The translations under genes were made by a program, and so were the position numbers. From NCBI RefSeq assembly GCF_000702445.1, contig NZ_JNIF01000003.1, forward strand, positions 620,001 to 684,000: 64,000 bases of DNA. Direction: 5' to 3'. Numbering within the stretch: position 1 is the first letter of the stretch; each line of letters starts with the position of its first letter. Source of the DNA: Bryobacter aggregatus MPL3. GTDB taxonomy: Bacteria; Acidobacteriota; Terriglobia; Bryobacterales; Bryobacteraceae. Of this stretch, positions 1 to 64,000 are shown piece after piece. The notes beneath the pieces are model-generated. The model saw only the letters and a list, made by a program, of their open reading frames with translations, ran no database searches and was not told the DNA's origin.

Positions 1-1
1 A

Positions 2-682
2 AAAGCAATTGACATCAACGGCCTCCGCTTTGCCTATGGCAAGGACCGTCCCAATGTGCTCGACATCCCCCGTTTTGAGCTGAACAACGGCGAATCCTGT
101 TTCCTGCACGGCCCGAGCGGCTGTGGCAAAACCACCCTGCTCGGCATCATCGCCGGAGTACTCAAAGGCACAGGTGACGTTCAGGTGCTCGGCAACACCC
201 TCAGCCAGTGCAGCGGCGCCCAGCGCGATGCCTGGCGTGGCGCAAACATTGGCTACATCTTCCAGATGTTCAACCTGATTCCCTATCTCAGCGTGCGCGA
301 CAACATCCTGCTGCCCTGTCGCCTGCACAAGGCCCGGCGCGACAAAGAGGCTCCCGAGGCCGCCTGCCGCCGTCTCGCAGCCGCGCTCGACATCGAAGGC
401 CTCCTCGACCGCGGCGTCCTCGAACTCTCCGTCGGCCAGCAACAACGCGTTGCCGCCGCCCGCGCCCTCATCGGCACCCCCGCCCTCGTCATTGCCGACG
501 AACCCACCTCCGCCCTCGACACCGCGCACCGCGAAAGCTTCCTCCAACTGCTCCGCTCGCAATGCAGCCTCGCCGGCTCGGCGCTGCTCTTCGTCAGCCA
601 CGACCAATCAATCGCCAACCTCTTTGACCGCCGCCAGAGTCTCCCCGAGCTGAACCTCGCCGCCCAACGGAGAGGCGCCTGA
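2..682 (+). CDS. ABC transporter ATP-binding protein (LolD/MacB type), 5' end cut by window edge
   Basis: ATPase that drives an FtsX-type membrane partner; this class usually moves lipoproteins, peptides or drugs, or works as a mechanotransmitter. The reading frame is open from base 2, so the true start lies outside the window; the GTG at 56 would drop the first ATP-binding strand. Visible motifs are Walker A (GPSGCGKTT, near 109-136), Q-loop (IFQMFN), a signature degenerate to LSVGQQQR instead of LSGGQ, Walker B with the catalytic Glu (LVIADEPTSALD) and the H-loop (FVSHDQ). The stop overlaps the permease start by one base (TGATG), so the two are translationally coupled. The substrate cannot be told from sequence. 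Confidence 0.93.
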   Translation, partial: KAIDINGLRFAYGKDRPNVLDIPRFELNNGESCFLHGPSGCGKTTLLGIIAGVLKGTGDVQVLGNTLSQCSGAQRDAWRGANIGYIFQMFNLIPYLSVRDNILLPCRLHKARRDKEAPEAACRRLAAALDIEGLLDRGVLELSVGQQQRVAAARALIGTPALVIADEPTSALDTAHRESFLQLLRSQCSLAGSALLFVSHDQSIANLFDRRQSLPELNLAAQRRGA

Positions 683-1881
683 TGCTGCTGCTCTCCCTCG
701 CCTGGCAATCCCTGCGCAACCGCCGGGTCACCACCCTGCTCACCGTCTTCTCCATCGCGCTCAGCGTCGCCCTACTGCTCGGCGTGGAGGCGCTGCGCAC
801 CAGCGCCCGCGAAAGCTTCTCCTCCACCATCTCCGGCACCGATCTGATCGTCGGCGCCCGTGGCGGCTCGCTGCAACTGCTCCTCTCGACCGTCTTCCGC
901 ATCGGCTCGGTCAGCAACGGCATCAGCCAGAAGACCTATGAGGAATGGGCCCACCACCCGGGCGTCCTCTGGACCATCCCCTACTCGCTCGGCGACAGCC
1001 ACAAGAGCTTCCGCGTCGTTGGCACCGATCAGAACTTCTACACCCACTACCGCTTCCGCCGCACAGGCCAAGTCGTCATGGCCGAAGGCCACCCCGCCAC
1101 CGGCGAACACGAAGCCGCGCTCGGCAGCGACGTCGCCGCGCAGTTGCACTACGCCCTCGGCACCCGCATCACGCTCACCCACGGGCTCGGTGCCTCAGGC
1201 ATCATGGACCACGAAGAGCAGCCCTTCACCGTCGTCGGCATTCTCGCCCGCACTGCCACGCCAATCGATCGCGCCATCTACGTCTCGCTCGGCGGCATCG
1301 AACACATCCACGAAGACACGCCGGAGTCCACTGCCCTTACCTCCTTCTTGGTGGCCGCCAAAAGCCGCCGCGACACCCTCTTCCTCCAGCGCGAGATCAA
1401 CACCTACAAGCCCGAACCGCTCACCGCCATCATCCCTGGCGTCACGCTGAACGAACTCTGGTCCACCGTCCGCTTCGCCGAAATCGCGCTTGAAATTGTC
1501 GGAGGCTTCGTCGTGCTGGTTGGCCTGATGGGCATGCTCGTCGCCATCTACACAACGCTCAACGAGCGCCGCCGCGAAATGGCGATCCTCCGCGCCCTCG
1601 GCGCAGGCCCAATCAAAATCCTCAGCCTCTTTTTGCTCGAAAGCCTCCTCCTCGCCGGAGCCGGTTGCGCGCTCGGCGTCGGCATGATGATCGGGAGCAT
1701 CGCCCTGCTGCAAGGCATCGTCGAGAACCGCTTCGGCCTCTACCTCCGCTGGCAGGGCTTCGAGATGCAGCACGCGATCTACCTCGCCATCGTGCTCGGC
1801 GCAGCTCTCATCGCCGGACTCATCCCCGCCTGGCGTGCTTATCGCAATACTCTGGCCGACGGGCTCTCCGTCCGCATATAG
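682..1881 (+). CDS. ABC transporter permease, FtsX/MacB-like
   Basis: 399-residue membrane partner of the preceding ATPase. One transmembrane helix near residues 16-36 is followed by a roughly 220-residue periplasmic domain of MacB_PCD type. Three C-terminal helices follow (about 268-292, 312-345, 365-385), which is the normal four-helix FtsX layout. The cytoplasmic stretch NERRREMAILRALGA is the hallmark of the FtsX family and contacts the ATPase. Start chosen at the ATG that overlaps the upstream stop. No accessory membrane-fusion protein lies downstream, so the pair may act alone or with a partner encoded left of the window. Confidence 0.9.
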   Translation: MLLLSLAWQSLRNRRVTTLLTVFSIALSVALLLGVEALRTSARESFSSTISGTDLIVGARGGSLQLLLSTVFRIGSVSNGISQKTYEEWAHHPGVLWTIPYSLGDSHKSFRVVGTDQNFYTHYRFRRTGQVVMAEGHPATGEHEAALGSDVAAQLHYALGTRITLTHGLGASGIMDHEEQPFTVVGILARTATPIDRAIYVSLGGIEHIHEDTPESTALTSFLVAAKSRRDTLFLQREINTYKPEPLTAIIPGVTLNELWSTVRFAEIALEIVGGFVVLVGLMGMLVAIYTTLNERRREMAILRALGAGPIKILSLFLLESLLLAGAGCALGVGMMIGSIALLQGIVENRFGLYLRWQGFEMQHAIYLAIVLGAALIAGLIPAWRAYRNTLADGLSVRI

Positions 1882-1915
1882 CCAGTGATACCCTGAATCT
1901 GCACGGTGCAAATGC

Positions 1916-3274
1916 GTGTATAGCCGACATCATCGAAAAAGCCGTGTTCTGTTTGCGCTCTCGGATGTCCTTCTTACCGCCTTGGCGTTCGAAGCGGCCT
2001 ATCTCCTCCGAAGCCTCCTCCCACTCACGCGCGACTTCTATCTCAATACGCCGCTGAAGATGCTGCTCTTCGGCATCGCCGCCCTGTCGAGCGTAATTTT
2101 CTGCCTTTGGGTGCAGGTTTACGACCGTCTCGACGGCGCCAATCCCTATGTCATCTTCCGCGAAACGCTGAAGCAGGCCGCCTTCAATGCGATCACGCTC
2201 ATTCTCTTTGAATACACGCTGCGCCTCGACCTCAGCCGCGGCTTCCTGCTGCTCTTCATCGCCACGCAGTTCCTCTTCCTGCTCCTGTTCCGCTGGAACG
2301 CCGGCTCTCTCGTCGGCCTCATCCGGCGTGAATTTGGCGGGCAACACTATGTGCTGGTTTTTGGAGAAGGGCCTGCCGCCGAAGAACTCGCCCGCCAACT
2401 TCGCACCAACGCCTCCAGCGGCACCAACCTGCTGGGTATCGTCAATCATCCCGACGAGGTGCGCGGCAAAATCCGCGACCACATCGTCGACGAAGTTCTC
2501 TTTGCCGTCCCCCCGGAGCGCCTGAGTGGACTCGAAGAGCTCTTTCTCGAGTGCGACGAAGAAGGCGTCCGCACCCGCCTCAGCGTCGACTTTTTCCCCC
2601 ACGTCAATTCCGACGTCTTCCTCGACCGCCTGGGCCCCACCCATCTACTCACTTTCAGCGCCACCCCGCACGACGAAATCAAGCTTTTCGCCAAGCGCAT
2701 CGTCGACTTCCTCGTCGCCGCCCTAGCGCTGCTGGCCGTCTCTCCCATCCTCGTCCTCTCGGCGATTGCGATTCGCCTCAGTTCCAAGGGCCCCATTCTC
2801 TTCCGGCAAACCCGCTGTGGCCTCAATGGCCGCCGTTTCCGTCTCTATAAGTTCCGCTCGATGGTCGTCAATGCCGAAGCGCTGAAGGAACAGTACGCCC
2901 ACCTGAACGTCAAAAAGCTGAACTTCAAAATCCCCAACGATCCGCGCCTCACCGGTGTCGGACGCTGGCTGCGTAAGTTCTCGATCGACGAGTTGCCCCA
3001 GCTCTGGAACGTGCTCAAGGGCGACATGTCCCTCGTCGGCCCCCGCCCCGCCACGCCCGATGAGGTGGAAAACTATGAGCGCTGGCAACGGCGGCGTCTC
3101 CGCATGCGTCCTGGACTCACCTGCATCTGGGCCGTCGAAGGGCGCGACCATCTCGACGTCGACACCGTCATGCGCCTGGACATGCAATATATCGATAACT
3201 GGTCGCTGTCCCTGGACAGCCGTATCTTGATCCGAACCATCCCCCTGGTTCTACTCGGCCGAGGAGCCAATTAG
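1916..3274 (+). CDS. undecaprenyl-phosphate sugar phosphotransferase (WcaJ/exopolysaccharide initiating type)
   Basis: 452-residue polyprenyl glycosylphosphotransferase that would transfer a sugar-1-phosphate to undecaprenyl phosphate, the first step of an exopolysaccharide or O-unit. The N-terminal half has several membrane helices (about 12-34, 42-64, 78-130), followed by a CoA-binding-like cytoplasmic region (HYVLVFGEG). The C-terminal third is a full bacterial sugar transferase domain with KRIVDFLVA, GPILFRQTR, LYKFRSM, FSIDELPQLWNVLKGDMSLVGPRP (two adjoining motifs) and the closing RPGLTCIWA. GTG start at 1916 is the first start after an in-frame stop. No other polysaccharide genes adjoin it, except the decayed glycosyltransferase at 19.7 kb. 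Confidence 0.9.
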   Translation: MYSRHHRKSRVLFALSDVLLTALAFEAAYLLRSLLPLTRDFYLNTPLKMLLFGIAALSSVIFCLWVQVYDRLDGANPYVIFRETLKQAAFNAITLILFEYTLRLDLSRGFLLLFIATQFLFLLLFRWNAGSLVGLIRREFGGQHYVLVFGEGPAAEELARQLRTNASSGTNLLGIVNHPDEVRGKIRDHIVDEVLFAVPPERLSGLEELFLECDEEGVRTRLSVDFFPHVNSDVFLDRLGPTHLLTFSATPHDEIKLFAKRIVDFLVAALALLAVSPILVLSAIAIRLSSKGPILFRQTRCGLNGRRFRLYKFRSMVVNAEALKEQYAHLNVKKLNFKIPNDPRLTGVGRWLRKFSIDELPQLWNVLKGDMSLVGPRPATPDEVENYERWQRRRLRMRPGLTCIWAVEGRDHLDVDTVMRLDMQYIDNWSLSLDSRILIRTIPLVLLGRGAN

Positions 3275-3277
3275 AAG

Positions 3278-3889
3278 ATGCAACTGCTACCCACTCAAGA
3301 AGAAGTCGTTGACCTGCTGCGCAAGACAGGAGCCCTGCGCCAGGGGCATTTCGTCTACCCCGACGGGAGCTACACCAACGAATACCTGCAGGTTGCGCTG
3401 GCGATGATGGACTATCACCACGCAAAAGTCCTCAGCGTGGCGCTCAGCCGCAAGATCCGGTCGAACACGGAGCTGCGGGCCATGATTCCCAACCTCTCGA
3501 TCGTCGCCCCCGCCACCGGCGGCTTGCCCGTCGCCTATGGCATTGTCGAAGCGCTCGGGGCGCGCCAGATCTATTGGGCCGAAGAAGACGTCGAACGCCA
3601 ACCCCAGCGCTTCCGTCAATTTGTCGAGCCCAAACCCGGCGACAAGATCCTGCTCGTCGACGACATCTTACGCACCGGCCGCAAGCTGATCGCCCTCAAA
3701 AAGCTGGTCGAAAGCTACGGCGCCGAAGTGGTGGGCCTGGCGGTGATGATCTACCAACCCTGGCCCGACACTCCGGACTTTGCTCCCCTTCCACTCTTCC
3801 ATCTCGCCAAGCTCGACAGCTTCGCGGCCCGTGAGATTCCCTCCGCACTCAAAGACAACGAGACCGCGGTCACCAAGGTCTGGATCTAG
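3278..3889 (+). CDS. orotate phosphoribosyltransferase-like phosphoribosyltransferase
   Basis: 203-residue PRTase. The PRPP-binding loop is clear (ILLVDDILRTGRKL, residues about 126-139), as is a PyrE-like N-terminus (LLRKTGALRQGHF) in which the G-H-F of orotate phosphoribosyltransferases is kept. PyrE makes OMP from orotate and PRPP in pyrimidine synthesis. The fit to PyrE is good, but no other pyr genes are near, so a salvage PRTase is possible. ATG lies 3 bases after the upstream stop. Its TAG stop shares the palindrome CTAG (3886-3889) with the stop of the convergent sulfatase. Confidence 0.8.
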   Translation: MQLLPTQEEVVDLLRKTGALRQGHFVYPDGSYTNEYLQVALAMMDYHHAKVLSVALSRKIRSNTELRAMIPNLSIVAPATGGLPVAYGIVEALGARQIYWAEEDVERQPQRFRQFVEPKPGDKILLVDDILRTGRKLIALKKLVESYGAEVVGLAVMIYQPWPDTPDFAPLPLFHLAKLDSFAAREIPSALKDNETAVTKVWI

Positions 3890-5298
3890 GGCCGGCTCCG
3901 CGTCTTCCACCAATAGCCCTCGCCCTCGCGGGCTGGGTCGTAGTTGGGATTCGGCGTCGGCATTTTCGCTCCCACCGAATCCCGCCACTGGTGCAAGCTT
4001 GCAGTCAATTCGCGCACCGTCTCTGGCTGCGCACGGCTCAGATCCTTCGTCTCGCTCGGGTCCGAACGCAGATCATACAACTCCGCGTGGCTGTCCTCAT
4101 GAAACTCGATCAGCTTCAGATGACCGCGCCGGATGGCCGAAGCAGGCCGCCCCAACTGGTTACTGTAATGCGGATAGTGCCAGAAGTGATCACGAGGCGC
4201 CGGAGAATGCCCTTTGCGTAGAAGCGCCGCAAGGCTAACGCCGTCTGTCTTTCCAGCCGTGCCTCCCGCCAGATCCACCAGCGTCGCCAGATGATCGATG
4301 CTCGACACCGGCGTGTCGATCGTTTTGCCGCGCTGGACACCGGGCCCGCGTACGATCAGCGGCACGCGAATGCCCCCTTCATACAGATGCCCCTTCCCTT
4401 CACGCATCGGAGAGTTAGAGGTCACCGGTTTCAGCTTCCACTCGGGCGCCGACAGGCCGCCGTTGTCCGAAGTGAAGATCAGGTGCGTGTTCTTCGTCAA
4501 ACCCAACCGCTCCAGCGCCGCCGAAATCTGCCCAACGCTCTCATCCATATGCTGGATCATGGCCGCGTAGATCGGATCGTTCTGCAGGGCGCCCGGCTTC
4601 TTCTTCCGATACTTCTCGATCAGTTCTTGCTTGGCCTCAATCGGCACATGGACCGCATAGTGCGGCAGATAGAGGAAGAAGGGATTCTTCTGATTCGCCT
4701 CGATAAAGCGAATCGCCTCCTTGGTCAGACGCTCGGTGAGATACTCGCCCGGCTCGCCCACGATCGGCGGATTCTTGCCCCAGCCCGGATAGAAAAAGCT
4801 GGCCGGCATGCCGCTGTTGGTGCCGCCGATATTCACCGAGAAGCCCTGCTTCTCCGGGAAGAACTCAGGCCCGCCCAGATGCCACTTCCCGACATGGCCA
4901 GACGTGTAGCCAAGCGGCGCCAACGCCTCGGGAATCGTCGTCTCCTCAAGCGCCAGTTGCTGCGTGGTCGGCGCGCCGATCAGCTTGGAGTAAGGCGTCG
5001 GATGCCCGCCCGGCAAATAATTCGTCACCCCCAGGCGAGCCGGATACTTGCCCGCCATGATGCTCGCCCGGGTGGGCGAACAAACCGGCGCCGCCGCATA
5101 GGCATTGGTAAAGCGAACGCCCTCCTTGGCCAGCCGGTCCAGATGTGGCGTCTCATAATAACGGCTGCCATAGCAGCTCAGGTCGGCCCAACCCAGATCG
5201 TCCATCAGGATGAATACGAAATTGGGGCGGGACGGCGTTGCCGCCGCCCCCTGTACTGCCGCCCCGGCCAGTGTCGTGAGAAAGTTACGTCTCTGCAT
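3886..5298 (-). CDS. secreted arylsulfatase-family sulfatase
   Basis: 470-residue formylglycine-dependent sulfatase. A twin-arginine-type leader (MQRRNFLTTLAGAAVQG) points to export. The metal site DDLGW and the maturation motif CSPTR (CxPxR, the Cys that becomes formylglycine) lie at about residues 33 and 73. Further conserved pieces are GKWHLGG and FTSDNGG. Size is normal for the family. It starts 6 bases after the TonB-dependent receptor gene, so the two form a transcription unit; this suggests uptake or removal of a sulfated glycan or ester. The formylglycine-generating enzyme is not in the window. The stop shares bases with the convergent gene. Confidence 0.93.
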   Translation of the reverse strand: MQRRNFLTTLAGAAVQGAAATPSRPNFVFILMDDLGWADLSCYGSRYYETPHLDRLAKEGVRFTNAYAAAPVCSPTRASIMAGKYPARLGVTNYLPGGHPTPYSKLIGAPTTQQLALEETTIPEALAPLGYTSGHVGKWHLGGPEFFPEKQGFSVNIGGTNSGMPASFFYPGWGKNPPIVGEPGEYLTERLTKEAIRFIEANQKNPFFLYLPHYAVHVPIEAKQELIEKYRKKKPGALQNDPIYAAMIQHMDESVGQISAALERLGLTKNTHLIFTSDNGGLSAPEWKLKPVTSNSPMREGKGHLYEGGIRVPLIVRGPGVQRGKTIDTPVSSIDHLATLVDLAGGTAGKTDGVSLAALLRKGHSPAPRDHFWHYPHYSNQLGRPASAIRRGHLKLIEFHEDSHAELYDLRSDPSETKDLSRAQPETVRELTASLHQWRDSVGAKMPTPNPNYDPAREGEGYWWKTRSRP

Positions 5299-5304
5299 GC
5301 TGCC

Positions 5305-8300
5305 CTACCAGAGTAATTTCAACGCCAACTGCCCAATGCGGGCATCGCGCGCGGTGCGAATCTGACCGATCAAGGCGCTGTTCGCATTCAGATCGGGTTG
5401 GCCGAACTGTGCGTGGTTCAGCGCATTGAAGGCCTCGGCACGGAACTGCAAGTTGATCCGCTCAGAGAGCTTCGTATCCTTCAGCAACGAGATGTCGAGG
5501 TTGTTCGTCCCCGGAATCTCGACAATGTTGCGCCCGGAGTTCCCAAAGGTGCCGAGCGGTGTGGTCGAAAAGCAACTCGTGTTGAAGTAGCGATCGATGG
5601 TCCGGCTCGAGCGATCGAGATTGCCCGCGCAGGAAGTATTCGCCCGCTGGAAAGCATAACCACCAACATTCGCGCGGTCCCCGGCCACCGTCACCGAGAA
5701 GTAATTTCCCGTGTTGAAGCTGGCGATCGAAGCCACGGACCAGCCACTGACAACGCGCTCCGTCAAGCCGCTGGCATTGGACAGGAACTGACGTCCCTTG
5801 CCAAAGGGCAAGTTATAGATGCCACTCAGCGCCAGGCGATGGCGCATATCGAAATCGGAGTTGCCACGATCGCCACGCACGTTATAGGCACTCTGGTGCC
5901 ACGATCCGCCAGACCCGCGCGAAGCGGTATCAATCGAGTGTGACCAGGTGTAGGACCCGAGGAAGCTGAAGCCACTGGCAAAGCGGCGTTCGATGCGGCT
6001 CTGCAGTGCGTTGTAGCTCGAGTTCTCCTGGAAATTTGCCGACAGAATGTCGCCAAAGCCGGCATAAGGACGGCGATCGTTGATCGGCGTGATGTTCGCA
6101 GGATCGGCAGGCAGCCGGGCCTGATTGATGTTCACGCGTTCAGCGAGCTTGGTGCCCTTGCTGCCGACATAAGCGGCTTCAAACAGCCAGTCCTTCGCCA
6201 GTTGCTGATTGATGCTGAGATTCCATTGCTGGATGTAAGGCGTGCGATCACTGGGATCGATGGCGAAGGGAGCAAGCGCACCCACCGGGAAATTCGCGGA
6301 CGCAGGATCAGGAAACGCATCGCGATCCCAGCTCAGATTCGGCGTGCCCACATTGCCCGTCATCGCAGCGGCAAAGATCAGCGGCGGCGCATTGATCTTG
6401 AACTGCAGTTCGTTGCCCTGAGTCTTCGAGTAGAAGAAGCCGTAACCGCCGCGAATCGCCGTCCGGTCCGTCAATCGGTAGCCAAAGCCAAGGCGGGGAG
6501 CAAAGTTGTTGCGATCGGGAGTCCAGATGCCCGGACGGAGATTCGGGTTGTAGACCACACCCGGAATATCACGTGCAATCGGCGACTGCGCCTTCGAGAT
6601 CCCCACCACAAACTGGCCCTTCGAGGTATCGAAGTAGCCTTCACGGCCATCTTTTTCGACAAAGGGCTGATCGTATTCGTAGCGCAGGCCCAAGTTCAGC
6701 GTCAGACGCGAAGTGATCTTGTAATCATCGGCGATAAACAGATTGATCGAGTTCGAGCGGAAGCGTCCCACTCCCAGTCCCAACTGCGCATTCATGGCCG
6801 AAGGATTGCCGAGCAAAAAGTCTGAAACCGGATTGCCCGTATAGCGGCCATCAAAGGTGAAGGCGCCGTTGTTACTGAGGCCCAGACGCAAATCAAAGTG
6901 GATCAGGCGCAAGTCGCCGCCAAACTTCAGGTTGTGACGCCCACGGGTGAGGTTCACCGTATCACTGAACTGGAACAGGTTGTCATGGCCACCCTGATTG
7001 ATCGTCGCGCCACCGCCGGCATAGAAGCCGCTGGCGAGCGAAACATTCGGCAAGCCATACTCTTCCGGTACCTGCTTCAGGTTGATGCCGATCTGATTGG
7101 CGATGCTGTTTGAGCTACCCTCCCAACGGTTATAAACGTCCGCCTTGGTATAGCCGAACTTGAACACGTTCAACACGGTCGGCGAAAAGATATGCGTGTG
7201 CTGGACAACGAGATTGCGGCCCGCATAGGGAAACACGCTGCCCGACAGGGCGCCGGTCCCAGGACGGATCAGCGACGAGTCGTAGTCCGTGTAGCGGCCA
7301 AAGATCGTGTCGCGTTCTCCAAGCTGGTAGTCGATGCGGCCCCCGTACTGGTTGTCATCGCGATTCGTACTCTTGGTCGTGACAAAGTTTCGTCCGCCTG
7401 CATTCGCGTTCGCCACCGGCGTGTACTTCGAGAAGGCGCGCGTCACAGCAGAAATGCGGCTCGCCGGAATCTGGTTGTTCGGGAACGGCACTCCGCTCAA
7501 AGGATCGAGGATCGCGCCTTTGGTCGACACCAGACCGCTCAGATCGCCATTCAGTTGGTTCTGCGTCGGCACCAGGGCGGTCAGCGTATTGCTCCGGCGG
7601 CTGCGCAGCCCTTCCCAGCTTCCAAAGAAGAACAACTTGTTCGGCAGGATCGCGCCACCGGCCGTCGCGCCAAACTGATTCTGCCGGAACGGAGCCTTCC
7701 CGTTGCCAAAGTAGTTGTCGAAGTAATTCGCCGCATCGAGCTTATCGTTGCGCAAGAACTCATACGCCGACCCATGCAATTCATTGCCGCCCGAGCGGCT
7801 CACCAGGCTCACCAGACCACTGCCCTGCCCGTATTCCGCCGAGAACAGGTTGCGATCGATCTTGAACTCCTGCACTGCATCGACACTCAACACAACACTC
7901 GGCGAATTGAACCAGGTGCTGCGCGTCTCAACACCATCGATCAGAAAGCTGTTGCTGTCGCCACGGCCACCCGAGACGTGAACCGCCAGATCGGAGCGGC
8001 CCGACTGGTTGGTAATCGTCGCGCTGCGGCTGTTATAGGCAGGGGCGACACCGGGCGACATCGTCGCCAGTTGCAAGAAGTTGCGGCCGTTCAGCGGCAG
8101 GCCGACCACGCTCTTCTGATCCACCACCTGCCCGATCGAAGAGGTTTCGCTCGCCACCAGGCTCGCGCTTCCCGTCACTTCGATCGATTCACTCACTTCG
8201 CCAATCTGAAGGCGAATGTCGAGGCGGGCAGTCTGGTCTACCTGGAGCTGCAGGCCGCTTGAAACAAACTGTTTGAAACCGGCAGCCGAAGCCGTCACGC

Positions 8301-8550
8301 GAAAGCTCCCCGGCGGCAATTGCGGAATGGTGTAAAGACCAGAAGCATCGCTGGTCGTTTGGCGGGCGATTCCAGTACTCTCACTGGTCGCAAGAATTTT
8401 GACGTCGGAAACAGCGGTTCCGGAGGCGTCTACAACGCGTCCGGTCAGGTTGGAAGAAACAATCTGCGCACTGCCCGCAGGCAAAGTAGCAAGGAATAAA
8501 AATAGACCCAGGGACCCGCGAAACCGGGTTCGCGGCGAAAAGTACATCAT
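5305..8550 (-). CDS. TonB-dependent receptor with carboxypeptidase-regulatory-like N-domain (Oar-like)
   Basis: About 1081 residues. A signal peptide ends near PAGSAQ. Next comes a Cna-B/carboxypeptidase regulatory-like beta-sandwich (TGRVVDASGTAVSDVKI ... TIPQLPPGSFRVTASAAGF), then a plug with LPLNGRNFLQLATMSPGV, then a long outer-membrane barrel (GGRGDSNSFLIDGVETR, DNLFQFSDTVNL). This architecture is typical of the large receptor families of Acidobacteriota. A TTG at 8559 is in frame, but the paired ATGs at 8550/8547 are preferred because a TATAAA box sits at 8561-8566 and would put transcription start downstream of the TTG. The sulfatase follows 6 bases later. Ligand unknown; the context suggests a glycan. 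Confidence 0.92.
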   Translation of the reverse strand: MMYFSPRTRFRGSLGLFLFLATLPAGSAQIVSSNLTGRVVDASGTAVSDVKILATSESTGIARQTTSDASGLYTIPQLPPGSFRVTASAAGFKQFVSSGLQLQVDQTARLDIRLQIGEVSESIEVTGSASLVASETSSIGQVVDQKSVVGLPLNGRNFLQLATMSPGVAPAYNSRSATITNQSGRSDLAVHVSGGRGDSNSFLIDGVETRSTWFNSPSVVLSVDAVQEFKIDRNLFSAEYGQGSGLVSLVSRSGGNELHGSAYEFLRNDKLDAANYFDNYFGNGKAPFRQNQFGATAGGAILPNKLFFFGSWEGLRSRRSNTLTALVPTQNQLNGDLSGLVSTKGAILDPLSGVPFPNNQIPASRISAVTRAFSKYTPVANANAGGRNFVTTKSTNRDDNQYGGRIDYQLGERDTIFGRYTDYDSSLIRPGTGALSGSVFPYAGRNLVVQHTHIFSPTVLNVFKFGYTKADVYNRWEGSSNSIANQIGINLKQVPEEYGLPNVSLASGFYAGGGATINQGGHDNLFQFSDTVNLTRGRHNLKFGGDLRLIHFDLRLGLSNNGAFTFDGRYTGNPVSDFLLGNPSAMNAQLGLGVGRFRSNSINLFIADDYKITSRLTLNLGLRYEYDQPFVEKDGREGYFDTSKGQFVVGISKAQSPIARDIPGVVYNPNLRPGIWTPDRNNFAPRLGFGYRLTDRTAIRGGYGFFYSKTQGNELQFKINAPPLIFAAAMTGNVGTPNLSWDRDAFPDPASANFPVGALAPFAIDPSDRTPYIQQWNLSINQQLAKDWLFEAAYVGSKGTKLAERVNINQARLPADPANITPINDRRPYAGFGDILSANFQENSSYNALQSRIERRFASGFSFLGSYTWSHSIDTASRGSGGSWHQSAYNVRGDRGNSDFDMRHRLALSGIYNLPFGKGRQFLSNASGLTERVVSGWSVASIASFNTGNYFSVTVAGDRANVGGYAFQRANTSCAGNLDRSSRTIDRYFNTSCFSTTPLGTFGNSGRNIVEIPGTNNLDISLLKDTKLSERINLQFRAEAFNALNHAQFGQPDLNANSALIGQIRTARDARIGQLALKLLW

Positions 8551-8560
8551 GTCGATCAAT

Positions 8561-8566
8561 TTTATA
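8561..8566 (-). promoter_or_regulatory. candidate -10 box for the TonB-dependent receptor gene
   Basis: TATAAA on the minus strand, 10 bases before the ATG at 8550. A start point about 7 bases downstream would leave almost no leader. No convincing -35 (the nearest are TTGCCT with a 15-base spacer and TTCTTG with 18) and no Shine-Dalgarno are seen. The 112-base gap it lies in (8551-8662) is unusually A/T-rich for this window. Confidence 0.3.
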
Positions 8567-8662
8567 GGGATTGATTCGACAAGGCAAGAAAGTGTTGCAA
8601 AATCTTCACAACTTGTTTCTGCGAAGCGACGATTTTTATTTTGAATAAATAACTTAGAACGT

Positions 8663-10453
8663 CTAGACTTCCAGCCCTACCGCCCGCATCAGCGCAATTG
8701 CGTTGCTATGCGTCACCACGCCCTCCCGCATTTTGTAGTCGAAACGCATCACTCCGTCCACTAGTTGATCTTCAAAGTGGACATTCCCCCCCGTCCCGCC
8801 CAGCTCCTCGACAATCCGCGTCAGCGCCAGATCGTGCGTACTCGTCAACCCGATCGCCCCGCGCTGCACCAGGCCACGTAGAATCGCCTCCGCGCCAATC
8901 CGCCTGTCATGTGAATTCGTCCCGCTCAGCACTTCATCGATCAAAAACAGCACCGGCCCTTCCCCGGCCTGCTGCAAAATATCTCGCAGCCGCAGAATCT
9001 CGGCATAGAAGCGCGAGGTGTTTGCCGCGAGCGAATCATGGGTCTGGATCGAAGCGCCCACCTGCAGCGACGTCAGCCGCAGACTCGTCGCCCGCACCAC
9101 GCCACCGGCCTGCGCCAGCACCACATTCACGCCCACAGTCCGCATGAGAGTACTCTTGCCGGACATATTCGACCCGCTCACCACCAGGGCCTGCAACGGC
9201 TCGCCCAGACGCAAATCATTCGCCACCGCCTGGGTCCGCGGCATCAGCGGATGCGACATCCCAACGCCCTCCAAACAAACGCCCTCTGCCACCAATTCCG
9301 GAAACACATCCGATTCATTCTCATAGCGATACCCGGCAAAGGACACCAGCGCTTCCATCTCCGCCACGGCGTCCATCCAGCGCCGGAGCGCCGGTCCAGA
9401 CTTCTCGCGCCACGCCTCAAGACCAATCGCCAAATGCAGATCCCACAAGATCACCGGGCCCGCCGCCTTGAGCAACACATGGTCGCGGGAATCAGCCAGA
9501 TCCATCCAGCGCCGCAACTGCGCAATCCGTACCGAAGGAGGCTCCCCCTCCACCTGCATCTCCCGCTGCAAGGCCAACAACTCCGGAGCCACAAAGTTCT
9601 CCGATTCAAAACGCCGCAACACCGCCGACAACAACGCTAGCTCATGCACCGCATGTTCCGCCCCTTCGAGCACAGCGGTACTCTGCGCCCGGTAACGCAA
9701 AAAGACACTCCCGCAAATCACAACCATCGCCAGCGCAAAGATCCGCAGCCCAGGCAATGGAACCCCCACAAGCAGCGCCACGAACGCCGCAATCGCCAGC
9801 AGGCCCAGAATCGAGAGCAGCCAGAAGAGCGGACGCAAGTGGCCCACCACGAGAATGCCCGGAGCCTCGCCCCAGGCGGCCAGGGCTTCTGAATTCACTT
9901 CCGCCGCATTGCCCCCCACAATTACGGCTAGATCCTCCCGCAGATCGAGCCGGTCACTGAGCTCCCGCACCGCCTCCTGCCGCGCGACGACAACGCCGAA
10001 AGGCGCCGGCCCCAGCAACCACTGCGCGAGCTTGCTTTGGCCCATCCGTGTCCGCGCCCGGCACAGCAGTTCAAACAAACTCCCGATGCCAAACAGATCG
10101 AGATCCCGGGCATACAGATGTTCGGCAGGCAGAAACGCCTCGCCCGTCAGTCCTTTGCCCGCCCACCGTCCCGCCAGGCGCTCGAGGCCCGTCTCGTAGA
10201 ATTCGATCGTCCGCCGCCAGCGGCTCCGGGCATCTTCGAGAGCCTGCATCTTCACCCCAAGAGCGAAGAGCAATAGCACACAGAACAGAACGCCCCACCA
10301 CAAGCGCCAATAGACCAGCACCAGCAGCGCCGCCAGCACAAAGAGCCGAAAGTCCCCCCAGCGCCGATGCTGCGCATCGCTCTCCGCAAAGGCCTGGCGC
10401 CGTGCTTCCAATCGCTGCCGGTATTCAATTTCCGCTGTTATGATTGCACCCAA
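8663..10453 (-). CDS. membrane-anchored MutS-like ATPase
   Basis: 596 residues ending in a complete MutS C-terminal ATPase: Walker A (SGSNMSGKSTLMRTVG, about 425-440), a QAGG-type segment, Walker B (VLFLIDEVLSGTN) and the conserved TSTHD. The N-terminal mismatch-binding domains of MutS1 are missing, and no Smr domain as in MutS2 is present. There are strongly hydrophobic segments at about residues 33-68 and at 203-250, so the core and lever region is tied to the membrane. This is the MutS-like family seen in Bacteroidota and Acidobacteriota; its role in repair is not established. The only start covering the N-terminus is TTG at 10453, which abuts the divergent gene; a TTG about 15 codons in is an alternative. 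Confidence 0.85.
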   Translation of the reverse strand: MGAIITAEIEYRQRLEARRQAFAESDAQHRRWGDFRLFVLAALLVLVYWRLWWGVLFCVLLLFALGVKMQALEDARSRWRRTIEFYETGLERLAGRWAGKGLTGEAFLPAEHLYARDLDLFGIGSLFELLCRARTRMGQSKLAQWLLGPAPFGVVVARQEAVRELSDRLDLREDLAVIVGGNAAEVNSEALAAWGEAPGILVVGHLRPLFWLLSILGLLAIAAFVALLVGVPLPGLRIFALAMVVICGSVFLRYRAQSTAVLEGAEHAVHELALLSAVLRRFESENFVAPELLALQREMQVEGEPPSVRIAQLRRWMDLADSRDHVLLKAAGPVILWDLHLAIGLEAWREKSGPALRRWMDAVAEMEALVSFAGYRYENESDVFPELVAEGVCLEGVGMSHPLMPRTQAVANDLRLGEPLQALVVSGSNMSGKSTLMRTVGVNVVLAQAGGVVRATSLRLTSLQVGASIQTHDSLAANTSRFYAEILRLRDILQQAGEGPVLFLIDEVLSGTNSHDRRIGAEAILRGLVQRGAIGLTSTHDLALTRIVEELGGTGGNVHFEDQLVDGVMRFDYKMREGVVTHSNAIALMRAVGLEV

Positions 10454-11370
10454 TGAGATTCATTATCCTAGCTTCGCTGCTAACTGTCCTATCGGCACAA
10501 GACGTCGAGATCGCCACTACCGTCGCTTTCACCGAAGGTCCAACAGCCGACAGCCAGGGCAACATCTATTTCAGCGAGTTGATGTCTCGCCGCATCTTGA
10601 AACTCTCCCCCAACGGCACGCTCAGCACTTACCGCGAAAACAGCAACGTCGCCAACGGTCTGCTCGTCGATCCCCAGGACCGTCTCATCGCCTGCGAAGG
10701 AGCCGACTGGTCCCTCCACGGCAATCACGTCCAAGGCACACCCCGCGTCACCCGTACCGATCTCAAAACCGGCAAGCTCGAGATCCTCGCCGACAACTTC
10801 GAAGGCAAGCCCTTCGTCAGCCCGAACGATGTCACCATCGATGGCAAGGGACGGCTCTACTTCACCGACATGGGCGGCGTCGCTGTCTATCGCATCGATG
10901 CGCCCGGCAAAGTCTCCCGCCTCCTCGCCGCGCCAGACATCCAGAAGCCAAACGGCATCCAGGTTTCTCCCGACGACAAGATTCTCTATCTCATCGAGGC
11001 GAACGGCGCCGCAGGCGGCGCCCGTCTCATCCGCGCCTACGATCTCAGTCCCGAGGGCAAGCTCTCCAACATGCGGGTCCATTACAACTTCCACCAGGGC
11101 CGCAGCGCCGACGGCATGAGCATCGATACCGCGGGCAACCTCTACGCCTCCGCCGGACTCCACCGCACCCGCGGCACCAGCGAAACCCTCGACACCCAAT
11201 GCGGCGTCTACGTCATCTCCCCCAGCGGCAAGCTCCTCAAGTTCATCCCGGTCCCCGAGGACACCATCACCAACAACACCTTCGGCGGTCCCGACCGCAA
11301 GACCCTCTACGTCACCGCTGGGAAAACACTTTACAAGTTCCGCACCGACATCGCAGGCCTCCCCCGCTAG
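10453..11370 (+). CDS. secreted SMP-30/gluconolactonase-like beta-propeller protein
   Basis: 305 residues. A short signal peptide (MRFIILASLLTVLSAQ) precedes a six-blade propeller of the SMP-30/Gnl type with FTEGPTADSQGNIYF, SNVANGLLVDPQDRL, SPNDVTIDGKGRLYFTD and KPNGIQVSPDDKILYL. The Glu of FTEGP, the Asn of SPNDV and the Asp in the last blades are the usual metal ligands. Members hydrolyse sugar lactones or other esters; the substrate here is unknown. There is no Shine-Dalgarno, but TATGAT at 10439-10444 lies 8 bases before the ATG, which fits a leaderless message. The start codon is shared with the divergent MutS-like gene. Confidence 0.88.
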   Translation: MRFIILASLLTVLSAQDVEIATTVAFTEGPTADSQGNIYFSELMSRRILKLSPNGTLSTYRENSNVANGLLVDPQDRLIACEGADWSLHGNHVQGTPRVTRTDLKTGKLEILADNFEGKPFVSPNDVTIDGKGRLYFTDMGGVAVYRIDAPGKVSRLLAAPDIQKPNGIQVSPDDKILYLIEANGAAGGARLIRAYDLSPEGKLSNMRVHYNFHQGRSADGMSIDTAGNLYASAGLHRTRGTSETLDTQCGVYVISPSGKLLKFIPVPEDTITNNTFGGPDRKTLYVTAGKTLYKFRTDIAGLPR

Positions 11371-12215
11371 CCCGCCACCAGCACCGGTCTGGGTGCATGA
11401 TGCTGCACCCAGATCTTGGTCACAATCGCCCCCAAATACAAAATCTGTGACGCATAATAAACCCAAAGCAAAAAAATCACCAACGAGCCCGCGGCTCCAT
11501 AAGTCGAATCAATCCCCGCCCGCCCCAGATACAACCCGATCAGATACTTCCCAAAGGTAAATAACACCGCCGTCAAAAAGGCCCCCGGCATGGTATCGCG
11601 CCAGGACACATCCACTCCCGGAATGCCTCGGATAATCAAGGCAAACAGGATCGTCCCAAGCACCAGGGAAGACACAAAATTCCAAAGCTCCAGCACCGGA
11701 GTCAGCCCGCCCACCGCCACACTCAGATGCTTCGACAAGGCCGCCAATACCGCGCTCGCCAGCAAGGACAACAGCAGAAGAAATCCAGCGCCCAGCACCA
11801 GCGCCAGAGCATAGGTCCGCCCCAAAACAAAGCCCTTGAACGTATCCTCGCCATCCCGCCCCCAGATCTTATTGAGGCTGCTTCGCAGCTCGCTCACCAC
11901 CGATCCCGCGGCCCACAACAACATCAGAAAACTCAGCGCCGAGGCAAACAATCCTTCCGTGTTCTGCCGTGCACTGCTGCTGATCAACTCCTCGATTGCC
12001 GCCGCCCCCTTGGCGCCGATCAGCTCCTGCATCTGATGCGACAACTCTCCGCGCACCGCAGATTCCCCCAGAATCGCTCCGGCCACCGCAATCGCCACCA
12101 CTAGCAGGGGCGCAATGGAAAGCATGCTATAAAATGCCAGCGCCGCTCCCAGGCGTGTCGCCTCGACGCGATTCCATTCCGCTAGAATTTCCATCCCAAT
12201 CTGCTTGATCATCAT
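11367..12215 (-). CDS. YihY/BrkB-family integral membrane protein
   Basis: About 282 residues with the family opening (ATRLGAALAFYSMLSIAPLL) and around six membrane helices. Also present are LWAAGSVVSELRSSLNKIW, the FGKYLIGLYLG helix and the closing YGAAGSLVIFLLWVYYASQI, all diagnostic of the family once misnamed ribonuclease BN. Proposed roles include transport, but none is settled. GTG at 12227 is in frame; ATG at 12215 is preferred because family members start just before the amphipathic helix. The stop overlaps the convergent lactonase stop in CTAG (11367-11370). Confidence 0.9.
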   Translation of the reverse strand: MMIKQIGMEILAEWNRVEATRLGAALAFYSMLSIAPLLVVAIAVAGAILGESAVRGELSHQMQELIGAKGAAAIEELISSSARQNTEGLFASALSFLMLLWAAGSVVSELRSSLNKIWGRDGEDTFKGFVLGRTYALALVLGAGFLLLLSLLASAVLAALSKHLSVAVGGLTPVLELWNFVSSLVLGTILFALIIRGIPGVDVSWRDTMPGAFLTAVLFTFGKYLIGLYLGRAGIDSTYGAAGSLVIFLLWVYYASQILYLGAIVTKIWVQHHAPRPVLVAG

Positions 12216-12310
12216 CCAACCGACCACGAAACGCTACTATGTGTTTCCGGAGTCTCCCAATTCGTAACACTGACCTGACAATCCGGGTCCACAATGAGAA
12301 GAACGAACGT

Positions 12311-12913
12311 ATGTTTTCCAAAATATTACAGATTGCAATCCTCAGCAGCATCGCACTCCAGGCCGCAAGTCTCGAACGGGGACGCCAACTCCTCGAAGAA
12401 CGAAACTACAAGGCAGCCGAGGCCGAGCTACGCTCGGTCGTACAGGCGGAGCCGGACAACGCGGAAGCAAATCGCGCCCTGGGAATCGCGCTCTCCCACC
12501 TTGGCAAAAATGACGAAGCCATCAACCGCTTGAAGCATGCGGTCCAGATCAACGGCGACAGTGGCGCTGCTCGCATTGCGCTTGCTTCCGCACAAATCGA
12601 AGCACGGCAAACGAATGAAGCCGAAGCCTCCATCAACGAAGCGGCCAATAAGTCCGCTGACCCGGCCGATCTCGCTTATGCCCGCGGGGCGCTGCTCGCC
12701 TCGCAGAAGAAATTTAAGGAAGCCATCCCGCCGCTCGAGGAGTCGCTACGCGCCAATAACGACAACGCGATGGCCCACTATTACCTCGGCCTCGCATACA
12801 GTAATCAAAAGCGGCCCGACAAGATGATCACTCACTTCAATGAGTTCCTACGCCTTGAGCCTGACAATCCGAACGCTGCCAAAGTCCGTTCTTTCTTGAA
12901 ATCAGCTCGATAA
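12311..12913 (+). CDS. exported TPR-repeat protein preceding the TamB-Omp85 fusion
   Basis: 200 residues: a signal peptide (MFSKILQIAILSSIALQA) followed by about five tetratricopeptide repeats (for example YKAAEAELRSVVQAEPDNAE and MAHYYLGLAYSNQKRPDKMI). It is probably a periplasmic protein-interaction module. The reading frame is open to 12239, but the ATG at 12311 gives a clean signal peptide and has GAGAAG about 11 bases upstream. It ends 12 bases before the giant fusion gene, whose ribosome-binding site overlaps its stop, so the two are co-transcribed. An assembly-assistant role like that of BamD or CpoB is inference from position only. Confidence 0.85.
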   Translation: MFSKILQIAILSSIALQAASLERGRQLLEERNYKAAEAELRSVVQAEPDNAEANRALGIALSHLGKNDEAINRLKHAVQINGDSGAARIALASAQIEARQTNEAEASINEAANKSADPADLAYARGALLASQKKFKEAIPPLEESLRANNDNAMAHYYLGLAYSNQKRPDKMITHFNEFLRLEPDNPNAAKVRSFLKSAR

Positions 12914-12925
12914 GGATTCCACCAT

Positions 12926-15900
12926 TTGAAACTTCGGTATTTCCGCATCGCGGCGCTCTCCCTGGGGGGATTCATCATCGCGGGAATCGCGGTGTTGCAC
13001 ACTCCCCCCGTCAAGCGTTTCGCTCTCGCTGAGTTGCAACGGGTCCTCGCCAAGCAAGGCATCACCTTCCATGCAACAGGCTTCGACTACAATCTGCTGA
13101 GTCTCCGTGCGCGGCTGAGGGAAGTCGTGGTCACCCCCAAGGCCGACATGCCGCCCTTGCTCAAGCTCGCAGCGATCGATCTCGACGCCTCGCTCCTCGA
13201 TTTGATTCGCGGCAAAATTGTCGTCCAGAATGCAGCGCTCACCAAGCCCGAAATCTACCTGCTCATCGATACCAGCGGCCACTCCAATCTGCCGGTGCTA
13301 TCGAGCGAAGGAAGCTCGTCCTCGTCCCCCTCGATCCTCATCGAGTACTTGAGCATTCGCGAAGCCTCCTTCCGCTACGAAGACCGCCGGGCTGGAACCA
13401 AGCTCTTCATCCCCCAATGGCAGATGAACGTCGATGGCCACCGCCTCACGAACCGGCATACCATCTCGGCCCAGAATCTCTCGCCTGTCGATCTCACCTA
13501 TGGCGGCCAGGCCTATCAGATCGATCGCCTCCAAACCACCCTCGACCTCGGCGCAAAAGACGTGAAAATCCTGGGTCTGAATCTCGACGCCCTGGGCGCC
13601 ACGTTGCGCGCCTCCGGCAGCATCGAAAACTTCAACGCACCCACGCTCCATCTGCAGGCCGATGCAGACGCAAAGCTCGACCGCTTCGCCGCCCTCCTCA
13701 AGACTCGCGTCGCAGGCGAAGCGCGGGTACAAGTCCAGGCCATGGGCCCCATCGATCAGATCGCCGTCACCGGCCAACTCAGCGGCAAGAATCTGGCCTA
13801 CCAGCAGTACAAAGACTTCAACCTCAACTCGGGCTTCTCTTACGACGGCACTACGAAGATTGCCGGCATCCGCGCGCTTCGCCTCGCCTCTCCCTTTGGC
13901 AACCTCAGCGCCGATGGCAAGCTTGCCACCGAGAAGGGCCAGAGCAGTCTCAACGCGAAGCTCGATAGCATCCGGCTCGACACCCTCTCGCGGCTCGCCA
14001 AGTCCCCCATCACCCTTGCCAGCCGCGCCACGGGCGCCATCACCGCACAGTGGCCCGGCTTATCCTTCGAGCGCTCCACCACCACCGCGCAGTTCCACCT
14101 TCACCCCACGCAAGCGCCCGCCAAGAATACGCTCCCGGTCGCAGGCACTCTCGACGCCCGCCTGCGGGACGGCAATGGCGCCATCCAACTCCAGAACATC
14201 GATGCTCTGGGCACCGCCCTCGAGGGTCAGATCCAGCTCCACCAGCAACAGCTCAGCGGCAGTATCGAGATCAGCGCCCAGAATCTCTCGCAGTCTGCTG
14301 CCGCAGCAGCCACAATCTTTGCATCGAAGCTCCCGCCCATCGCAGGCCAGGCCGAAGCGAAGATCACTCTCGCCGGAACGCTGTCCAGGCCCGAAGCCCA
14401 GCTCCAGCTCGAAGCGGCTCCCGTCACCGTCGGCACTCTCGCAATCGAAGGCGCCGCGCTCGATGCCAATTACACCGCGGACCGCGTTGAGATCGTCTCT
14501 TCCTCTGTCCGCTGGAAAGGCCAGTCCCTCAATGCCACCGGCACCATCGGCCTCGACCGCGCGGCAAAACTCAACCTCAAGCTCCACCTCGACGAAGCTT
14601 CGATCTCCGACCTGCTGACTGGCATCGAACACCGCGACATCCCTGCCAGCGGCCGCATCCAGCTCGACGCCAGCATCACCGGCACCACCAAAAAGCCGGA
14701 AGCCCAAGCCCATCTCCGCGGAAAGGATCTCGTCGCCTATTCGCAACCCTTCGGAGCCCTCACCGCAGACCTCACCCTCTCCCCCGCACAACTCTTTGAA
14801 GCCCAAATCGCTCTCGCAAAAGCTCCCAGCGAAACCCTGAACGCGCAGCTCAGTTACGATCTCGATTCCGATGCAATCCGTGCGGACATCCAGTCCACAC
14901 CGCTCCAGCTCACCACGCTCGACATCCCCCAGTTCGGCCGCGTCACCGGCGCAATCTCACTCAACGCAAAAAGCACCGGCAGCAGCAAAGATCCTCACAT
15001 CGAAGCCAGTCTCGACACCCGCAACCTGATCGCCGCCAACAACAAAATCGGCGCCCTCAGCACAAGCTTCCAATACGCGGCAAACGACCTCGCCGCCACC
15101 CTCTCCGCGCCGCTCCAGCACCTCAACGTCCAAGGCCACATCGCCACCCAGGAGCCCTACGCCTTCCAGGCGCAGGCCAAGGCACAGGACACCGATCTCA
15201 ACAGCCTGCCCCTACCGGCCGATTTCCCTGCCACCGGACAGTTCTCCTTTGCGCTCTCCGCCAAAGGCAACGCATCGGATCTGCGCTCGATCGACGCCAC
15301 ATTGCTCGCCTCGCGCCTCGACCTCCGCGTCAAGGACCAACCCATCTCGCTCGATTCCCCACTGGACGCCCGGCTGGCTGGCAACCTCGTCACCATCCAC
15401 TCGGCGGCGCTCCGGGCTCCCGGAGCGACACTGCGGCTGGAAGGTTCCATCCCGGTCGATACAACCACCGGCATCAGTTCACTCCATGTCGATGCAAGAG
15501 CAGACCTCGCCGAGCTCTCGAAACTCCTCCACGTGACAGCCTCCGGCACCGCCTCCATCCAAGGCCTCATCACCGGCAACCTCCAGGCGATTGATCCAAA
15601 GCTCGAAGTGAAGCTCGACCAAGTCAACTACGAACAGCTCACCAACGCAAACCTCCTGGCCACGGCCGCGAACGGCGTCTTCAAGATCCAGTCCCTCAAC
15701 GCAACCGCGCTCAGCGCCGCCATCACGGGCTCAGGTGATATCCCCTTTGCCCTGCTGCCGCCCGAAGTCCCACTCGTCCGCAGCACCGCCATCGCTCCCG
15801 CCGCGCTTGAGCTCTCCGTCAGGAATCTCGATCTATCCAAGCTCCCAAACGTACCGGAAGAACTCAAGGGCAGAGTCTCGGCCACACTCGATGCCAGCGC

Positions 15901-18900
15901 CACCCGCGCGAGCCTCGACGCTGTAGAAGCCCGCCTCACCGTCAACACCTTCAACGTCGATTACAACCAGGTCCACATCGAGCAGGACGGCCTCTCCTCC
16001 ATCCGCTATGCCAACGGCGTCGCCACCGTCGAAAAGCTCGCCATCAAAGGCCCGCAAACCCAACTCGCCCTCACCGGTTCGGCCAGCGAGAAACGCATCG
16101 ACGCAAAGCTCAGCGGCAGCACCGACATCTCGCTGCTCACGCTCTTCTCCTCAGACCTGCGCTCGCGCGGCGCCTCCAGCATCGAGATCACCGCAACAGG
16201 CACACCGGCCAATCCCCAAGTCTCCGGCTTCTTCGAATTGAAAGACGGCGAGATCGCATTCCCCTCTCCCCGTATCGCCGCCGAAAATCTCAACGCCCGC
16301 CTCGACCTCACCAACAACCAACTCGTCGTCTCCTCGCTCAAAGGCGACTTGAACGGCGGCACGCTCAGCGGCGGAGGCGCTCTCGGCTGGACCAACGGCC
16401 AGCTCAGCGGCGAAGGCCTCACCCTCTCCACCCGCAACGTCTATCTCGATTTCCCCGCTGACCTCAAGACCGTCTCCAATCTCGATCTCAAACTGGCCCC
16501 CGTGCGCGACCGTACCCTCGTCTCCGGCAAGGTCAGCATCAGCGAGGGCTCCTACACAGACACCCTGAATCTCGAAGGCGGCATCTTCAACGTCGTCAAT
16601 CGCACGCCCGAGCTCGACCTCACCAACGAACGGAGTGCCTTCCTCTCCAAGCTCGACTACAACATCGGCGTCAAGACCGTTGAGCCCATCGTCATCGATA
16701 ACAACCTCGCCAAGGTCGAGATGGAAGTCGACGCCCGCGTTGTTGGCAATTACTATAGCCCCGGCCTCACTGGCCGTCTGCAACTGGGCGAAGGCGGCGA
16801 GCTCTATCTGAACGAGCGCAAGTACCTCGTCGATCGCGGCATCATCACCTTCGTCAACGAGCAGCGCATTGAGCCGGTCTTTGATCTCTCCGCCAAGACC
16901 AGCGCCGCCGGCTACGACATCACCCTCGGCGTGCAAGGCAGCGAGCGCGAGCGCACCACCACCCTCACCTCAGATCCACCTCTCGGCGAACCCGACATCG
17001 CCTCGGTCCTCCTCACCGGCCGCACCCTCGACCGTCTCCAGGGCGACGAGACCAGCATCGCCAAGGAGCAGGTTCTCTCTTACCTCACCGGCCGCGTCGG
17101 CAACTCACTCGGGCAGGAACTCCAGCGGGCCACCGGCCTCTCGCAGGTGCGCATCGAACCGGGCCTCATCGCCAACGAATCCGATCCCAGCGCCCGCCTC
17201 ACCCTCGGCCAGAATCTCACCCGCCAGTTGAGCCTCGTCTATTCGATGAACCTCATCAACAGCGGCGACCAGCTCATCGTCGGGCAGTACGATTTCGACA
17301 AACGCTTCCGCACCCGGGCCCTCAAGCAGAGCGACAACAGCTACCGCTTCGACTTCAGCCGCACCCAGGAGTTCGGTGGCATCGCCCCCCCGCCCAGAAC
17401 CAGCTCTGAGCGCGAAAAGCGCACCATTGGCAAAGTCGGTCTCGATCACGACAGCCTCTTCACCGACGAACAGATCCGCAAATGGTTAAACGCCCGCGAA
17501 GGCAAGCGCTACGACTTCTTCAAAATCCGCAAAGGCCTCGACAAGATCGAAAAGAAGTATGCCGGCGAAGGCCTGCTTGAATCCCGCGTTCGTCTCAAGC
17601 GCACCATGCACGATCACATCGTCGATGTCGATGTCGAGATCACGCCCGGCCCCAAAGTCGATTTCATCTACGAAGGCTACAGCCCTTCCCGCAGCATCAA
17701 AAACAAAATCCGCGACCTCTGGCAGTCCGGCGTTTTTGACATCCAGCGAACCGCCGAGGCGAGCGAGCAAATCCGCAAGGATCTGCTGAACGATCGTTAC
17801 GTCGAAGCCAGTGTCGATGTCTCCGTCGACAGCTCCGACCCGGACCACAAGCGCGTCACCTTCGATGTCCAGAAGGGAACCCGCTTTGATTCCTACAAAA
17901 TCGTCTTTGCCGGCGCCACCAAGATTGAAGAGCACGAGCTCCGCCGCATCATCAAGGAGCAAAAGCTCGAGAACGACGCGATCACCGCACCCAAGCACAT
18001 CATCGAGCTCGTCACCCGTTATTACCAGGAGCAAGGCTATCTCGATGCCAAGCTCGCCAAGCCCGAGCTCATTCTCAAGGACCGCACCGCGCAATCCGTC
18101 TTCCCCGTATCGGAGGGCCCGCTCTATCAGGTCCAGCACCTTGATTTCGAAGGCAATCAGGTCTACACCAAAGACGAACTTAAAAAGGTCTCCATTCTTG
18201 AGGAAGGCCATCTGTACAGCCCGGAGTTCCGCCAGCTCACCACAGACAATCTACGCGGCCTCTACGGCAGAAAAGGCTACAACGACGCCGAAATCGGCTA
18301 CCAGTTGGAACGGCTCCCGCAGCAACCGGGCCAGCTCCGCGTGCTCTTCCACATCGCGGAAGGCAAGCAGACCATCGTCAACCGCATCCAAGTCACCGGC
18401 AACGACGAAACCAGCCGCAACTTTGTCCGCAAGCAGATTCTCCTCAAGCGTGGCGAGCCGCTCAACATGCAGGCGCTCACCGATTCGCGCCGCAACCTAT
18501 ACAAGACCGGCGCCTTCTCGCTTGTTGACATTGACCGCGCCCCGCTCTCTGGCAGCGCCAACCAGCAGCTCGTCAACCTCAATATCAACGTCCGCGAACT
18601 GCGCCCCTTCCTGCTCAGCTACGGTGGCTACTACGATACAGAACGCGGCCCAGGCGGCATCGTCGACATCGCCAACCGCAACAGCCTCGGCATGGCCCGT
18701 GTCGTCGGCATGCGCGTCCGCTACGATAGCGATCTGCAGGAAGGCCGTCTCTATTTCTCACAGCCCTTCCTCCGTCAGTTCCCGCTCCGCACCACCGTCT
18801 CCAGCTATCTGCGCCGCGAAATTCATGAGGATTTTAAGACCGATCGCATTGGCTTTTCCGTCCAGCAGGAAGCGCGCTTCCGCAAGGTCTGGGTCTTCAA

Positions 18901-19639
18901 CTACGGCTATCGCATGGAGAACACGCACACCTACGAGAGCGGCCCTGATCCTCTCTTCGACACCCGTCTCCGTGTCGCGCCCTTCACCTCTTCGCTCAGC
19001 CGCGACACCCGTGACGACGTTCTCGACGCCACCAAGGGCCAGTTCACCTCCCACGCCGTCGACTTCGCACCCACCTGGTCCGGCAGCCAGTTGAACTTCG
19101 TAAAGTACTTCGGCCAATACTTCAAGTACATCTCCCTCGACAAACCCAAGCCCACCCCCATGCAGAACGGCGCAAAGAAATCCCGCCTGGTCTTTGCCAC
19201 CGGCATCCGCATTGGTCTGGCCACCGGACTCAATGGGCAGGATCTCATCGTCGGCCGCAGTTCCACCGGGCAAGTCGGCCTCGGAGAACGCTTCTTCGCC
19301 GGAGGGGGAACGACCGTCCGCGGCTTCGCGCAGGACGGCATTGGACCCAGACTCTTTGATGGCGTCTCGCCCGCCGGTGGCGATGCCATGATCATTCTGA
19401 ATAACGAAATCCGTTCGCCGCTCTATAAGATCTTCGACGGCGTCGCCTTCGTCGACATGGGCAACTTATACGATCAGGCCTCAGACTTCCGGCCCTGGCA
19501 ATTGCGCAAGGCCGCCGGTCTCGGCATCCGCATCCGCACGCCGTACTTCCTGCTCCGTTTCGATTACGGCATCAAGCTCGACCGCCGCCCCGGCGAACCA
19601 CTGGGCCGCCCCTTCTTCAGCATCGGCCAGGCCTTCTAG
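12926..19639 (+). CDS. TamB-Omp85 fusion: envelope-spanning translocation/assembly protein with five POTRA domains
   Basis: One uninterrupted 2237-residue frame. Residues 6-24 form an uncleaved-looking inner-membrane anchor. About 25-1190 are repetitive AsmA/TamB-like beta-structure rich in short Ala/Leu/Ser/Asp repeats. About 1190-1480 form the conserved TamB C-terminal domain (LTGRLQLGEGGELYLNERKY, LTSDPPLGEPDIASVLLTGR). A Pro/charged linker (about 1483-1500) leads to five POTRA-sized units (about 1500-1890), then a 16-strand Omp85 barrel (about 1890-2237) with the lock motif VRGF near 2130 and a terminal Phe. TamA normally has three POTRAs and is a separate protein; five is the BamA number. 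TTG start at 12926, with AAGGA at 12912-12916. The predicted chain runs from inner to outer membrane and should insert or fold outer-membrane proteins or move lipid. Confidence 0.93.
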   Translation: MKLRYFRIAALSLGGFIIAGIAVLHTPPVKRFALAELQRVLAKQGITFHATGFDYNLLSLRARLREVVVTPKADMPPLLKLAAIDLDASLLDLIRGKIVVQNAALTKPEIYLLIDTSGHSNLPVLSSEGSSSSSPSILIEYLSIREASFRYEDRRAGTKLFIPQWQMNVDGHRLTNRHTISAQNLSPVDLTYGGQAYQIDRLQTTLDLGAKDVKILGLNLDALGATLRASGSIENFNAPTLHLQADADAKLDRFAALLKTRVAGEARVQVQAMGPIDQIAVTGQLSGKNLAYQQYKDFNLNSGFSYDGTTKIAGIRALRLASPFGNLSADGKLATEKGQSSLNAKLDSIRLDTLSRLAKSPITLASRATGAITAQWPGLSFERSTTTAQFHLHPTQAPAKNTLPVAGTLDARLRDGNGAIQLQNIDALGTALEGQIQLHQQQLSGSIEISAQNLSQSAAAAATIFASKLPPIAGQAEAKITLAGTLSRPEAQLQLEAAPVTVGTLAIEGAALDANYTADRVEIVSSSVRWKGQSLNATGTIGLDRAAKLNLKLHLDEASISDLLTGIEHRDIPASGRIQLDASITGTTKKPEAQAHLRGKDLVAYSQPFGALTADLTLSPAQLFEAQIALAKAPSETLNAQLSYDLDSDAIRADIQSTPLQLTTLDIPQFGRVTGAISLNAKSTGSSKDPHIEASLDTRNLIAANNKIGALSTSFQYAANDLAATLSAPLQHLNVQGHIATQEPYAFQAQAKAQDTDLNSLPLPADFPATGQFSFALSAKGNASDLRSIDATLLASRLDLRVKDQPISLDSPLDARLAGNLVTIHSAALRAPGATLRLEGSIPVDTTTGISSLHVDARADLAELSKLLHVTASGTASIQGLITGNLQAIDPKLEVKLDQVNYEQLTNANLLATAANGVFKIQSLNATALSAAITGSGDIPFALLPPEVPLVRSTAIAPAALELSVRNLDLSKLPNVPEELKGRVSATLDASATRASLDAVEARLTVNTFNVDYNQVHIEQDGLSSIRYANGVATVEKLAIKGPQTQLALTGSASEKRIDAKLSGSTDISLLTLFSSDLRSRGASSIEITATGTPANPQVSGFFELKDGEIAFPSPRIAAENLNARLDLTNNQLVVSSLKGDLNGGTLSGGGALGWTNGQLSGEGLTLSTRNVYLDFPADLKTVSNLDLKLAPVRDRTLVSGKVSISEGSYTDTLNLEGGIFNVVNRTPELDLTNERSAFLSKLDYNIGVKTVEPIVIDNNLAKVEMEVDARVVGNYYSPGLTGRLQLGEGGELYLNERKYLVDRGIITFVNEQRIEPVFDLSAKTSAAGYDITLGVQGSERERTTTLTSDPPLGEPDIASVLLTGRTLDRLQGDETSIAKEQVLSYLTGRVGNSLGQELQRATGLSQVRIEPGLIANESDPSARLTLGQNLTRQLSLVYSMNLINSGDQLIVGQYDFDKRFRTRALKQSDNSYRFDFSRTQEFGGIAPPPRTSSEREKRTIGKVGLDHDSLFTDEQIRKWLNAREGKRYDFFKIRKGLDKIEKKYAGEGLLESRVRLKRTMHDHIVDVDVEITPGPKVDFIYEGYSPSRSIKNKIRDLWQSGVFDIQRTAEASEQIRKDLLNDRYVEASVDVSVDSSDPDHKRVTFDVQKGTRFDSYKIVFAGATKIEEHELRRIIKEQKLENDAITAPKHIIELVTRYYQEQGYLDAKLAKPELILKDRTAQSVFPVSEGPLYQVQHLDFEGNQVYTKDELKKVSILEEGHLYSPEFRQLTTDNLRGLYGRKGYNDAEIGYQLERLPQQPGQLRVLFHIAEGKQTIVNRIQVTGNDETSRNFVRKQILLKRGEPLNMQALTDSRRNLYKTGAFSLVDIDRAPLSGSANQQLVNLNINVRELRPFLLSYGGYYDTERGPGGIVDIANRNSLGMARVVGMRVRYDSDLQEGRLYFSQPFLRQFPLRTTVSSYLRREIHEDFKTDRIGFSVQQEARFRKVWVFNYGYRMENTHTYESGPDPLFDTRLRVAPFTSSLSRDTRDDVLDATKGQFTSHAVDFAPTWSGSQLNFVKYFGQYFKYISLDKPKPTPMQNGAKKSRLVFATGIRIGLATGLNGQDLIVGRSSTGQVGLGERFFAGGGTTVRGFAQDGIGPRLFDGVSPAGGDAMIILNNEIRSPLYKIFDGVAFVDMGNLYDQASDFRPWQLRKAAGLGIRIRTPYFLLRFDYGIKLDRRPGEPLGRPFFSIGQAF

Positions 19640-19678
19640 CTCTAAGCCACATGTGACACTAGAGGCGGCAGACACTGT

Positions 19679-20096
19679 ATGTTGATCAGCGTCATCATCC
19701 CCGCGTTCAATGAGGAGTCCTATCTTCCGGCAACCTGATCCTGCCTTGGCGATGCCATCTCTGTTTGTAGTTGCACAGTGGAGCTGATCGTTGTCGACAA
19801 TGCGAGCGCTGATCGCACCAGGGAGGTCGCCCTCTCCTTCGGAGCAACTGTCATCCACGAGGCCGTTCACCACATTGCAAGGGTTCGAAACGCCGGAGCA
19901 AGCGCTGCGCATGGCGATGTGTTGGCCTTCGTTGACGCCGCGTTTTCTGGATGATGTCAAGGTGGTCCCCTCGCCCCGCCGTTTCGACCTCACCCCCACA
20001 TGGCGCACATTGATCTGGACGAATCCCGTGTTCATTGCGCTGTTCCGAAAGAGACATTCGACCTGGACAGCCTGGTACGTCAAAACTCCGCGTTAG
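19679..20096 (+). pseudogene. glycosyltransferase family 2 remnant (nonsense codon plus internal deletion)
   Basis: ATG at 19679 begins a textbook GT2 N-terminus (LISVIIPAFNEESYLPAT), which hits an in-frame TGA at 19736-19738. The same frame then continues with VELIVVDNASADRTREVALS, ARVRNAGASAAHGDVLAFVDA and stops at about 19954. The usual middle of the enzyme (roughly 90-110 residues, including the acceptor-site helices) is missing. A different frame resumes with RFLDDVKVVPSPRRFD and the family's C-terminal LIWTNPVFIALFRKR, ending at 20096. So at least a stop codon and an out-of-frame deletion have destroyed it. This fills the only stretch of more than 300 bases here without an intact gene (19640-20096). 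Confidence 0.85.
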
Positions 20097-21335
20097 CTAG
20101 CGGCTCACATACGGTCCATGAACCGCAGTCACCTTCATGCTCTCGGAGCTGTCATCGAGAATCACCACGCGGAAGCTGTCTCCGCCCGGCGCCACACGAA
20201 TCAGAATATGTCCCTGCGAACTCTGCAAGCGGTCCAGCAGCGGACCAATCACTGCCCGGTTCGCAGCGGACATGTTCGTGGCAAAGACATCACGCGGCCC
20301 GGGATAAATCCGCGTCGAGTAGATCCGGTCAAGCACATCATGCCCCGGATGATCGGCAGACCAAACCGGATCGATCAGCACTTGCGGCCGCACCCCGGCC
20401 AGATAGCCTGCCGTCATCGAATCACGGTTCCCATGATGATTCAGCACCACGGCTTCGAGCGGCCCCACTGCCTTTGCCACGGCCTGCTCCATGTCTTCCC
20501 AGGCAAATCCCCCTTCGCGCACCTTCCCCGGAATATCGCCAAAGCTGCCGTAATCGAATTTTCCATAACTCAACCGGAAGCCCAGGCTGCACTGGTTCTC
20601 CACCGGATAGTCCGCGGGCTGCAAGTCTTCGAGCCGCGGGAACTGCTGCCGCGTCGTATCCGCCACGCCGGTCCAAACCTCGGTGTTCACCAGGACATTC
20701 CGGATCTCAAAATTCGGATACTTCGCCGCATTCCGCTGCAGCACCACTTGGTCCTTCCGGCCCGCCACAAAACGTTCCGCCTGCAATCCCCGGTTCGCCG
20801 CCTGCCACTTCACAAAGGCCCGGTAGTTCTCCACCATCGCGTCCCGCAACGGCGTTGGATACGCATAGTCGGGCCACCCCCGGTCCAACAGCTTGCGAAT
20901 CGGAACCGCCTCGCCTACCTCCGTAATTCCGGTCAGCAGATAGCCGCCCTTCCCCACCTTCGAATTGGGGAAAGGATAGCCCATATGGTCATCGTGGAAA
21001 TGGGTCAAAAGCGCGTAGTCGAGCACAGGCTCCCCGCGAAACGCCAGCACGCGTTTGACATAGCGGGCGATCCAATCCCCCGGCGTGCGGCTCGCATCTG
21101 GCCGTGCCGGGAGCACGCGGGGTGACTCCGGCCTCGACCCTGCCCCCGCATCCAGCAGCAGCGAGGTCCCATCGGGCAACACAAAGAGTGTGGAATTTCC
21201 CTTGCCCGTATTGATCTGGTGGATATCCAGAACGCCCTCGCTCCAGGGAGGAAGCACGCTCCCCACCTCCTGCGCCGGCAGCAACGAGCCACCCAACAAG
21301 CCAGTCAAGACAATCCAACGGATCATGCGCACCAT
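20097..21335 (-). CDS. secreted metallo-beta-lactamase-fold hydrolase (ComEC-tail-like)
   Basis: 412 residues with a signal peptide (MVRMIRWIVLTGLLGGSLLPAQ). The metallo-beta-lactamase fold begins IHQINTGKGNSTLFVLPDG / SLLLDAGAG, and the metal motif HFHDDHMG (HxHxDH) lies at about residue 113. A later VLNHHGNRDS supplies another possible ligand. The layout resembles the detached C-terminal domain of ComEC and related nucleases or phosphodiesterases, but without the membrane channel. Substrate unknown. The stop directly abuts the stop of the glycosyltransferase remnant (TAG then CTA at 20094-20099). Confidence 0.82.
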   Translation of the reverse strand: MVRMIRWIVLTGLLGGSLLPAQEVGSVLPPWSEGVLDIHQINTGKGNSTLFVLPDGTSLLLDAGAGSRPESPRVLPARPDASRTPGDWIARYVKRVLAFRGEPVLDYALLTHFHDDHMGYPFPNSKVGKGGYLLTGITEVGEAVPIRKLLDRGWPDYAYPTPLRDAMVENYRAFVKWQAANRGLQAERFVAGRKDQVVLQRNAAKYPNFEIRNVLVNTEVWTGVADTTRQQFPRLEDLQPADYPVENQCSLGFRLSYGKFDYGSFGDIPGKVREGGFAWEDMEQAVAKAVGPLEAVVLNHHGNRDSMTAGYLAGVRPQVLIDPVWSADHPGHDVLDRIYSTRIYPGPRDVFATNMSAANRAVIGPLLDRLQSSQGHILIRVAPGGDSFRVVILDDSSESMKVTAVHGPYVSR

Positions 21336-21505
21336 GATCGCGCAAGCCGGTCACAGAAAAATGAAATTTATTTTGAGCCCCTAACCCGCTGATTCCAAAA
21401 AGCACCATCCCCAAGAGCACACAGAAAGCCCCACAAGCTCCTGCTACCGTGATCTCGAGGAAGCCAATCGCGCCTCCGACCAGCAACCCCATCGAGGAGG
21501 CCCGC

Positions 21506-22198
21506 ATGGCCACCGAAAAGCAAGTCCTCGCCAACCAGGCGAACGCAAAGAAATCCACTGGCCCCAAATCGAACGCAGGCAAAGCAAAATCGTCCTGCAA
21601 CTCCCTCGGCCACGGGCTCAGCGCCCTCCCGTCCACTCTCTTTGCCACCAACCCCGAAGCTGAGCAATCCTACAAAACCGGCACCTTAAAGCTCCGTCGC
21701 GACTGCCAACCCGATTCCGAACTCGAAGAGACGGCTTTCCAGCGCTACGCCTGGGCCACCTTCCAAGCCAAGCGAGCCCGGCAAATGGAAAGCCTCACCC
21801 AGGACCGCTGGCTCGAATCCCCCGACGACGCCCAACGCTTCTCCCAAATGGAACGAACCCAAAAGATGGCCGCAGCCTATGAACGGCGCGCCGGCAAAGC
21901 CCTGCAAGAACTGCGGCTGCTCCAGAAAGACCGTTTTGCCGCCTACGAAGTCCAGGCTGAACACTGCGCCATGGGGCGCGACGTCCCGATTCCTAAAACA
22001 CTCCCCGTCGCCCAACTCCGCACGATGAATCTGCAACGAACGAACCCAAACTACCTCGCGCAATTCCTGCTCTACCAGACAGACGAGGTCAAAGACACCG
22101 CCAAACAAATGCTGGACGAAGCCAAAGTGAACCCACTGGCCAGCCTGACGCCGGAACAACTCAGAAAGCTCGCCCGCGACATCGGCCTCAGCACCTGA
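21506..22198 (+). CDS. hypothetical protein with N-terminal STGP...GK...HGL motif
   Basis: 230 residues. The first 40 carry a recognisable motif (QANAKKSTGPKSNAGKAKSS, then NSLGHGLSA) that recurs at the start of many uncharacterised Acidobacteriota and Planctomycetota proteins. The rest is mostly charged helix, rich in Gln, Glu, Arg and Lys, with no membrane segment or signal. The frame is open from 21449, but ATG 21506 is chosen because GAGGAGG (21494-21500) sits 5 bases upstream, one of the best ribosome-binding sites in the window. It is flanked by unrelated genes on the opposite strand, so it stands alone. Function unknown. Confidence 0.8.
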   Translation: MATEKQVLANQANAKKSTGPKSNAGKAKSSCNSLGHGLSALPSTLFATNPEAEQSYKTGTLKLRRDCQPDSELEETAFQRYAWATFQAKRARQMESLTQDRWLESPDDAQRFSQMERTQKMAAAYERRAGKALQELRLLQKDRFAAYEVQAEHCAMGRDVPIPKTLPVAQLRTMNLQRTNPNYLAQFLLYQTDEVKDTAKQMLDEAKVNPLASLTPEQLRKLARDIGLST

Positions 22199-22201
22199 AA
22201 C

Positions 22202-22642
22202 TCAGCTCGTCGCGTGTCCAAACACCGGCCGCTGCAGTTCCTCGGCAAACTCGCGTGCCTTCGCCGCGTCCGCCATCGCGACAAAAATCGTATCGTCGCC
22301 CGCGATGGTGCCCAGCACATTCGGCCACTCTTCCGTATCGAGGGCAATCGCGAGCGACATCGCATGCCCCGGTGAGGTCTTCACCACCACCAGGTTCTGC
22401 GCCGCCACGGCGGAGGTCATAAACTCGCGCGCCATCGACAAAAATCGCGGAGTCGTCCCACCGATCTCCGCGTAGCCCTGCGCTGTTTTTACCAATCCCA
22501 ATTCGCGAACGTCGCGAGAGAGCGTCACTTGCGTCGTCTCGATCCCCCGCGACTTCAACAGTGACGCCAGCTGTTCCTGCGTCGAAATTTCGCCCTCGCG
22601 AATCAGCTTCAGAATCTGTTGATGGCGTTCGCTTTTATTCAT
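22202..22642 (-). CDS. argR: arginine repressor ArgR
   Basis: 146 residues, the normal ArgR length. The N-terminal winged helix has the recognition element TQVTLSRDVRELGLVK. The C-terminal hexamerisation and arginine-binding domain ends in GTIAGDDTIFVA, with the GDDT that contacts L-arginine. It is last in argF-argH-argR; its ATG overlaps the argH TGA (ATGA, 22639-22642). It most likely represses its own operon through the two ARG boxes before argF. ArgR encoded as the distal gene of the operon it controls gives simple negative feedback. Confidence 0.95.
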   Translation of the reverse strand: MNKSERHQQILKLIREGEISTQEQLASLLKSRGIETTQVTLSRDVRELGLVKTAQGYAEIGGTTPRFLSMAREFMTSAVAAQNLVVVKTSPGHAMSLAIALDTEEWPNVLGTIAGDDTIFVAMADAAKAREFAEELQRPVFGHATS

Positions 22643-24024
22643 AAGCTCTCGATGCGTTCGAGCGCCTCTCGCAAGGCCTTGGCCACACTCGCCGGCGCCG
22701 TGCCCCCGGGCACCGCACGCGTCTGCATGCCATGGCGCGGGTCGCGCAGTACATCGACAAAGTCCGGCGTAAACCGCGCATCAAAGGCCTGCAACTCGGC
22801 AGCCGTAAACTCCGCCGGATTCTTGCCCGTCTTGATCCCATGCAATACCAGACGGCCCGCCACCTGATGCGACTGATGGAACGGCAGTCCCGCACGCGAC
22901 AGCGCCTCGGCGATATCGGTCGCCACCACCCACGATTCCGCACAAGCCTTCTCCGGAATCTCCGGCCGCAGCACCACCTGCTGCGCCACAATCGCCGCCA
23001 TCTGCAGACAACCAATCGTCTGTTCGGCAACTTCGAACAGCGGCTCCTTGTCTTCCTGCATATCGCGATTGTAGGTCAGTGGCAAGCCCTTCATCGTCAC
23101 AAACAAAGCCGAATAGGCGCCAAACACGCGGCCACACTTGCCGCGGATCAACTCAAGCGAATCGGGATTCTTCTTCTGCGGCATCAAACTCGAACCTGAA
23201 GTCACCCCGTCACTCAACTCGAGCCAACCGAACTCCTCGCTCGAATACAGAATCCAATCCTCGGAAAGGCGCGACAAATGCAGCATCACCAGGTTCGCTG
23301 CATGCATGTAGTCCAGTGCAAAATCGCGGTCCGCCGAAACATCCATCGAGTTCCGCGTGATGCTCGCAAACTGCAAATCCTTCGCAATCGCCTCGCGATC
23401 AAAAGGAAACGCACTGCCAGCCAGCGCGCCACTGCCCAGCGGCAGCACATTCGTGCGCGCATGCGCCTGCCGCAGACGTTCCACGTCACGGGCAAACATC
23501 TCAAAGTAGGCCAGCAGATAATGCGGCCACAACACGGCCTGCGCCCGGCGCAAATGTGTGTAGCCCGGCACCACGGCCTGCGGATACTTCTGCGCCAGTA
23601 CAAGCAAGGCCCGCATCAAGCCCAGCGTCGCCTCGATCGTCGATTCAATCGAAGCCCGCAGCCAAAGCCGCGTATCGAGCGACACCTGTTCATTGCGGCT
23701 CCGGCCCGTATGAATCTTATCGGCAACCGCGCCAGCCTTTTCCTTCAGCTTGCGGATCACAAACGAGTGCACATCCTCGTCCGTGGCCCCGGCAAAATAC
23801 GCCGCGTCTTGCCCCTCTTCCCGAATCGCCTCAAAACTCGCAACAATCGTTGCCCGCTCCTCGGCGCTCAGAATCCCGACACTCTCAAGCGCCCGCGCAA
23901 AGGCCTGCGAACCCGTGATGTCGACATCGAAAAGTCGCTTGTCAAAGTGCAGCGACTCACTGAATTTTTCAAAAAACTTGTCCTGGCCGCCTTCAAAGCG
24001 GCCCCCGTAAAGCTTCTCTTGCAT
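22639..24024 (-). CDS. argH: argininosuccinate lyase
   Basis: 461 residues. Splits argininosuccinate into arginine and fumarate, the last step of arginine synthesis. The family opening (KLYGGRFEGGQDKFFEKFSE), HTGRSRNEQ and the fumarase/aspartase signature GSSLMPQKKNPD (about residue 275-286, with the catalytic Ser) are all intact. It lies 15 bases after argF and overlaps argR by 4 bases. No argG is in the window, so argininosuccinate synthase must be encoded elsewhere. Confidence 0.97.
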   Translation of the reverse strand: MQEKLYGGRFEGGQDKFFEKFSESLHFDKRLFDVDITGSQAFARALESVGILSAEERATIVASFEAIREEGQDAAYFAGATDEDVHSFVIRKLKEKAGAVADKIHTGRSRNEQVSLDTRLWLRASIESTIEATLGLMRALLVLAQKYPQAVVPGYTHLRRAQAVLWPHYLLAYFEMFARDVERLRQAHARTNVLPLGSGALAGSAFPFDREAIAKDLQFASITRNSMDVSADRDFALDYMHAANLVMLHLSRLSEDWILYSSEEFGWLELSDGVTSGSSLMPQKKNPDSLELIRGKCGRVFGAYSALFVTMKGLPLTYNRDMQEDKEPLFEVAEQTIGCLQMAAIVAQQVVLRPEIPEKACAESWVVATDIAEALSRAGLPFHQSHQVAGRLVLHGIKTGKNPAEFTAAELQAFDARFTPDFVDVLRDPRHGMQTRAVPGGTAPASVAKALREALERIESL

Positions 24025-24039
24025 TTGCTTCGATTACCC

Positions 24040-24993
24040 CTAGGCCAGCAGCATCAGCAGCAGCGCCTTCTGCGCATGCAGCCGGTTTTCTGCCTGGTCA
24101 AACACGAGCGATTGTGGCGATTCGATCACCGCATCCGTCACTTCCTGCTCCCGCTTGGCTGGCAGGCAATGCAGGAAAACCGAATCCTTCGCGGCCGCAC
24201 TCATCAAGCCCGCATTCACCTGGAACGGAGCAAAAGTCTTCTTGCGATCCTCAGCTTCGCTCTCCTGGCCCATGCTCGTCCAAACGTCGGTATACACCAC
24301 CTGCGAGTTCCGCACACCATCCACGGCCTCGTTCGTCACGCTCACCGCACCGCCGCTTTGCTGCGCGAATGCCGCGGCTTGCGCCAACACCTGAGCATTC
24401 GGTTCGTAGCCCTCCGGACAAGCGACACAAACATGCATTCCCAGCCGCGCGCCATTCAGCAGCAGCGAATGCGCCACATTGTTCCCATCGCCGACAAAGC
24501 AAAGCTTCACGCCGGCAAGAGCGCCAAAGTGTTCTTCAATCGTCTGCAAATCGGCAAAGCTCTGGCAGGGATGATACAGGTCGCTCAGCGCATTGATCAC
24601 CGGCACGCTCGACCATTCGGCCAGCTCTTCAATCGTCTGCTGCGTAAAGGTCCGCGCGACAATCGCATTCGTCCAGCGGTCCAGATTCCGCGCAATATCC
24701 TTCACCGGTTCGCGATCCCCGATCAGTCCGATCGAGGCGACAGCGTCGCCGCCCAACTGCTTGATCGCCAATTCAAAGGTCAGCCGCGTGCGCAGCGAAG
24801 GCTTCTCAAACAGCAGGCTCAAATAGCGATAGCGCAGCGCAGTCGCATAGCGTGTCGGGTTCTGCTTCACATCAGTGGCAAGGTCAAGAAGATGACGCAA
24901 TTCCGCGCCTGTGATCGACAGGTCGGAGGTCAAATCACCGGACGCAATGGTCTGCGTTTTCGGGAAAGAATCGGAAGCAAGTGCAGCGGACAT
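24040..24993 (-). CDS. argF: ornithine carbamoyltransferase
   Basis: 317 residues from the ATG at 24993. Makes citrulline from ornithine and carbamoyl phosphate. The carbamoyl-phosphate loop reads EKPSLRTR (Leu in place of the common Thr of STRTR, a variant seen in many bacteria). DVWTSMGQE and HCLPA are the ornithine-site motifs, which favour ornithine over acetyl- or succinyl-ornithine as substrate. The frame extends upstream to 25032, but that part would run through the ARG boxes and is not family-like. First gene of argF-argH-argR. Confidence 0.93.
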   Translation of the reverse strand: MSAALASDSFPKTQTIASGDLTSDLSITGAELRHLLDLATDVKQNPTRYATALRYRYLSLLFEKPSLRTRLTFELAIKQLGGDAVASIGLIGDREPVKDIARNLDRWTNAIVARTFTQQTIEELAEWSSVPVINALSDLYHPCQSFADLQTIEEHFGALAGVKLCFVGDGNNVAHSLLLNGARLGMHVCVACPEGYEPNAQVLAQAAAFAQQSGGAVSVTNEAVDGVRNSQVVYTDVWTSMGQESEAEDRKKTFAPFQVNAGLMSAAAKDSVFLHCLPAKREQEVTDAVIESPQSLVFDQAENRLHAQKALLLMLLA

Positions 24994-24996
24994 GAC

Positions 24997-25031
24997 TGTA
25001 TTTTTATTCACCCAACATGAATAATCATACA
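24997..25031 (-). promoter_or_regulatory. tandem ARG boxes (ArgR operators) in front of argF
   Basis: Two imperfect 14-base palindromes. TGTATTTTTATTCA at 24997-25010 matches the ARG-box core TGAAT-WWWW-ATTCA in 13 of 14 positions. TGAATAATCATACA at 25018-25031 matches in 12 of 14. Their centres are 21 bases apart, the classical spacing for an ArgR hexamer. On the argF strand the inner box reads TGAATAAAAATACA, also close to the Bacillus form. TATGAT (25024-25029, minus strand) inside the outer box is a plausible -10, so bound ArgR would block the promoter. The argR gene is in the same operon. Confidence 0.75.
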
Positions 25032-25046
25032 ACGCATCGCCCTGCG

Positions 25047-26741
25047 TTAGTAGCCCAGCAACCGCAATACAAAGGGCGCGACATCGACACTCCGCATCAT
25101 TGCCGGACGCGAATGCACCTGTGGACCAGACACAATAAAGAGCGCCTGCAAATCGGGCCGCGTCGGCAGAGCGCCATGTTCGCCCTTCGGAACATCGAGT
25201 TTTTCAATTGCCCGCTTCGCCGTCCCGCTGGCCGCCTTATAGCCGGGCATCAGATCGAAATACAGTTCTCCGCCCCGAGGCCCGCCCGTTCCGAACTTCT
25301 CGCTCGGCCAGAACCATTCGCCAAACACCGGCTTGCCCTCATCGCGAAACGCGCTGAGCTTCGCCTTCACCTCTTCGAGCAAGGCGCGGTTGCCCGGCTT
25401 CTTCAGGATCAGAAAGTGATCCTGCGCCGCCACCCGGTCCGCATAGCCCATCTCGCGTAGCAACACATTCACCCGCAGCTCGCGCGTCACCGCCATCATT
25501 CCGTGGTCGCTCGCGACAACGAAATGATCCTCCGGCTGCAACATCTGCTGCAGTTCATGGATGCGCCAATCGACAATCTGATAGCCCCATTTGCGATAAG
25601 CGAGCGTCACCGGGTTCCCCTGCCACTGGTGCAACATATCATCGGTGGTGCTCAGATAATCCACCAGCAGGCGCGGCTCATACTCAGCCATCAGCGCCCG
25701 CGCATGCCGCATCGTCTGCCTGGCATGCAGTTCGAGCGTCTCCAGAAAACGCCGCTCCGCCAGCCCGTCCGTAAAGCGCTGGCCCAACTCGCCGCGCCCA
25801 TACCAGCTCCCGCCGCCATTGCCGACAAAAGCTCCGGCCGTCGCGAGCAGCTTCTTTTTGAACTTGTCGTCCTGATGATCGCCATCGGCACAGATGCTGA
25901 TCTCCTTTGCCGCAGTCTGGATCAGAAGGAAATCCTTCCCATCCGCACTCAGCGTAAAGAGCCGGAAATGAACCGCCGTCACATCGCCAACCGGCAACGC
26001 CTCACTGAAGTAACGCGCCAGCGGACGCGCCTTCTCACCATGTCCGGGAGGAGCGTTCTCTGCCTCTTTCCAAGGAGCATCGACATAGCGCTTCGCTCCA
26101 TAGGCCGTCATCCGAATCGTGTCATAACGCGTCGACTTGGCAAACACAACACCCGTGAAGCGAATGCGCCCCGCCGCGTACTCAAAGTAACGCAAGGGCT
26201 GCCGCGACTGCGCCGGAGGGACAAAGCCCTCAGGCGCGGCGTCCAGCCACTTCACATCCGCGGCACGCAACAACTTGCCCGGCGCCACCTCGGGCGTCTG
26301 GTAGCCGTTATAGAGCACCACGTTCTGCCCCGAGTTGAATGCATTGCAAGGGTAGCCCTGCGTCGGGTTATGAGCCACCACCTTCAACCCCTTCTTGGCA
26401 GGCCCAATCCAGAACATCGGCGCCAACAACTGCTCGGCCCGGAATCCGCGCTTGCGCTGCTCAAAGCTGACCGGAACATCATTCGCCGTGATCCCGTTGA
26501 CATTGCCATAAACCCCGGTGAACAGGGCGGCATGCCCCGGAGCGGTCAGGCTCGGAAACGCGGCCTGCATCGGGGCATAGATTCCCGTCTCCGCCATCTC
26601 CCGCAGCGTGGTCATCTCCGCAGCAGCGGGGTCTTCGGTAAAAGATTGATACCCCATGCCGTCGAGGCTGATGAGGATCACGCGCCCCTGCTTCTGTGCA
26701 AACAGAGGCAGGAGCAGCGTAACCAGAAGCAGAAGTCTCAT
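25047..26741 (-). CDS. exported type I phosphodiesterase/nucleotide pyrophosphatase-family protein
   Basis: 564 residues with a signal peptide (MRLLLLVTLLLPLFAQ). It is a member of the alkaline-phosphatase superfamily: first metal Asp in ILISLDGMG, Thr nucleophile in PSLTAPGHAALFTG, later ligands in DDMLHQW and VVASDHGMM. The usual PxxHGI after the nucleophile reads GNVNGI here. It hydrolyses phosphodiester or pyrophosphate bonds; the substrate is unknown. Its ATG directly follows the leuS stop (TAAATG), yet the two products are unrelated. Its 3' end lies 15 bases from the outer ARG box, so the arg promoter's -35 must fall near or inside this gene. Confidence 0.9.
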   Translation of the reverse strand: MRLLLLVTLLLPLFAQKQGRVILISLDGMGYQSFTEDPAAAEMTTLREMAETGIYAPMQAAFPSLTAPGHAALFTGVYGNVNGITANDVPVSFEQRKRGFRAEQLLAPMFWIGPAKKGLKVVAHNPTQGYPCNAFNSGQNVVLYNGYQTPEVAPGKLLRAADVKWLDAAPEGFVPPAQSRQPLRYFEYAAGRIRFTGVVFAKSTRYDTIRMTAYGAKRYVDAPWKEAENAPPGHGEKARPLARYFSEALPVGDVTAVHFRLFTLSADGKDFLLIQTAAKEISICADGDHQDDKFKKKLLATAGAFVGNGGGSWYGRGELGQRFTDGLAERRFLETLELHARQTMRHARALMAEYEPRLLVDYLSTTDDMLHQWQGNPVTLAYRKWGYQIVDWRIHELQQMLQPEDHFVVASDHGMMAVTRELRVNVLLREMGYADRVAAQDHFLILKKPGNRALLEEVKAKLSAFRDEGKPVFGEWFWPSEKFGTGGPRGGELYFDLMPGYKAASGTAKRAIEKLDVPKGEHGALPTRPDLQALFIVSGPQVHSRPAMMRSVDVAPFVLRLLGY

Positions 26742-29159
26742 TTAGCCTTTGACAACGATGTTCACCAGCTTGCCGGCCAGTACAATCACCTTCGCCACTT
26801 CCTTGCCAGCAATGAAGCTGCTCACCTTCTCATCCGCAAGCGCCGCCGCTTCCAGCTCTTCCTTCGAAGAGCCGGTCGGCACCACGATCTTGCCGCGCAG
26901 CTTGCCGTTCACCTGCACCGGAATCTCGATCTCATCCTCCACCAGATAGGCTTCATTCACCGCCGGCCAGGCATGCGCAAAGACCGGCCCGGTCAGGCCC
27001 AGGTCCTCCCACATCTCCTCGGCGATGAACGGTGTGAAGGGTTCCATCAGCAGGATGAGCGAACGTAGAATCTCCGGCAGCGCCGCTGCCGTCAACCCCT
27101 CTTCATTCGCATAGAGCTCATTCGTCAGTTCCATCAACGCGGCGATACAGGTGTTGAAGTGCCAGCGCTGTTCAAAGTCCTGGGTGATCTTGGCAATGGT
27201 CTGGTGCAGCTTGCGCAGCGCCTTCTTGTCCGCCGCACTCAGTTCCCCAACCGTTCCCTGGCTGCGCTCCACATTGCGCGTGACAAAGCGATAGACCCGG
27301 CCGAGGAAGCGATATTGTCCTTCGACGCCGGTCTGCTGCCAGTCCATATCGCGATCGGGCGGAGCGGCAAACAGCACATACAGCCGGCAGGTGTCCGCGC
27401 CGAAGTCGACAATCAACTCTTCCGGATCGACGATGTTGCCCAGGCTCTTGGACATCTTCGCCCCATCCTTCAACACCATGCCCTGGGTGAACAGCTTCTT
27501 GGCTGGCTCCGAGTTCTCGATCAGGCCCAGATCCTTCATCACCCGCGTCCAGAAGCGCGAGTAAATCAGATGGAGAATCGCATGCTCGACGCCGCCGATA
27601 TATTGATCGATCGGAAACCACTGTGCGATCACCTTCGGGTCAAACGGCGCGTTGCTGTTCTTCGGGTCGCAGTAGCGATAGAAGTACCAGGAGGAATCAA
27701 CAAAGGTATCCATCGTGTCCGTCTCGCGGCGGCCTTCGCCACCGCACTTCGGACAGGTGGTCTTCCAGAAGCTCTCAAGCCGCGCCAGCGGCGACTCGCC
27801 CGCGCCGGTGATCTCGACATCGAGCGGCAACAGTACCGGCAAGTCTTCTTCCTTCACCGGCTGCACGCCGCAGCTCTTGCAATGCACCATCGGGATCGGA
27901 GTGCCCCAATAGCGCTGCCGCGAAACGCCCCAGTCCTTCAGGCGATAGGTGATCTTCGCTTCAGCCTTGAGCGTCATCTTCGCGCGCGCCTCAGCCGTCG
28001 GCAGTCCGGAGTATTCACCAGAGTCGACACTGATGCCGTACTCAGAAAAGGGCAGCGTCGTCTCGCCCTGGACAGCCTTCACCACCGGCACAATCGGGAT
28101 ACCGTACTTGCCGCAGAACTCAAAGTCCCGCTCATCATGCGCGGGCACGGCCATGATCGCGCCGGTGCCATAGCCCATCAGGACAAAGTTGCCAATCCAG
28201 ATCGGCGTCTTCTCGCCGCTGAAGGGGTTGATCGCAAAGCCCTCGGTGGCGAAGCCTTCCTTGTTCAGGTTGCTCGGGTCCTTGCGGCTCTGGTCATCGA
28301 CCATTGCCTTCAACGCAGCCTGACCCGAGGCGCCCACCAGCTTGCTGGCCAGCGGATGCTCCGGAGCAAGGATCAAACAAGTCGCCCCGTAGATTGTATC
28401 GATGCGGGTGGTGAAGATGCGGATCTTCTCGTCGCTGCCGTCGATCGCGAAATCGACTTCGGCCCCTTCGCTCTTGCCGATCCAGTTGCGCTGCATTGTC
28501 AGCACGCGCTCCGGCCAGCCTTCCGCCAAGTCATCGAGACCAGCCAGCAACTCCTCCGCATAGGCAGTCGTTTTGAGGAACCACTGTTCGAGACTGCGCT
28601 GCTCCACCGGGTTGTCTTCATGCCGCCAGCAGCAGCCGTCCACCACCTGCTCGTTCGCCAGCACCGTCGCGCAAAGCGAACACCAGTTCACCAGCGACTG
28701 CTTGCGATAGGCCAGGCCGCGCTCGTACATCTTCAGGAAGAACCACTGGTTCCAGCGATAGTATTCCGGCTCGCAGGTCGCAATCTCGCGATCCCAGTCG
28801 AGCGAGAAGCCCAGGCGCTTGAGGCCTTTCTTCATCTGCGCGATATTCTGCAGCGTCCACTCGCGGGGCTGTCTACCGGACTTCAATGCCGCATTCTCCG
28901 CCGGAAGACCAAAGGCGTCCCATCCCATCGGATGCAGGACGTCATAGCCGCGCATGCGCATGAAGCGCGCAAGAGCGTCACCGATCGAATAGTTGCGAGC
29001 ATGCCCCATATGCAGCTTGCCGCTCGGATAGGGGAGCATCTCGAGGACGTAATACTTCTTCGCCGGGTTCTCGGGCGTCTTGTAAAGCTCCGGAGTCGCC
29101 TCCCAACGGGCATGCCACTTCTCTTCGATCTCTTGGTGCAGGTATTGTTTTTCAGGCAT
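26742..29159 (-). CDS. leuS: leucyl-tRNA synthetase
   Basis: 805 residues, a bacterial-type class I synthetase. HIGH region [14 protein letters not shown] at about residue 42-55, zinc-type CKSCG / CPKCGGEG inserts, the CP1 editing domain with [10 protein letters not shown], and the KMSKS loop AKMSKSLGN near 568. The C-terminal anticodon and LeuS-specific domain ends VNGKLRGKI. Its start overlaps the aldo/keto reductase stop by 8 bases, so it is translated from the same message. No T-box leader is visible. Confidence 0.97.
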
Positions 29160-30120
29160 AGTAGTTCTTCAACCAGACATGACGGCGCATCACGGCGAGT
29201 TCGCTCGGGTTCAACGGACCGAGATCGCTCACCGCGCAATTCAAATCAACAGACGAGTTCTTCCGCATTCCGGGAATCACCGTCGAGACGGCAGGGTGCG
29301 TCAGGCAGAATCGTAGCGCACGTTGCGCAAGGGTTCCGGCCATCGCCTGGGTCGCTGCTTCCAACTCGGCCACACGCGGCACCACTTCATCCAGGCGGCC
29401 ATCGCGGAAGTACCAGGCGCGGAAGTCTTCCGCTTCAAACTTCGTATCGGTGCGAAGCGTTCCCGTCAACGCCCCCTCGTCGAGCGGCACACGGGCAAGA
29501 ACTCCTACCCCATGCTCGATGCAAGCCGGGAACAACCAACGCTCCGGCGACTGCTCAAAGATGTTGTAGATCACCTGCACGGTGTCGACCATCTTGCTCG
29601 CTACGAGATCAAGTGCCGACTCCGGCTGGTGGTCATTGATCGAAACCCCGAAAGCGCGGATCTTACCCGAGGACTTCAACTTCTCGACCGCCCTACGCCA
29701 CTCGTCCTGCAGGAACCAGATCGGGTTCCAGACATGAAGCTGCTGGAGATCGAGCTGCTCGACTCCGAGATTTTTCAGACTGGTTTCCGTCGACTCGATC
29801 ACATACTCGTAAGGAAACACATCGACCACCGGCACGCCGGGCTTGGCAGGCCAGATGCGGTTCTTCGGCGGAATCTTCGTCGCGACATAGACCTTCGATT
29901 TCGTCTCCCGGATCACCTTCCCAATCAGCGTTTCGCTGTGCCCTTCGTTGTAGGCAAGGGCAGTATCGATGAAGTTGACACCGGAGTCGATGGCGCGGCG
30001 CAAGGCCCCCAGACTGGTGTCGTCATCGCCTCCCAACCACTGCTTTCCGCCAATGCCCCAGGCACCATAACCGATTTCACTGACTTCCATCCCGGTCGTT
30101 CCAAGCTTGCGATAGTTCAC
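29152..30120 (-). CDS. aldo/keto reductase
   Basis: 322 residues, an NADPH-dependent (beta/alpha)8-barrel reductase. [20 protein letters not shown] opens the barrel. The catalytic tetrad can be read as Asp (NFIDTA), Tyr (LAYNEGHSE), Lys (VATKI) and His (LQQLHVWNP). The cofactor part ends in [12 protein letters not shown] at 30120 is chosen because everything further upstream (to 30258) lacks similarity to the family. It heads the run aldo/keto reductase-leuS-phosphodiesterase. Substrate unknown. Confidence 0.9.
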
Positions 30121-30150
30121 CCTTGGATTTTCCCATGTATGCTGATGGGC

Positions 30151-30921
30151 ATGAGACGAATTCTCGTCGCAATCCTGATTTCGGTGCTCACTCTCCTGGC
30201 GGCCCAGAATTACCGGCTCTACCTCCAGGACGGGGGGTATCATACGGTTCGCGAGCACAAAGTGGAAGGCGATCGGGTTCGCTACTATTCCGTCGAACGC
30301 GGGGAGTGGGAAGAGATTCCAATGAGCCTGGTGGATCTGAAGAAAACCGACCAGGAACTGGCGGCTCGCACCGAATCCTTTACCGAGGAGAGGAAGCTGA
30401 TGGCCGAAGAAGCAGCAGCCGAACGGGAGATCCGGCGCATCGTCGCCAGCATCCCCGAAGAACCGGGTATGTACAAGCTCGATCCGGCAGGCAAACCTGT
30501 TGCATTAAAGAATGCGGATTCCGCCCTAGTGACGGATAAGAAGAGGCAGGCGCTGAAGATGCTCTCGCCATTGCCAATCGTAGCGGGCAAATCCACGCTT
30601 GAAATCAGTGGAGATAGCGCCAGCTTGATTTACTCGGAGCGCCGCCCGGAATTCTACCTACGGCTCTCCAAGGCGCAACAATTCTCCCTGGTCCAACTGA
30701 CCCCGAAGAAGGGCGCACGCATTGTCGAGGTGATCCAGGTGATTCCGGTCAGCAAGGAGCGATTTGAGGAGCGCAAGGAACTGGAAATCTTCCGCCAGCA
30801 ATTGGACGAAGGGCTGTTCAAGATCTGGCCCCAGGCGGACCTCGCCGCCGGTGAATACGCTTGGATCGAATTCACCGAGGGCGAAGTGAACCCCATTATC
30901 TGGGACTTCAAAATCCAGTAA
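30151..30921 (+). CDS. exported hypothetical protein
   Basis: 256 residues. A signal peptide (MRRILVAILISVLTLLAAQ) is followed by a small N-terminal unit (YRLYLQDGGYHTVREHKVEG ... RVRYYSVERGEWEEIP) that resembles a recurrent secreted module of Acidobacteriota, then a coiled charged stretch (about 75-105), then a beta-rich C-terminal half. ATGs at 30139, 30145 and 30151 are all possible. No function is recognised. It is divergent from the aldo/keto reductase (30 bases between starts), and its TAA abuts the speA stop (TAATTA). Confidence 0.75.
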   Translation: MRRILVAILISVLTLLAAQNYRLYLQDGGYHTVREHKVEGDRVRYYSVERGEWEEIPMSLVDLKKTDQELAARTESFTEERKLMAEEAAAEREIRRIVASIPEEPGMYKLDPAGKPVALKNADSALVTDKKRQALKMLSPLPIVAGKSTLEISGDSASLIYSERRPEFYLRLSKAQQFSLVQLTPKKGARIVEVIQVIPVSKERFEERKELEIFRQQLDEGLFKIWPQADLAAGEYAWIEFTEGEVNPIIWDFKIQ

Positions 30922-32868
30922 TTAGCTCTCGTGGACGTCTTCGAGGTAGGTGTAGCCGTGCATGCCTTCTTCGTAGAAGCGGAGCAGGCGGCCGGATTCC
31001 TCATAGCCGATCTTGCCTTGGCGAACGGCCATCTCAACGTCGCGGCGGAACTTCTCCTGCAGCTCTTTGCTTGAGAACTGCACGTAGTCGAGCACCTCAC
31101 GGACGGTATCGCCGCGGATGACCGCCTCTAAGACATTCTCGTTGTGCTCGCCCAGACTGACGTGTACAGCATGGGTGTCGCCGAGTAAGTTGTGGAGGTC
31201 GCCCAAGATCTCCTGGTAGGCGCCGACAAGGAAAGTGCCGAGATAGTACGGCGCTCCGTCAAAGGCATGCAGCGGCAGGAATTTCTTCACATCGCGGCGG
31301 TCAATGAACATGTCCACCTTGCCGTCGGAGTCGCAGGAAATATCGCCGAGCACGGCGTTTGAGGTGGGCCGCTCATCCAGGCGATGGATCGGCATCACCG
31401 GGAAGAGCTGCTTCACCGCCCAACTGTCGGGCATCGATTGGAACAGCGAGAAGTTGCAGAAGTAAGTATCAGAAAGCAGCGCATCGAGATTCTCCAGTTC
31501 TTCCGGAATCTCGTCCATGTTACTGATCAGGCGCTGGATCTTGCGGCCCGTGGCCCAGTAGATGCTCTCGCACAGCGCGCGTTGCTCAAGCGACATGTAG
31601 CCGAGGCTGAACAGATTCAGCGCGCTGTCGAGCGCCTGCTGCGCATCGTGGAAGGACTCGAGCACATTCTTCTGGGTGAGGCTCTTCAGTGTCTCGTGCA
31701 GGTCGACGAGCGGCTGCTCGGCGTCCTCCGGAAGCGTGGCGGGCACCTCTTCGGTGCCGAAGCCGCTGACCCCGAGAACATTGAAGACAAGCAGGCTGTG
31801 ATAAGCGGCGATGGCGCGGCCGCTCTCGGTCATGATGACCGGATGCTCGACCTCCGCCTCGTCGCAGACATTCTGGATGTGATAGACGACGTCCGCTGCG
31901 TACTCCTGCAGCGTGTAGTTGACGCTCGACTCAAAGTCGGTCTGGGAGCCATCGTAATCGACACCGAGACCACCACCGACGTCCAGGATCTCAAGACCGG
32001 CGCCGGCCTTCTTCATGCCGGTGTAGCAACGAGCGGCTTCTGTGACCGCCGCCTTGATCTGGCGGATATTCGTGATCTGGCTTCCGAGGTGGAAGTGGAG
32101 CAGCTTCAGGCAATCGCCCATGCCAAGGCTCTTCAGGTGTTCGACCGCACGCAGGGCCTCGCTGACGGTGAGGCCGAACTTCGAGCGATAGCCTCCGGAA
32201 CTCTTCCAGCGGCCACTGCCACGGCTGGCCAGCTTGATGCGGATGCCGATGGTGGGCACCACACCGATGCGCTGGGCGTACTTGATGATGAGTTCGAGTT
32301 CGGTGTACTTCTCGACAATCGGCGTGATGTTTCGGCCAATCTTGCGGGCCAGCATCACCATCTCGATGTATTCGTCATCCTTGAAGCCGTTACAGACGAT
32401 CGGCGTGTCGTTCTCGGCGACGCCGAGAACTGCCAGGAGTTCGGGTTTTGAACCGGCTTCGAGACCAAAGCCGAAGGGACGGCCGTAGGTGTACACCTCT
32501 TCGACCACCTGGCGCTGCTGGTTGACCTTGATCGGGAACACGCAAACATACTTGTTCTTGTAGTTGTGTTCAGCGATGGCGTTGAGGAAGGCCTGGTGGA
32601 TCTCTTCGAGACGGTGCTTGAGAATCTGGCCGAAGCGAATGAGGATGGGCGGGTGGATGCCGCGCATGACCAACTCGTCGACGAGCTTTTTCAAGTCCAT
32701 CTTGCGGTCCAGCACCTTGTAGGGGTGGACCATCAAGTTTCCATTCTCACCGACGGTAAAGTAGCCTTTACCCCAACTGGCGACGTCGTAGAGTTCTGCG
32801 GCGTCAGTTGTGTTCCAACGCTCGGTCGGTTCCCGGCCGGCGGCAGGGTCAGCCATCTTCAGGTTCAA
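30922..32868 (-). CDS. speA: biosynthetic arginine decarboxylase
   Basis: 648 residues, the normal size for SpeA, a PLP enzyme of the alanine-racemase fold that turns arginine into agmatine for polyamine synthesis. The PLP Lys is in CVFPIKVNQQRQVVEE (about residue 108). Substrate-site pieces LHFHLGSQI and ILDVGGGLGVDYDGS are intact. TTG at 32868 has GAGGAGG 10 bases upstream; ATG 32856 (MADPAAG) is an alternative with a poorer site. No speB lies alongside. Arginine for it could come from the argF-argH operon 6 kb away. Confidence 0.95.
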   Translation of the reverse strand: MNLKMADPAAGREPTERWNTTDAAELYDVASWGKGYFTVGENGNLMVHPYKVLDRKMDLKKLVDELVMRGIHPPILIRFGQILKHRLEEIHQAFLNAIAEHNYKNKYVCVFPIKVNQQRQVVEEVYTYGRPFGFGLEAGSKPELLAVLGVAENDTPIVCNGFKDDEYIEMVMLARKIGRNITPIVEKYTELELIIKYAQRIGVVPTIGIRIKLASRGSGRWKSSGGYRSKFGLTVSEALRAVEHLKSLGMGDCLKLLHFHLGSQITNIRQIKAAVTEAARCYTGMKKAGAGLEILDVGGGLGVDYDGSQTDFESSVNYTLQEYAADVVYHIQNVCDEAEVEHPVIMTESGRAIAAYHSLLVFNVLGVSGFGTEEVPATLPEDAEQPLVDLHETLKSLTQKNVLESFHDAQQALDSALNLFSLGYMSLEQRALCESIYWATGRKIQRLISNMDEIPEELENLDALLSDTYFCNFSLFQSMPDSWAVKQLFPVMPIHRLDERPTSNAVLGDISCDSDGKVDMFIDRRDVKKFLPLHAFDGAPYYLGTFLVGAYQEILGDLHNLLGDTHAVHVSLGEHNENVLEAVIRGDTVREVLDYVQFSSKELQEKFRRDVEMAVRQGKIGYEESGRLLRFYEEGMHGYTYLEDVHES

Positions 32869-32942
32869 CTTCCAGAATCCTCCTCAGGAATACTTTTCAC
32901 TATGAGTGTCGTAATTCCTGGCCCCTCTCGCAAGATTTATTT

Positions 32943-33998
32943 TCAGTGACGGATCTCGGCCGTGTAGACCTGCGTCAGTCCCGTGCGATCACTGGCAAAA
33001 GCGATCTTCGTTTCGCCGTGGCTCCAGCTCGGGTGGGGGTGGGTCCATTGGGGCCCGTAGACAGTGTCGGTGCCGGATTCCATCCAACTGAGAGCGCCAC
33101 CGGATTTGGCCGCACTTCTGGCCGCGGCGAAGTCTTCCGTGAGCGCATAGCGGCTGCTTTTCCATTGGGAACCGCCATTGGAGGCGCCAGACTCGCAGAC
33201 GGGGGTGCGGAGGCCAGTCGAGACGTCGACAATCTGGATGCCCGTATCGGGGTGATTCGTATCAAAAAGTACCTTTGTGCCGGCTCGATTCGGCGCAATA
33301 TGCCAGCAGTTGTAGTCGCAGATGGTCGTAATCTCGCGAGTTTGCCAGTTCAGGCGGCGCAGGGAATAGGGCCAGACGGTGAAGACGATGTCGCCGGTTT
33401 GTCCCAGGAAGGTTTCGTGGACGACGAACTCGTCGTTGCCGTGTTCGTAGAGGCATTCGAGGCCCGTACCGTCACGGCGGATACGGTGCATGCGCGGGGC
33501 GGGGTCGCCGGAGAACTCGATCCATTCCGGTTCGAGCGGGTGGAACTGAGGGTGAATGAGGGTGCGTGGATAGGGGAAGAAGTTCCAGCCGGTGCCATCC
33601 CAGCGACCACAGAGGATGCCGTTTTGGCCATCAATCTTTGCCGCGGCGACCAGCCAGTTGCCGTCCGCGCTGATGGAGCATTCGCCGATGGAGGCTCCGT
33701 CGCGGCGGGTGATCTCGCGCAGCGCGAGCGTGGTGTAGTTCAGACTGTAGATGCCACCCGCGCGGACGAAGCAAAGCTCGCCGCCGTTTGGGTGGAGTGC
33801 GGGAGAGAAGGGGTGGATGCCGACAGGGCCGAAGCTGAGTTGGCGGACCGGGGGACCGGAGGCGTAGAGCTGCGCCGAGCCGTCGCGGTAGCTGGTGAAA
33901 AAGAGCTCGTTGTCTCCTGGGAAAAAGCTGGATTGCAAAAAATAGGACGGGTGGCTGATCGCCGACCCGTCCGTGATTTGCGTGACAACCGCGCTCAT
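32943..33998 (-). CDS. oligogalacturonate-lyase-like seven-blade propeller protein
   Basis: 351 residues, with no signal peptide. WD40/PD40-type blades plus segments typical of the Ogl family (Pectate_lyase22): VVHETFLGQTGDIVF, CWHIAPNRAGTKVLFDTNHP and HPHPSWSHGETKIAFASDR. Ogl enzymes cut short (digalacturonate) pectin fragments by beta-elimination using Mn bound by His residues, several of which are present. The ATG overlaps the MetE-like stop (ATGA). Whether it is a true lyase or a family relative acting on another uronide cannot be told. Confidence 0.78.
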   Translation of the reverse strand: MSAVVTQITDGSAISHPSYFLQSSFFPGDNELFFTSYRDGSAQLYASGPPVRQLSFGPVGIHPFSPALHPNGGELCFVRAGGIYSLNYTTLALREITRRDGASIGECSISADGNWLVAAAKIDGQNGILCGRWDGTGWNFFPYPRTLIHPQFHPLEPEWIEFSGDPAPRMHRIRRDGTGLECLYEHGNDEFVVHETFLGQTGDIVFTVWPYSLRRLNWQTREITTICDYNCWHIAPNRAGTKVLFDTNHPDTGIQIVDVSTGLRTPVCESGASNGGSQWKSSRYALTEDFAAARSAAKSGGALSWMESGTDTVYGPQWTHPHPSWSHGETKIAFASDRTGLTQVYTAEIRH

Positions 33999-35005
33999 TT
34001 GCGGCCGAGGAAGAGATCGCGCCCCTTGACCAGAGCTTCGATCTTACGATCGCTGACAGAACGCTTGAGCATCCAGAAGCCGCAATCGGGGTGGATCCAG
34101 CCGACGCGGCCGGGACCGAGGATCTTCTCGGCGCGATCGATCGATTGGGCAATCTCCTCGGGAGTTTCGACGTGATTCACCTTAATATCCACCACGCCGA
34201 TGCCGATACGGATGTGGCTGGCGAGATCTTTCAGCGAGTTGAGGTCGTCGACAGGCCGATGGGCTAACTCCAGGACCAGGTGATCGACGTGCAGAGAGTT
34301 CAGGAACTCGACGAGTTGCTGCCAGTGGCCTTTCTGGATGGTCTGGCCGCCGTAGTTGCCAAAGCAAAGGTGGACGGCGCGCGTCGAGGTGACGGCGTCG
34401 AGCACGACGTTGATCGCACGGGCCGCCAGCGGCCAATCCTCGGGGTTGCCGGGGATATTCGCCTCATCGACCTGCACGCAGGCGCAGGGCAGGTTCTTCA
34501 CCTGACCAGCAAGGACGTGGCCGAGGGCCATGGTGAGCTCATCAAAGCTGCCGTAGTGGTTGTCGAGCAGAGTACGAGCTAGCATGTACGGGCTAGTCAC
34601 TGTGAACTTGAAGGGTCCACCCGCGACGCTCGCGGCCAGTTCGCAATCGCCGAGCAAGTTCAGCGAGCCTTCGCTGAGCGCGGACTCAACCACTCCAGCT
34701 GCTTTGCGGCGGAAGCCCATCGTTTGCTTAGCGGCAAAAGCTTCGTGATCGGAGCGCCCGACATTGGCCCGGATGCCGCCCATGGGGCGGATGAAGTATT
34801 CGATCATCCCGTTGGTGTCGGGATGATTGACGTCAAAGCGATAGAGTTCGCCATCAGTCGGCAGGTCAATGCCTGCTTGCTTCTGGATGTCGAAGACGAC
34901 ACGGGTGGCGTCAAGGCGGGCCTGCTCGCTGGGGAGCGCGGCCAGCCAGTCGGGAACCGGATAGGAACCGACGGTGGTGGTGAGGATTTCAGGACTATGC
35001 GACAT
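33995..35005 (-). CDS. short MetE-like (cobalamin-independent methionine synthase core) methyltransferase
   Basis: 336 residues, equal only to the C-terminal catalytic half of MetE (about 750 residues). The zinc ligands appear kept: His and Cys in AVHLCFGNYG, Glu in HLVLELAHR, Cys in IHPDCGFWML. The opening TTTVGSYPVPDWL and VQVDEANIP are also family features. Core-MetE proteins without the N-terminal half exist in several clades and may use other methyl donors. Its neighbours are sugar or uronide genes, so homocysteine may not be the acceptor. ATG 35005 overlaps the upstream oxidoreductase stop by 11 bases. Confidence 0.8.
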   Translation of the reverse strand: MSHSPEILTTTVGSYPVPDWLAALPSEQARLDATRVVFDIQKQAGIDLPTDGELYRFDVNHPDTNGMIEYFIRPMGGIRANVGRSDHEAFAAKQTMGFRRKAAGVVESALSEGSLNLLGDCELAASVAGGPFKFTVTSPYMLARTLLDNHYGSFDELTMALGHVLAGQVKNLPCACVQVDEANIPGNPEDWPLAARAINVVLDAVTSTRAVHLCFGNYGGQTIQKGHWQQLVEFLNSLHVDHLVLELAHRPVDDLNSLKDLASHIRIGIGVVDIKVNHVETPEEIAQSIDRAEKILGPGRVGWIHPDCGFWMLKRSVSDRKIEALVKGRDLFLGRK

Positions 35006-36287
35006 AGGGTTTACGGTTTTCACGGGAAAGAAGCTTGTCGGCATCAGGAGCGCCTACAAATTTCAGCTTGCTGGCATCGAAGTCGAGCTTCTTGCCAGTA
35101 CGGTAGCTGATGTTGGACAGGTGGCAGAGCCCGGCGGAGATGACGCCAATCTCGATTTCGGCGTTCAGGTCCTTATAATTGCGGGACTTGATGGCTTTGA
35201 GGAAGTTGGCCATGTGGGGCTGGGTGTCGGCATTCGGCTCCGGTTTGACCTCGAGGGAGGGGGTGAGTTCTTCGCCCTTGTAGACACGGAAGCCTTCGGA
35301 ATCGATGGCAAGAATGCCTTCGGAACCGTAGAAGATGTTGCCGACGGTATTGGTTCCGTTCTTGCGCAGGGGCCATTCGGGGCCGCTCGGCAAGCCACGG
35401 ACTTCAAACTGGATCTGCTTGTTGTTGCCGTAGTCGAGGGTGGAGAACTGGGTGTTGGGAGTTTCCTGATCGTCTGTGTAGACGAACTTGCCTCCGGTGG
35501 AAACGACACTCTTGGGCCAGGCGAGGCCCATGCCCCAGCGAGCGATGTCCATTTCATGAACGCCCTGATTGCCGATGTCGCCGTTGCCGGTGTCCCAGAA
35601 CCAATGCCAGTTGTAGGCAAAGCGCAGTTCGTTGAACTTGCGATAGGGCGCCGGGCCGAGGAACTGATCCCAATCAATGCCCGCGGGGGGAGCGTCGAGG
35701 TCAGGCTTGTGCCCGATGGATTTACGCCGCTTGTAACAGAAGGCCTTGGCGAGGTAGAGCTCGCCGATGACACCGGCTTTGAGCTGTTCAATCGCCTTGA
35801 TTTTGTAGCTGATGCTGCGGCTTTGCGATCCTACCTGCACCATGCGGCTGGTCTTGCGCGCGGTCTCAATCATGCGCTGGCCTTCGTGGATGTTGTAGCA
35901 GGCGGGCTTTTCGACATAGACGTCTTTGCCTGCCTGGCAGGCCCAGATCATGCCGAGAGCATGCCAATGGTTGGGAGTGGCCATGGAGACGGCGTCGACC
36001 GACTTGTCGGCGAAGACCTTCTTCATGTTGTCGTACTCGTTGGGTTTCGCGCCGCCCGCCTTGATGACCTGAGCCTGTGCACGCTCGCGGGCCGCCTGGT
36101 TGACGTCACAGACGCCAGAGATATTGCATTGGTCGTTGAGACGGGCATAGTTCGCGATATGATCACGGCCACGGCCGCCGATGCCGATGACAACAAGATT
36201 GATTCGTTCATTGGCGCCCATGACACGCTGAGCAGCTGCCGCGGTAGCGGCTCCAAGGAAAAAGCGACGTGAAGAAGGGGAATTCAT
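34995..36287 (-). CDS. exported Gfo/Idh/MocA-family oxidoreductase
   Basis: 430 residues. A twin-arginine-like leader (SRRFFLGAATAAAAQRVMGA) suggests export after folding with its cofactor. The Rossmann part shows VVIGIGGRGRDHIANYA and the signature VYVEKPACYN, with the Lys normally in the active site; the C-terminal half is the alpha/beta Gfo/Idh dimer domain (GNGDIGNQGVHEMDIARWGM). ATG 36287 is chosen for the leader; the frame runs on to 36356 without similarity. First gene of the set that continues with the MetE-like and Ogl-like genes. Such secreted members usually act on sugars or inositols. Confidence 0.9.
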   Translation of the reverse strand: MNSPSSRRFFLGAATAAAAQRVMGANERINLVVIGIGGRGRDHIANYARLNDQCNISGVCDVNQAARERAQAQVIKAGGAKPNEYDNMKKVFADKSVDAVSMATPNHWHALGMIWACQAGKDVYVEKPACYNIHEGQRMIETARKTSRMVQVGSQSRSISYKIKAIEQLKAGVIGELYLAKAFCYKRRKSIGHKPDLDAPPAGIDWDQFLGPAPYRKFNELRFAYNWHWFWDTGNGDIGNQGVHEMDIARWGMGLAWPKSVVSTGGKFVYTDDQETPNTQFSTLDYGNNKQIQFEVRGLPSGPEWPLRKNGTNTVGNIFYGSEGILAIDSEGFRVYKGEELTPSLEVKPEPNADTQPHMANFLKAIKSRNYKDLNAEIEIGVISAGLCHLSNISYRTGKKLDFDASKLKFVGAPDADKLLSRENRKPYVA

Positions 36288-36344
36288 TGATGAGATCCAG
36301 GGTACTCCGAAGGGGATTCTGAGAGTCATCATACAGTAAGCGTA

Positions 36345-37085
36345 ATGAGCTTCCACGGCAAAAAGGCAATTGTGACAGGTGGCGCAAGCGGGATCGGATT
36401 GGCAACAGTGCAGTTGCTACGAGAACGCGGTGCCGAGGTGACGGTTTGGGACCAGAGCTCCACGGAGAATCCGGTGGATGTGAGCGATCCGGAGCAGATC
36501 GAAAAGGCCGTTGCGCTCTTCTCAAAGGTGGATATTCTCGTGCATAGCGCTGGAATTCAGACCTATGGAACAGCAGTGAGCACCAGCGATGCCGTTTGGG
36601 ACCGGACCCTCCTGGTGAATGTGACGGCGGCTTTTTACGTTTGCCGCGCGGTGCTGCCCAAGATGGGGGCGGGCGGGTCGATCTCGCTGGTGGGGAGTGT
36701 GCAGTCCGTGGGGGCGGTGGGCAATAGCGCCGCTTATGTCACATCAAAGCATGCGCTGCTCGGATTGGCGAAGAGCATTGCGCTCGACTATGCCAAGGAA
36801 GGGATTCGCTGCAATTGCGTTTGTCCCGGAGCGATCGATACGCCGATGTTGCGCTGGAGTGCGGACCAAACCGATGACCCCGCAGGAGCGCTTGCCGCTT
36901 GTGCGCAAGTGCATCTGCTCGAGCGACTGGGCCAACCGGAAGACATCGCGCGGGTGATCGCGTTCTTGTCCAGTGAGGATGCCGGGTTTGTGACGGGCAC
37001 CGCGTTTCTGGCCGACGGCGGGGCGATGGTGCCCATTGGCGGCGCCGCCTTCCAGGAGAACGGAACGGCGCGCGCGCGCGTTTAG
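36345..37085 (+). CDS. short-chain dehydrogenase/reductase
   Basis: 246 residues, a classical SDR: cofactor motif TGGASGIG (12-19), HSAG in place of NNAG, Ser of SLVGSVQS, catalytic YVTSK, and the C-terminal FVTGTAFLADGG. It is divergent from the Gfo/Idh-MetE-Ogl set with 57 bases between starts, so a shared regulatory region and a role on the same (uronic acid or ketose) substrate, like KduD, are plausible but unproven. The 3' end carries a 13-base GC dinucleotide run just before the stop. The stop overlaps that of the convergent ahpD-like gene. Confidence 0.9.
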   Translation: MSFHGKKAIVTGGASGIGLATVQLLRERGAEVTVWDQSSTENPVDVSDPEQIEKAVALFSKVDILVHSAGIQTYGTAVSTSDAVWDRTLLVNVTAAFYVCRAVLPKMGAGGSISLVGSVQSVGAVGNSAAYVTSKHALLGLAKSIALDYAKEGIRCNCVCPGAIDTPMLRWSADQTDDPAGALAACAQVHLLERLGQPEDIARVIAFLSSEDAGFVTGTAFLADGGAMVPIGGAAFQENGTARARV

Positions 37086-37618
37086 GAAACGGGCTCGACG
37101 CTTTCGGCCTGCAGGACGGTTGCGATGGAGTGCAGCACGGCCGCAAGGCGCACACTTGCCAGGATGGTTTCTTCCCGGACACCTTTGTCGCGAAGAACTT
37201 TTTCATGCGAGGCGACGCAAGTGGCGCAATTGTTGATCGCGCTGACGGCGACGCACCAGAGTTCGAAATCGAGAGCATCGGCTCCATGACTGCGCATGAT
37301 GTTCATGCGGAGCTTGGCGGGAATGGTGGCGTACTTCTCGTTGGGAGTGAGGTGGAGGAAGCGGTAGTAAACGTTATTCATCGCCATCACAGTGGCGGCA
37401 GCTTTTGCGCCAGTCATCTGTTCGGGAGTGAGATACTTCTCTGCTTCGGTGAAAATTGCTTCGGTGACTTCAGGGTTGCGGCAGGCGATGGCAGAGGCAA
37501 CGAGGGTGCCCCAGGTTTGGACTGGCGTCAGATCCGGTTGGTTGATGAGGGAGCCAAGGTTGAGTTTCATGTCCTTGGCATAGGCGGGGAGAGAGTCGAG
37601 TAATTGTTGGAAGCTCAT
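37082..37618 (-). CDS. ahpD: AhpD-like alkylhydroperoxidase (carboxymuconolactone decarboxylase fold)
   Basis: 178 residues, all-helical AhpD type. The catalytic pair and proton relay are in NNCATCVASHEKVL (CxxC ... H), which reduces AhpC-type peroxiredoxins. AhpD recharges AhpC with lipoyl electrons in bacteria without AhpF. It follows ahpC on the same strand after a 68-base gap that contains a perfect 13-bp hairpin. The promoter is probably the PerR-controlled one upstream of the Fur-family gene. Confidence 0.9.
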   Translation of the reverse strand: MSFQQLLDSLPAYAKDMKLNLGSLINQPDLTPVQTWGTLVASAIACRNPEVTEAIFTEAEKYLTPEQMTGAKAAATVMAMNNVYYRFLHLTPNEKYATIPAKLRMNIMRSHGADALDFELWCVAVSAINNCATCVASHEKVLRDKGVREETILASVRLAAVLHSIATVLQAESVEPVS

Positions 37619-37643
37619 CTTATTCGTTTGTTCTTCTTCGATG

Positions 37644-37679
37644 TTAGCGAGGAGACAGCGGATGCGGTCTCCTCGCTAA
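37644..37679 (-). other. perfect 13-bp hairpin between ahpC and ahpD
   Basis: Arms TTAGCGAGGAGAC (37644-37656) and its exact complement (37667-37679) enclose a 10-base loop. No run of T follows on the minus strand, so it is not a standard rho-independent terminator. It may stabilise the 3' end of the ahpC message or lower ahpD expression relative to ahpC. Confidence 0.7.
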
Positions 37680-37686
37680 AACTTCG

Positions 37687-38223
37687 TTAGGGCTTGAGGA
37701 CTTCTTCGCCCGGCTTCCAGTTGCAGGGGCAGAGTTCGTCGGTCTGGAGAGCGTCGAGAACGCGCAGGACTTCCTGCGGGTTGCGGCCAACGCTCAGGTC
37801 ATTGACCATGACAAAGCGGATGACGTTCTCGGGGTCTACGATGTAGGTAGCACGCTGGCAGACGCCGGCATTGGGATCGAGGATTCCAAGCGCAGTGCTG
37901 AGTTCCCGCTTGACATCGGCAAGCATGGGAAACGGCAGGTCGCCAAGGTCTTCGTGCGTGTTGCGCCATGCGAGATGGACAAACTCACTATCCGTAGAGC
38001 CGCCGAGCACCTGGGTGTCGCGATCGGCGAAATCGGAATTCACACGGCCGAAGGCGGCGATCTCCGTCGGGCAGACGAAAGTAAAATCCTTAGGCCAGAA
38101 GAAATAGACCTTCCATTTTCCGCCGTAGGAGGAATCTGTAATGGTTTCAAAGGCCTTGTTCTTGTCGGTGCTGACGACCGCGGATACCGAAAAACTGGGG
38201 AAAGCTTGTCCCACTCCGAGCAT
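37687..38223 (-). CDS. ahpC: peroxiredoxin AhpC
   Basis: 178 residues, a 2-Cys peroxiredoxin that reduces hydrogen peroxide and organic hydroperoxides. The peroxidatic Cys is in FTFVCPTE (about 51). A second Cys is in ELCPCNWKPGE near the C-terminus, and an additional Cys in AGVCQRATYI resembles the Prx type paired with AhpD. It follows the PerR-like gene by 32 bases and precedes ahpD, forming a peroxide-response operon. Confidence 0.95.
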   Translation of the reverse strand: MLGVGQAFPSFSVSAVVSTDKNKAFETITDSSYGGKWKVYFFWPKDFTFVCPTEIAAFGRVNSDFADRDTQVLGGSTDSEFVHLAWRNTHEDLGDLPFPMLADVKRELSTALGILDPNAGVCQRATYIVDPENVIRFVMVNDLSVGRNPQEVLRVLDALQTDELCPCNWKPGEEVLKP

Positions 38224-38255
38224 TCTGAGTTACCTCTTCTTGATTGATATTTGGA

Positions 38256-38705
38256 TTATGATTTGGACGAACTCGAGCAGCGTTTGCACAGCCCGAGCAC
38301 TTCCACACTGAAGCGATGCACGGCGAAGCCTTTTGGGATCGACTTCTTAAAGCGAATGGGCTCAAAGTTGTCTTCCGCCAAATCTTCAATGGCCTTACAT
38401 CGGGTACAAACCAGATGGTGGTGCGGATTGGGATTATTTTCGAGACGGAGCGAACCATGATGGATACTCATCTCGCGAACCAACCCGTGTTCCACGAAAG
38501 TCTTGATGTTGTTGTAAACCGTGGCGAGGGAAAGCGATGGAATCTGCTTCCGGACCCGCTCGTACAGCGCCTCCGGGCTGGGATGTTCGCCCATGGCCAT
38601 GAGTTCTTCATAGATGACGAGACGCTGGTGGGTGAGAGAGAGACCAGCCTCGCGGCAGCGATCGCGCAGAGCTTCGCGCGACAGCTGCCTGGCTACTGGT
38701 TTCAT
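38256..38705 (-). CDS. perR: Fur-family peroxide-response regulator (PerR-like)
   Basis: 149 residues. The winged helix includes LSLATVYNNIKTFVEHGLV (recognition helix). The regulatory metal region is SIHHGSLRLENNPNPHHHLV, and the structural zinc site is CTRC ... CKRC. Linkage to ahpC-ahpD argues for PerR rather than Fur or Zur. It heads the operon and has a palindrome of PerR-box form 13 bases before its ATG, so autoregulation with derepression by peroxide is expected. The symbol rests on context; metal specificity is not proven by the sequence. Confidence 0.85.
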   Translation of the reverse strand: MKPVARQLSREALRDRCREAGLSLTHQRLVIYEELMAMGEHPSPEALYERVRKQIPSLSLATVYNNIKTFVEHGLVREMSIHHGSLRLENNPNPHHHLVCTRCKAIEDLAEDNFEPIRFKKSIPKGFAVHRFSVEVLGLCKRCSSSSKS

Positions 38706-38717
38706 TTCATTATTATT

Positions 38718-38732
38718 TTAGAATCGTTCTAA
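38718..38732 (-). promoter_or_regulatory. PerR-box-like operator upstream of perR-ahpC-ahpD
   Basis: TTAGAATCGTTCTAA is an exact 6-3-6 inverted repeat. It matches the PerR/Fur-type consensus TTATAATNATTATAA in 11 of the 14 defined positions. It lies 13 bases before the perR-like ATG in an A/T-rich patch. It also overlaps the stop codon (38729-38731) of the upstream CocE-type gene. Confidence 0.65.
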
Positions 38733-40585
38733 TTTGTCAACCCGGGGACGATGGTCACCTTCACCTGGCTCGCTTGCCCGGTGCTGCGATAGATGCGGTG
38801 GGTGGCCTTCTGGAAGTCCGATTCCCGGGCTTCATTGATATTCGGAACGTACTTCTGGGGGTTGCGATCGACGAGCGGGAACCAGGTGCTCTGGACCTGC
38901 ACCATGATGCGATGGCCCTTACGGAAGGAATGATTCACGTCGGGGAGATTCCACTCCACTTTTTCGGCTTTTCCGGGAGTGAAGGGGATGGGGGTGGAAT
39001 AACTTTCGCGGAAGCGGGCGCGGAAGACATCGCCGCGCACCATCATCTGGTAGCCCCCCATATGCACGCCGGTGGGGTTGGGATTGGGATCGGGGAAGTC
39101 GTTCGGGTAGACGTCGATGAGCTTGACGACCACATCGGCGTCGGTGCCGGTGGTGGAGAAGAAGACGCTGGGAGTGACTGGGCCGGCCAGCACGACGTCC
39201 TCGGTGAGCTCATCAGTGACATAGACGAGAACGTCGGGGCGGGTGGAGGCCTGGCGCTGGTCCATGACCATGTGCTCGCGGGTCATGCGGTTGGAGACCT
39301 GCGGGATGTAGGGGACGGGCTTGGCAGGGTCGCTTGGGTACTCGTCAAAAGAGGCGCCCGTTTCGGTGGGCGGAGTGAAGCTGAGCTTGCCGTTGGAATG
39401 GAAATAGAGCGACTTGGCTTGGGAAGAAGGAGGCGGCCAGGCATCGTAACGGCGCCAGACATTGGAGCCCGATTCAAACATGAGGGCCTTGGGGAGATTG
39501 GGGTCTGGACCGTCCTTGAGGATGTACTTGAAGTAGGGGAGCTCGACTTTTTCGCGATACCACTCGCTGGTCTTCGCGTTGAAGCTGATGTCGCCGAGCG
39601 AATCGCCGTCGCTGCGCGCCCAGCCGCCGTGGAACCAGGGCCCCATGACGATGCGGTTGCCGTTGGCGAAGCCACCCTTTTCGACATTCTTAAAGACCTG
39701 CTGCGCGCCGAACAGATTTTCCGCGTCAAAGAAGCCGCCGATGGTGAGCACGGCGGGCTGGATGTTTTTGAGATGGGGACGCAGGTTGCGTGACTGCCAG
39801 AATTCGTCGTAGTTCGGGTGCTTCATCATGTCGGTCCAGAACTGGACATTGTTTTTGAGGTAGCGCTCGTTGGCGTTGTAGTTGGGGCCGAGGTCGAGGA
39901 AGAACTTGTAGCCATCGGGAGTTTTATGGTCGAAGGGGGTACGGGCCGCGACGGTGGGCTCAGGACGGGGAACGCCGAAGGAGGAGAGGAAGTTGAAGGC
40001 GTGGGGGAGATAGAGCGCGCCGTTGTGGTGGAAGTCGTCGCCGACAAACCAGTCGGTAATGGGAGCCTGCGGGCTGGCGAGTTTGAGCGCGGGGTGGGCG
40101 TCGATCATGCCCGCGGCAGTGTAGAAACCAGGATAAGAGATGCCCCAGGTGGCGACACGGCCATTGTTATTCGGCAGATTCTTGGTGAGCCAGTCGATGG
40201 TGTCGTAGGTGTCTGTCGATTCGTCGACCGCGCCGGGCTTCTTGGCGAGGTGGGGCGTCATGTTGATGAACTCGCCTTCGCTCATGTTCTTCCCCCGGAC
40301 GTCCTGGTAGACGACGATGAAGCCGTCTTTGCCAAAGAGCGGCGTGGGACCAATGTCGGCTTTGTACTGGTCTTCGCCATAGGGCGCAACACTGTAGGGG
40401 GTGCGGTTGAGCAGGATGGGATATTTCTTCGAAGTGTCTTTCGGAAGGTAGACGCTGGTGAAGAGCTTTTTGCCGTCGCGCATGGCGATGCGGTACTCGT
40501 ACTTCGTGTAGTTGGCCTTCACGTACTCGAGACCTTGCGCAGCGAGTAGAAGGGCAGAGGCGAGGAGGAGACTAAAGAAACGCAT
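38729..40585 (-). CDS. secreted CocE/NonD-family serine hydrolase
   Basis: 618 residues with a signal peptide (MRFFSLLLASALLLAAQG). An alpha/beta-hydrolase of the X-Pro dipeptidyl-peptidase S15/CocE group: YQDVRGKNMSEGEF (the conserved DxRG), nucleophile elbow WGISYPGF (Ser near 150), and a C-terminal jelly-roll (KVEWNLPDVNHSFRKGHRIM) diagnostic of the family. Members hydrolyse esters, amides or beta-lactams. It is likely periplasmic. It is upstream of and on the same strand as the PerR operon, whose operator covers its stop codon. Confidence 0.92.
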   Translation of the reverse strand: MRFFSLLLASALLLAAQGLEYVKANYTKYEYRIAMRDGKKLFTSVYLPKDTSKKYPILLNRTPYSVAPYGEDQYKADIGPTPLFGKDGFIVVYQDVRGKNMSEGEFINMTPHLAKKPGAVDESTDTYDTIDWLTKNLPNNNGRVATWGISYPGFYTAAGMIDAHPALKLASPQAPITDWFVGDDFHHNGALYLPHAFNFLSSFGVPRPEPTVAARTPFDHKTPDGYKFFLDLGPNYNANERYLKNNVQFWTDMMKHPNYDEFWQSRNLRPHLKNIQPAVLTIGGFFDAENLFGAQQVFKNVEKGGFANGNRIVMGPWFHGGWARSDGDSLGDISFNAKTSEWYREKVELPYFKYILKDGPDPNLPKALMFESGSNVWRRYDAWPPPSSQAKSLYFHSNGKLSFTPPTETGASFDEYPSDPAKPVPYIPQVSNRMTREHMVMDQRQASTRPDVLVYVTDELTEDVVLAGPVTPSVFFSTTGTDADVVVKLIDVYPNDFPDPNPNPTGVHMGGYQMMVRGDVFRARFRESYSTPIPFTPGKAEKVEWNLPDVNHSFRKGHRIMVQVQSTWFPLVDRNPQKYVPNINEARESDFQKATHRIYRSTGQASQVKVTIVPGLTN

Positions 40586-40627
40586 TGCAGTTATTGTGAT
40601 TATCGCGTCAGTTTGCAGGCGGGTGGG

Positions 40628-41515
40628 ATGATAGAAGGGATGTTACGCCGCCTGATGGGCTGTTTTCTGCTGCCGATGCTTTTATTGGGACAAGCGTCCG
40701 GCCCCGACCGCGCGCGGCTGGCGAGCCAGGCGCAGAGCTTCGCCGAACAATTGCCGAACCTGATTGGAACGGAAGTATTGAAGCAGAAATCGATCCGCTA
40801 TTCGAACCGCTTGCGCATCCGGATGGGAGATGCGGCGCTGCGTCCGGTTGCGCCGAAGATTACCGAGCGCGAGATCCGGTCGGATCTGGGCTATGCGTTG
40901 CGGGGCAAAGAAAATCCGGTGTGGTTTGAGTTGCGCAAGGTCATCGATGTCGATGGCAAAAATGTCACGACACAGAAGAAGGCCCGGGAGCGCCTCGCGT
41001 TTGGGTTAACGACCGATGACGACCGGGCTCGCTTGAAGATGATGGAAGAGTTCACGAAATACGGGCTGGACGGCGTGGCGACCGATTATGGGCTGTCGCT
41101 GTTGATTTTCCGGGCGGGAGATATCGACAAGATTCGATTCCATGAGGAGAGTTCCGAGTTTCTGGGAGCGGACCGTGTGGCGGTGTACTCGTTTGAACGG
41201 AGTGATCGGGATGTTGCGGTGACGGTCTACAGCGGGAACGATGCGCGGAAACAGCCGCTGCGGGGTGTGGTGTGGCTCCGGCAGTCCGATATGCGGCCGC
41301 TGCGGATCAAGCTGATTTCGGTGGTGGAAGAGGGCAAGGTTGCGATTGAGGATGAGGGGACGGTGGAGTATACGCCGTCGAAGTATGGATCGGTGCTGCC
41401 TGCCAGCGTCGCTTATTCGCGCAAGGTGAATGGGACGCTCGTGCAGGAGACGAATTATACGTACAGTGGATTCCAAAAATTTGGGTCCGATGCGGAGATC
41501 AAATTTACACCATGA
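40628..41515 (+). CDS. exported hypothetical protein
   Basis: 295 residues. A signal peptide (LMGCFLLPMLLLGQASG) is followed by a mixed alpha/beta body with no recognised domain; the beta-rich second half (KIRFHEESSEFLGADRVAVY ... GVVWLRQSDMRPLRIKL) resembles the outer-membrane-lipoprotein-carrier-like folds often found in secreted Acidobacteriota proteins, which is only an impression. Starts at 40628 or 40640 are possible. It overlaps the next gene by 4 bases (ATGA), so the esterase-like protein is translated with it. Confidence 0.75.
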   Translation: MIEGMLRRLMGCFLLPMLLLGQASGPDRARLASQAQSFAEQLPNLIGTEVLKQKSIRYSNRLRIRMGDAALRPVAPKITEREIRSDLGYALRGKENPVWFELRKVIDVDGKNVTTQKKARERLAFGLTTDDDRARLKMMEEFTKYGLDGVATDYGLSLLIFRAGDIDKIRFHEESSEFLGADRVAVYSFERSDRDVAVTVYSGNDARKQPLRGVVWLRQSDMRPLRIKLISVVEEGKVAIEDEGTVEYTPSKYGSVLPASVAYSRKVNGTLVQETNYTYSGFQKFGSDAEIKFTP

Positions 41516-42144
41516 AATTCATTTACCTACACGGGTTTGCGTCGTCGCCCGCTTCGCGGAAAGCGCAGTTTTTTGCCGCGAAGCTGCGAGAGGCCGGCGC
41601 GACGGTGCAGATTCCGGAGCTTGAAGCCGAAGGATTTCTCCATCTGACCGTCAGTGGGCAGTTGCGGGTGATTGCAGCGGCCGCGGGCGGAGAGCCGGTG
41701 CGGCTGATCGGGTCGAGCATGGGCGGGTATCTGGCGGCCTTATACGCATTGCTCCATCCGGAAGTGGAGAAGCTGGTGTTGCTGGCCCCGGCATTTGGAT
41801 TTGCAGAGCGCTGGAAGCTGCGGCTGGGCGAGGCCGCGATGCGGGAGTGGGAGAGCAAGGGCTCGCTCGAGATGATGCACTATGCGACCGGGAAGCCGGA
41901 GCCGGTCGGATATGGACTGATTGCCGACGGGTTGCAGTATCCAGCGGAACCTGCTTTTTCGCAACCAGCATGGATTTTTCATGGAACCCACGACGAAGTA
42001 GTACCCCTCGCTTTTAGTGAGCAATTTGTTGCCGGACATGCAAATGCACGATTGACCGCTTTGGAATCGGGTCATGAATTGACGGATGTCATGGATCAGA
42101 TTTGGGACATGAGTGCAGAGTTCTTGTTGCAGGCGGGAAACTGA
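41512..42144 (+). CDS. YqiA/UPF0227-like alpha/beta-hydrolase (esterase)
   Basis: 210 residues, no signal peptide, cytoplasmic. The family opening MKFIYLHGFASSPASRKAQ, nucleophile elbow GSSMGGY (Ser near 71), an Asp in HGTHDEVVP and a His in ESGHELTD complete the triad. YqiA-type proteins are small acyl-ester or CoA-ester hydrolases. It overlaps the upstream hypothetical by 4 bases. A 196-base spacer (42145-42340) before the TonB gene holds no other gene that I can see. Confidence 0.88.
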   Translation: MKFIYLHGFASSPASRKAQFFAAKLREAGATVQIPELEAEGFLHLTVSGQLRVIAAAAGGEPVRLIGSSMGGYLAALYALLHPEVEKLVLLAPAFGFAERWKLRLGEAAMREWESKGSLEMMHYATGKPEPVGYGLIADGLQYPAEPAFSQPAWIFHGTHDEVVPLAFSEQFVAGHANARLTALESGHELTDVMDQIWDMSAEFLLQAGN

Positions 42145-42340
42145 CCCCAGGAATGGAGTTTTGCCGGCACAGAAACAGCCCGGCGGTGGGAGAGCTCTCA
42201 AAAGTGCCAGCGTGCTACGATGAGATCAAAGTCGCTGGTACTTCCAAATTTCATAGATTGTGTGCAACCCGAAGGGAAATTGAAGCGTCCTGTTGGTGAG
42301 CGCGCAGAGTCGATGGTTTTGAACCTCGAGGAGAAATAGG

Positions 42341-43357
42341 GTGAGTACATCGACAGTGGAACGGGCGGATGAAATCGTGATTCACACGGACGAGCAAAAA
42401 CCGGTCTCAAGCCCAGAAGACCATCTGGCAAAGACGTTGTCTGGCTATGAGGACGAAAATGTCCTTGTTTCCCTCTGGCGTGGACTGAAGGAAACCTTCA
42501 ATCCCCCGAAACTTCCCCCCCTCGAAGTCACTTCTCGCCCGGTTGCGGTGAAAGATATTTGGGGACAGACGGCCGGCAACGAGTCCCGCAGTGCGATGAC
42601 CTCGATGCTGATCCACGGCGGCGTGATCGCGCTGCTGATTTTCCTTTCTACCAACAAAAAAGTACAGGAAGTGGTCAAAGAGGCGATGCCCCTGGCCGCG
42701 CCCTTGTCTGACTATCTGCCGAAAATGGCTCCCAAGAAGCAGACAGCGGGCGGCGGCGGTGGTGGCGGCGCCCGGGATCTGACTCCTCCAAGCAAAGGGA
42801 AACTGCCGAAGGTGGCCCCGAAACAGTTTGTTCCTCCGCAGTTGCAGAAGGTAGAGAATCCGAAGCTGGTGATGGAACCCACCATCATTGCCCAAGCCGA
42901 TGCCTTGCCTAAGGTGAATATGCCGGTATTAGGGGATCCGCTTTCGGGCCTGAGCGCTCCGTCACAGGGACCGGGTTCCGGTGGATTCGGATCTGGTAAG
43001 GGCGGTGGTGTTGGATCGGGCAATGGAGCCGGATTTGGACCGGGCAGCGGCGGTAACACGGGCGGCAGCGCTTATCGCGTCGGCGGCGGGGTTTCTGCAC
43101 CTTCGGTGCTGTTCAAGGTGGAACCGGAATACTCCGAGGAAGCTCGCAAGGCGAAATTCCAGGGGACCGTGGTTCTCTCGATCATTGTCGACCCCTCCGG
43201 CAAGGCGCGGGACGTGAAAGTAGTGCGTCCGCTGGGCCTTGGCCTCGACGAGAAGGCCATCGAAGCCGTCATGAAGTGGCGCTTTAAGCCAGGCCTCAAA
43301 GACGGCGCCTCGGTGCCCGTACAAGCGACAGTGGAAGTTAACTTCCGCCTTCTGTAG
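42341..43357 (+). CDS. TonB-family protein with long cytoplasmic N-terminus and Gly-rich periplasmic spacer
   Basis: 338 residues. About 85 cytoplasmic residues (SLWRGLKETFNPPKLPPLEV, a stretch common in Acidobacteriota TonBs) precede one membrane helix (about 88-104, MLIHGGVIALLIFLSTN). Then comes a Pro/Lys part and a striking Gly/Ser/Phe spacer (about 205-245), and a typical TonB C-terminal domain (PEYSEEARKAKFQGTVVLSI ... AVMKWRFKPG). It carries energy to outer-membrane receptors. GTG start at 42341 with GAGGAG 8 bases upstream. Its exbB/exbD partners are not adjacent; those at 46-49 kb have their own TonB. Confidence 0.92.
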   Translation: MSTSTVERADEIVIHTDEQKPVSSPEDHLAKTLSGYEDENVLVSLWRGLKETFNPPKLPPLEVTSRPVAVKDIWGQTAGNESRSAMTSMLIHGGVIALLIFLSTNKKVQEVVKEAMPLAAPLSDYLPKMAPKKQTAGGGGGGGARDLTPPSKGKLPKVAPKQFVPPQLQKVENPKLVMEPTIIAQADALPKVNMPVLGDPLSGLSAPSQGPGSGGFGSGKGGGVGSGNGAGFGPGSGGNTGGSAYRVGGGVSAPSVLFKVEPEYSEEARKAKFQGTVVLSIIVDPSGKARDVKVVRPLGLGLDEKAIEAVMKWRFKPGLKDGASVPVQATVEVNFRLL

Positions 43358-43667
43358 CTAATCTCCTTAAAAAATCAAAACTATAGATCCCGCTGGAGTG
43401 GCCATCGCTCCAGCTGATCTTTAGCGCGTAGTTTCCGGCTGCTTCGCAGCTCAGCATCTTCAAGGCTGGCTGGTACATCTGGAAGGGGCTGGGATTGGCG
43501 TAGTTCGTCTTCTGGGGCTCTGTGCCGTGTGCGCCCGTGCAATGCGCACAGGGGCAATTGTCACGCAACTGTGCCAGGGTAAAACTGGTATGCAGCCCGT
43601 CCTTCCAATCAATGTCGATGCCTTTCGACTTGGAGACAGCAATGTGTTCGGGTTCCTGTAGGCTCAT
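43338..43667 (-). CDS. DUF971 domain protein (gamma-butyrobetaine-hydroxylase N-domain-like)
   Basis: 109 residues with the DUF971 pattern: IDIDWKDGLHTSFTLAQLRDNCPCAHC, carrying the Cys cluster CPCAHC, and the C-terminal YALKISWSDGHSSGIYSFDF. Small stand-alone members have been proposed to bind zinc or iron-sulfur clusters; their function is not settled. Its ATG overlaps the rsh stop (ATGA), and its 3' end overlaps the convergent TonB gene by 20 bases, the deepest overlap in the window. Confidence 0.88.
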   Translation of the reverse strand: MSLQEPEHIAVSKSKGIDIDWKDGLHTSFTLAQLRDNCPCAHCTGAHGTEPQKTNYANPSPFQMYQPALKMLSCEAAGNYALKISWSDGHSSGIYSFDFLRRLATEGGS

Positions 43668-45898
43668 GCTTTTCGTTCGATGTCCCTCACGCCGGGGATG
43701 CGGCGGAGAGCGCTGAGAATTTTGTCGAGTTGCCGCTGGTCGCGGACTTCAATCTTCATTTCCACCACCGCCCCGTCCCCGTCGCGCTCCATGTCGCCAC
43801 GCGCCTCAAGGGTGCGGATGTTCGAGTTTTCACTAAAGAGAACCTGCGTGAACTGGGCCAGCATTCCGGGGCGATCGTCGGTCATGATCGAGATCTGCAC
43901 ATCGAAGCTTTCAACGCCCGTTTTTGCCCACTCGACATCGATCTTGCGTTCGACTTCGTAGAGCAGATTCTGGACGTTGGTGCAGTTGATGCTGTGGACG
44001 GCGACACCCTTGCCACGGGTGATGTAGCCGACAATCGGCTCACCCGGAATGGGATTGCAGCAGGAGGCGCGGTAGAGCAGGACGTCGTTGACGCCCTTGA
44101 CGCGGAGGGCGAGGTTCTTGAGCTCTTTGTCGGCCGGGTTGTAAACGGGCGCCTGGGCGGCCAGTTCCTGGACCCGCGCTTCTTCCTGCGCCGCATGCTC
44201 CGGGGAGAAGCGGATGAGGATGGGGCGGGCTTCAATCTTGCCGTAGCCGAGATTCGCGTAGAGGTCTTCAAGCTTGCCGACGCCGTAGTCTTCGAGCACC
44301 TGCTTGAGGATGTCCTCGTCGAGTTTCGAGATCGGAATCGAGAGGCGGCGCGCTTCCTTTTCAAAGTACTTTTCGCCGATCTCAATGGCCTTCGAGCGCT
44401 CGGTGGCATTGATGATCTGCTTGATCTTGTTGCGCGCCTTCGAAGTTTTAACGAAGCTGAGCCAATCCTTGCTCGGCATGTGTCCGGGCTGGGTGAGGAC
44501 CTCTGCAACGTCGCCGTTGCGCAGCGCATAGCGCAGCGGGACGATGCGGTTGTTGACCTTTGCCCCGACGCAGGCGTTGCCGACGTCGCTGTGGATCGCA
44601 TAGGCGAAATCGACCGGCGTTGAATCGCGCGGCAGCACGACGACCTTGCCCTTGGGCGTGAAGACGTAGACTTCGTCCGAGTAGAGATCCACCTTGAGGG
44701 TGGACATGAACTCGCCGGGGTCGCGCATTTCCTGCTGCCACTCGACCAGTTGGCGCATCCACTTGATGTATTGCTCTTCTTCGCTCTTGTGGCGCTGCCC
44801 TTCCTTGTACTTCCAGTGGGCCGCGACGCCTTCCTCAGCGAGGCGGTGCATTTCTTCGGTGCGGATCTGGACTTCGAAGGCTTGTCCCGTGTTGCCCATC
44901 ACGCTCGTGTGCAGGCTCTGGTAACCGTTCTGGCGCGGCATCGCGATGAAGTCCTTGATGCGGCCGGGAATGGGAGGCCATTCATTGTGGATGACGCCGA
45001 GGGCGGCGTAGCAGTTCTTCAGCGAATCGGTGATGATGCGCAGGGCGAGCAGATCGTAGACCTGCTCAATGGGGATCTTCTGTTTCTTGAGCTTGAGGTA
45101 GACCGAGTAAGGACGCTTGAGACGGCCTTCGACACGGGCGGGAATCGATTCGCGCGCCAGTTTCTGTTCGAGAATCTTGCGGATCCCGTCGAGGAATTCC
45201 TGCGAGGCCTTGCGCTTGTTTTCGATCTGGCCAACGATGTCGGCATGGGCTTCGGGATCAATCGCGTGGAAGGCGAGATCCTCGAGCTCGGAACGCATTT
45301 TACCCATGCCAAGACGGTGAGCGATGGGGGCGTAGATGTCGAGCGTTTCCTGGCCGATACGGGTTTGCTTCTCGCGCGAGAGGCTATCGATCGTGTGGAG
45401 GTTGTGGAGGCGGTCGGCCAGCTTGACGATGATGACGCGGATGTCGCTGACCATCGCGAGCAGCATCTTGCGGACGCTCTCGGCCTGCTGCTCTTCCCGC
45501 GAATAGAGGTGGATCTTGCCGAGCTTGGTGACGCCATCGACACAGGCGGCTACTTCATTGCCGAAGAGTTTCTGGATCTCGTCGATGCCGGTACCGGTGT
45601 CCTCGACCACATCGTGGAGGAGCGCCGTCTCGACCGTGACCAGATCCATCTGCATGTCGGCCAGAATCTGAGCGACGGCGATGGGGTGCAGGATGTAGGG
45701 CTCCCCGCTCTTGCGGGTTTGGAGCCCGTGGCGATCGCGAGCGAATTCAAATGCGATGCGTAGTTTGGTGAGGTCTTCTTTGGGACGATTGGCGGCAAAG
45801 ACCTTTTCTAACTGGACGAAGCGCTGCTCTACCAATGCGTCGTAACGCAGTGCATCCGGTAGCGGATTCTTTTCAGCCTCATTGCCCTTTACTTCCAA
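43664..45898 (-). CDS. rsh: bifunctional (p)ppGpp synthetase/hydrolase (RelA/SpoT homologue)
   Basis: 744 residues, full long-RSH layout. Hydrolase HD domain with HPIAVAQILADM, the HD pair in ALLHDVVEDT (about 95-96) and KLADRLHNLHTI. Synthetase with GRIKDFIAMPRQNGYQSLHT (about 325-345). TGS domain with VYVFTPKGKVVVLP, a helical/zinc-finger-like section with ASCCNPIPGEPIVGYITRG, and a C-terminal ACT domain (about 665-744). Intact HD residues indicate that it can degrade as well as make (p)ppGpp. Start is 27 bases after the third exbD. Confidence 0.97.
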   Translation of the reverse strand: MEVKGNEAEKNPLPDALRYDALVEQRFVQLEKVFAANRPKEDLTKLRIAFEFARDRHGLQTRKSGEPYILHPIAVAQILADMQMDLVTVETALLHDVVEDTGTGIDEIQKLFGNEVAACVDGVTKLGKIHLYSREEQQAESVRKMLLAMVSDIRVIIVKLADRLHNLHTIDSLSREKQTRIGQETLDIYAPIAHRLGMGKMRSELEDLAFHAIDPEAHADIVGQIENKRKASQEFLDGIRKILEQKLARESIPARVEGRLKRPYSVYLKLKKQKIPIEQVYDLLALRIITDSLKNCYAALGVIHNEWPPIPGRIKDFIAMPRQNGYQSLHTSVMGNTGQAFEVQIRTEEMHRLAEEGVAAHWKYKEGQRHKSEEEQYIKWMRQLVEWQQEMRDPGEFMSTLKVDLYSDEVYVFTPKGKVVVLPRDSTPVDFAYAIHSDVGNACVGAKVNNRIVPLRYALRNGDVAEVLTQPGHMPSKDWLSFVKTSKARNKIKQIINATERSKAIEIGEKYFEKEARRLSIPISKLDEDILKQVLEDYGVGKLEDLYANLGYGKIEARPILIRFSPEHAAQEEARVQELAAQAPVYNPADKELKNLALRVKGVNDVLLYRASCCNPIPGEPIVGYITRGKGVAVHSINCTNVQNLLYEVERKIDVEWAKTGVESFDVQISIMTDDRPGMLAQFTQVLFSENSNIRTLEARGDMERDGDGAVVEMKIEVRDQRQLDKILSALRRIPGVRDIERKA

Positions 45899-45925
45899 GC
45901 TCTTGCGACAGACCCCTTCCTTTGA

Positions 45926-46321
45926 TTATTTCGTTAATAAGCCGATGCGGTCAATTCCCGCAGTGCGGGAAGCCGCGATCGCCGGGACAATCGCCTGGTA
46001 CTCGAGCTCTCCGCTGCCCTTCAGGAAGAGGACTTTCTCGGCACGTGCGTTAAAGATGCCGGAGAGGCGCGACTCCAGAGAATCGAACGCAACCACCGTA
46101 TGATTGAGCAAGTAATCGCCATTTGCGGCGATTTCGAGGACAACCGCGGAATCGGGCACAGTGGCGGCGGGAGGTGGAGCATCCTGTGGCAGTTCGGCAG
46201 GATAGCCCCGGGGCGTGGCAGGTGAGATCACCATGAAGATGATGATCAGAACGAGCAGTACATCAATCATCGGGGTCATATTGATCTGCCCCTGCGCGGT
46301 GGAAGTTGCTTGCATTGCCAT
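45926..46321 (-). CDS. ExbD/TolR-family protein, third paralogue, downstream of a terminator
   Basis: 131 residues. An N-terminal INMTPMIDVLLVLIIIFMV helix with the proton-path Asp, a Pro-rich link, and a periplasmic domain ending AIAASRTAGIDRIGLLTK. It is shorter and more divergent than the two ExbDs at 47.3-48.2 kb. ATG 46321 or 46315; an upstream in-frame start at 46345 would begin inside the terminator's T run. No good ribosome-binding site. It lies between an intrinsic terminator and rsh, so its expression is probably uncoupled from the other ExbB/D genes. Confidence 0.88.
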   Translation of the reverse strand: MAMQATSTAQGQINMTPMIDVLLVLIIIFMVISPATPRGYPAELPQDAPPPAATVPDSAVVLEIAANGDYLLNHTVVAFDSLESRLSGIFNARAEKVLFLKGSGELEYQAIVPAIAASRTAGIDRIGLLTK

Positions 46322-46342
46322 GTGAAGTTGGACACCGCAAAG

Positions 46343-46375
46343 CAAAAAAAGTGGCGGACCACAGAGGGTCCGCCA
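46343..46375 (-). terminator. rho-independent terminator after the TonB/ExbB/ExbD/TPR unit
   Basis: On the minus strand a perfect 9-bp G/C-rich stem (arms at 46367-46375 and 46352-46360, TGGCGGACC and complement, 6-base loop) is followed directly by a run of seven T (46344-46350). It lies 33 bases after the TPR lipoprotein stop and 22 bases before the third exbD start. Confidence 0.88.
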
Positions 46376-46408
46376 TCCGATATTGGAGAGAATCAGAATC
46401 TTGTCCAG

Positions 46409-47269
46409 TTAAGGCTTATTGACAATACCCTTGCTCTTCTTTTCGAGCTCGGCAGCCTTGATCTTCTTCGCTTCGAGAGCCTTGGCCACCCAGTTGTCGG
46501 CAGTGGCGATGTCCTGTTTATAGGTTTCGACATTGTCGGCCAGATCGGCGCGCTCACGAATCAGCAGGTTGAGATAAGCCATGGCGTCGTCATAGACCTT
46601 GTCCAATTCAACGGCCTTGCTGAGGTTCTTGATCCCTTCTTCCACCAAAGGCAGATAATCTGCCTTGAGCTGTTCCCGGATCTTCTTATCCTTGATGGGA
46701 CCTGGATCTTCCTGCCGCATGCCCGCCTTCTCGCGAGCCTGCTTATAGTTGGGATACCACTTGGACCAGTTGATCACGCCGAGGCTGTAATAGGCCTTGG
46801 CATTGGTGGGATCGATCTCGACAAGCTTGGCATACCAGACTTTGGCATCATCCATCACGCGGAGCTTGTCCTCGAGATTGGGGAAGGCGTTTGCCTGGTT
46901 GTAGCGCATGGAGGCGATCGATTCCGTCGCCAACTTATTTTTGGGATCGTTCTTGAGAACGATCATGAATTCGTCTTCAGCCTTCTTGGCCAGGGCCTTA
47001 TTCTCTGGAGAATCGGCACCCGGAATCCACTGGCTCATATAAGAGGTGGCCAGATAGAGGCGAGCCACTTCAAAAGTGGGATCGGCGTCGATGGCGTCCT
47101 TAAACTTGCGTGCGGCCTCTTCGTATTTTGTAGCTTTGTATGCCTGGACACCTTTATTCAAGGCGTCGCGGGCTTTCAGTTTTTCGCAGCCACTCGCGAA
47201 GGCGAGCAGACCCAGGGTCACCAGGGTTGTCGCAATCACACGGGAATGGGGCTTTAGAGCTTTGAGCAT
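46409..47269 (-). CDS. TPR-containing lipoprotein of the ExbB/ExbD/TonB cluster
   Basis: 286 residues. A lipoprotein-type signal ends in a lipobox-like FASGC (Cys about 28). Several TPR-like repeats follow (YKATKYEEAARKFKDAIDAD, AKAYYSLGVINW). It is encoded with tonB-exbB-exbD-exbD, so it probably sits in a membrane leaflet facing the periplasm and links the motor to a cell-wall or receptor partner, much as CpoB is encoded with Tol-Pal; that role is inference. GAGGAGG lies about 13 bases upstream. Last gene before the terminator. Confidence 0.85.
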   Translation of the reverse strand: MLKALKPHSRVIATTLVTLGLLAFASGCEKLKARDALNKGVQAYKATKYEEAARKFKDAIDADPTFEVARLYLATSYMSQWIPGADSPENKALAKKAEDEFMIVLKNDPKNKLATESIASMRYNQANAFPNLEDKLRVMDDAKVWYAKLVEIDPTNAKAYYSLGVINWSKWYPNYKQAREKAGMRQEDPGPIKDKKIREQLKADYLPLVEEGIKNLSKAVELDKVYDDAMAYLNLLIRERADLADNVETYKQDIATADNWVAKALEAKKIKAAELEKKSKGIVNKP

Positions 47270-47296
47270 TTGTGTCGCTATCCTCCTCGCACCCGG

Positions 47297-47725
47297 CTAT
47301 TCGCCGGCTTCCACCTTCTTGGTCATCAAACCAACCTGGTCGATGCCGACTCCCTTGGCGACGTCAATCACCTTGGCTACGTCCTGATACTCCAAATCGG
47401 GATCACCCTTGACAAAGCAGACGCGCTCGGCGCGGGTCTTGAAGATGTCTTCGAGGCGCTTGGAGAGATTCTCGAAAAGAATCGGCTCCTGGTTCACCTT
47501 CATGCTCTTGTCCTTCTCGATCGTCACCACCACCGTACGGTCCTGATCAGGAGGAGGCGGGGGAAGATTGGGAGGAGGAGGCTGCGGAACGCGCGCCTCA
47601 AGGCCCTTAGGCGTCAGGGGCGTAATCACCATGAAAATAATGATCAGAACGAGTAGAACGTCGATCATCGGGGTCATATTGATGTCGCTTGACGGACCCC
47701 CTTTGCCGCCCATTGCCATTGCCAT
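47297..47725 (-). CDS. exbD: ExbD/TolR-family biopolymer transport protein (second paralogue)
   Basis: 142 residues. After a short Gly-rich start comes SSDINMTPMIDVLLVLIIIF, the ExbD helix with the proton-carrying Asp. A Pro-rich link (PPPPNLPPPPPDQ) and a periplasmic domain (VAKVIDVAKGVGIDQVGLMT) follow. AAGGAG 9 bases before ATG 47725. It stands between the other exbD and the TPR lipoprotein gene. Confidence 0.93.
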   Translation of the reverse strand: MAMAMGGKGGPSSDINMTPMIDVLLVLIIIFMVITPLTPKGLEARVPQPPPPNLPPPPPDQDRTVVVTIEKDKSMKVNQEPILFENLSKRLEDIFKTRAERVCFVKGDPDLEYQDVAKVIDVAKGVGIDQVGLMTKKVEAGE

Positions 47726-47753
47726 ATGCGGTGTCTCCTTATCTCGCTCTTAT

Positions 47754-48191
47754 TTAGTTAGCCGGTGCAGCCGCGTTGGCCTGCGAATCATCTGTCAGCA
47801 AACCGAGTTGTTCGACGCCGGCGTTACGGATTTCGTCGACAACCGTGACAACGCGCTCATACTTGGCACGCTTGTCCGCACTGATAAACACAATCTTTTC
47901 TGGTTTATTGGTCAGCATGTCCTTGATTTTGGAGGGCATCTGATCGGGAGCCATTCGAGTGGTTCCGAGGTAAGTATCGCCGTTGCGTGTCACGCTCACC
48001 AGAATGGCGTCTTCCTTGTCCGCATCCTTCATTGCAATTGGATTCTTGGCCTGCACCTTATCTACGCTGACGCCCTTTTGGAGCATCGGGGTGATGACCA
48101 TGAAGATAATAAGCATCACGAGCATGACGTCGACCATGGGGGTGACGTTAATGTCGGATACCGGTGGTGGGGCGTGTTTTCTCTTCGCCAT
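47754..48191 (-). CDS. exbD: ExbD/TolR-family biopolymer transport protein (first paralogue)
   Basis: 145 residues. VSDINVTPMVDVMLVMLIIF carries the conserved Asp of the proton path. The periplasmic part (KIVFISADKRAKYERVVTVV, DEIRNAGVEQLGLLTDD) is the standard ExbD fold. It follows exbB and precedes a second exbD. The two ExbDs differ along most of their length, so they are old paralogues rather than a recent duplication and could form mixed dimers. Confidence 0.93.
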   Translation of the reverse strand: MAKRKHAPPPVSDINVTPMVDVMLVMLIIFMVITPMLQKGVSVDKVQAKNPIAMKDADKEDAILVSVTRNGDTYLGTTRMAPDQMPSKIKDMLTNKPEKIVFISADKRAKYERVVTVVDEIRNAGVEQLGLLTDDSQANAAAPAN

Positions 48192-48314
48192 GTCGCTTGC
48201 CCTTCCCTCGTTTTGTTCCCACCTTCCTGGGCCGGACGCATTGGAATACGCCGGCCACAGAGAAGGTAAACTCGCGAGGATTCTGTTTAATCTCTATCCA
48301 ACTGGTGTCAACGC

Positions 48315-49040
48315 CTAGGCGCGACGGGCTGCCTGCGAACGCTTGATGAAGTAATCGAGCAGTTCGGAGCTCGAGTTGTTCATCTCGATGTCAAAGGCTT
48401 CCACCTTATTGGTGAAGTAGTTGAACATCATAACGGCAGGGATAGCCACGAAGAGGCCGAGAGCGGTGGTAACCAGCGCTTCCGAAATACCACCGGCGAC
48501 GGCGCCGAGACCGGCAGCCTTTTCACTGGCGATACCCTTGAACGCGTTGACGATACCGACGACGGTTCCGAAGAGACCGACGAAGGGACCGGTGGAACCG
48601 ATGGTGGCCAAGCTCGACACACCACGCTTGAGTTCAGCGTGAACAATGGCTTCCGCACGTTCGAGAGCACGCTTAGAGGCTTCGATGGTTTCACCGGAGA
48701 TCTCGCTGCTCATCTGGTGAGCCTTGAATTCCTGGAGACCGGCAACGACGACCTTAGCAAGGTGCGACTTCTTATAACGATCCGCGATCTTGATGGCTTC
48801 ATCGAGCTTGCCTTCACGCAATGCACCGGCCACTGCGGGGGCAAACTGGCGGCTCTGCGCCTTTGCCGCGTTGAAGGCGAGGAGGCGATCGATCATAACG
48901 CCGATCGACCAAGCGGACATGATGAACAGAATAATAACGACGGCCCGGGCGAGACCGCCCATCTGGTCCCACATCGTAAGGGCATCGAATCCGACTTCTT
49001 GAAAGAAAAAGAAGCCCATGGTTTGCATAGTGAGAAGCAT
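48315..49040 (-). CDS. exbB: ExbB/TolQ/MotA-family proton-channel protein
   Basis: 241 residues with three membrane helices (about 30-50, 140-165, 185-210). The cytoplasmic loop and the last two helices carry LATIGSTGPFVGLFGTVVGI and GGISEALVTTALGLFVAIPA, the hallmark of ExbB/TolQ pentamers. It works with ExbD to use the proton gradient for TonB. AGGAG lies 8 bases before ATG 49040. It follows tonB by 72 bases. Confidence 0.95.
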   Translation of the reverse strand: MLLTMQTMGFFFFQEVGFDALTMWDQMGGLARAVVIILFIMSAWSIGVMIDRLLAFNAAKAQSRQFAPAVAGALREGKLDEAIKIADRYKKSHLAKVVVAGLQEFKAHQMSSEISGETIEASKRALERAEAIVHAELKRGVSSLATIGSTGPFVGLFGTVVGIVNAFKGIASEKAAGLGAVAGGISEALVTTALGLFVAIPAVMMFNYFTNKVEAFDIEMNNSSSELLDYFIKRSQAARRA

Positions 49041-49112
49041 GCAATATTCTCCTGCGAGTTGTTTGGATTTTGGGAATTACTACTATCAGGGACTTTCGTC
49101 CGTCGATCAAGA

Positions 49113-49868
49113 CTACTGACTTAACGTGAAGTTCACGTCGATCGTCGTAATCACCTCTACGGGTTCACCGTTGAGCTGCGTGGGCTGGTAGACCCACTGC
49201 CTTACCGCCTCAGTAGCCGCCTGCACGAGCAGCGGATGGCCGGAGACGAGTGTAAGATTTTGGATGGAACCATCCTTGGCAATCACGGCGTTAAACTTCA
49301 CGACGCCGGAGATACGAGCTTGGCGGGCCAGCGGCGGATAAGCCGGCTTGGGCTGGCGAACGAGCTTGGCGCTCTGGACGTTACCACCGACGCGAATGGG
49401 GGCCGCCGGCGGCTTGGGCTTCGGCGGCTCTTCCTTTTTCGGAGGAGGAGGCGGCGGGCCCGGAATGGAGCCAAGCAGACCACCAGTGACACCACCGGGA
49501 ACGCCACCAGGGACGCCTCCGGGAACACCACCCGACACACCCGTAGCCACAGGAAGCTCTTCTTCCTTGATCATGGCGACTTCTTTCGGAATCGTCTTCG
49601 GAGCCGTCAGCATGTTCGCATTGAACTGCTTGGGGACAACCTTCACCTGCTTCACCTGCTGCACGGGAGCAGGAGGCGGCGGAGGAGGCGGCGGCGGAGG
49701 CGGAGCGACGAGGCTACCGGTGAGAGCAGCTGCGCTAATCGATTCATAGTAAATCAGCGGAATGACCACAATGACCGCCAGCAATACGATTTGGACGGCA
49801 AATGAGATCAGAACCGAGCTAGCTTTTCTCGTTTGATTCTTTTCATCTATCAGGCTTTGCTCAAACAT
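49113..49868 (-). CDS. tonB: TonB energy-transducing protein
   Basis: 251 residues. A membrane helix (about 18-40) is followed by an 11-residue polyproline run (about 56-66), a GGVP triple repeat (113-126), a second Pro/Lys spacer and a complete TonB C-terminal domain (QPKPAYPPLARQARISGVVK ... AVRQWVYQPT). The rigid spacers reach across the periplasm. First gene of tonB-exbB-exbD-exbD-TPR; AAGGGAAGG lies 8 bases upstream. It starts 49 bases after secF, so read-through from the sec genes is possible. Confidence 0.95.
   Translation of the reverse strand: MFEQSLIDEKNQTRKASSVLISFAVQIVLLAVIVVIPLIYYESISAAALTGSLVAPPPPPPPPPPPAPVQQVKQVKVVPKQFNANMLTAPKTIPKEVAMIKEEELPVATGVSGGVPGGVPGGVPGGVTGGLLGSIPGPPPPPPKKEEPPKPKPPAAPIRVGGNVQSAKLVRQPKPAYPPLARQARISGVVKFNAVIAKDGSIQNLTLVSGHPLLVQAATEAVRQWVYQPTQLNGEPVEVITTIDVNFTLSQ
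49491..49532 (-). repeat. 12-base tandem repeat coding GGVP inside tonB
   Basis: Three successive copies of a 12-base unit, each coding Gly-Gly-Val-Pro, plus a final Gly-Gly (tonB residues 113-126). Third codon positions differ between copies, so it is a diverged spacer and not a fresh expansion. It lengthens the flexible part of TonB. Confidence 0.8.
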
Positions 49869-49917
49869 TCCTGCATCCTTCCCTTACCCAGGTTCAAAGG
49901 CCCCTTGGGGATCAGTG

Positions 49918-51123
49918 TTATTTCGTCGCGAGCTTTTTCGCGTTTGTTACTGCCTGTGACGGCCCGCCAGGCTTTTGGCTATCACGACGCTTCTTGAGGA
50001 AGTCTTGCGTGAACACCAGCAGTGGGCTCGCCACGAAAATCGAAGAGTAAGTACCAATCAAGATTCCGACGACGAGGGCGAAGGCGAAACCATTCAACAC
50101 CTGTCCGCCGAACAACCATAGCGCAACCGCAGTGAGCAAGGTAAGACCAGAGGTCATAATCGTCCGGCTCAGCGTCTCATTCACGCTGCGATTCACGATT
50201 TCGGTCATGTCCCCCTTACGTCCGCGCTGCAGGTTTTCCCGGATGCGATCGAACACGACAATCGTGTCGTTCATCGAGTAACCAACTAATGTAAGGAGCG
50301 CGGCAATCACTGTCAAGGAAATCTCCTTATGGAAGATTGAAAATAACCCGATCGTGATCACAATGTCATGGAAGACCGCAACGACGGCCGCAAAACCATA
50401 CGCAAACTCAAAGCGGAGGCCGAGATAGATCAGCATTCCACCGAGCGCGTAGAGCGTCGCGAGAATCGCCTTGGTGCGCAATTCACTTCCCACACGCGGA
50501 CCCACAACTTCCGTATTGCGGATCACATACTTCCCAATCGTGGACTCCTGCTTGATCACATTGAGGATCTGCGGGGTCATCCCGGGAAGGCCGCTGAGCT
50601 CATCCAAGTTAGAGAGCAAGCCGCCCTTCTGCTGGTCGCGGTACTTCAACACTTCGCCAATCAGCTTCTTCAAATCGTCATCGGAAATGAAGACGCCGCC
50701 GCGCTGCAGAGGTAAATTCAACCGTTCATAGACTCGCTGCATCGGCGCACCTGTCAGATTCAACTTGTCGGCCTCGACCTTGTAGATCGTCGCAAGTGTG
50801 TCTTCAATGGTTTGCCGAGTGGACTGCAAGTCCTTCTCGTTGCGCAACTCCGTTTGGATCATCAATTCGTTCGCATTTTGCACTGCGACAACGGAGATTT
50901 CACCCGGAATTTTCTTACTGAGTTCTGTGCGAATTTGCTCTTCACTCGGTTTTTCGGCGAACTTCACATAGAGCAGCGTGCCGCCCTTGAAGTCGATACC
51001 GTATTCCGGTCCGCCCTTTATCGCCAGACTCACCAAACCTGCCACGGTGAGAACCAAAGACAGGCCAATCAAGGGCCATTTGTGACCCATGAAATCGAAA
51101 TTTGAATTACGAAAAAGCTCCAT
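49918..51123 (-). CDS. secF: protein translocase subunit SecF (with insertion)
   Basis: 401 residues against about 300-320 for most SecF. TM1 is at about 17-36, then IDFKGGTLLYVKF opens the P1 domain. A segment of roughly 90 residues (about 115-200, including LISDD-like and LDELSGLPGMTPQILN stretches) is inserted before the conserved VVGPRVGSELRTKAI. The last five helices follow with VGYSMNDTIVVFDRIREN, the SecD/SecF signature. It pulls secreted chains through SecYEG using proton flow. It lies 118 bases after secD. ATG 51123. Confidence 0.95.
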   Translation of the reverse strand: MELFRNSNFDFMGHKWPLIGLSLVLTVAGLVSLAIKGGPEYGIDFKGGTLLYVKFAEKPSEEQIRTELSKKIPGEISVVAVQNANELMIQTELRNEKDLQSTRQTIEDTLATIYKVEADKLNLTGAPMQRVYERLNLPLQRGGVFISDDDLKKLIGEVLKYRDQQKGGLLSNLDELSGLPGMTPQILNVIKQESTIGKYVIRNTEVVGPRVGSELRTKAILATLYALGGMLIYLGLRFEFAYGFAAVVAVFHDIVITIGLFSIFHKEISLTVIAALLTLVGYSMNDTIVVFDRIRENLQRGRKGDMTEIVNRSVNETLSRTIMTSGLTLLTAVALWLFGGQVLNGFAFALVVGILIGTYSSIFVASPLLVFTQDFLKKRRDSQKPGGPSQAVTNAKKLATK

Positions 51124-51215
51124 GCTGCCTAATCCGGCTAGCGTCCAAACAGTTCAGACACCAGCCATTCCTTTCTTGTTCCCGCCGGAGCGATATTTAT
51201 TGGCTCAACGGCGAA

Positions 51216-51239
51216 GAAATTTGAATTCTGAAAGAGCTC
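51216..51239 (-). repeat. degenerate copy of the secF 5' end in the secD-secF gap
   Basis: 24 bases matching the first codons of secF (51097-51120) in 21 positions. On the minus strand it would read Glu-Leu-Phe-Gln-Asn-Ser-Asn-Phe against Glu-Leu-Phe-Arg-Asn-Ser-Asn-Phe in SecF. It begins two bases after the secD stop and has no ATG in front. Confidence 0.55.
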
Positions 51240-51241
51240 AG

Positions 51242-52852
51242 CTAGATGCTGAGCTCAGTTACCTTCTTGTTGCCGCTCAATTCCCAGTCAAAGATGACTT
51301 TGGACACAAAGACCGCAGTGAACACGTTCGCCAGGAGACCGATGATCAGCGTCACGGCGAAGCCCTTCACATTGGTGGTGCCAAAGATGAACAGGAAGGC
51401 GCTGGAGACGATGGCGGTGACGTGGGTGTCAATGATGGTCAGGAAGGCGCGGCTGAAGCCGGCGTCGATAGCTGTACGCACGCTCTTGCCTTCACGAAGT
51501 TCTTCCCGGATGCGCTCAAAGATCAGCACGTTCGAGTCGACGGCCATACCGATGGTGAGGACCACACCGGCGATGCCGGGCAGCGTGAGCGTTGCCCCCA
51601 CATAGGCCAGGACCGCGATGAGAATGATCGCATTGAGAATGAGTGCGACTGTTGCGTTGATGCCGGACTTCTTGTAATAAACGAGCATCACGAAGATGAC
51701 CGCAAAGAGTCCGACGAGGCCACTCATGAGGCCTTCGCGAATCGAATCGGCGCCGAGCGACGGCCCAACGGTGCGTTCTTCGAGGTAGACCACGCTGGCC
51801 GGCAGAGAACCGGCGCGGAGGATGAGCGCAAGGTCGTTGGCGTCCTGCTGGTTGGCTGCGCCCGTGATCTGGCCGTTGTCAGAAATCTTGCTCTGGATGG
51901 TGGGAGCGCTGCGTACCTGGTTGTCGAGAACGATGGCCAGACGCTTGTTGATATTGGCTTCCGTAAAGCGGCCGAAGCGCTGTGCGGCGTCCTGGCTCAA
52001 CACAAAGGTGGTGACCCAGCCGCTGTTCATCTGATCTTGGGCGGCGCGGGAATCGCGCAGATCGCGGCCAGTGATGACCGGAGTGCGCTTGAGCAGGAAC
52101 CAGCTCTCCTGGCTGCCCATGCCACGGACGGCCTTGGTGCCAGCCGGGAGAATGCCGTTGAACTGTCCGAGCATCTGATCGCGCGAGGCAAAGGGCCCGT
52201 CCTGCACTTCATAGAGCTCAAGGAGCGCAGCTGTCTGGAGGATCTGCTTGATGCGGGCAGGATCGTCCACGCCAGGCATCTGGATGAGGATTTCCGGTTC
52301 GGTCTCCGCAGCGCCACGCTGCTGGACGCTTGCTTCAGCAAGGCCCAGGCCGTCAATACGATTCTCGATGGTGTGGATCGCGCTGCCGACGGTTTTCTTG
52401 CGCAGATCGAGAGCAGCCGTGGTCTTGTAGGTCAGCTTGTAGTCCGTGCCGCTGGTGCTGGTCATGTTCCAGTCGGTAAAGCGGTCGCTGATGATCTTGC
52501 GGAAATCGCCAGCCTTGGCGGACGGAATGCCCTTGGCCGTGATTTCAATCTTGTCCGCAGTCTCGATGCTGGTGGGTTCGTTGCGATCAAAGGAACCGTA
52601 CTCGATCGAAGCCGAGCGGAGCTCGTTCTTGATGCGATCGATGACCTGGTCCGCTTCCGCTTTGAAGGCGTCCTGCACCTGGACCTGGAGCACCAACTGG
52701 CTGCCACCTTTCAGGTCGAGGCCGAGCTTGATGTTCTTTTCGAAATTCTCGGCTAACTCTTGTCGATTCTTCGGAATTCCGATGATGCCGTAGATACAAA
52801 TCAAAGTCACGCCAACGATGGTCGCGATCTTGATTCCTAAACTTCTCTCCAT
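51242..52852 (-). CDS. secD: protein translocase subunit SecD
   Basis: 536 residues. TM1 at about 8-26, then LGLDLKGGSQLVLQVQV (the SecD D1 motif). The periplasmic P1 head follows, with EILIQMPGVDDPARIKQILQ and RAGSLPASVVYLEERTVGPS. Five C-terminal helices include GMAVDSNVLIFERIREELRE, carrying the conserved proton-path Asp. Works with SecF and YajC in post-translocational pulling. AGGAAGG precedes ATG 52852. It is third in tgt-yajC-secD-secF. Confidence 0.97.
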   Translation of the reverse strand: MERSLGIKIATIVGVTLICIYGIIGIPKNRQELAENFEKNIKLGLDLKGGSQLVLQVQVQDAFKAEADQVIDRIKNELRSASIEYGSFDRNEPTSIETADKIEITAKGIPSAKAGDFRKIISDRFTDWNMTSTSGTDYKLTYKTTAALDLRKKTVGSAIHTIENRIDGLGLAEASVQQRGAAETEPEILIQMPGVDDPARIKQILQTAALLELYEVQDGPFASRDQMLGQFNGILPAGTKAVRGMGSQESWFLLKRTPVITGRDLRDSRAAQDQMNSGWVTTFVLSQDAAQRFGRFTEANINKRLAIVLDNQVRSAPTIQSKISDNGQITGAANQQDANDLALILRAGSLPASVVYLEERTVGPSLGADSIREGLMSGLVGLFAVIFVMLVYYKKSGINATVALILNAIILIAVLAYVGATLTLPGIAGVVLTIGMAVDSNVLIFERIREELREGKSVRTAIDAGFSRAFLTIIDTHVTAIVSSAFLFIFGTTNVKGFAVTLIIGLLANVFTAVFVSKVIFDWELSGNKKVTELSI

Positions 52853-52907
52853 TACGAAACCTTCCTGCTTAAATTGCCGCCCGCCGTTCTGATGCGGTGC
52901 TCGCGGT

Positions 52908-53240
52908 CTACTTCTGGGCTATTGTGCCTTCAGGCACGATCAAGCTGGCTACGCTCTGCCGGGCAAAGCGCAGCTTAACGTTATCCGGCTTTATGCGGAG
53001 GGTCAAACTCTGATCCTCGTCGTTCATCGCGATGATGGTGCCGATGATGCCACCGTTGGTCACCACTTCATCGCCGTTCTTGAGATTGGCCAACATCTCT
53101 TTGGTCTGCTTGCGCTGGCGTTGCGCGGGGAGCAGCACGAGGAAATACATGATGCCGAACATTGCCACGATGGGCAAGAGTCCGAGCATTGAGTTGGGCT
53201 GGGCTTGTATATAAAAGCCGGGCAGCATCAAAAATGACAT
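52908..53240 (-). CDS. yajC: preprotein translocase subunit YajC
   Basis: 110 residues, single membrane helix (about 20-40, LLPIVAMFGIMYFLVLLPAQ), then the YajC soluble domain (RKQTKEMLANLKNGDEVVTN, GGIIGTI). Small accessory of SecDF. It lies between tgt and secD, the order found in many bacteria. The longer hydrophobic N-terminus before the helix (MLPGFYIQAQPNS) is compatible with an outward N-terminus. Confidence 0.96.
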   Translation of the reverse strand: MSFLMLPGFYIQAQPNSMLGLLPIVAMFGIMYFLVLLPAQRQRKQTKEMLANLKNGDEVVTNGGIIGTIIAMNDEDQSLTLRIKPDNVKLRFARQSVASLIVPEGTIAQK

Positions 53241-53276
53241 TGTCGGGGTCGTCCTAAAAGATTCTACAGTCTTTTG

Positions 53277-54425
53277 CTAGTCTTCCTTCGCTTCGGGAGT
53301 CGCATTTGCGCGCGTCTCCGCAAGAAACTGTGGAAATCTCCCATTCAGAATACTACTCCGCATGGCGCGCATGATGTCAAGGTAGTACCGAAGGTTGTGA
53401 ATTGTGGCCAAAGTCGAAAAAAGTATCTCCTGGGCCAAGAAGAGATGGCGAAGATAGGATTTTGAGAAGTTGCGGCAGCAGTAGCAGCCGCAGTTGGGGT
53501 CGAGCGGCGAGGGGTCGTCGCTGAATCGCGCGTTCTTGATGACGATGCGGCCCTGGCTGGTGAAGAGACAGCCGTTGCGGGCGTTGCGGCTGGGCATGAC
53601 GCAATCCATCATGTCGACGCCACGGGCCACGTATTCCGAAAGCTCTTCGGGAAGACCGACGCCCATGACGTAGCGCGGCTTGTTGGCCGGCAGGAGCGGG
53701 GCGACCAGTTCGGTCATCGCGAGACTTTCGGGACGGGGTTCGCCGACGCTGAGGCCGCCAATCGCGTAACCGTAGGCGTCGAGCTCGAGCAGGGATTCGG
53801 CAGAGGCGCAGCGCAGATCGGCATACATGCCGCCTTGGACGATGGGGAACAAGGCGTGCTTCTCGACACAATCAGCACGCGGGCCGCGATAGTGATCAAA
53901 CGCACGCCGGGCCCAGCGGCTCGTAAGCTCCATGCTTTGCCTGGCACGCTCGTACGTCGCCGGGTATTCAGTGCATTCGTCGAGCACCATCATAATGTCG
54001 CTACCGAGGGCGAGTTGGACGTCAACGGTGCTTTCGGGGGTGAAGGTGTGGCGGTCGCCGTTGAGGTGGCTGCGGAATTCGACGCCGCTTTCGCGCACCT
54101 TGCGCAACTCGCTGAGCGAGAAGACCTGGAAGCCGCCGCTATCGGTGAGGATCGGGCGATTCCAGTTCATGAAGCGATGGAGGCCGCCGAGAGCCTGCAC
54201 GGTCTTGTGGCCGGGGCGCAGATAGAGGTGGTAGGTGTTCGAAAGAATGATCGGCGCATCGACTTCGGTTTCGAGATCGCGCGGCATGACGCCTTTGACG
54301 GTGGCCTGCGTGCCGACGGGCATGAAGATGGGCGTCGGGATGTCGCCGTGCGGCGTGTGGAGCGTGCCAGCTCGCGCGCCTGTTTCCGGGCACACGGCTT
54401 CCAAATCGAACTGAAAGGGGGTCAA
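53277..54425 (-). CDS. tgt: queuine tRNA-ribosyltransferase
   Basis: 382 residues, a TIM-barrel enzyme that swaps guanine 34 for preQ1 in tRNAs with GUN anticodons. LHTPHGDIPTPIFMPVGTQA opens the domain. Active-site pieces are LTDSGGFQVFSL (catalytic Asp), IVQGGMYADLR, GGLSVGEP and MGVGLPEEL. The zinc site is NCGCYCCRNF with a later His. TTG 54425 is the only start that keeps the family N-terminus (AAAGGA directly abuts it). First gene of the sec operon. Confidence 0.96.
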   Translation of the reverse strand: MTPFQFDLEAVCPETGARAGTLHTPHGDIPTPIFMPVGTQATVKGVMPRDLETEVDAPIILSNTYHLYLRPGHKTVQALGGLHRFMNWNRPILTDSGGFQVFSLSELRKVRESGVEFRSHLNGDRHTFTPESTVDVQLALGSDIMMVLDECTEYPATYERARQSMELTSRWARRAFDHYRGPRADCVEKHALFPIVQGGMYADLRCASAESLLELDAYGYAIGGLSVGEPRPESLAMTELVAPLLPANKPRYVMGVGLPEELSEYVARGVDMMDCVMPSRNARNGCLFTSQGRIVIKNARFSDDPSPLDPNCGCYCCRNFSKSYLRHLFLAQEILFSTLATIHNLRYYLDIMRAMRSSILNGRFPQFLAETRANATPEAKED

Positions 54426-54455
54426 TCCTTTATTTTAGCTGGCTAGTGTTATGAT

Positions 54456-55796
54456 TTGCCCATTCCACCCATTGGACGAGTTCCGTTTTTGGTTGCCGGG
54501 CTGCTGCTGTTTGGCCTGAAGCAGTTTCTGGATCGCTCGATCACAGCACGCTTCGGTCACATCTGGACGCCGGAGCTGTATTGGTCGCCGATTGGAGTGC
54601 CTGTTTATTCGGTGCACGGGATGGATCGCGACTTTGTGCTGGCGCTGGCTTATGTCGCGGTTCCATTTGCGCTCCTTGGGGTTTGGCTGACGACGTGCCG
54701 CTTAAAGAAGCTGGAGCTACCGTGGTGGAGCTCCCTGTTGTTCTTTGTGCCGGTATTGAACTTATTTTTCTTCGCGTTTCTTGTGATTACCAATCAGCCC
54801 TCAGCGCCTGCAGATCATTCGCTTGCCTGGGATTGGTGGCCGCGTGCAGAGGGTGGGTCCTTTGCGCTCGCCTCGACGCTATCTGCGTTGCTGGCTACGC
54901 TTACGGTTGGCATTGCTGTGAAAATGGCGTCCGCTTATGGATGGGGGCTTTTCTTTGGAGTGCCGTTTGCGATCGCGCTCCTGACCACGCTTCTGCACTC
55001 GATGCGGGAGGAGCGATCCTTTGGCAGTTGCGTTGCCGCAAGCCTGATCGCGCTGGTGATTTGCGCCGCGCTGATGCTGAGCGTTGCGATTGAGGGAGTG
55101 GTTTGCCTGGTCATGTGTCTGCCGCTTGCGATTCCGTTGCTTCTGCTGGGGGTTGCCGTTGGCCGGACCATCACGAAGCCTTCGCCGCACCTGCGCCATG
55201 GAGTGCCGGTCATCTTTCTCGCTGCTGCGATTTTTCCGGCAATTGCGGCGAACCCAGGCGGGATCGCAAAAGAAGAAAACGTATTTGCGGTGATTACCGC
55301 GGTGGAGGTGGACGCGCCGCCCGAAAAGGTTTGGGAGAACGTGATTCGCTTTCCGGAATTGCCACCGCCTCAAGAGTGGATCTTTGGGGTGGGCATCTCC
55401 TATCCGATGCGGGCGAGGATCGAAGGTGAGGGCGTGGGCGCCGTGCGCTTTTGCGAGTTTTCGACCGGTCCTTTTGTTGAACCCATTACGAAGTGGGATG
55501 CGCCGCGATTGCTCGCCTTTACTGTGAGTTCCAGTCCTTCACCGATGCGCGAATTGAGTCCTTATGAAATTCATCCGCCGCATCTCGATGGCTTTCTGCG
55601 CTCGCATCGTGGACAGTTCCGACTGGAGCCTCTCGATGGCGGCAAGCGCACGCGGCTGGAGGGGACCACCTGGTATTCGCTTCGGCTTTACCCCGCCGGG
55701 TATTGGCGCTTGTGGAGCGATTGGATTCTGCATACCATCCACCAGCGGGTGCTCGATCATATTCGGCGCGTTTCCGCAAACGCTGGTGCACCGTAA
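54456..55796 (+). CDS. multi-pass membrane protein with C-terminal SRPBCC (START-like) domain
   Basis: 446 residues. The N-terminal about 270 residues hold seven or so membrane helices (LVAGLLLFGLKQFLDRSI, SSLLFFVPVLNLFFFAFLVI, and so on). The C-terminal about 165 residues look like a polyketide-cyclase/SRPBCC fold (ITAVEVDAPPEKVWENVIRF ... LLAFTVSSSPSPMRELSPYE), which usually binds a hydrophobic ligand. No function known. TTG 54456 is the longest start; a TTG at 54489 is also possible. It is divergent from tgt with 30 bases between starts. Its membrane half is paralogous to the next gene. Confidence 0.72.
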   Translation: MPIPPIGRVPFLVAGLLLFGLKQFLDRSITARFGHIWTPELYWSPIGVPVYSVHGMDRDFVLALAYVAVPFALLGVWLTTCRLKKLELPWWSSLLFFVPVLNLFFFAFLVITNQPSAPADHSLAWDWWPRAEGGSFALASTLSALLATLTVGIAVKMASAYGWGLFFGVPFAIALLTTLLHSMREERSFGSCVAASLIALVICAALMLSVAIEGVVCLVMCLPLAIPLLLLGVAVGRTITKPSPHLRHGVPVIFLAAAIFPAIAANPGGIAKEENVFAVITAVEVDAPPEKVWENVIRFPELPPPQEWIFGVGISYPMRARIEGEGVGAVRFCEFSTGPFVEPITKWDAPRLLAFTVSSSPSPMRELSPYEIHPPHLDGFLRSHRGQFRLEPLDGGKRTRLEGTTWYSLRLYPAGYWRLWSDWILHTIHQRVLDHIRRVSANAGAP

Positions 55797-55798
55797 AG

Positions 55799-56530
55799 AT
55801 GGATCGCCTTCCTTTCTTTGGCTGCTGTGTATTGCTGTTTGTGCTGAAAGAGGTGGCGGAGCGCGTACTCATTGCGCCGCTCGATCCCGGCAATTTCGAT
55901 TCGCATGTGCAGGCGCCGCTGGCACTGATCCTGGATGCCATAGCTGCGCCGAATCACGGCGCAGCGCTCACCCCCTGGTTGATCTCACTTCCCTTTTTCC
56001 TTGCTGGATGCTGGCTTATCGTCCGCAGATTGAACACCTTGCGATGGTCCAGGGCGTGGCTTGCGCTCTATTTCCTTCCTGTGATCAGCAGTACCCTGCT
56101 CTGCGTTCTGGCACTCGCGCAGGCGCCTGCCCTGAACACCGAGCGGGCATCGTCCTATTGGCCATATGAGGATTCGACCTCGCTGGCCTTTTCTTCCGCA
56201 CTCGCTGCTCTTGCGGGCCTGCTTGGCGCGGTGCTCCTATTTCTGCTCAATCCTCCTCATGGTTGGGTATTCGTGATTGGAATCCCCTTAGTGATTGGAC
56301 TGCTGACGACGGTGCTCCATTCGATCCGAAGCAAGCGTAGTTTTCTCGATTGTGTGCGAGCCAGTATGGTCTCGCTGGTGATTTTGGGCATACTGACCTG
56401 CGCCCTTCGCCCAATGGGGACAGCTGTGCTGGTTGGAGCAGTGCTGGCCCTTCCGATCGTCCTGATTGGGGTATCGATCGGACAATTGATTGTGGGTAAC
56501 TCCTTTGATGCCGCACAGCGTTCATCGTGA
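55799..56530 (+). CDS. multi-pass membrane protein, paralogue of the preceding gene without SRPBCC domain
   Basis: 243 residues with about six membrane helices. It aligns with the membrane half of the upstream gene, for example IGIPLVIGLLTTVLHSIRSK here against FGVPFAIALLTTLLHSMREE there, and LPIVLIGVSIGQLI against IPLLLLGVAVGRTI. It stops where the SRPBCC domain would begin. ATG 55799 starts 2 bases after the previous stop; a longer frame from 55703 would overlap that gene and is not needed. Function unknown. Confidence 0.72.
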   Translation: MDRLPFFGCCVLLFVLKEVAERVLIAPLDPGNFDSHVQAPLALILDAIAAPNHGAALTPWLISLPFFLAGCWLIVRRLNTLRWSRAWLALYFLPVISSTLLCVLALAQAPALNTERASSYWPYEDSTSLAFSSALAALAGLLGAVLLFLLNPPHGWVFVIGIPLVIGLLTTVLHSIRSKRSFLDCVRASMVSLVILGILTCALRPMGTAVLVGAVLALPIVLIGVSIGQLIVGNSFDAAQRSS

Positions 56531-56572
56531 TCTCCTGGCTGCACAGGTACACTGGAGGATTCAAGTACCCGC

Positions 56573-57973
56573 ATGGCCCTTCGTCTCTACAACACCCTTT
56601 CCCTGCTGACCGAGGAGTTTCAACCCGCCGACGGCAAGACTGTCCGCATGTACTCCTGTGGGCCCACCGTCTACAACTTTGCCCATATCGGCAATCTGCG
56701 CACCTTCACCTTCAACGACACGTTGCGGCGCTGGCTGCAGTATCGCGGCTTTGCCTTGCACCATGTGATGAACATCACCGATGTCGAAGACAAGATCATC
56801 CGCAAGTCGATGGAGCTGGGCGTGCCGATGGGCGAGTACACCCAGAAGTACGAGAAGTTCTTTCTCGAAGATATGGCGACATTGCGGTTGCAACAGCCCG
56901 AGCAGATTGTGCGCGCGACCGAACACATTCCGGAGATGGTGGAGCTGATCGAAACGCTGACCAGCAAGGGATTCACCTACGAATCCGACGGCAGCGTGTA
57001 TTACCGCATCAGCCAGTTTCCCGAGTACGGCAAGCTTTCGCATAGCGATTTTTCGGGGATCCAGGCTGGGGCCCGCGTCGATAACGACGAGTACGAGAAG
57101 GAGAGCGCCCGCGACTTTGTGCTTTGGAAATCGCGCAAGGGCGAGGAGCCGGCCTGGGAGGCTCCGTTTGGCTGCGGCCGTCCGGGCTGGCACATTGAGT
57201 GCTCGGCGATGGCGATGAAGTATCTGGGCGCGACGCTCGACATTCATACCGGTGGCGTCGATCTCGCCTTTCCGCATCATGAGAATGAGATTGCACAGTC
57301 CGAAGGGGCGACCGGCAAGCCCTTTGCACGCTTCTGGATCCATTGCGAGCACCTGAATGTTGACATGCAGAAGATGTCGAAGAGCGTTGGCAACATCTAT
57401 ACGCTGCGCGAGCTGATGGAGATGGGCCATACGCCCGAGGCACTGCGCTTTTTGCTGATGAGCGTGCCTTATCGCAAGAAGCTGAACTTCACCCTCGAAT
57501 CGTTGAAGGGCGCGCAGACCTCGATTGAACGCTTGCGCAATTACGAGTTGCGGCTGAAGACCGATCATCTTGCCCCGGGCACAAATGAGCAGATTACGGA
57601 GCTGGCCGCCAAGGCGCTAGCGAAATTTGAGGAGTCCATGGATGACGATCTCAATACCGCCGAAGCGCTGGCCGCCGTCTATGAGTTTGTGCGCGAGACA
57701 AATAGTCTGATGGACCAGGGCGCGTTTCTTGAAGGCAATCGCGCCGCGGCGCTCGATTTACTCGCGCGCTTCGATTCGTTGTTTGATGTGTTGCAGGCAA
57801 CCCGCACAGAGGACGGCCTCGATGATGCAGCTATTGAAGCGCTGATTGCCGAGCGCACGGCAGCCAAAAAGGCGAAGAACTTTGGCCGCTCCGATGAGAT
57901 TCGCAGCCAGCTTCTCGAGGCGGGCGTGACGATTGAAGACACCAAGGATGGGGTTCGTTGGAAGCGGAAATAA
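56573..57973 (+). CDS. cysS: cysteinyl-tRNA synthetase
   Basis: 466 residues, monomeric class I synthetase. Zinc Cys in MYSCGPTVYNFAHIGNLRTF, which also holds the HIGH-type motif (HIGN), with further zinc ligands in RPGWHIECSAM and HHENEIAQ. KMSKS loop in MQKMSKSVGN. The C-terminal DALR-type helical domain contains AKNFGRSDEIRSQLLEAGVT. No T-box or other leader is visible in the 42 bases upstream. Its stop lies 3 bases from the stop of the convergent small membrane gene. Confidence 0.97.
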   Translation: MALRLYNTLSLLTEEFQPADGKTVRMYSCGPTVYNFAHIGNLRTFTFNDTLRRWLQYRGFALHHVMNITDVEDKIIRKSMELGVPMGEYTQKYEKFFLEDMATLRLQQPEQIVRATEHIPEMVELIETLTSKGFTYESDGSVYYRISQFPEYGKLSHSDFSGIQAGARVDNDEYEKESARDFVLWKSRKGEEPAWEAPFGCGRPGWHIECSAMAMKYLGATLDIHTGGVDLAFPHHENEIAQSEGATGKPFARFWIHCEHLNVDMQKMSKSVGNIYTLRELMEMGHTPEALRFLLMSVPYRKKLNFTLESLKGAQTSIERLRNYELRLKTDHLAPGTNEQITELAAKALAKFEESMDDDLNTAEALAAVYEFVRETNSLMDQGAFLEGNRAAALDLLARFDSLFDVLQATRTEDGLDDAAIEALIAERTAAKKAKNFGRSDEIRSQLLEAGVTIEDTKDGVRWKRK

Positions 57974-57976
57974 CGC

Positions 57977-58261
57977 TTAACGAATCGCGAGCCTGAGACT
58001 AATGCCGATGAGCACTGCCCCGAACACACCGTACCCCATCACAGCACCCCAGCCCCAGTCGCTCGAGCCGCTACGATTGGCACGGAGTCCGAGGTATGCC
58101 AGCAGGACCAGCCCCAAGCCGGCGACGAGGAGCATCGAGACATCGGTGATGCCGCGCCGGCGAAAGGCGCCATTTACCCGAAGCACCGCAACCAGTAGCG
58201 ATGCGCCAGAGACCAGAACCTGTGCCCAAAGGGGCGCTCTCCAGTTGAGCAATCCACGCAC
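57977..58261 (-). CDS. small three-helix membrane protein, unknown function
   Basis: 94 residues from GTG 58261, with three predicted helices (about 10-30, 42-60, 72-90; VSMLLVAGLGLVLLAYLGL is the clearest). The frame extends to 58330, but that would overlap the divergent gene; AAAAGG lies 8 bases before the GTG, which decides the start. No recognised family. It sits between cysS and the trans-sulfuration gene on the opposite strand. Confidence 0.6.
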   Translation of the reverse strand: MRGLLNWRAPLWAQVLVSGASLLVAVLRVNGAFRRRGITDVSMLLVAGLGLVLLAYLGLRANRSGSSDWGWGAVMGYGVFGAVLIGISLRLAIR

Positions 58262-58289
58262 GATGAAAACCTTTTGTGAGTAAGCAGCA

Positions 58290-59471
58290 ATGAACCTCAA
58301 TTCTAAAGCCGTCCATACCGGTGACCGCAAACGCGTTCCCGGACAAGCTACGCCCGTTGCGACGCCGATTTATGCGTCTGCCAGCTTCTTCTACGATTCG
58401 ATGGAGTCCATCGATAAGGTGTTTGCCCACGAGATGCATGGCTATGCGTACTCGCGCTATGACAACCCCACCAATGCCGCGCTCGAAGAGTTGGTGACCG
58501 CACTCGAGGGAGCGCATGGGACGCTGGCGACCGCCTCGGGCATGAGTGCGCTGCAGATTGCGTTGACCGCTGCGCTGGTGGATCGCAAGAAGCATGTGCT
58601 TGCGGCAAACGCGATCTATGGCGCAACCGTGAAGCTGCTGCAGCAGGTGTTTGAGCCATTTGGCACGACCAATACGCTGGTGGATATCTGCGACCTTGAT
58701 GCCGTTGCCGCGGCGATTGCCGCCGAGAAGCCGGGCGTGATTCTGATGGAGTCGATCTCGAATCCGCTGCTGCGCATTGGGCAGATTGACAAGATTGCCG
58801 AGATGGCGCGAGCCGTGGGCGCTTGTTTGATTGTCGACAACACCTTTGCCAGCCCGGCGCTGCTGCGGCCGCTCGAGTTGGGCGCGCATATTTCGGTGCA
58901 TAGCGCGACGAAGTATCTGTCCGGCCATGGCGATGTGGTGGGCGGCTTTGTTTGCAGCGATGCAGCGCATCATGAAGCCGTGCGCGGGCTCTCGCGCATT
59001 TATGGCCCGATTTTGGGGCCGTTTGAGTGTTTTCTGAGCATGCGCGGCATCAAAACTTATCCCTTACGCATCGAGCGCCAGAATCAGAATGCAATTGGCG
59101 TCGCCCAGCACCTGAGCCGGCACCCGAAGGTGGCGAAGGTCTACTTCCCTGGCCTGCCCGATCATCCGGACCGGGCGACCACGGCGCGGCTCTTCCCAGC
59201 CGGGAAGTTTGGCGCGATGCTTTCGTTTGAGATCGCAGGCGCGGAGAAGCAGGATATCTTCCAGTTCTTTGACCGCTTGAAAATGGTGGTTCCGGCGACG
59301 AGCCTGGGCGACGTGCATACGATGGCGCTGTATCCTGATATCGCCTCGCACCGGGACATTCCGCCGAAGCAGCGGGCGCGGCTGGGCATCCATCCGAATC
59401 TGGTGCGCGTGTCAGTGGGGATTGAAGATCTTGCCGACATCCTCGCCGATTTTGATCAGGCACTCGCCTAG
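58290..59471 (+). CDS. Cys/Met-metabolism PLP enzyme (cystathionine gamma-synthase/lyase family)
   Basis: 393 residues, fold-type I PLP enzyme. YAYSRYDNPTNAALEE and SGMSALQIAL hold the phosphate-binding site of the neighbouring subunit. LMESISNPLLRIGQI, IVDNTFASPALLRPLELGAH and the Schiff-base Lys in HSATKYLSGHGDVVGG follow. Family-wide features cannot separate gamma-synthase, gamma-lyase, methionine gamma-lyase or O-acetylhomoserine sulfhydrylase. Nearness to cysS hints at sulfur amino-acid metabolism, but the intervening gene is on the other strand. Confidence 0.92.
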   Translation: MNLNSKAVHTGDRKRVPGQATPVATPIYASASFFYDSMESIDKVFAHEMHGYAYSRYDNPTNAALEELVTALEGAHGTLATASGMSALQIALTAALVDRKKHVLAANAIYGATVKLLQQVFEPFGTTNTLVDICDLDAVAAAIAAEKPGVILMESISNPLLRIGQIDKIAEMARAVGACLIVDNTFASPALLRPLELGAHISVHSATKYLSGHGDVVGGFVCSDAAHHEAVRGLSRIYGPILGPFECFLSMRGIKTYPLRIERQNQNAIGVAQHLSRHPKVAKVYFPGLPDHPDRATTARLFPAGKFGAMLSFEIAGAEKQDIFQFFDRLKMVVPATSLGDVHTMALYPDIASHRDIPPKQRARLGIHPNLVRVSVGIEDLADILADFDQALA

Positions 59472-59491
59472 ATTCGTTACCATAAGCCAGA

Positions 59492-61522
59492 ATGGCTCTT
59501 TACGCCGCAACCGTCTTCCTTAGTGCATTTCTTCTTTTTCTTGTCCAACCGCTGATTGCAAAGCTCATTCTGCCGTGGTTCGGCGGGTCTGCCGTTGTTT
59601 GGAACACCTGCATGCTGTTCTTTCAGATCCTGCTGTTGCTCGGCTACGCCTATGCACACTGGACGACGAACCGGCTGAAGCCAAAATTGCAGCTTTATCT
59701 TCATGCGGGGCTGCTGCTGGCGGCTGTGCTGCTGGCTCCGGCAGTGCCGCCGGAGTGGTTGAAGCCATCAGGCAGCGATGCGCCGATCCTGCCGATTCTG
59801 ACGGTGTTGGCGGTGACGATCGGGTTGCCGTATTTTTTGCTTTCGTCCACCAGCCCGCTGCTGCAGGCCTGGTATTCGCAGGTGCACCGGGCGGCGCCGC
59901 CTTATCGTCTGTTCGCCTTGTCGAATCTGGCCAGTCTGCTGGCCTTGCTCGCTTATCCTGTCGCCATCGAGCCCTATTTGCCGGTGCGGAACCAGGCCGT
60001 GGTGTGGAAATTTGCCTTTGCCTTCTTTGCGCTGGGTTGTATTTATACGGCTTGGAAGGCGTCGAATGCCAATACAACAGAACTGCGTGAGGAAGCGCAA
60101 AACGCCGAGGTTCCGCCGCCTCCCACCCGCCGGGATTATCTGACCTGGATCACGCTGGCAGCCGTTCCATCGATGTTGTTCCTCGCCTTCACCAGCCATC
60201 TGGTGCAGAATGTCGCCTCGATTCCGTTTCTTTGGGTCGTGCCGCTTTCGATGTACCTGCTGAGCTTTATTCTGGTCTTCGACTCCGAGCGGATCTACCG
60301 GCCGGCCTTCTTCCGTGTCGCGACACCGATTGTTCTGGGCGGGCTGCTCTATGGTCTTCACCAGACGGACTCCGACACCCGGCTGCACTACCAGTTGGGC
60401 GCCGCAGCCTTTTCGCTGCTGGTGTTTTGCACCTTTTGCCATGGAGAACTGGCCAAGCGCAAGCCGCATCCGCGCTATCTGACGATGTTCTTTCTAATGA
60501 TGGCGGTGGGCGGGGCGATTGGCGGCTTTCTGATCTCCATCGCCGCCCCTATCTATATGCCCGGCTATTTTGAGCTGTTTATCGCCTTGTCCATCTTTGC
60601 CGTGGCCTCGCTGGTGATTCTGTACCGCCAGCATTGGACCAGCGACATTCTTTGGACCGCAGCTGCCGTTTGCGCCATTGTCTTTGCGGTGGTGGAGATT
60701 CGTACGATCGCAGAAGGATCGCGCGTGATGGTGCGCAATTTCTACGGTGCGCTCCGCGTGCAGGACTCGACCCAAGGGACCGACAAAGAGACCTGGACGC
60801 GGACACTGATCCACGGCACGATCAACCATGGCATGCAGTTTTTGAGCGATAACCGCTATCTGCTGCCAACCACCTACTACGGGCCAAATTCCGGCATCGG
60901 ACTGGCGATTGCGAACACCTGGCACATGAACCATCGCGTTGGACTGATCGGCCTGGGCACAGGCACGCTCAGCTCTTATGCGCGCAAGGGCGACTACTAC
61001 CGGATCTATGAGATCAACCCGTTGGTGCTCGATGTGGCGCGCAGCGAGTTTCGCTATCTGAAGGGTTGCCGGGGCACTTGCGATGTCGTACTGGGCGATG
61101 CGCGCTTGTCGCTTGAGCGGGACAAGCCACAGCAGTTTGACGTGCTGGCGGTGGATGCGTTTTCGGGCGATTCGATTCCGGTGCATTTGCTGACGAAGGA
61201 AGCCTTCGAGCTGTACTTCCGGCATTTGCAGAGCCCGAATGGAGTGCTGGCCGTCCATGTGTCGAACAAGCATCTGCGCCTGGGGCCCGTGGTGGAACGG
61301 ATCGCGACCAGCCTTGGCTTGAAGACGCTTGAAATCGACAACGAGGAAATCGAAGAGGCACAGGTCTTCTCTTCCGATTGGGTACTCGTCTACCGGCCGG
61401 AGGCAAGCATCGCCAGTATGCCGCTGGTGACTTCTGCCGGGCAGCCCGTGCCCTCGCGTACGGAACTGCGGACCTGGACCGACGACTACTCGAATCTGTT
61501 CCAGATCTGGAAGCGCGAATAA
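59492..61522 (+). CDS. fused MFS-like membrane / spermidine-synthase-like protein
   Basis: 676 residues. The N-terminal about 410 residues carry a dozen hydrophobic helices beginning LSAFLLFLVQPLIAKLILPW, a hallmark of this group. The C-terminal part is a Rossmann methyltransferase fold like spermidine synthase: VGLIGLGTGTLSSYARKGD, YEINPLVLDVARSEF and FDVLAVDAFSGDSIPVHLLT. Whether it transfers aminopropyl groups is untested. Together with speA this gives two possible polyamine genes in the window, but they are 27 kb apart. It starts 20 bases after the previous gene. Confidence 0.9.
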   Translation: MALYAATVFLSAFLLFLVQPLIAKLILPWFGGSAVVWNTCMLFFQILLLLGYAYAHWTTNRLKPKLQLYLHAGLLLAAVLLAPAVPPEWLKPSGSDAPILPILTVLAVTIGLPYFLLSSTSPLLQAWYSQVHRAAPPYRLFALSNLASLLALLAYPVAIEPYLPVRNQAVVWKFAFAFFALGCIYTAWKASNANTTELREEAQNAEVPPPPTRRDYLTWITLAAVPSMLFLAFTSHLVQNVASIPFLWVVPLSMYLLSFILVFDSERIYRPAFFRVATPIVLGGLLYGLHQTDSDTRLHYQLGAAAFSLLVFCTFCHGELAKRKPHPRYLTMFFLMMAVGGAIGGFLISIAAPIYMPGYFELFIALSIFAVASLVILYRQHWTSDILWTAAAVCAIVFAVVEIRTIAEGSRVMVRNFYGALRVQDSTQGTDKETWTRTLIHGTINHGMQFLSDNRYLLPTTYYGPNSGIGLAIANTWHMNHRVGLIGLGTGTLSSYARKGDYYRIYEINPLVLDVARSEFRYLKGCRGTCDVVLGDARLSLERDKPQQFDVLAVDAFSGDSIPVHLLTKEAFELYFRHLQSPNGVLAVHVSNKHLRLGPVVERIATSLGLKTLEIDNEEIEEAQVFSSDWVLVYRPEASIASMPLVTSAGQPVPSRTELRTWTDDYSNLFQIWKRE

Positions 61523-61529
61523 TCCTTTC

Positions 61530-61558
61530 TTGACAGCATGGTGGTTTCGCATCACAAT
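61530..61558 (+). promoter_or_regulatory. candidate promoter for the ferritin-like gene
   Basis: TTGACA at 61530-61535, a 17-base spacer and CACAAT at 61553-61558 (4 of 6 to TATAAT). A start point 7-8 bases on would fall at or just before the ATG at 61566, so the message could be leaderless. Confidence 0.35.
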
Positions 61559-61565
61559 GCTTTAC

Positions 61566-62303
61566 ATGACAAAGTACTCTTCATGGATGCATTACTTTCG
61601 GCATAACACCTGGAATCCAGCGCAGTTTCCATTTGGCGACACACCGACACTCCCGCCTGCCGAGCGCGCGTTGCTGGCCGCTCCGTTGCAGCAGTTTCAG
61701 TTGGGCGAGGGTTCGGATGGCCATGGACTACTGCGGCGGAGTCTGGACCAGCGTGTTGCGGAACTGGGCGACGCGATGCAGTGGTTCATCCGGGAGGAGC
61801 AGCGGCATGCCACGGTGTTGGGCAACTTTCTCGATCAGGAGTCGATTCCGCGCTTGCAGGTGCATTGGGTCGACCGGATCTTTCGCTGGCTGCGCAACCT
61901 GGCCGGGTTTGAGTTGATGCTGACTGTACTGGCCAGTGCTGAGTACATTGCGGTGCCCTTTTACACGGCGATTCATGAGGTGACGAGTTCGCTGCTGCTG
62001 AAGAGAATCTGCAAGCGCATTCTGGCGCAGCACATCGAGTTTCAGGCGGACAACTTCGCGCTGTGTGTGCAGCATCGCGGAGAGCTGGGATGCTTTGTGA
62101 CGGCGATGGCGCAGCTTGTGGCCCTGACCGTGGCTTGCCTCTTTGTCTATCCGCTGTACCGGAAGGTATTTCGCGCCGCTTCGATGTCGCCGCTGCGCTT
62201 CTGGACGATGGCGGTGGATGCGCATCGCCCGGTAATGCGGGTGTTGTCAGCGGGCAAGAAGCGCTCCCTGCTAGCGCCGGAGCAGCGAAGCTTCGTAAGA
62301 TAA
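61566..62303 (+). CDS. ferritin-like helical protein with one membrane segment, unknown function
   Basis: 245 residues, mainly helical. FIREEQRHATVLGNFL (Glu/Glu...His), SAEYIAVPFYTAIHEV and LAQHIEFQADNF look like three helices of a ferritin-like or rubrerythrin-like diiron bundle, with suitable Glu and His ligands. A hydrophobic helix AQLVALTVACLFVYPLY (about 187-203) follows. No confident family name. TTG 61530 and ATG 61557 are other in-frame starts; ATG 61566 is preferred because the TTG lies inside a -35-like box. The next gene starts about 20 bases later on the same strand. Confidence 0.65.
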   Translation: MTKYSSWMHYFRHNTWNPAQFPFGDTPTLPPAERALLAAPLQQFQLGEGSDGHGLLRRSLDQRVAELGDAMQWFIREEQRHATVLGNFLDQESIPRLQVHWVDRIFRWLRNLAGFELMLTVLASAEYIAVPFYTAIHEVTSSLLLKRICKRILAQHIEFQADNFALCVQHRGELGCFVTAMAQLVALTVACLFVYPLYRKVFRAASMSPLRFWTMAVDAHRPVMRVLSAGKKRSLLAPEQRSFVR

Positions 62304-62323
62304 AGCAATTGCTGACAGGTCTT

Positions 62324-64000
62324 TTGTTCAACCGCCGCTGTTCTTCCTTGCATTCTCAAACACTATTCTTCCTCTTGCTCGCCGCTGGGTGGGCTCGCGC
62401 GCAGGAAACCCCTGCGGTGAAAGCCCCACCCGTTGCCGCCGCTCCCAGCTCCGAGAAAACAGCGGATCTCAATCTGCTGGGCAAAGTGGATGCGCAAGCG
62501 GGAGAAGCCCGGCGTAACGAGAATATCTTCATCACGGCGCTCGACAACAACGCACAGAAGGAATCCAATACACGCCTGGGGACGACGGCCACGCCGCTGG
62601 TGGAAGTGCAATCCGGTGGCCGGTATTTTGGTGCGGAACTCGGACTGAGCACGTCTGGCCCGGTTCATCTGTCAGCGCAAAGGGGCGGCAAAGGCGTGCA
62701 TGGCAATGTGAGCTGGACGCATTCGAATTCGCTGTTTGCGGCGCGTAGCTTCTTTCAAGCAGGTGGGATACGTCCGGCGCGGCAGAATGTGTTTGGAGCC
62801 CGGATCTCGGCCCCTTTGTGGCGCAATGGCTTCTTCTCCTTCGATGGTGGCAGCGACGCGAAGCACGGCTATGTGAATGGCAACATCCTGATTCCCCGCC
62901 CGGAGGAACGCAGCTGCCTTTCGGCCGATCCGCAGATTTGCGCGCTCATCAATCGCTTTTTCCGCGCCTGGCCAGCGGCTGTTCCGAATGTCGAAAACCG
63001 CTCGCTAAACACAAACGCAGCCCAGGCCATCGATACCTGGAACACGACCACGCGCCTCGATCAGGCACTCGGCAAGCATCGTCTTTCTGCCCGGCACACC
63101 TGGACGGATCAGAAGGTGGACGCCTTCCAACTGGTAGCGGGCCAGAATCCGGATACGACCACCAAAGCTCACGATGCGCGCCTGACCTGGAGCTATGCAC
63201 CCGATGCCAAAAGTGTGTGGGATACGACAGTGGGCTTTGCGCGCAATCGTACGTTGCTGGTGCCGGAGCCGAACGCGGTGGGCCCACAGGTGCAAGTGGG
63301 GACGGCGTTTGAGAAGTTGGGACCGGGTTCGTCAATTCCAGTCGACCGCGTGCAGAACCGCTTTCGCGTTTCGAGCCGCTTCCAACACAATTTCACGAAG
63401 CATACGCTCTCGGCAGGCGTCGAGATTGCCCGCCTGCAATTCAATGGGCGCGAGGCGTCTTCGAATCGCGGCAACATCTACTTCCGCAATGATTTTGGCA
63501 ACGATGCGATCACGAACTTCCGCCTGGGTCTGGTGAGCCGCTATTCGTTTGGCGTGGGCGAGCTGGCGCGCGGCTTTCGACGCAATGAGCAGAGCTTCTT
63601 CGTGCAGGATGTGTGGCGCATCTCGAAGACCTTCCAAGCCAGTGCCGGACTGCGCTACCAACCCCAGCGGGGCATCAGCGAAGTGAACCACCTCACCACG
63701 ATCCCCTTTGATTGCGACTGCAATAACTTTGCACCCAGCCTCGGGATCAGTTGGCAGTTGCCGCGCAAGCTCGGCGTAGTCCGGACTGCGTACTCGCTGC
63801 AGTATGGCGAAATTCTTCCAGCTACGCTGCAGCAGCTTCGCTGGAATCCGCCGGGCTTTCAGAAGATCGAGAATCAAGCGCCACCGCTGCTCGACCTCTT
63901 ACAGGGAGTCCAGTTTGAGCCCAATGGGCGGGCGATTGTCTTTCACTTTCCGCGGGATCTGCAGACGCCGTACTCGCATCAATACACCTTCCTTTGGGAA
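62324..64000 (+). CDS. TonB-dependent-receptor-type outer-membrane barrel protein, 3' end cut by window edge
   Basis: 559 codons with no stop up to the last base. A signal peptide (LHSQTLFFLLLAAGWARAQ) is followed by a Pro/Ala stretch, then KVDAQAGEARRNENIFI and NTRLGTTATPLVEVQSGGRY, phrases that occur in Acidobacteriota receptor families. Alternating barrel strands follow (RFRVSSRFQHNFTKHTLSAG, SFFVQDVWRISKTFQASAGL). No Cna-B sandwich and no complete plug precede the barrel, unlike the receptor at 5.3-8.6 kb. TTG 62324 has an AGG 5 bases upstream; TTG 62309 or 62348 are alternatives. Confidence 0.82.
   Translation, partial: MFNRRCSSLHSQTLFFLLLAAGWARAQETPAVKAPPVAAAPSSEKTADLNLLGKVDAQAGEARRNENIFITALDNNAQKESNTRLGTTATPLVEVQSGGRYFGAELGLSTSGPVHLSAQRGGKGVHGNVSWTHSNSLFAARSFFQAGGIRPARQNVFGARISAPLWRNGFFSFDGGSDAKHGYVNGNILIPRPEERSCLSADPQICALINRFFRAWPAAVPNVENRSLNTNAAQAIDTWNTTTRLDQALGKHRLSARHTWTDQKVDAFQLVAGQNPDTTTKAHDARLTWSYAPDAKSVWDTTVGFARNRTLLVPEPNAVGPQVQVGTAFEKLGPGSSIPVDRVQNRFRVSSRFQHNFTKHTLSAGVEIARLQFNGREASSNRGNIYFRNDFGNDAITNFRLGLVSRYSFGVGELARGFRRNEQSFFVQDVWRISKTFQASAGLRYQPQRGISEVNHLTTIPFDCDCNNFAPSLGISWQLPRKLGVVRTAYSLQYGEILPATLQQLRWNPPGFQKIENQAPPLLDLLQGVQFEPNGRAIVFHFPRDLQTPYSHQYTFLWE

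Follow-up and report, generated by a model that had tools for sequence, protein, structure and literature searches.

Introduction

What is a protein that carries TamB and an Omp85 barrel in one uninterrupted chain, how did it arise, and what would it do in the cell? These questions are raised by a gene in the 64,000-nucleotide stretch of the Bryobacter aggregatus MPL3 genome analyzed here (contig NZ_JNIF01000003.1, positions 620,001 to 684,000; hereafter the window, in which coordinates are counted unless another locus is named). They bear on the route by which phospholipids reach the outer membrane, and on how TamB delivers past the POTRA domains, a long-standing question. TamB binds phospholipid and docks on its Omp85 protein through the POTRAs and barrel (PMC12800296), and the AsmA-like proteins, which are redundant, have been implicated in phospholipid transport (PMC8593681, PMC8912898). 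The biochemical role of TamB itself is debated, lipid transport being set against the assembly of outer membrane proteins (OMPs). A TamB-Omp85 chain joined covalently in nature has a fixed stoichiometry, polarity and contact point, such that this coupling becomes directly testable: it offers one protein and one gene in place of a labile trans-envelope complex, with a linker that can be lengthened or cut.

Architecture of the fusion protein

The fusion is encoded at 12926..19639 by an open frame of 2237 codons (2237 aa), which, like every feature described below for this gene and its upstream neighbor, lies on the + strand. Its start codon is TTG, 9 nt 3' of a Shine-Dalgarno-like AAGGA read from the sequence (12912..12916); the homologous start is ATG in the closest relatives (L110 and L111). 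GC3 of the gene is 0.79. Searches against Pfam identified TamB (DUF490) at residues 1139-1470 (16340..17335; 1.8e-20, 74 bits against a curated cut-off of 22.4), POTRA in five stretches (6e-37) and Omp85 at residues 1919-2237 (1e-37). The chain was modeled with AlphaFold2 in two parts, residues 1-1110 (32-row alignment, pLDDT 86.5) and residues 1060-2237 (45 rows, pLDDT 78.9, pTM 0.70); the alignment spanning the joint between the two halves comprised 45 rows including the window's own protein.

The TamB half opens with a membrane helix (residues 2-24; 12929..12997), modeled as such and occupied by a hydrophobic segment in aligned relatives, which we presume to be an uncleaved inner membrane anchor; the helix is a prediction of the model and its topology in the cell is inferred. 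A second modeled helix (residues 27-43; 13004..13054) takes the place of the chorein-N-like start of TamB, AsmA and VPS13 grooves, and is followed by a predicted TamB beta-taco groove (residues ~46-1350; 13061..16975) whose strands present one hydrophobic and one polar face. About 65 strands are modeled within residues 1-1110, and the alternation of hydrophobic and polar residues in strands of the TamB part is well above that of shuffled sequence (2.71 vs 1.48 +/- 0.13), as a lipid groove would lead one to expect. In structural comparisons (VIA), residues 31-225 matched the Vps13 N-terminal fragment 6cbc (Z 9.2, rmsd 5.3, 180 aligned) and the N-terminal half matched LPD-3 (Z 9.0) and TamB (Z 8.7); however, mixed beta proteins were among the Foldseek and VIA matches to this half and unrelated beta-barrels score alike, so that the fold matches provide weak support for a bridge fold and no proof of it. 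A profile of the TamB part also matched the solved E. coli TamB structure 9xdc_B (8.5e-14). The C-terminal domain (residues 1355-1483; 16988..17374) is modeled as helices (1355-1403) and six strands (1407-1483) ending at Phe1483, a make-up that matches E. coli TamB in the TamAB cryo-EM structures (PMC12800296). It is the least confident part of the model (pLDDT ~32-71 by blocks of ten); in an alignment it matches the C-terminal ends of free TamBs (n=15) and retains their final Phe, although in the fusion it is internal. With the family domain, an anchor preceding a beta-taco and a six-strand C-domain, the half is predicted to meet the tests for the TamB family (PF04357, AsmA superfamily).

The Omp85 half begins with five POTRA domains: POTRA1 (residues 1501-1573; 17426..17644), with a strand-helix-helix-strand-strand order, POTRA2 (1577-1649; 17654..17872) and POTRA3 (1656-1729; 17891..18112), each from AlphaFold2, and POTRA4 (1735-1811; 18128..18358) and POTRA5 (1815-1891; 18368..18598), each from Pfam and AlphaFold2. 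These lead into a barrel of 16 strands (residues 1895-2237; 18608..19636; Pfam, AlphaFold2) with a VRGF motif, whose RGF is invariant in the 45-row alignment, and the C-terminal sequence ...FSIGQAF. With POTRAs and a 16-strand barrel bearing RGF, membership of the Omp85 superfamily is met as far as the model predicts. In VIA alignments, model residues 440-1178, from POTRA1 to the end, align with residues 24-810 of E. coli BamA, whereas for TamA crystal structures the alignment starts only near model residue 595, at approximately POTRA3.

Assignment of this half within the superfamily was resolved by profile scores and phylogeny. The best NCBIfam match is BamA (TIGR03303, 285.5 bits, just under the cut-off of 297.15), and the TamA profile NF047950 reaches 77.5 bits against a cut-off of 625. 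In an Omp85 tree the fusions group with the genome's own BamA2 and with L010 and L033 (SH-aLRT 96), separate from a clade of canonical BamAs comprising the genome's own BamA and that of E. coli. A TamA identity was rejected on the five POTRAs and the score far below cut-off, and a canonical BamA identity on the sub-threshold TIGR03303 score and the different clade. The tree, built, like the TamB tree below, by a quick method, shows the Omp85 half to belong to the clade of the acidobacterial second BamA (BamA2). This second BamA has previously been placed with TamA and paired with TamB, the pair being proposed as the origin of TamA (Heinz 2015; PMC4494059).

An initial reading of the locus, made from sequence alone, had claimed an unbroken frame of 2237 residues running from an inner membrane anchor through about 1450 TamB-like residues into five POTRAs, the number of BamA and not the three of TamA, and an Omp85 barrel with VRGF and a terminal Phe. 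Each of these claims held: the frame is open and is kept across the joint by relatives, the POTRA count is supported by Pfam and AlphaFold2, and the complete TamB is predicted to comprise residues 1-1483. One refinement concerns the barrel half, which is not TamA and groups with BamA2. The linker interval that it gave, 17.37-17.43 kb, was almost exact, and where it held that a stop or frameshift would refute the fusion, relatives display the same frame spanning the joint.

Composition and constraint of the joint

The last residue of TamB is Phe1483 (nt 17372-17374), which is homologous to the Phe that closes free TamB; free acidobacterial TamBs (n=15) terminate in a strand such as ...DVKLRKRF followed by a stop, and the equivalent strand of the fusion ends ...RFDFSRTQEF. 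Between this residue and POTRA1, alignment with free TamBs delimits a linker of 17 residues (GGIAPPPRTSSEREKRT; residues 1484-1500; 17375..17425). Across 78 aligned rows linker length ranges from 12 to 34 (median 17, mostly 15-20); the linker varies in sequence and abounds in Arg, Gly, Ala, Pro and Ser. Phe is the final residue of TamB in 55 of 82 rows. Most unfused Omp85 partners start with a signal-peptide-like segment (judged by eye); the Omp85 half of the fusion has none. The position of the joint at the natural end of TamB, together with loss of the partner's signal peptide, indicates that the fusion contains TamB in full and, of its Omp85 partner, the mature part.

Comparison of the close relatives L110 and L111 shows that the joint is under purifying selection and that dN/dS is well below 1 throughout the chain, linker included: every 150-codon block has a dN/dS of at most 0.11 and the linker one of 0.13. 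The most constrained stretch is residues 1400-1482, with zero amino acid changes (pN 0.00, pS 0.39), which indicates that the old C-terminal strand of TamB is still strongly selected though it no longer forms a C-terminus.

A linker of ~17 residues is inferred to span at most ~6 nm when fully stretched. In one state of the TamAB complex seen by cryo-EM, the C-terminal strands of TamB lie inside the TamA barrel and are zipped onto it (PMC12800296). Given the reach of the linker, a hybrid barrel of the E. coli type would need the POTRA arm to fold back; otherwise handover would differ from that of E. coli. The proposal that the fusion joins exactly the two ends in contact elsewhere, the TamB C-terminus and POTRA1, has consequently held only in part, with the linker constraining the barrel-zipped state (PMC12800296).

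Distribution across the Acidobacteriota

Matches spanning the joint were found in ~60 of 297 sampled Acidobacteriota genomes, representing ~24 of 79 families (our tally), mostly as one frame of ~2000-2450 residues, and the joint remains in frame in relatives with as little as ~28% identity. The same N-to-C order that the initial reading had proposed to look for in acidobacterial genomes is therefore present, and what appeared to be an isolated oddity is better described as an old and widespread acidobacterial protein family. It includes, among 45 named loci, a protein of 2095 residues from an isolate with a complete sequence, Terriglobus roseus DSM 18391, in which the membrane helix, joint and barrel are all present. 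On the basis of these relatives and of selection, the fusion is real and is neither a chance frame nor an assembly error. At L094 4097-12433 (genome G109), an open frame of 2779 residues has several hundred residues before TamB that appear low-complexity and charged, and its true start is doubtful.

Beyond this sample, a motif-based scan of one genome per species across 84,980 species, with a motif drawn from a 7-row alignment and of limited sensitivity, returned 49 loci. Their titles name Acidobacteria or its orders or genera, with the exception of one Cyanobacteria and one Aminicenantes. The apparent restriction to the Acidobacteriota depends on this one scan. The locus titled Cyanobacteria bacterium (L126) is a metagenome bin carrying a fusion of acidobacterial type, and the record title is probably wrong.

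Among 119 nearly complete genomes, ~30 possess the fusion; it is the sole TamB found in 18 of them, and the other 12 also have a separate TamB (our tally). In the fusion-only genomes G109 and G032 just two Omp85 proteins were found in each. Within the Bryobacter family the fusion occurs in ~14 of 101 genomes, is absent from both sampled congeners, and nearly all of these genomes have a separate TamB match. The window genome also possesses separate bamA (next to Skp), bamA2 and tamB genes, which answers a second check set by the initial reading; their presence, together with congeners lacking the fusion, identifies the fusion as an accessory, extra module in this genome. The fusion may therefore be the sole translocation and assembly module (TAM) in some lineages, and is a patchily inherited accessory in its own family, where such patchiness suggests that it is dispensable and may have a specialized substrate. 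The separate genes bamA2 and tamB of this genome flank a SurA-like PPIase gene in one operon (L008 9230-16841; C3:2827229-2834840), with omp85 first, the reverse of the order in the fusion.

Evolutionary origin

Both large fusion clades of the Omp85 tree recur in the TamB tree, indicating that the two halves have travelled together. Two further groups of fusions nest among separate TamBs, one formed by L104-L106 and the other by L103 with L181 and L208 of genome G009. Approximately unbiased (AU) tests rejected a single clade for all fusions (p 9.9e-5), and with it a single origin, and did not reject the main family as one clade (p 0.51). At least three changes between fused and separate states are forced by the TamB tree, a count that cannot by itself separate gain from loss; the fusion is nevertheless likely to have arisen at least three times. 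At least 12 genomes carry an unfused tamB directly before omp85, in the same order as in the fusion, and this neighbor pair is its likely precursor. In some members of the smaller groups (L208 4279-11133 of G009; L103-L106), TamB and barrel lie further apart than in the main family.

A proposed one-chain TAM

On balance we favor, with moderate confidence, the interpretation that the fusion is a TAM in one chain, a phospholipid bridge of AsmA/TamB type that is covalently attached to its Omp85 end in the outer membrane; lipid flow, OMP insertion and the absence of cleavage are all inferred. In this model the N-terminal helix would stay in the inner membrane, the ~1350-residue hydrophobic groove of TamB/AsmA type would cross the periplasm, and the ~17-residue linker would tie the TamB C-domain to POTRA1 of a five-POTRA, BamA2-type Omp85. 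The canonical BAM machinery would insert the barrel in the outer membrane while the N-terminus remains in the inner membrane. Lipids would then be taken up by the groove at the inner membrane, move along it as far as the TamB C-domain and be released at the POTRA/barrel gate of that same chain, which would act mainly as a phospholipid conduit from inner to outer membrane, its mouth held permanently on its own barrel and lateral gate, with barrel-assisted OMP insertion as a second possible output. Covalent coupling would replace the docking equilibrium of TamB with TamA or BamA by a fixed 1:1 pair and would hold the terminal strand of TamB near POTRA1. The initial suggestion of a one-protein assembly or lipid-transfer bridge, running from inner membrane through periplasm to outer membrane, holds as far as sequence and models go, its function being inferred. 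Against the bridge stand the patchy occurrence in the Bryobacter family, the low model confidence of the TamB C-domain and the debate over the biochemical role of TamB. In addition, a linker of this length leaves the E. coli-type hybrid-barrel state difficult to attain without a folding back of POTRA1 onto the barrel.

A bolder reading, which we consider slightly less likely than not, is that a stable chain integral to both membranes constitutes a self-contained lipid conduit and outer membrane insertase. The TamB end would be locked near POTRA1, and the hybrid barrel would either form in cis, the POTRA arm being folded back, or be abolished, with lipid passed along the POTRAs. Such a machine would have evolved at least three times and be the only TAM of many lineages.

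Alternative explanations

The strongest alternative, to which we give less than half the weight of the one-chain bridge, is that the fusion is mainly an assembly machine for OMPs or secreted proteins, a TamA/BamA2-like insertase without a lipid path, in which the TamB part serves as a lever or scaffold positioning the POTRAs and lateral gate against the inner membrane or peptidoglycan. In its favor, the Omp85 half has all the parts of a BamA-type protein, TAM entered the literature as an assembly factor and catalyzes the in vitro assembly of OMPs (PMC11341756), a lever role has been suggested for the TamB C-domain, which binds POTRAs (PMC11361582), and the C-domain is more constrained than the groove. 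However, a groove of ~1350 residues with alternating hydrophobic and polar strands exceeds the needs of a mere lever, and the implication of AsmA-like proteins in phospholipid transport also speaks against it.

A second alternative is that the chain is a polyprotein, cut in the linker to release an ordinary TamB, with Phe1483 as its last residue, and an ordinary Omp85, which pair as they do elsewhere. The linker is of the composition and variability noted above, a cut at its start would restore the C-terminus native to TamB (in 55 of 82 rows a Phe, falling in the most constrained stretch), and an uncut linker of 17 residues obstructs the hybrid-barrel state. Nevertheless this appears unlikely, since no conserved cleavage motif was seen in the linker, there is no evidence for such a protease, and linker length is narrowly kept across the phylum.

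It is very unlikely that the fusion is the core of the cell's BAM complex, a canonical BamA bearing a TamB arm; its best NCBIfam match and its five POTRAs are those of BamA, but the genome has a separate canonical BamA adjoining Skp and the tree places canonical BamA elsewhere. Finally, although unfused tamB and omp85 neighbors in the same order exist in other acidobacteria and a missed stop is conceivable in a single genome, an artefact of assembly, sequencing or gene calling that merged two neighboring genes is all but excluded, and was rejected, given that dozens of independent genomes, the completely sequenced T. roseus among them, have an unbroken frame at the joint, that the Omp85 half has no signal peptide there, and that the linker is under purifying selection (dN/dS 0.13).

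Relationship to known systems

The TAM of Proteobacteria (TamA and TamB) resembles the fusion in having an inner membrane-anchored TamB groove with a C-domain and a POTRA-bearing Omp85 barrel, both halves being homologous, while in E. coli it consists of two proteins with a three-POTRA TamA rather than one chain with five POTRAs and an Omp85 of BamA2 type. The nearest unfused relatives of both halves are the acidobacterial BamA2-TamB pair (PMC4494059), which forms a separate operon in the window genome and is arranged as tamB-omp85 in other genomes. It differs in having separate genes and signal sequences, and the genome's own BamA2 has six Pfam POTRA stretches compared to five in the fusion. 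In spirochaetes (Borrelia BB0794/BB0795; PMC11361582, PMC8407342), TamB similarly partners a five-POTRA Omp85, in the gene order tamB then bamA as in the fusion, although as two proteins; there TamB binds POTRA2/3 of BamA (PMC11361582).

Veillonella MlaD (PMC10665443) is likewise one polypeptide with an inner membrane anchor and an outer membrane barrel, proposed as a lipid bridge, but it comprises an MCE hexameric tunnel and a small 10-strand barrel from unrelated families, with a proposed retrograde direction. It is the only other single chain for two membranes that we met in the open-access literature searched. VPS13, LPD-3/BLTP1 and YhdP share with the fusion an N-terminal helix followed by a long groove built of amphipathic strands, consistent with the weak structural matches to Vps13 and LPD-3; to our knowledge no bridge-like lipid-transfer protein of this kind carries POTRAs or an Omp85 barrel. 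No description of a TamB-Omp85 fusion was found in the open-access literature searched, consistent with the initial reading, which knew of no characterized example, and the main text of Heinz et al. (PMC4494059) does not mention one; database architecture lists may already hold such proteins.

The fusion provides independent confirmation that TamB and a BamA-type protein belong together and, as predicted by the models, suggests that one protein can anchor in both membranes at once. Terriglobus roseus DSM 18391 provides a cultured host in which it occurs.

Gene neighborhood

Directly upstream lies a gene for an exported TPR protein (12239..12913; an open frame listed as 224 aa, matching TPR families at best 5e-19) whose signal peptide, MFSKILQIAILSSIALQA, begins at codon 25 and whose TAA stop shares bases with the ribosome-binding site of the fusion. 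In 26 of 38 assessable relatives the TPR gene occupies the position just upstream, often with an overlap of a few bases, supporting the earlier assignment of the two genes to one operon. The periplasmic TPR protein, presumably co-expressed with the fusion, is likely to be an accessory scaffold or chaperone, a role that is inferred. Its position is kept in most loci of Bryobacterales type.

Elsewhere in the window, positions 5305-8559 encode a TonB-dependent-receptor/Oar-like outer membrane protein whose N-terminal domain, judged by eye, is carboxypeptidase-like; this protein may be an OMP client of the assembly machinery. Between positions 20000 and 31000, many antisense open frames of 300-800 aa lie opposite clear genes; these are probably a side effect of high third-position GC and are easily taken for genes.
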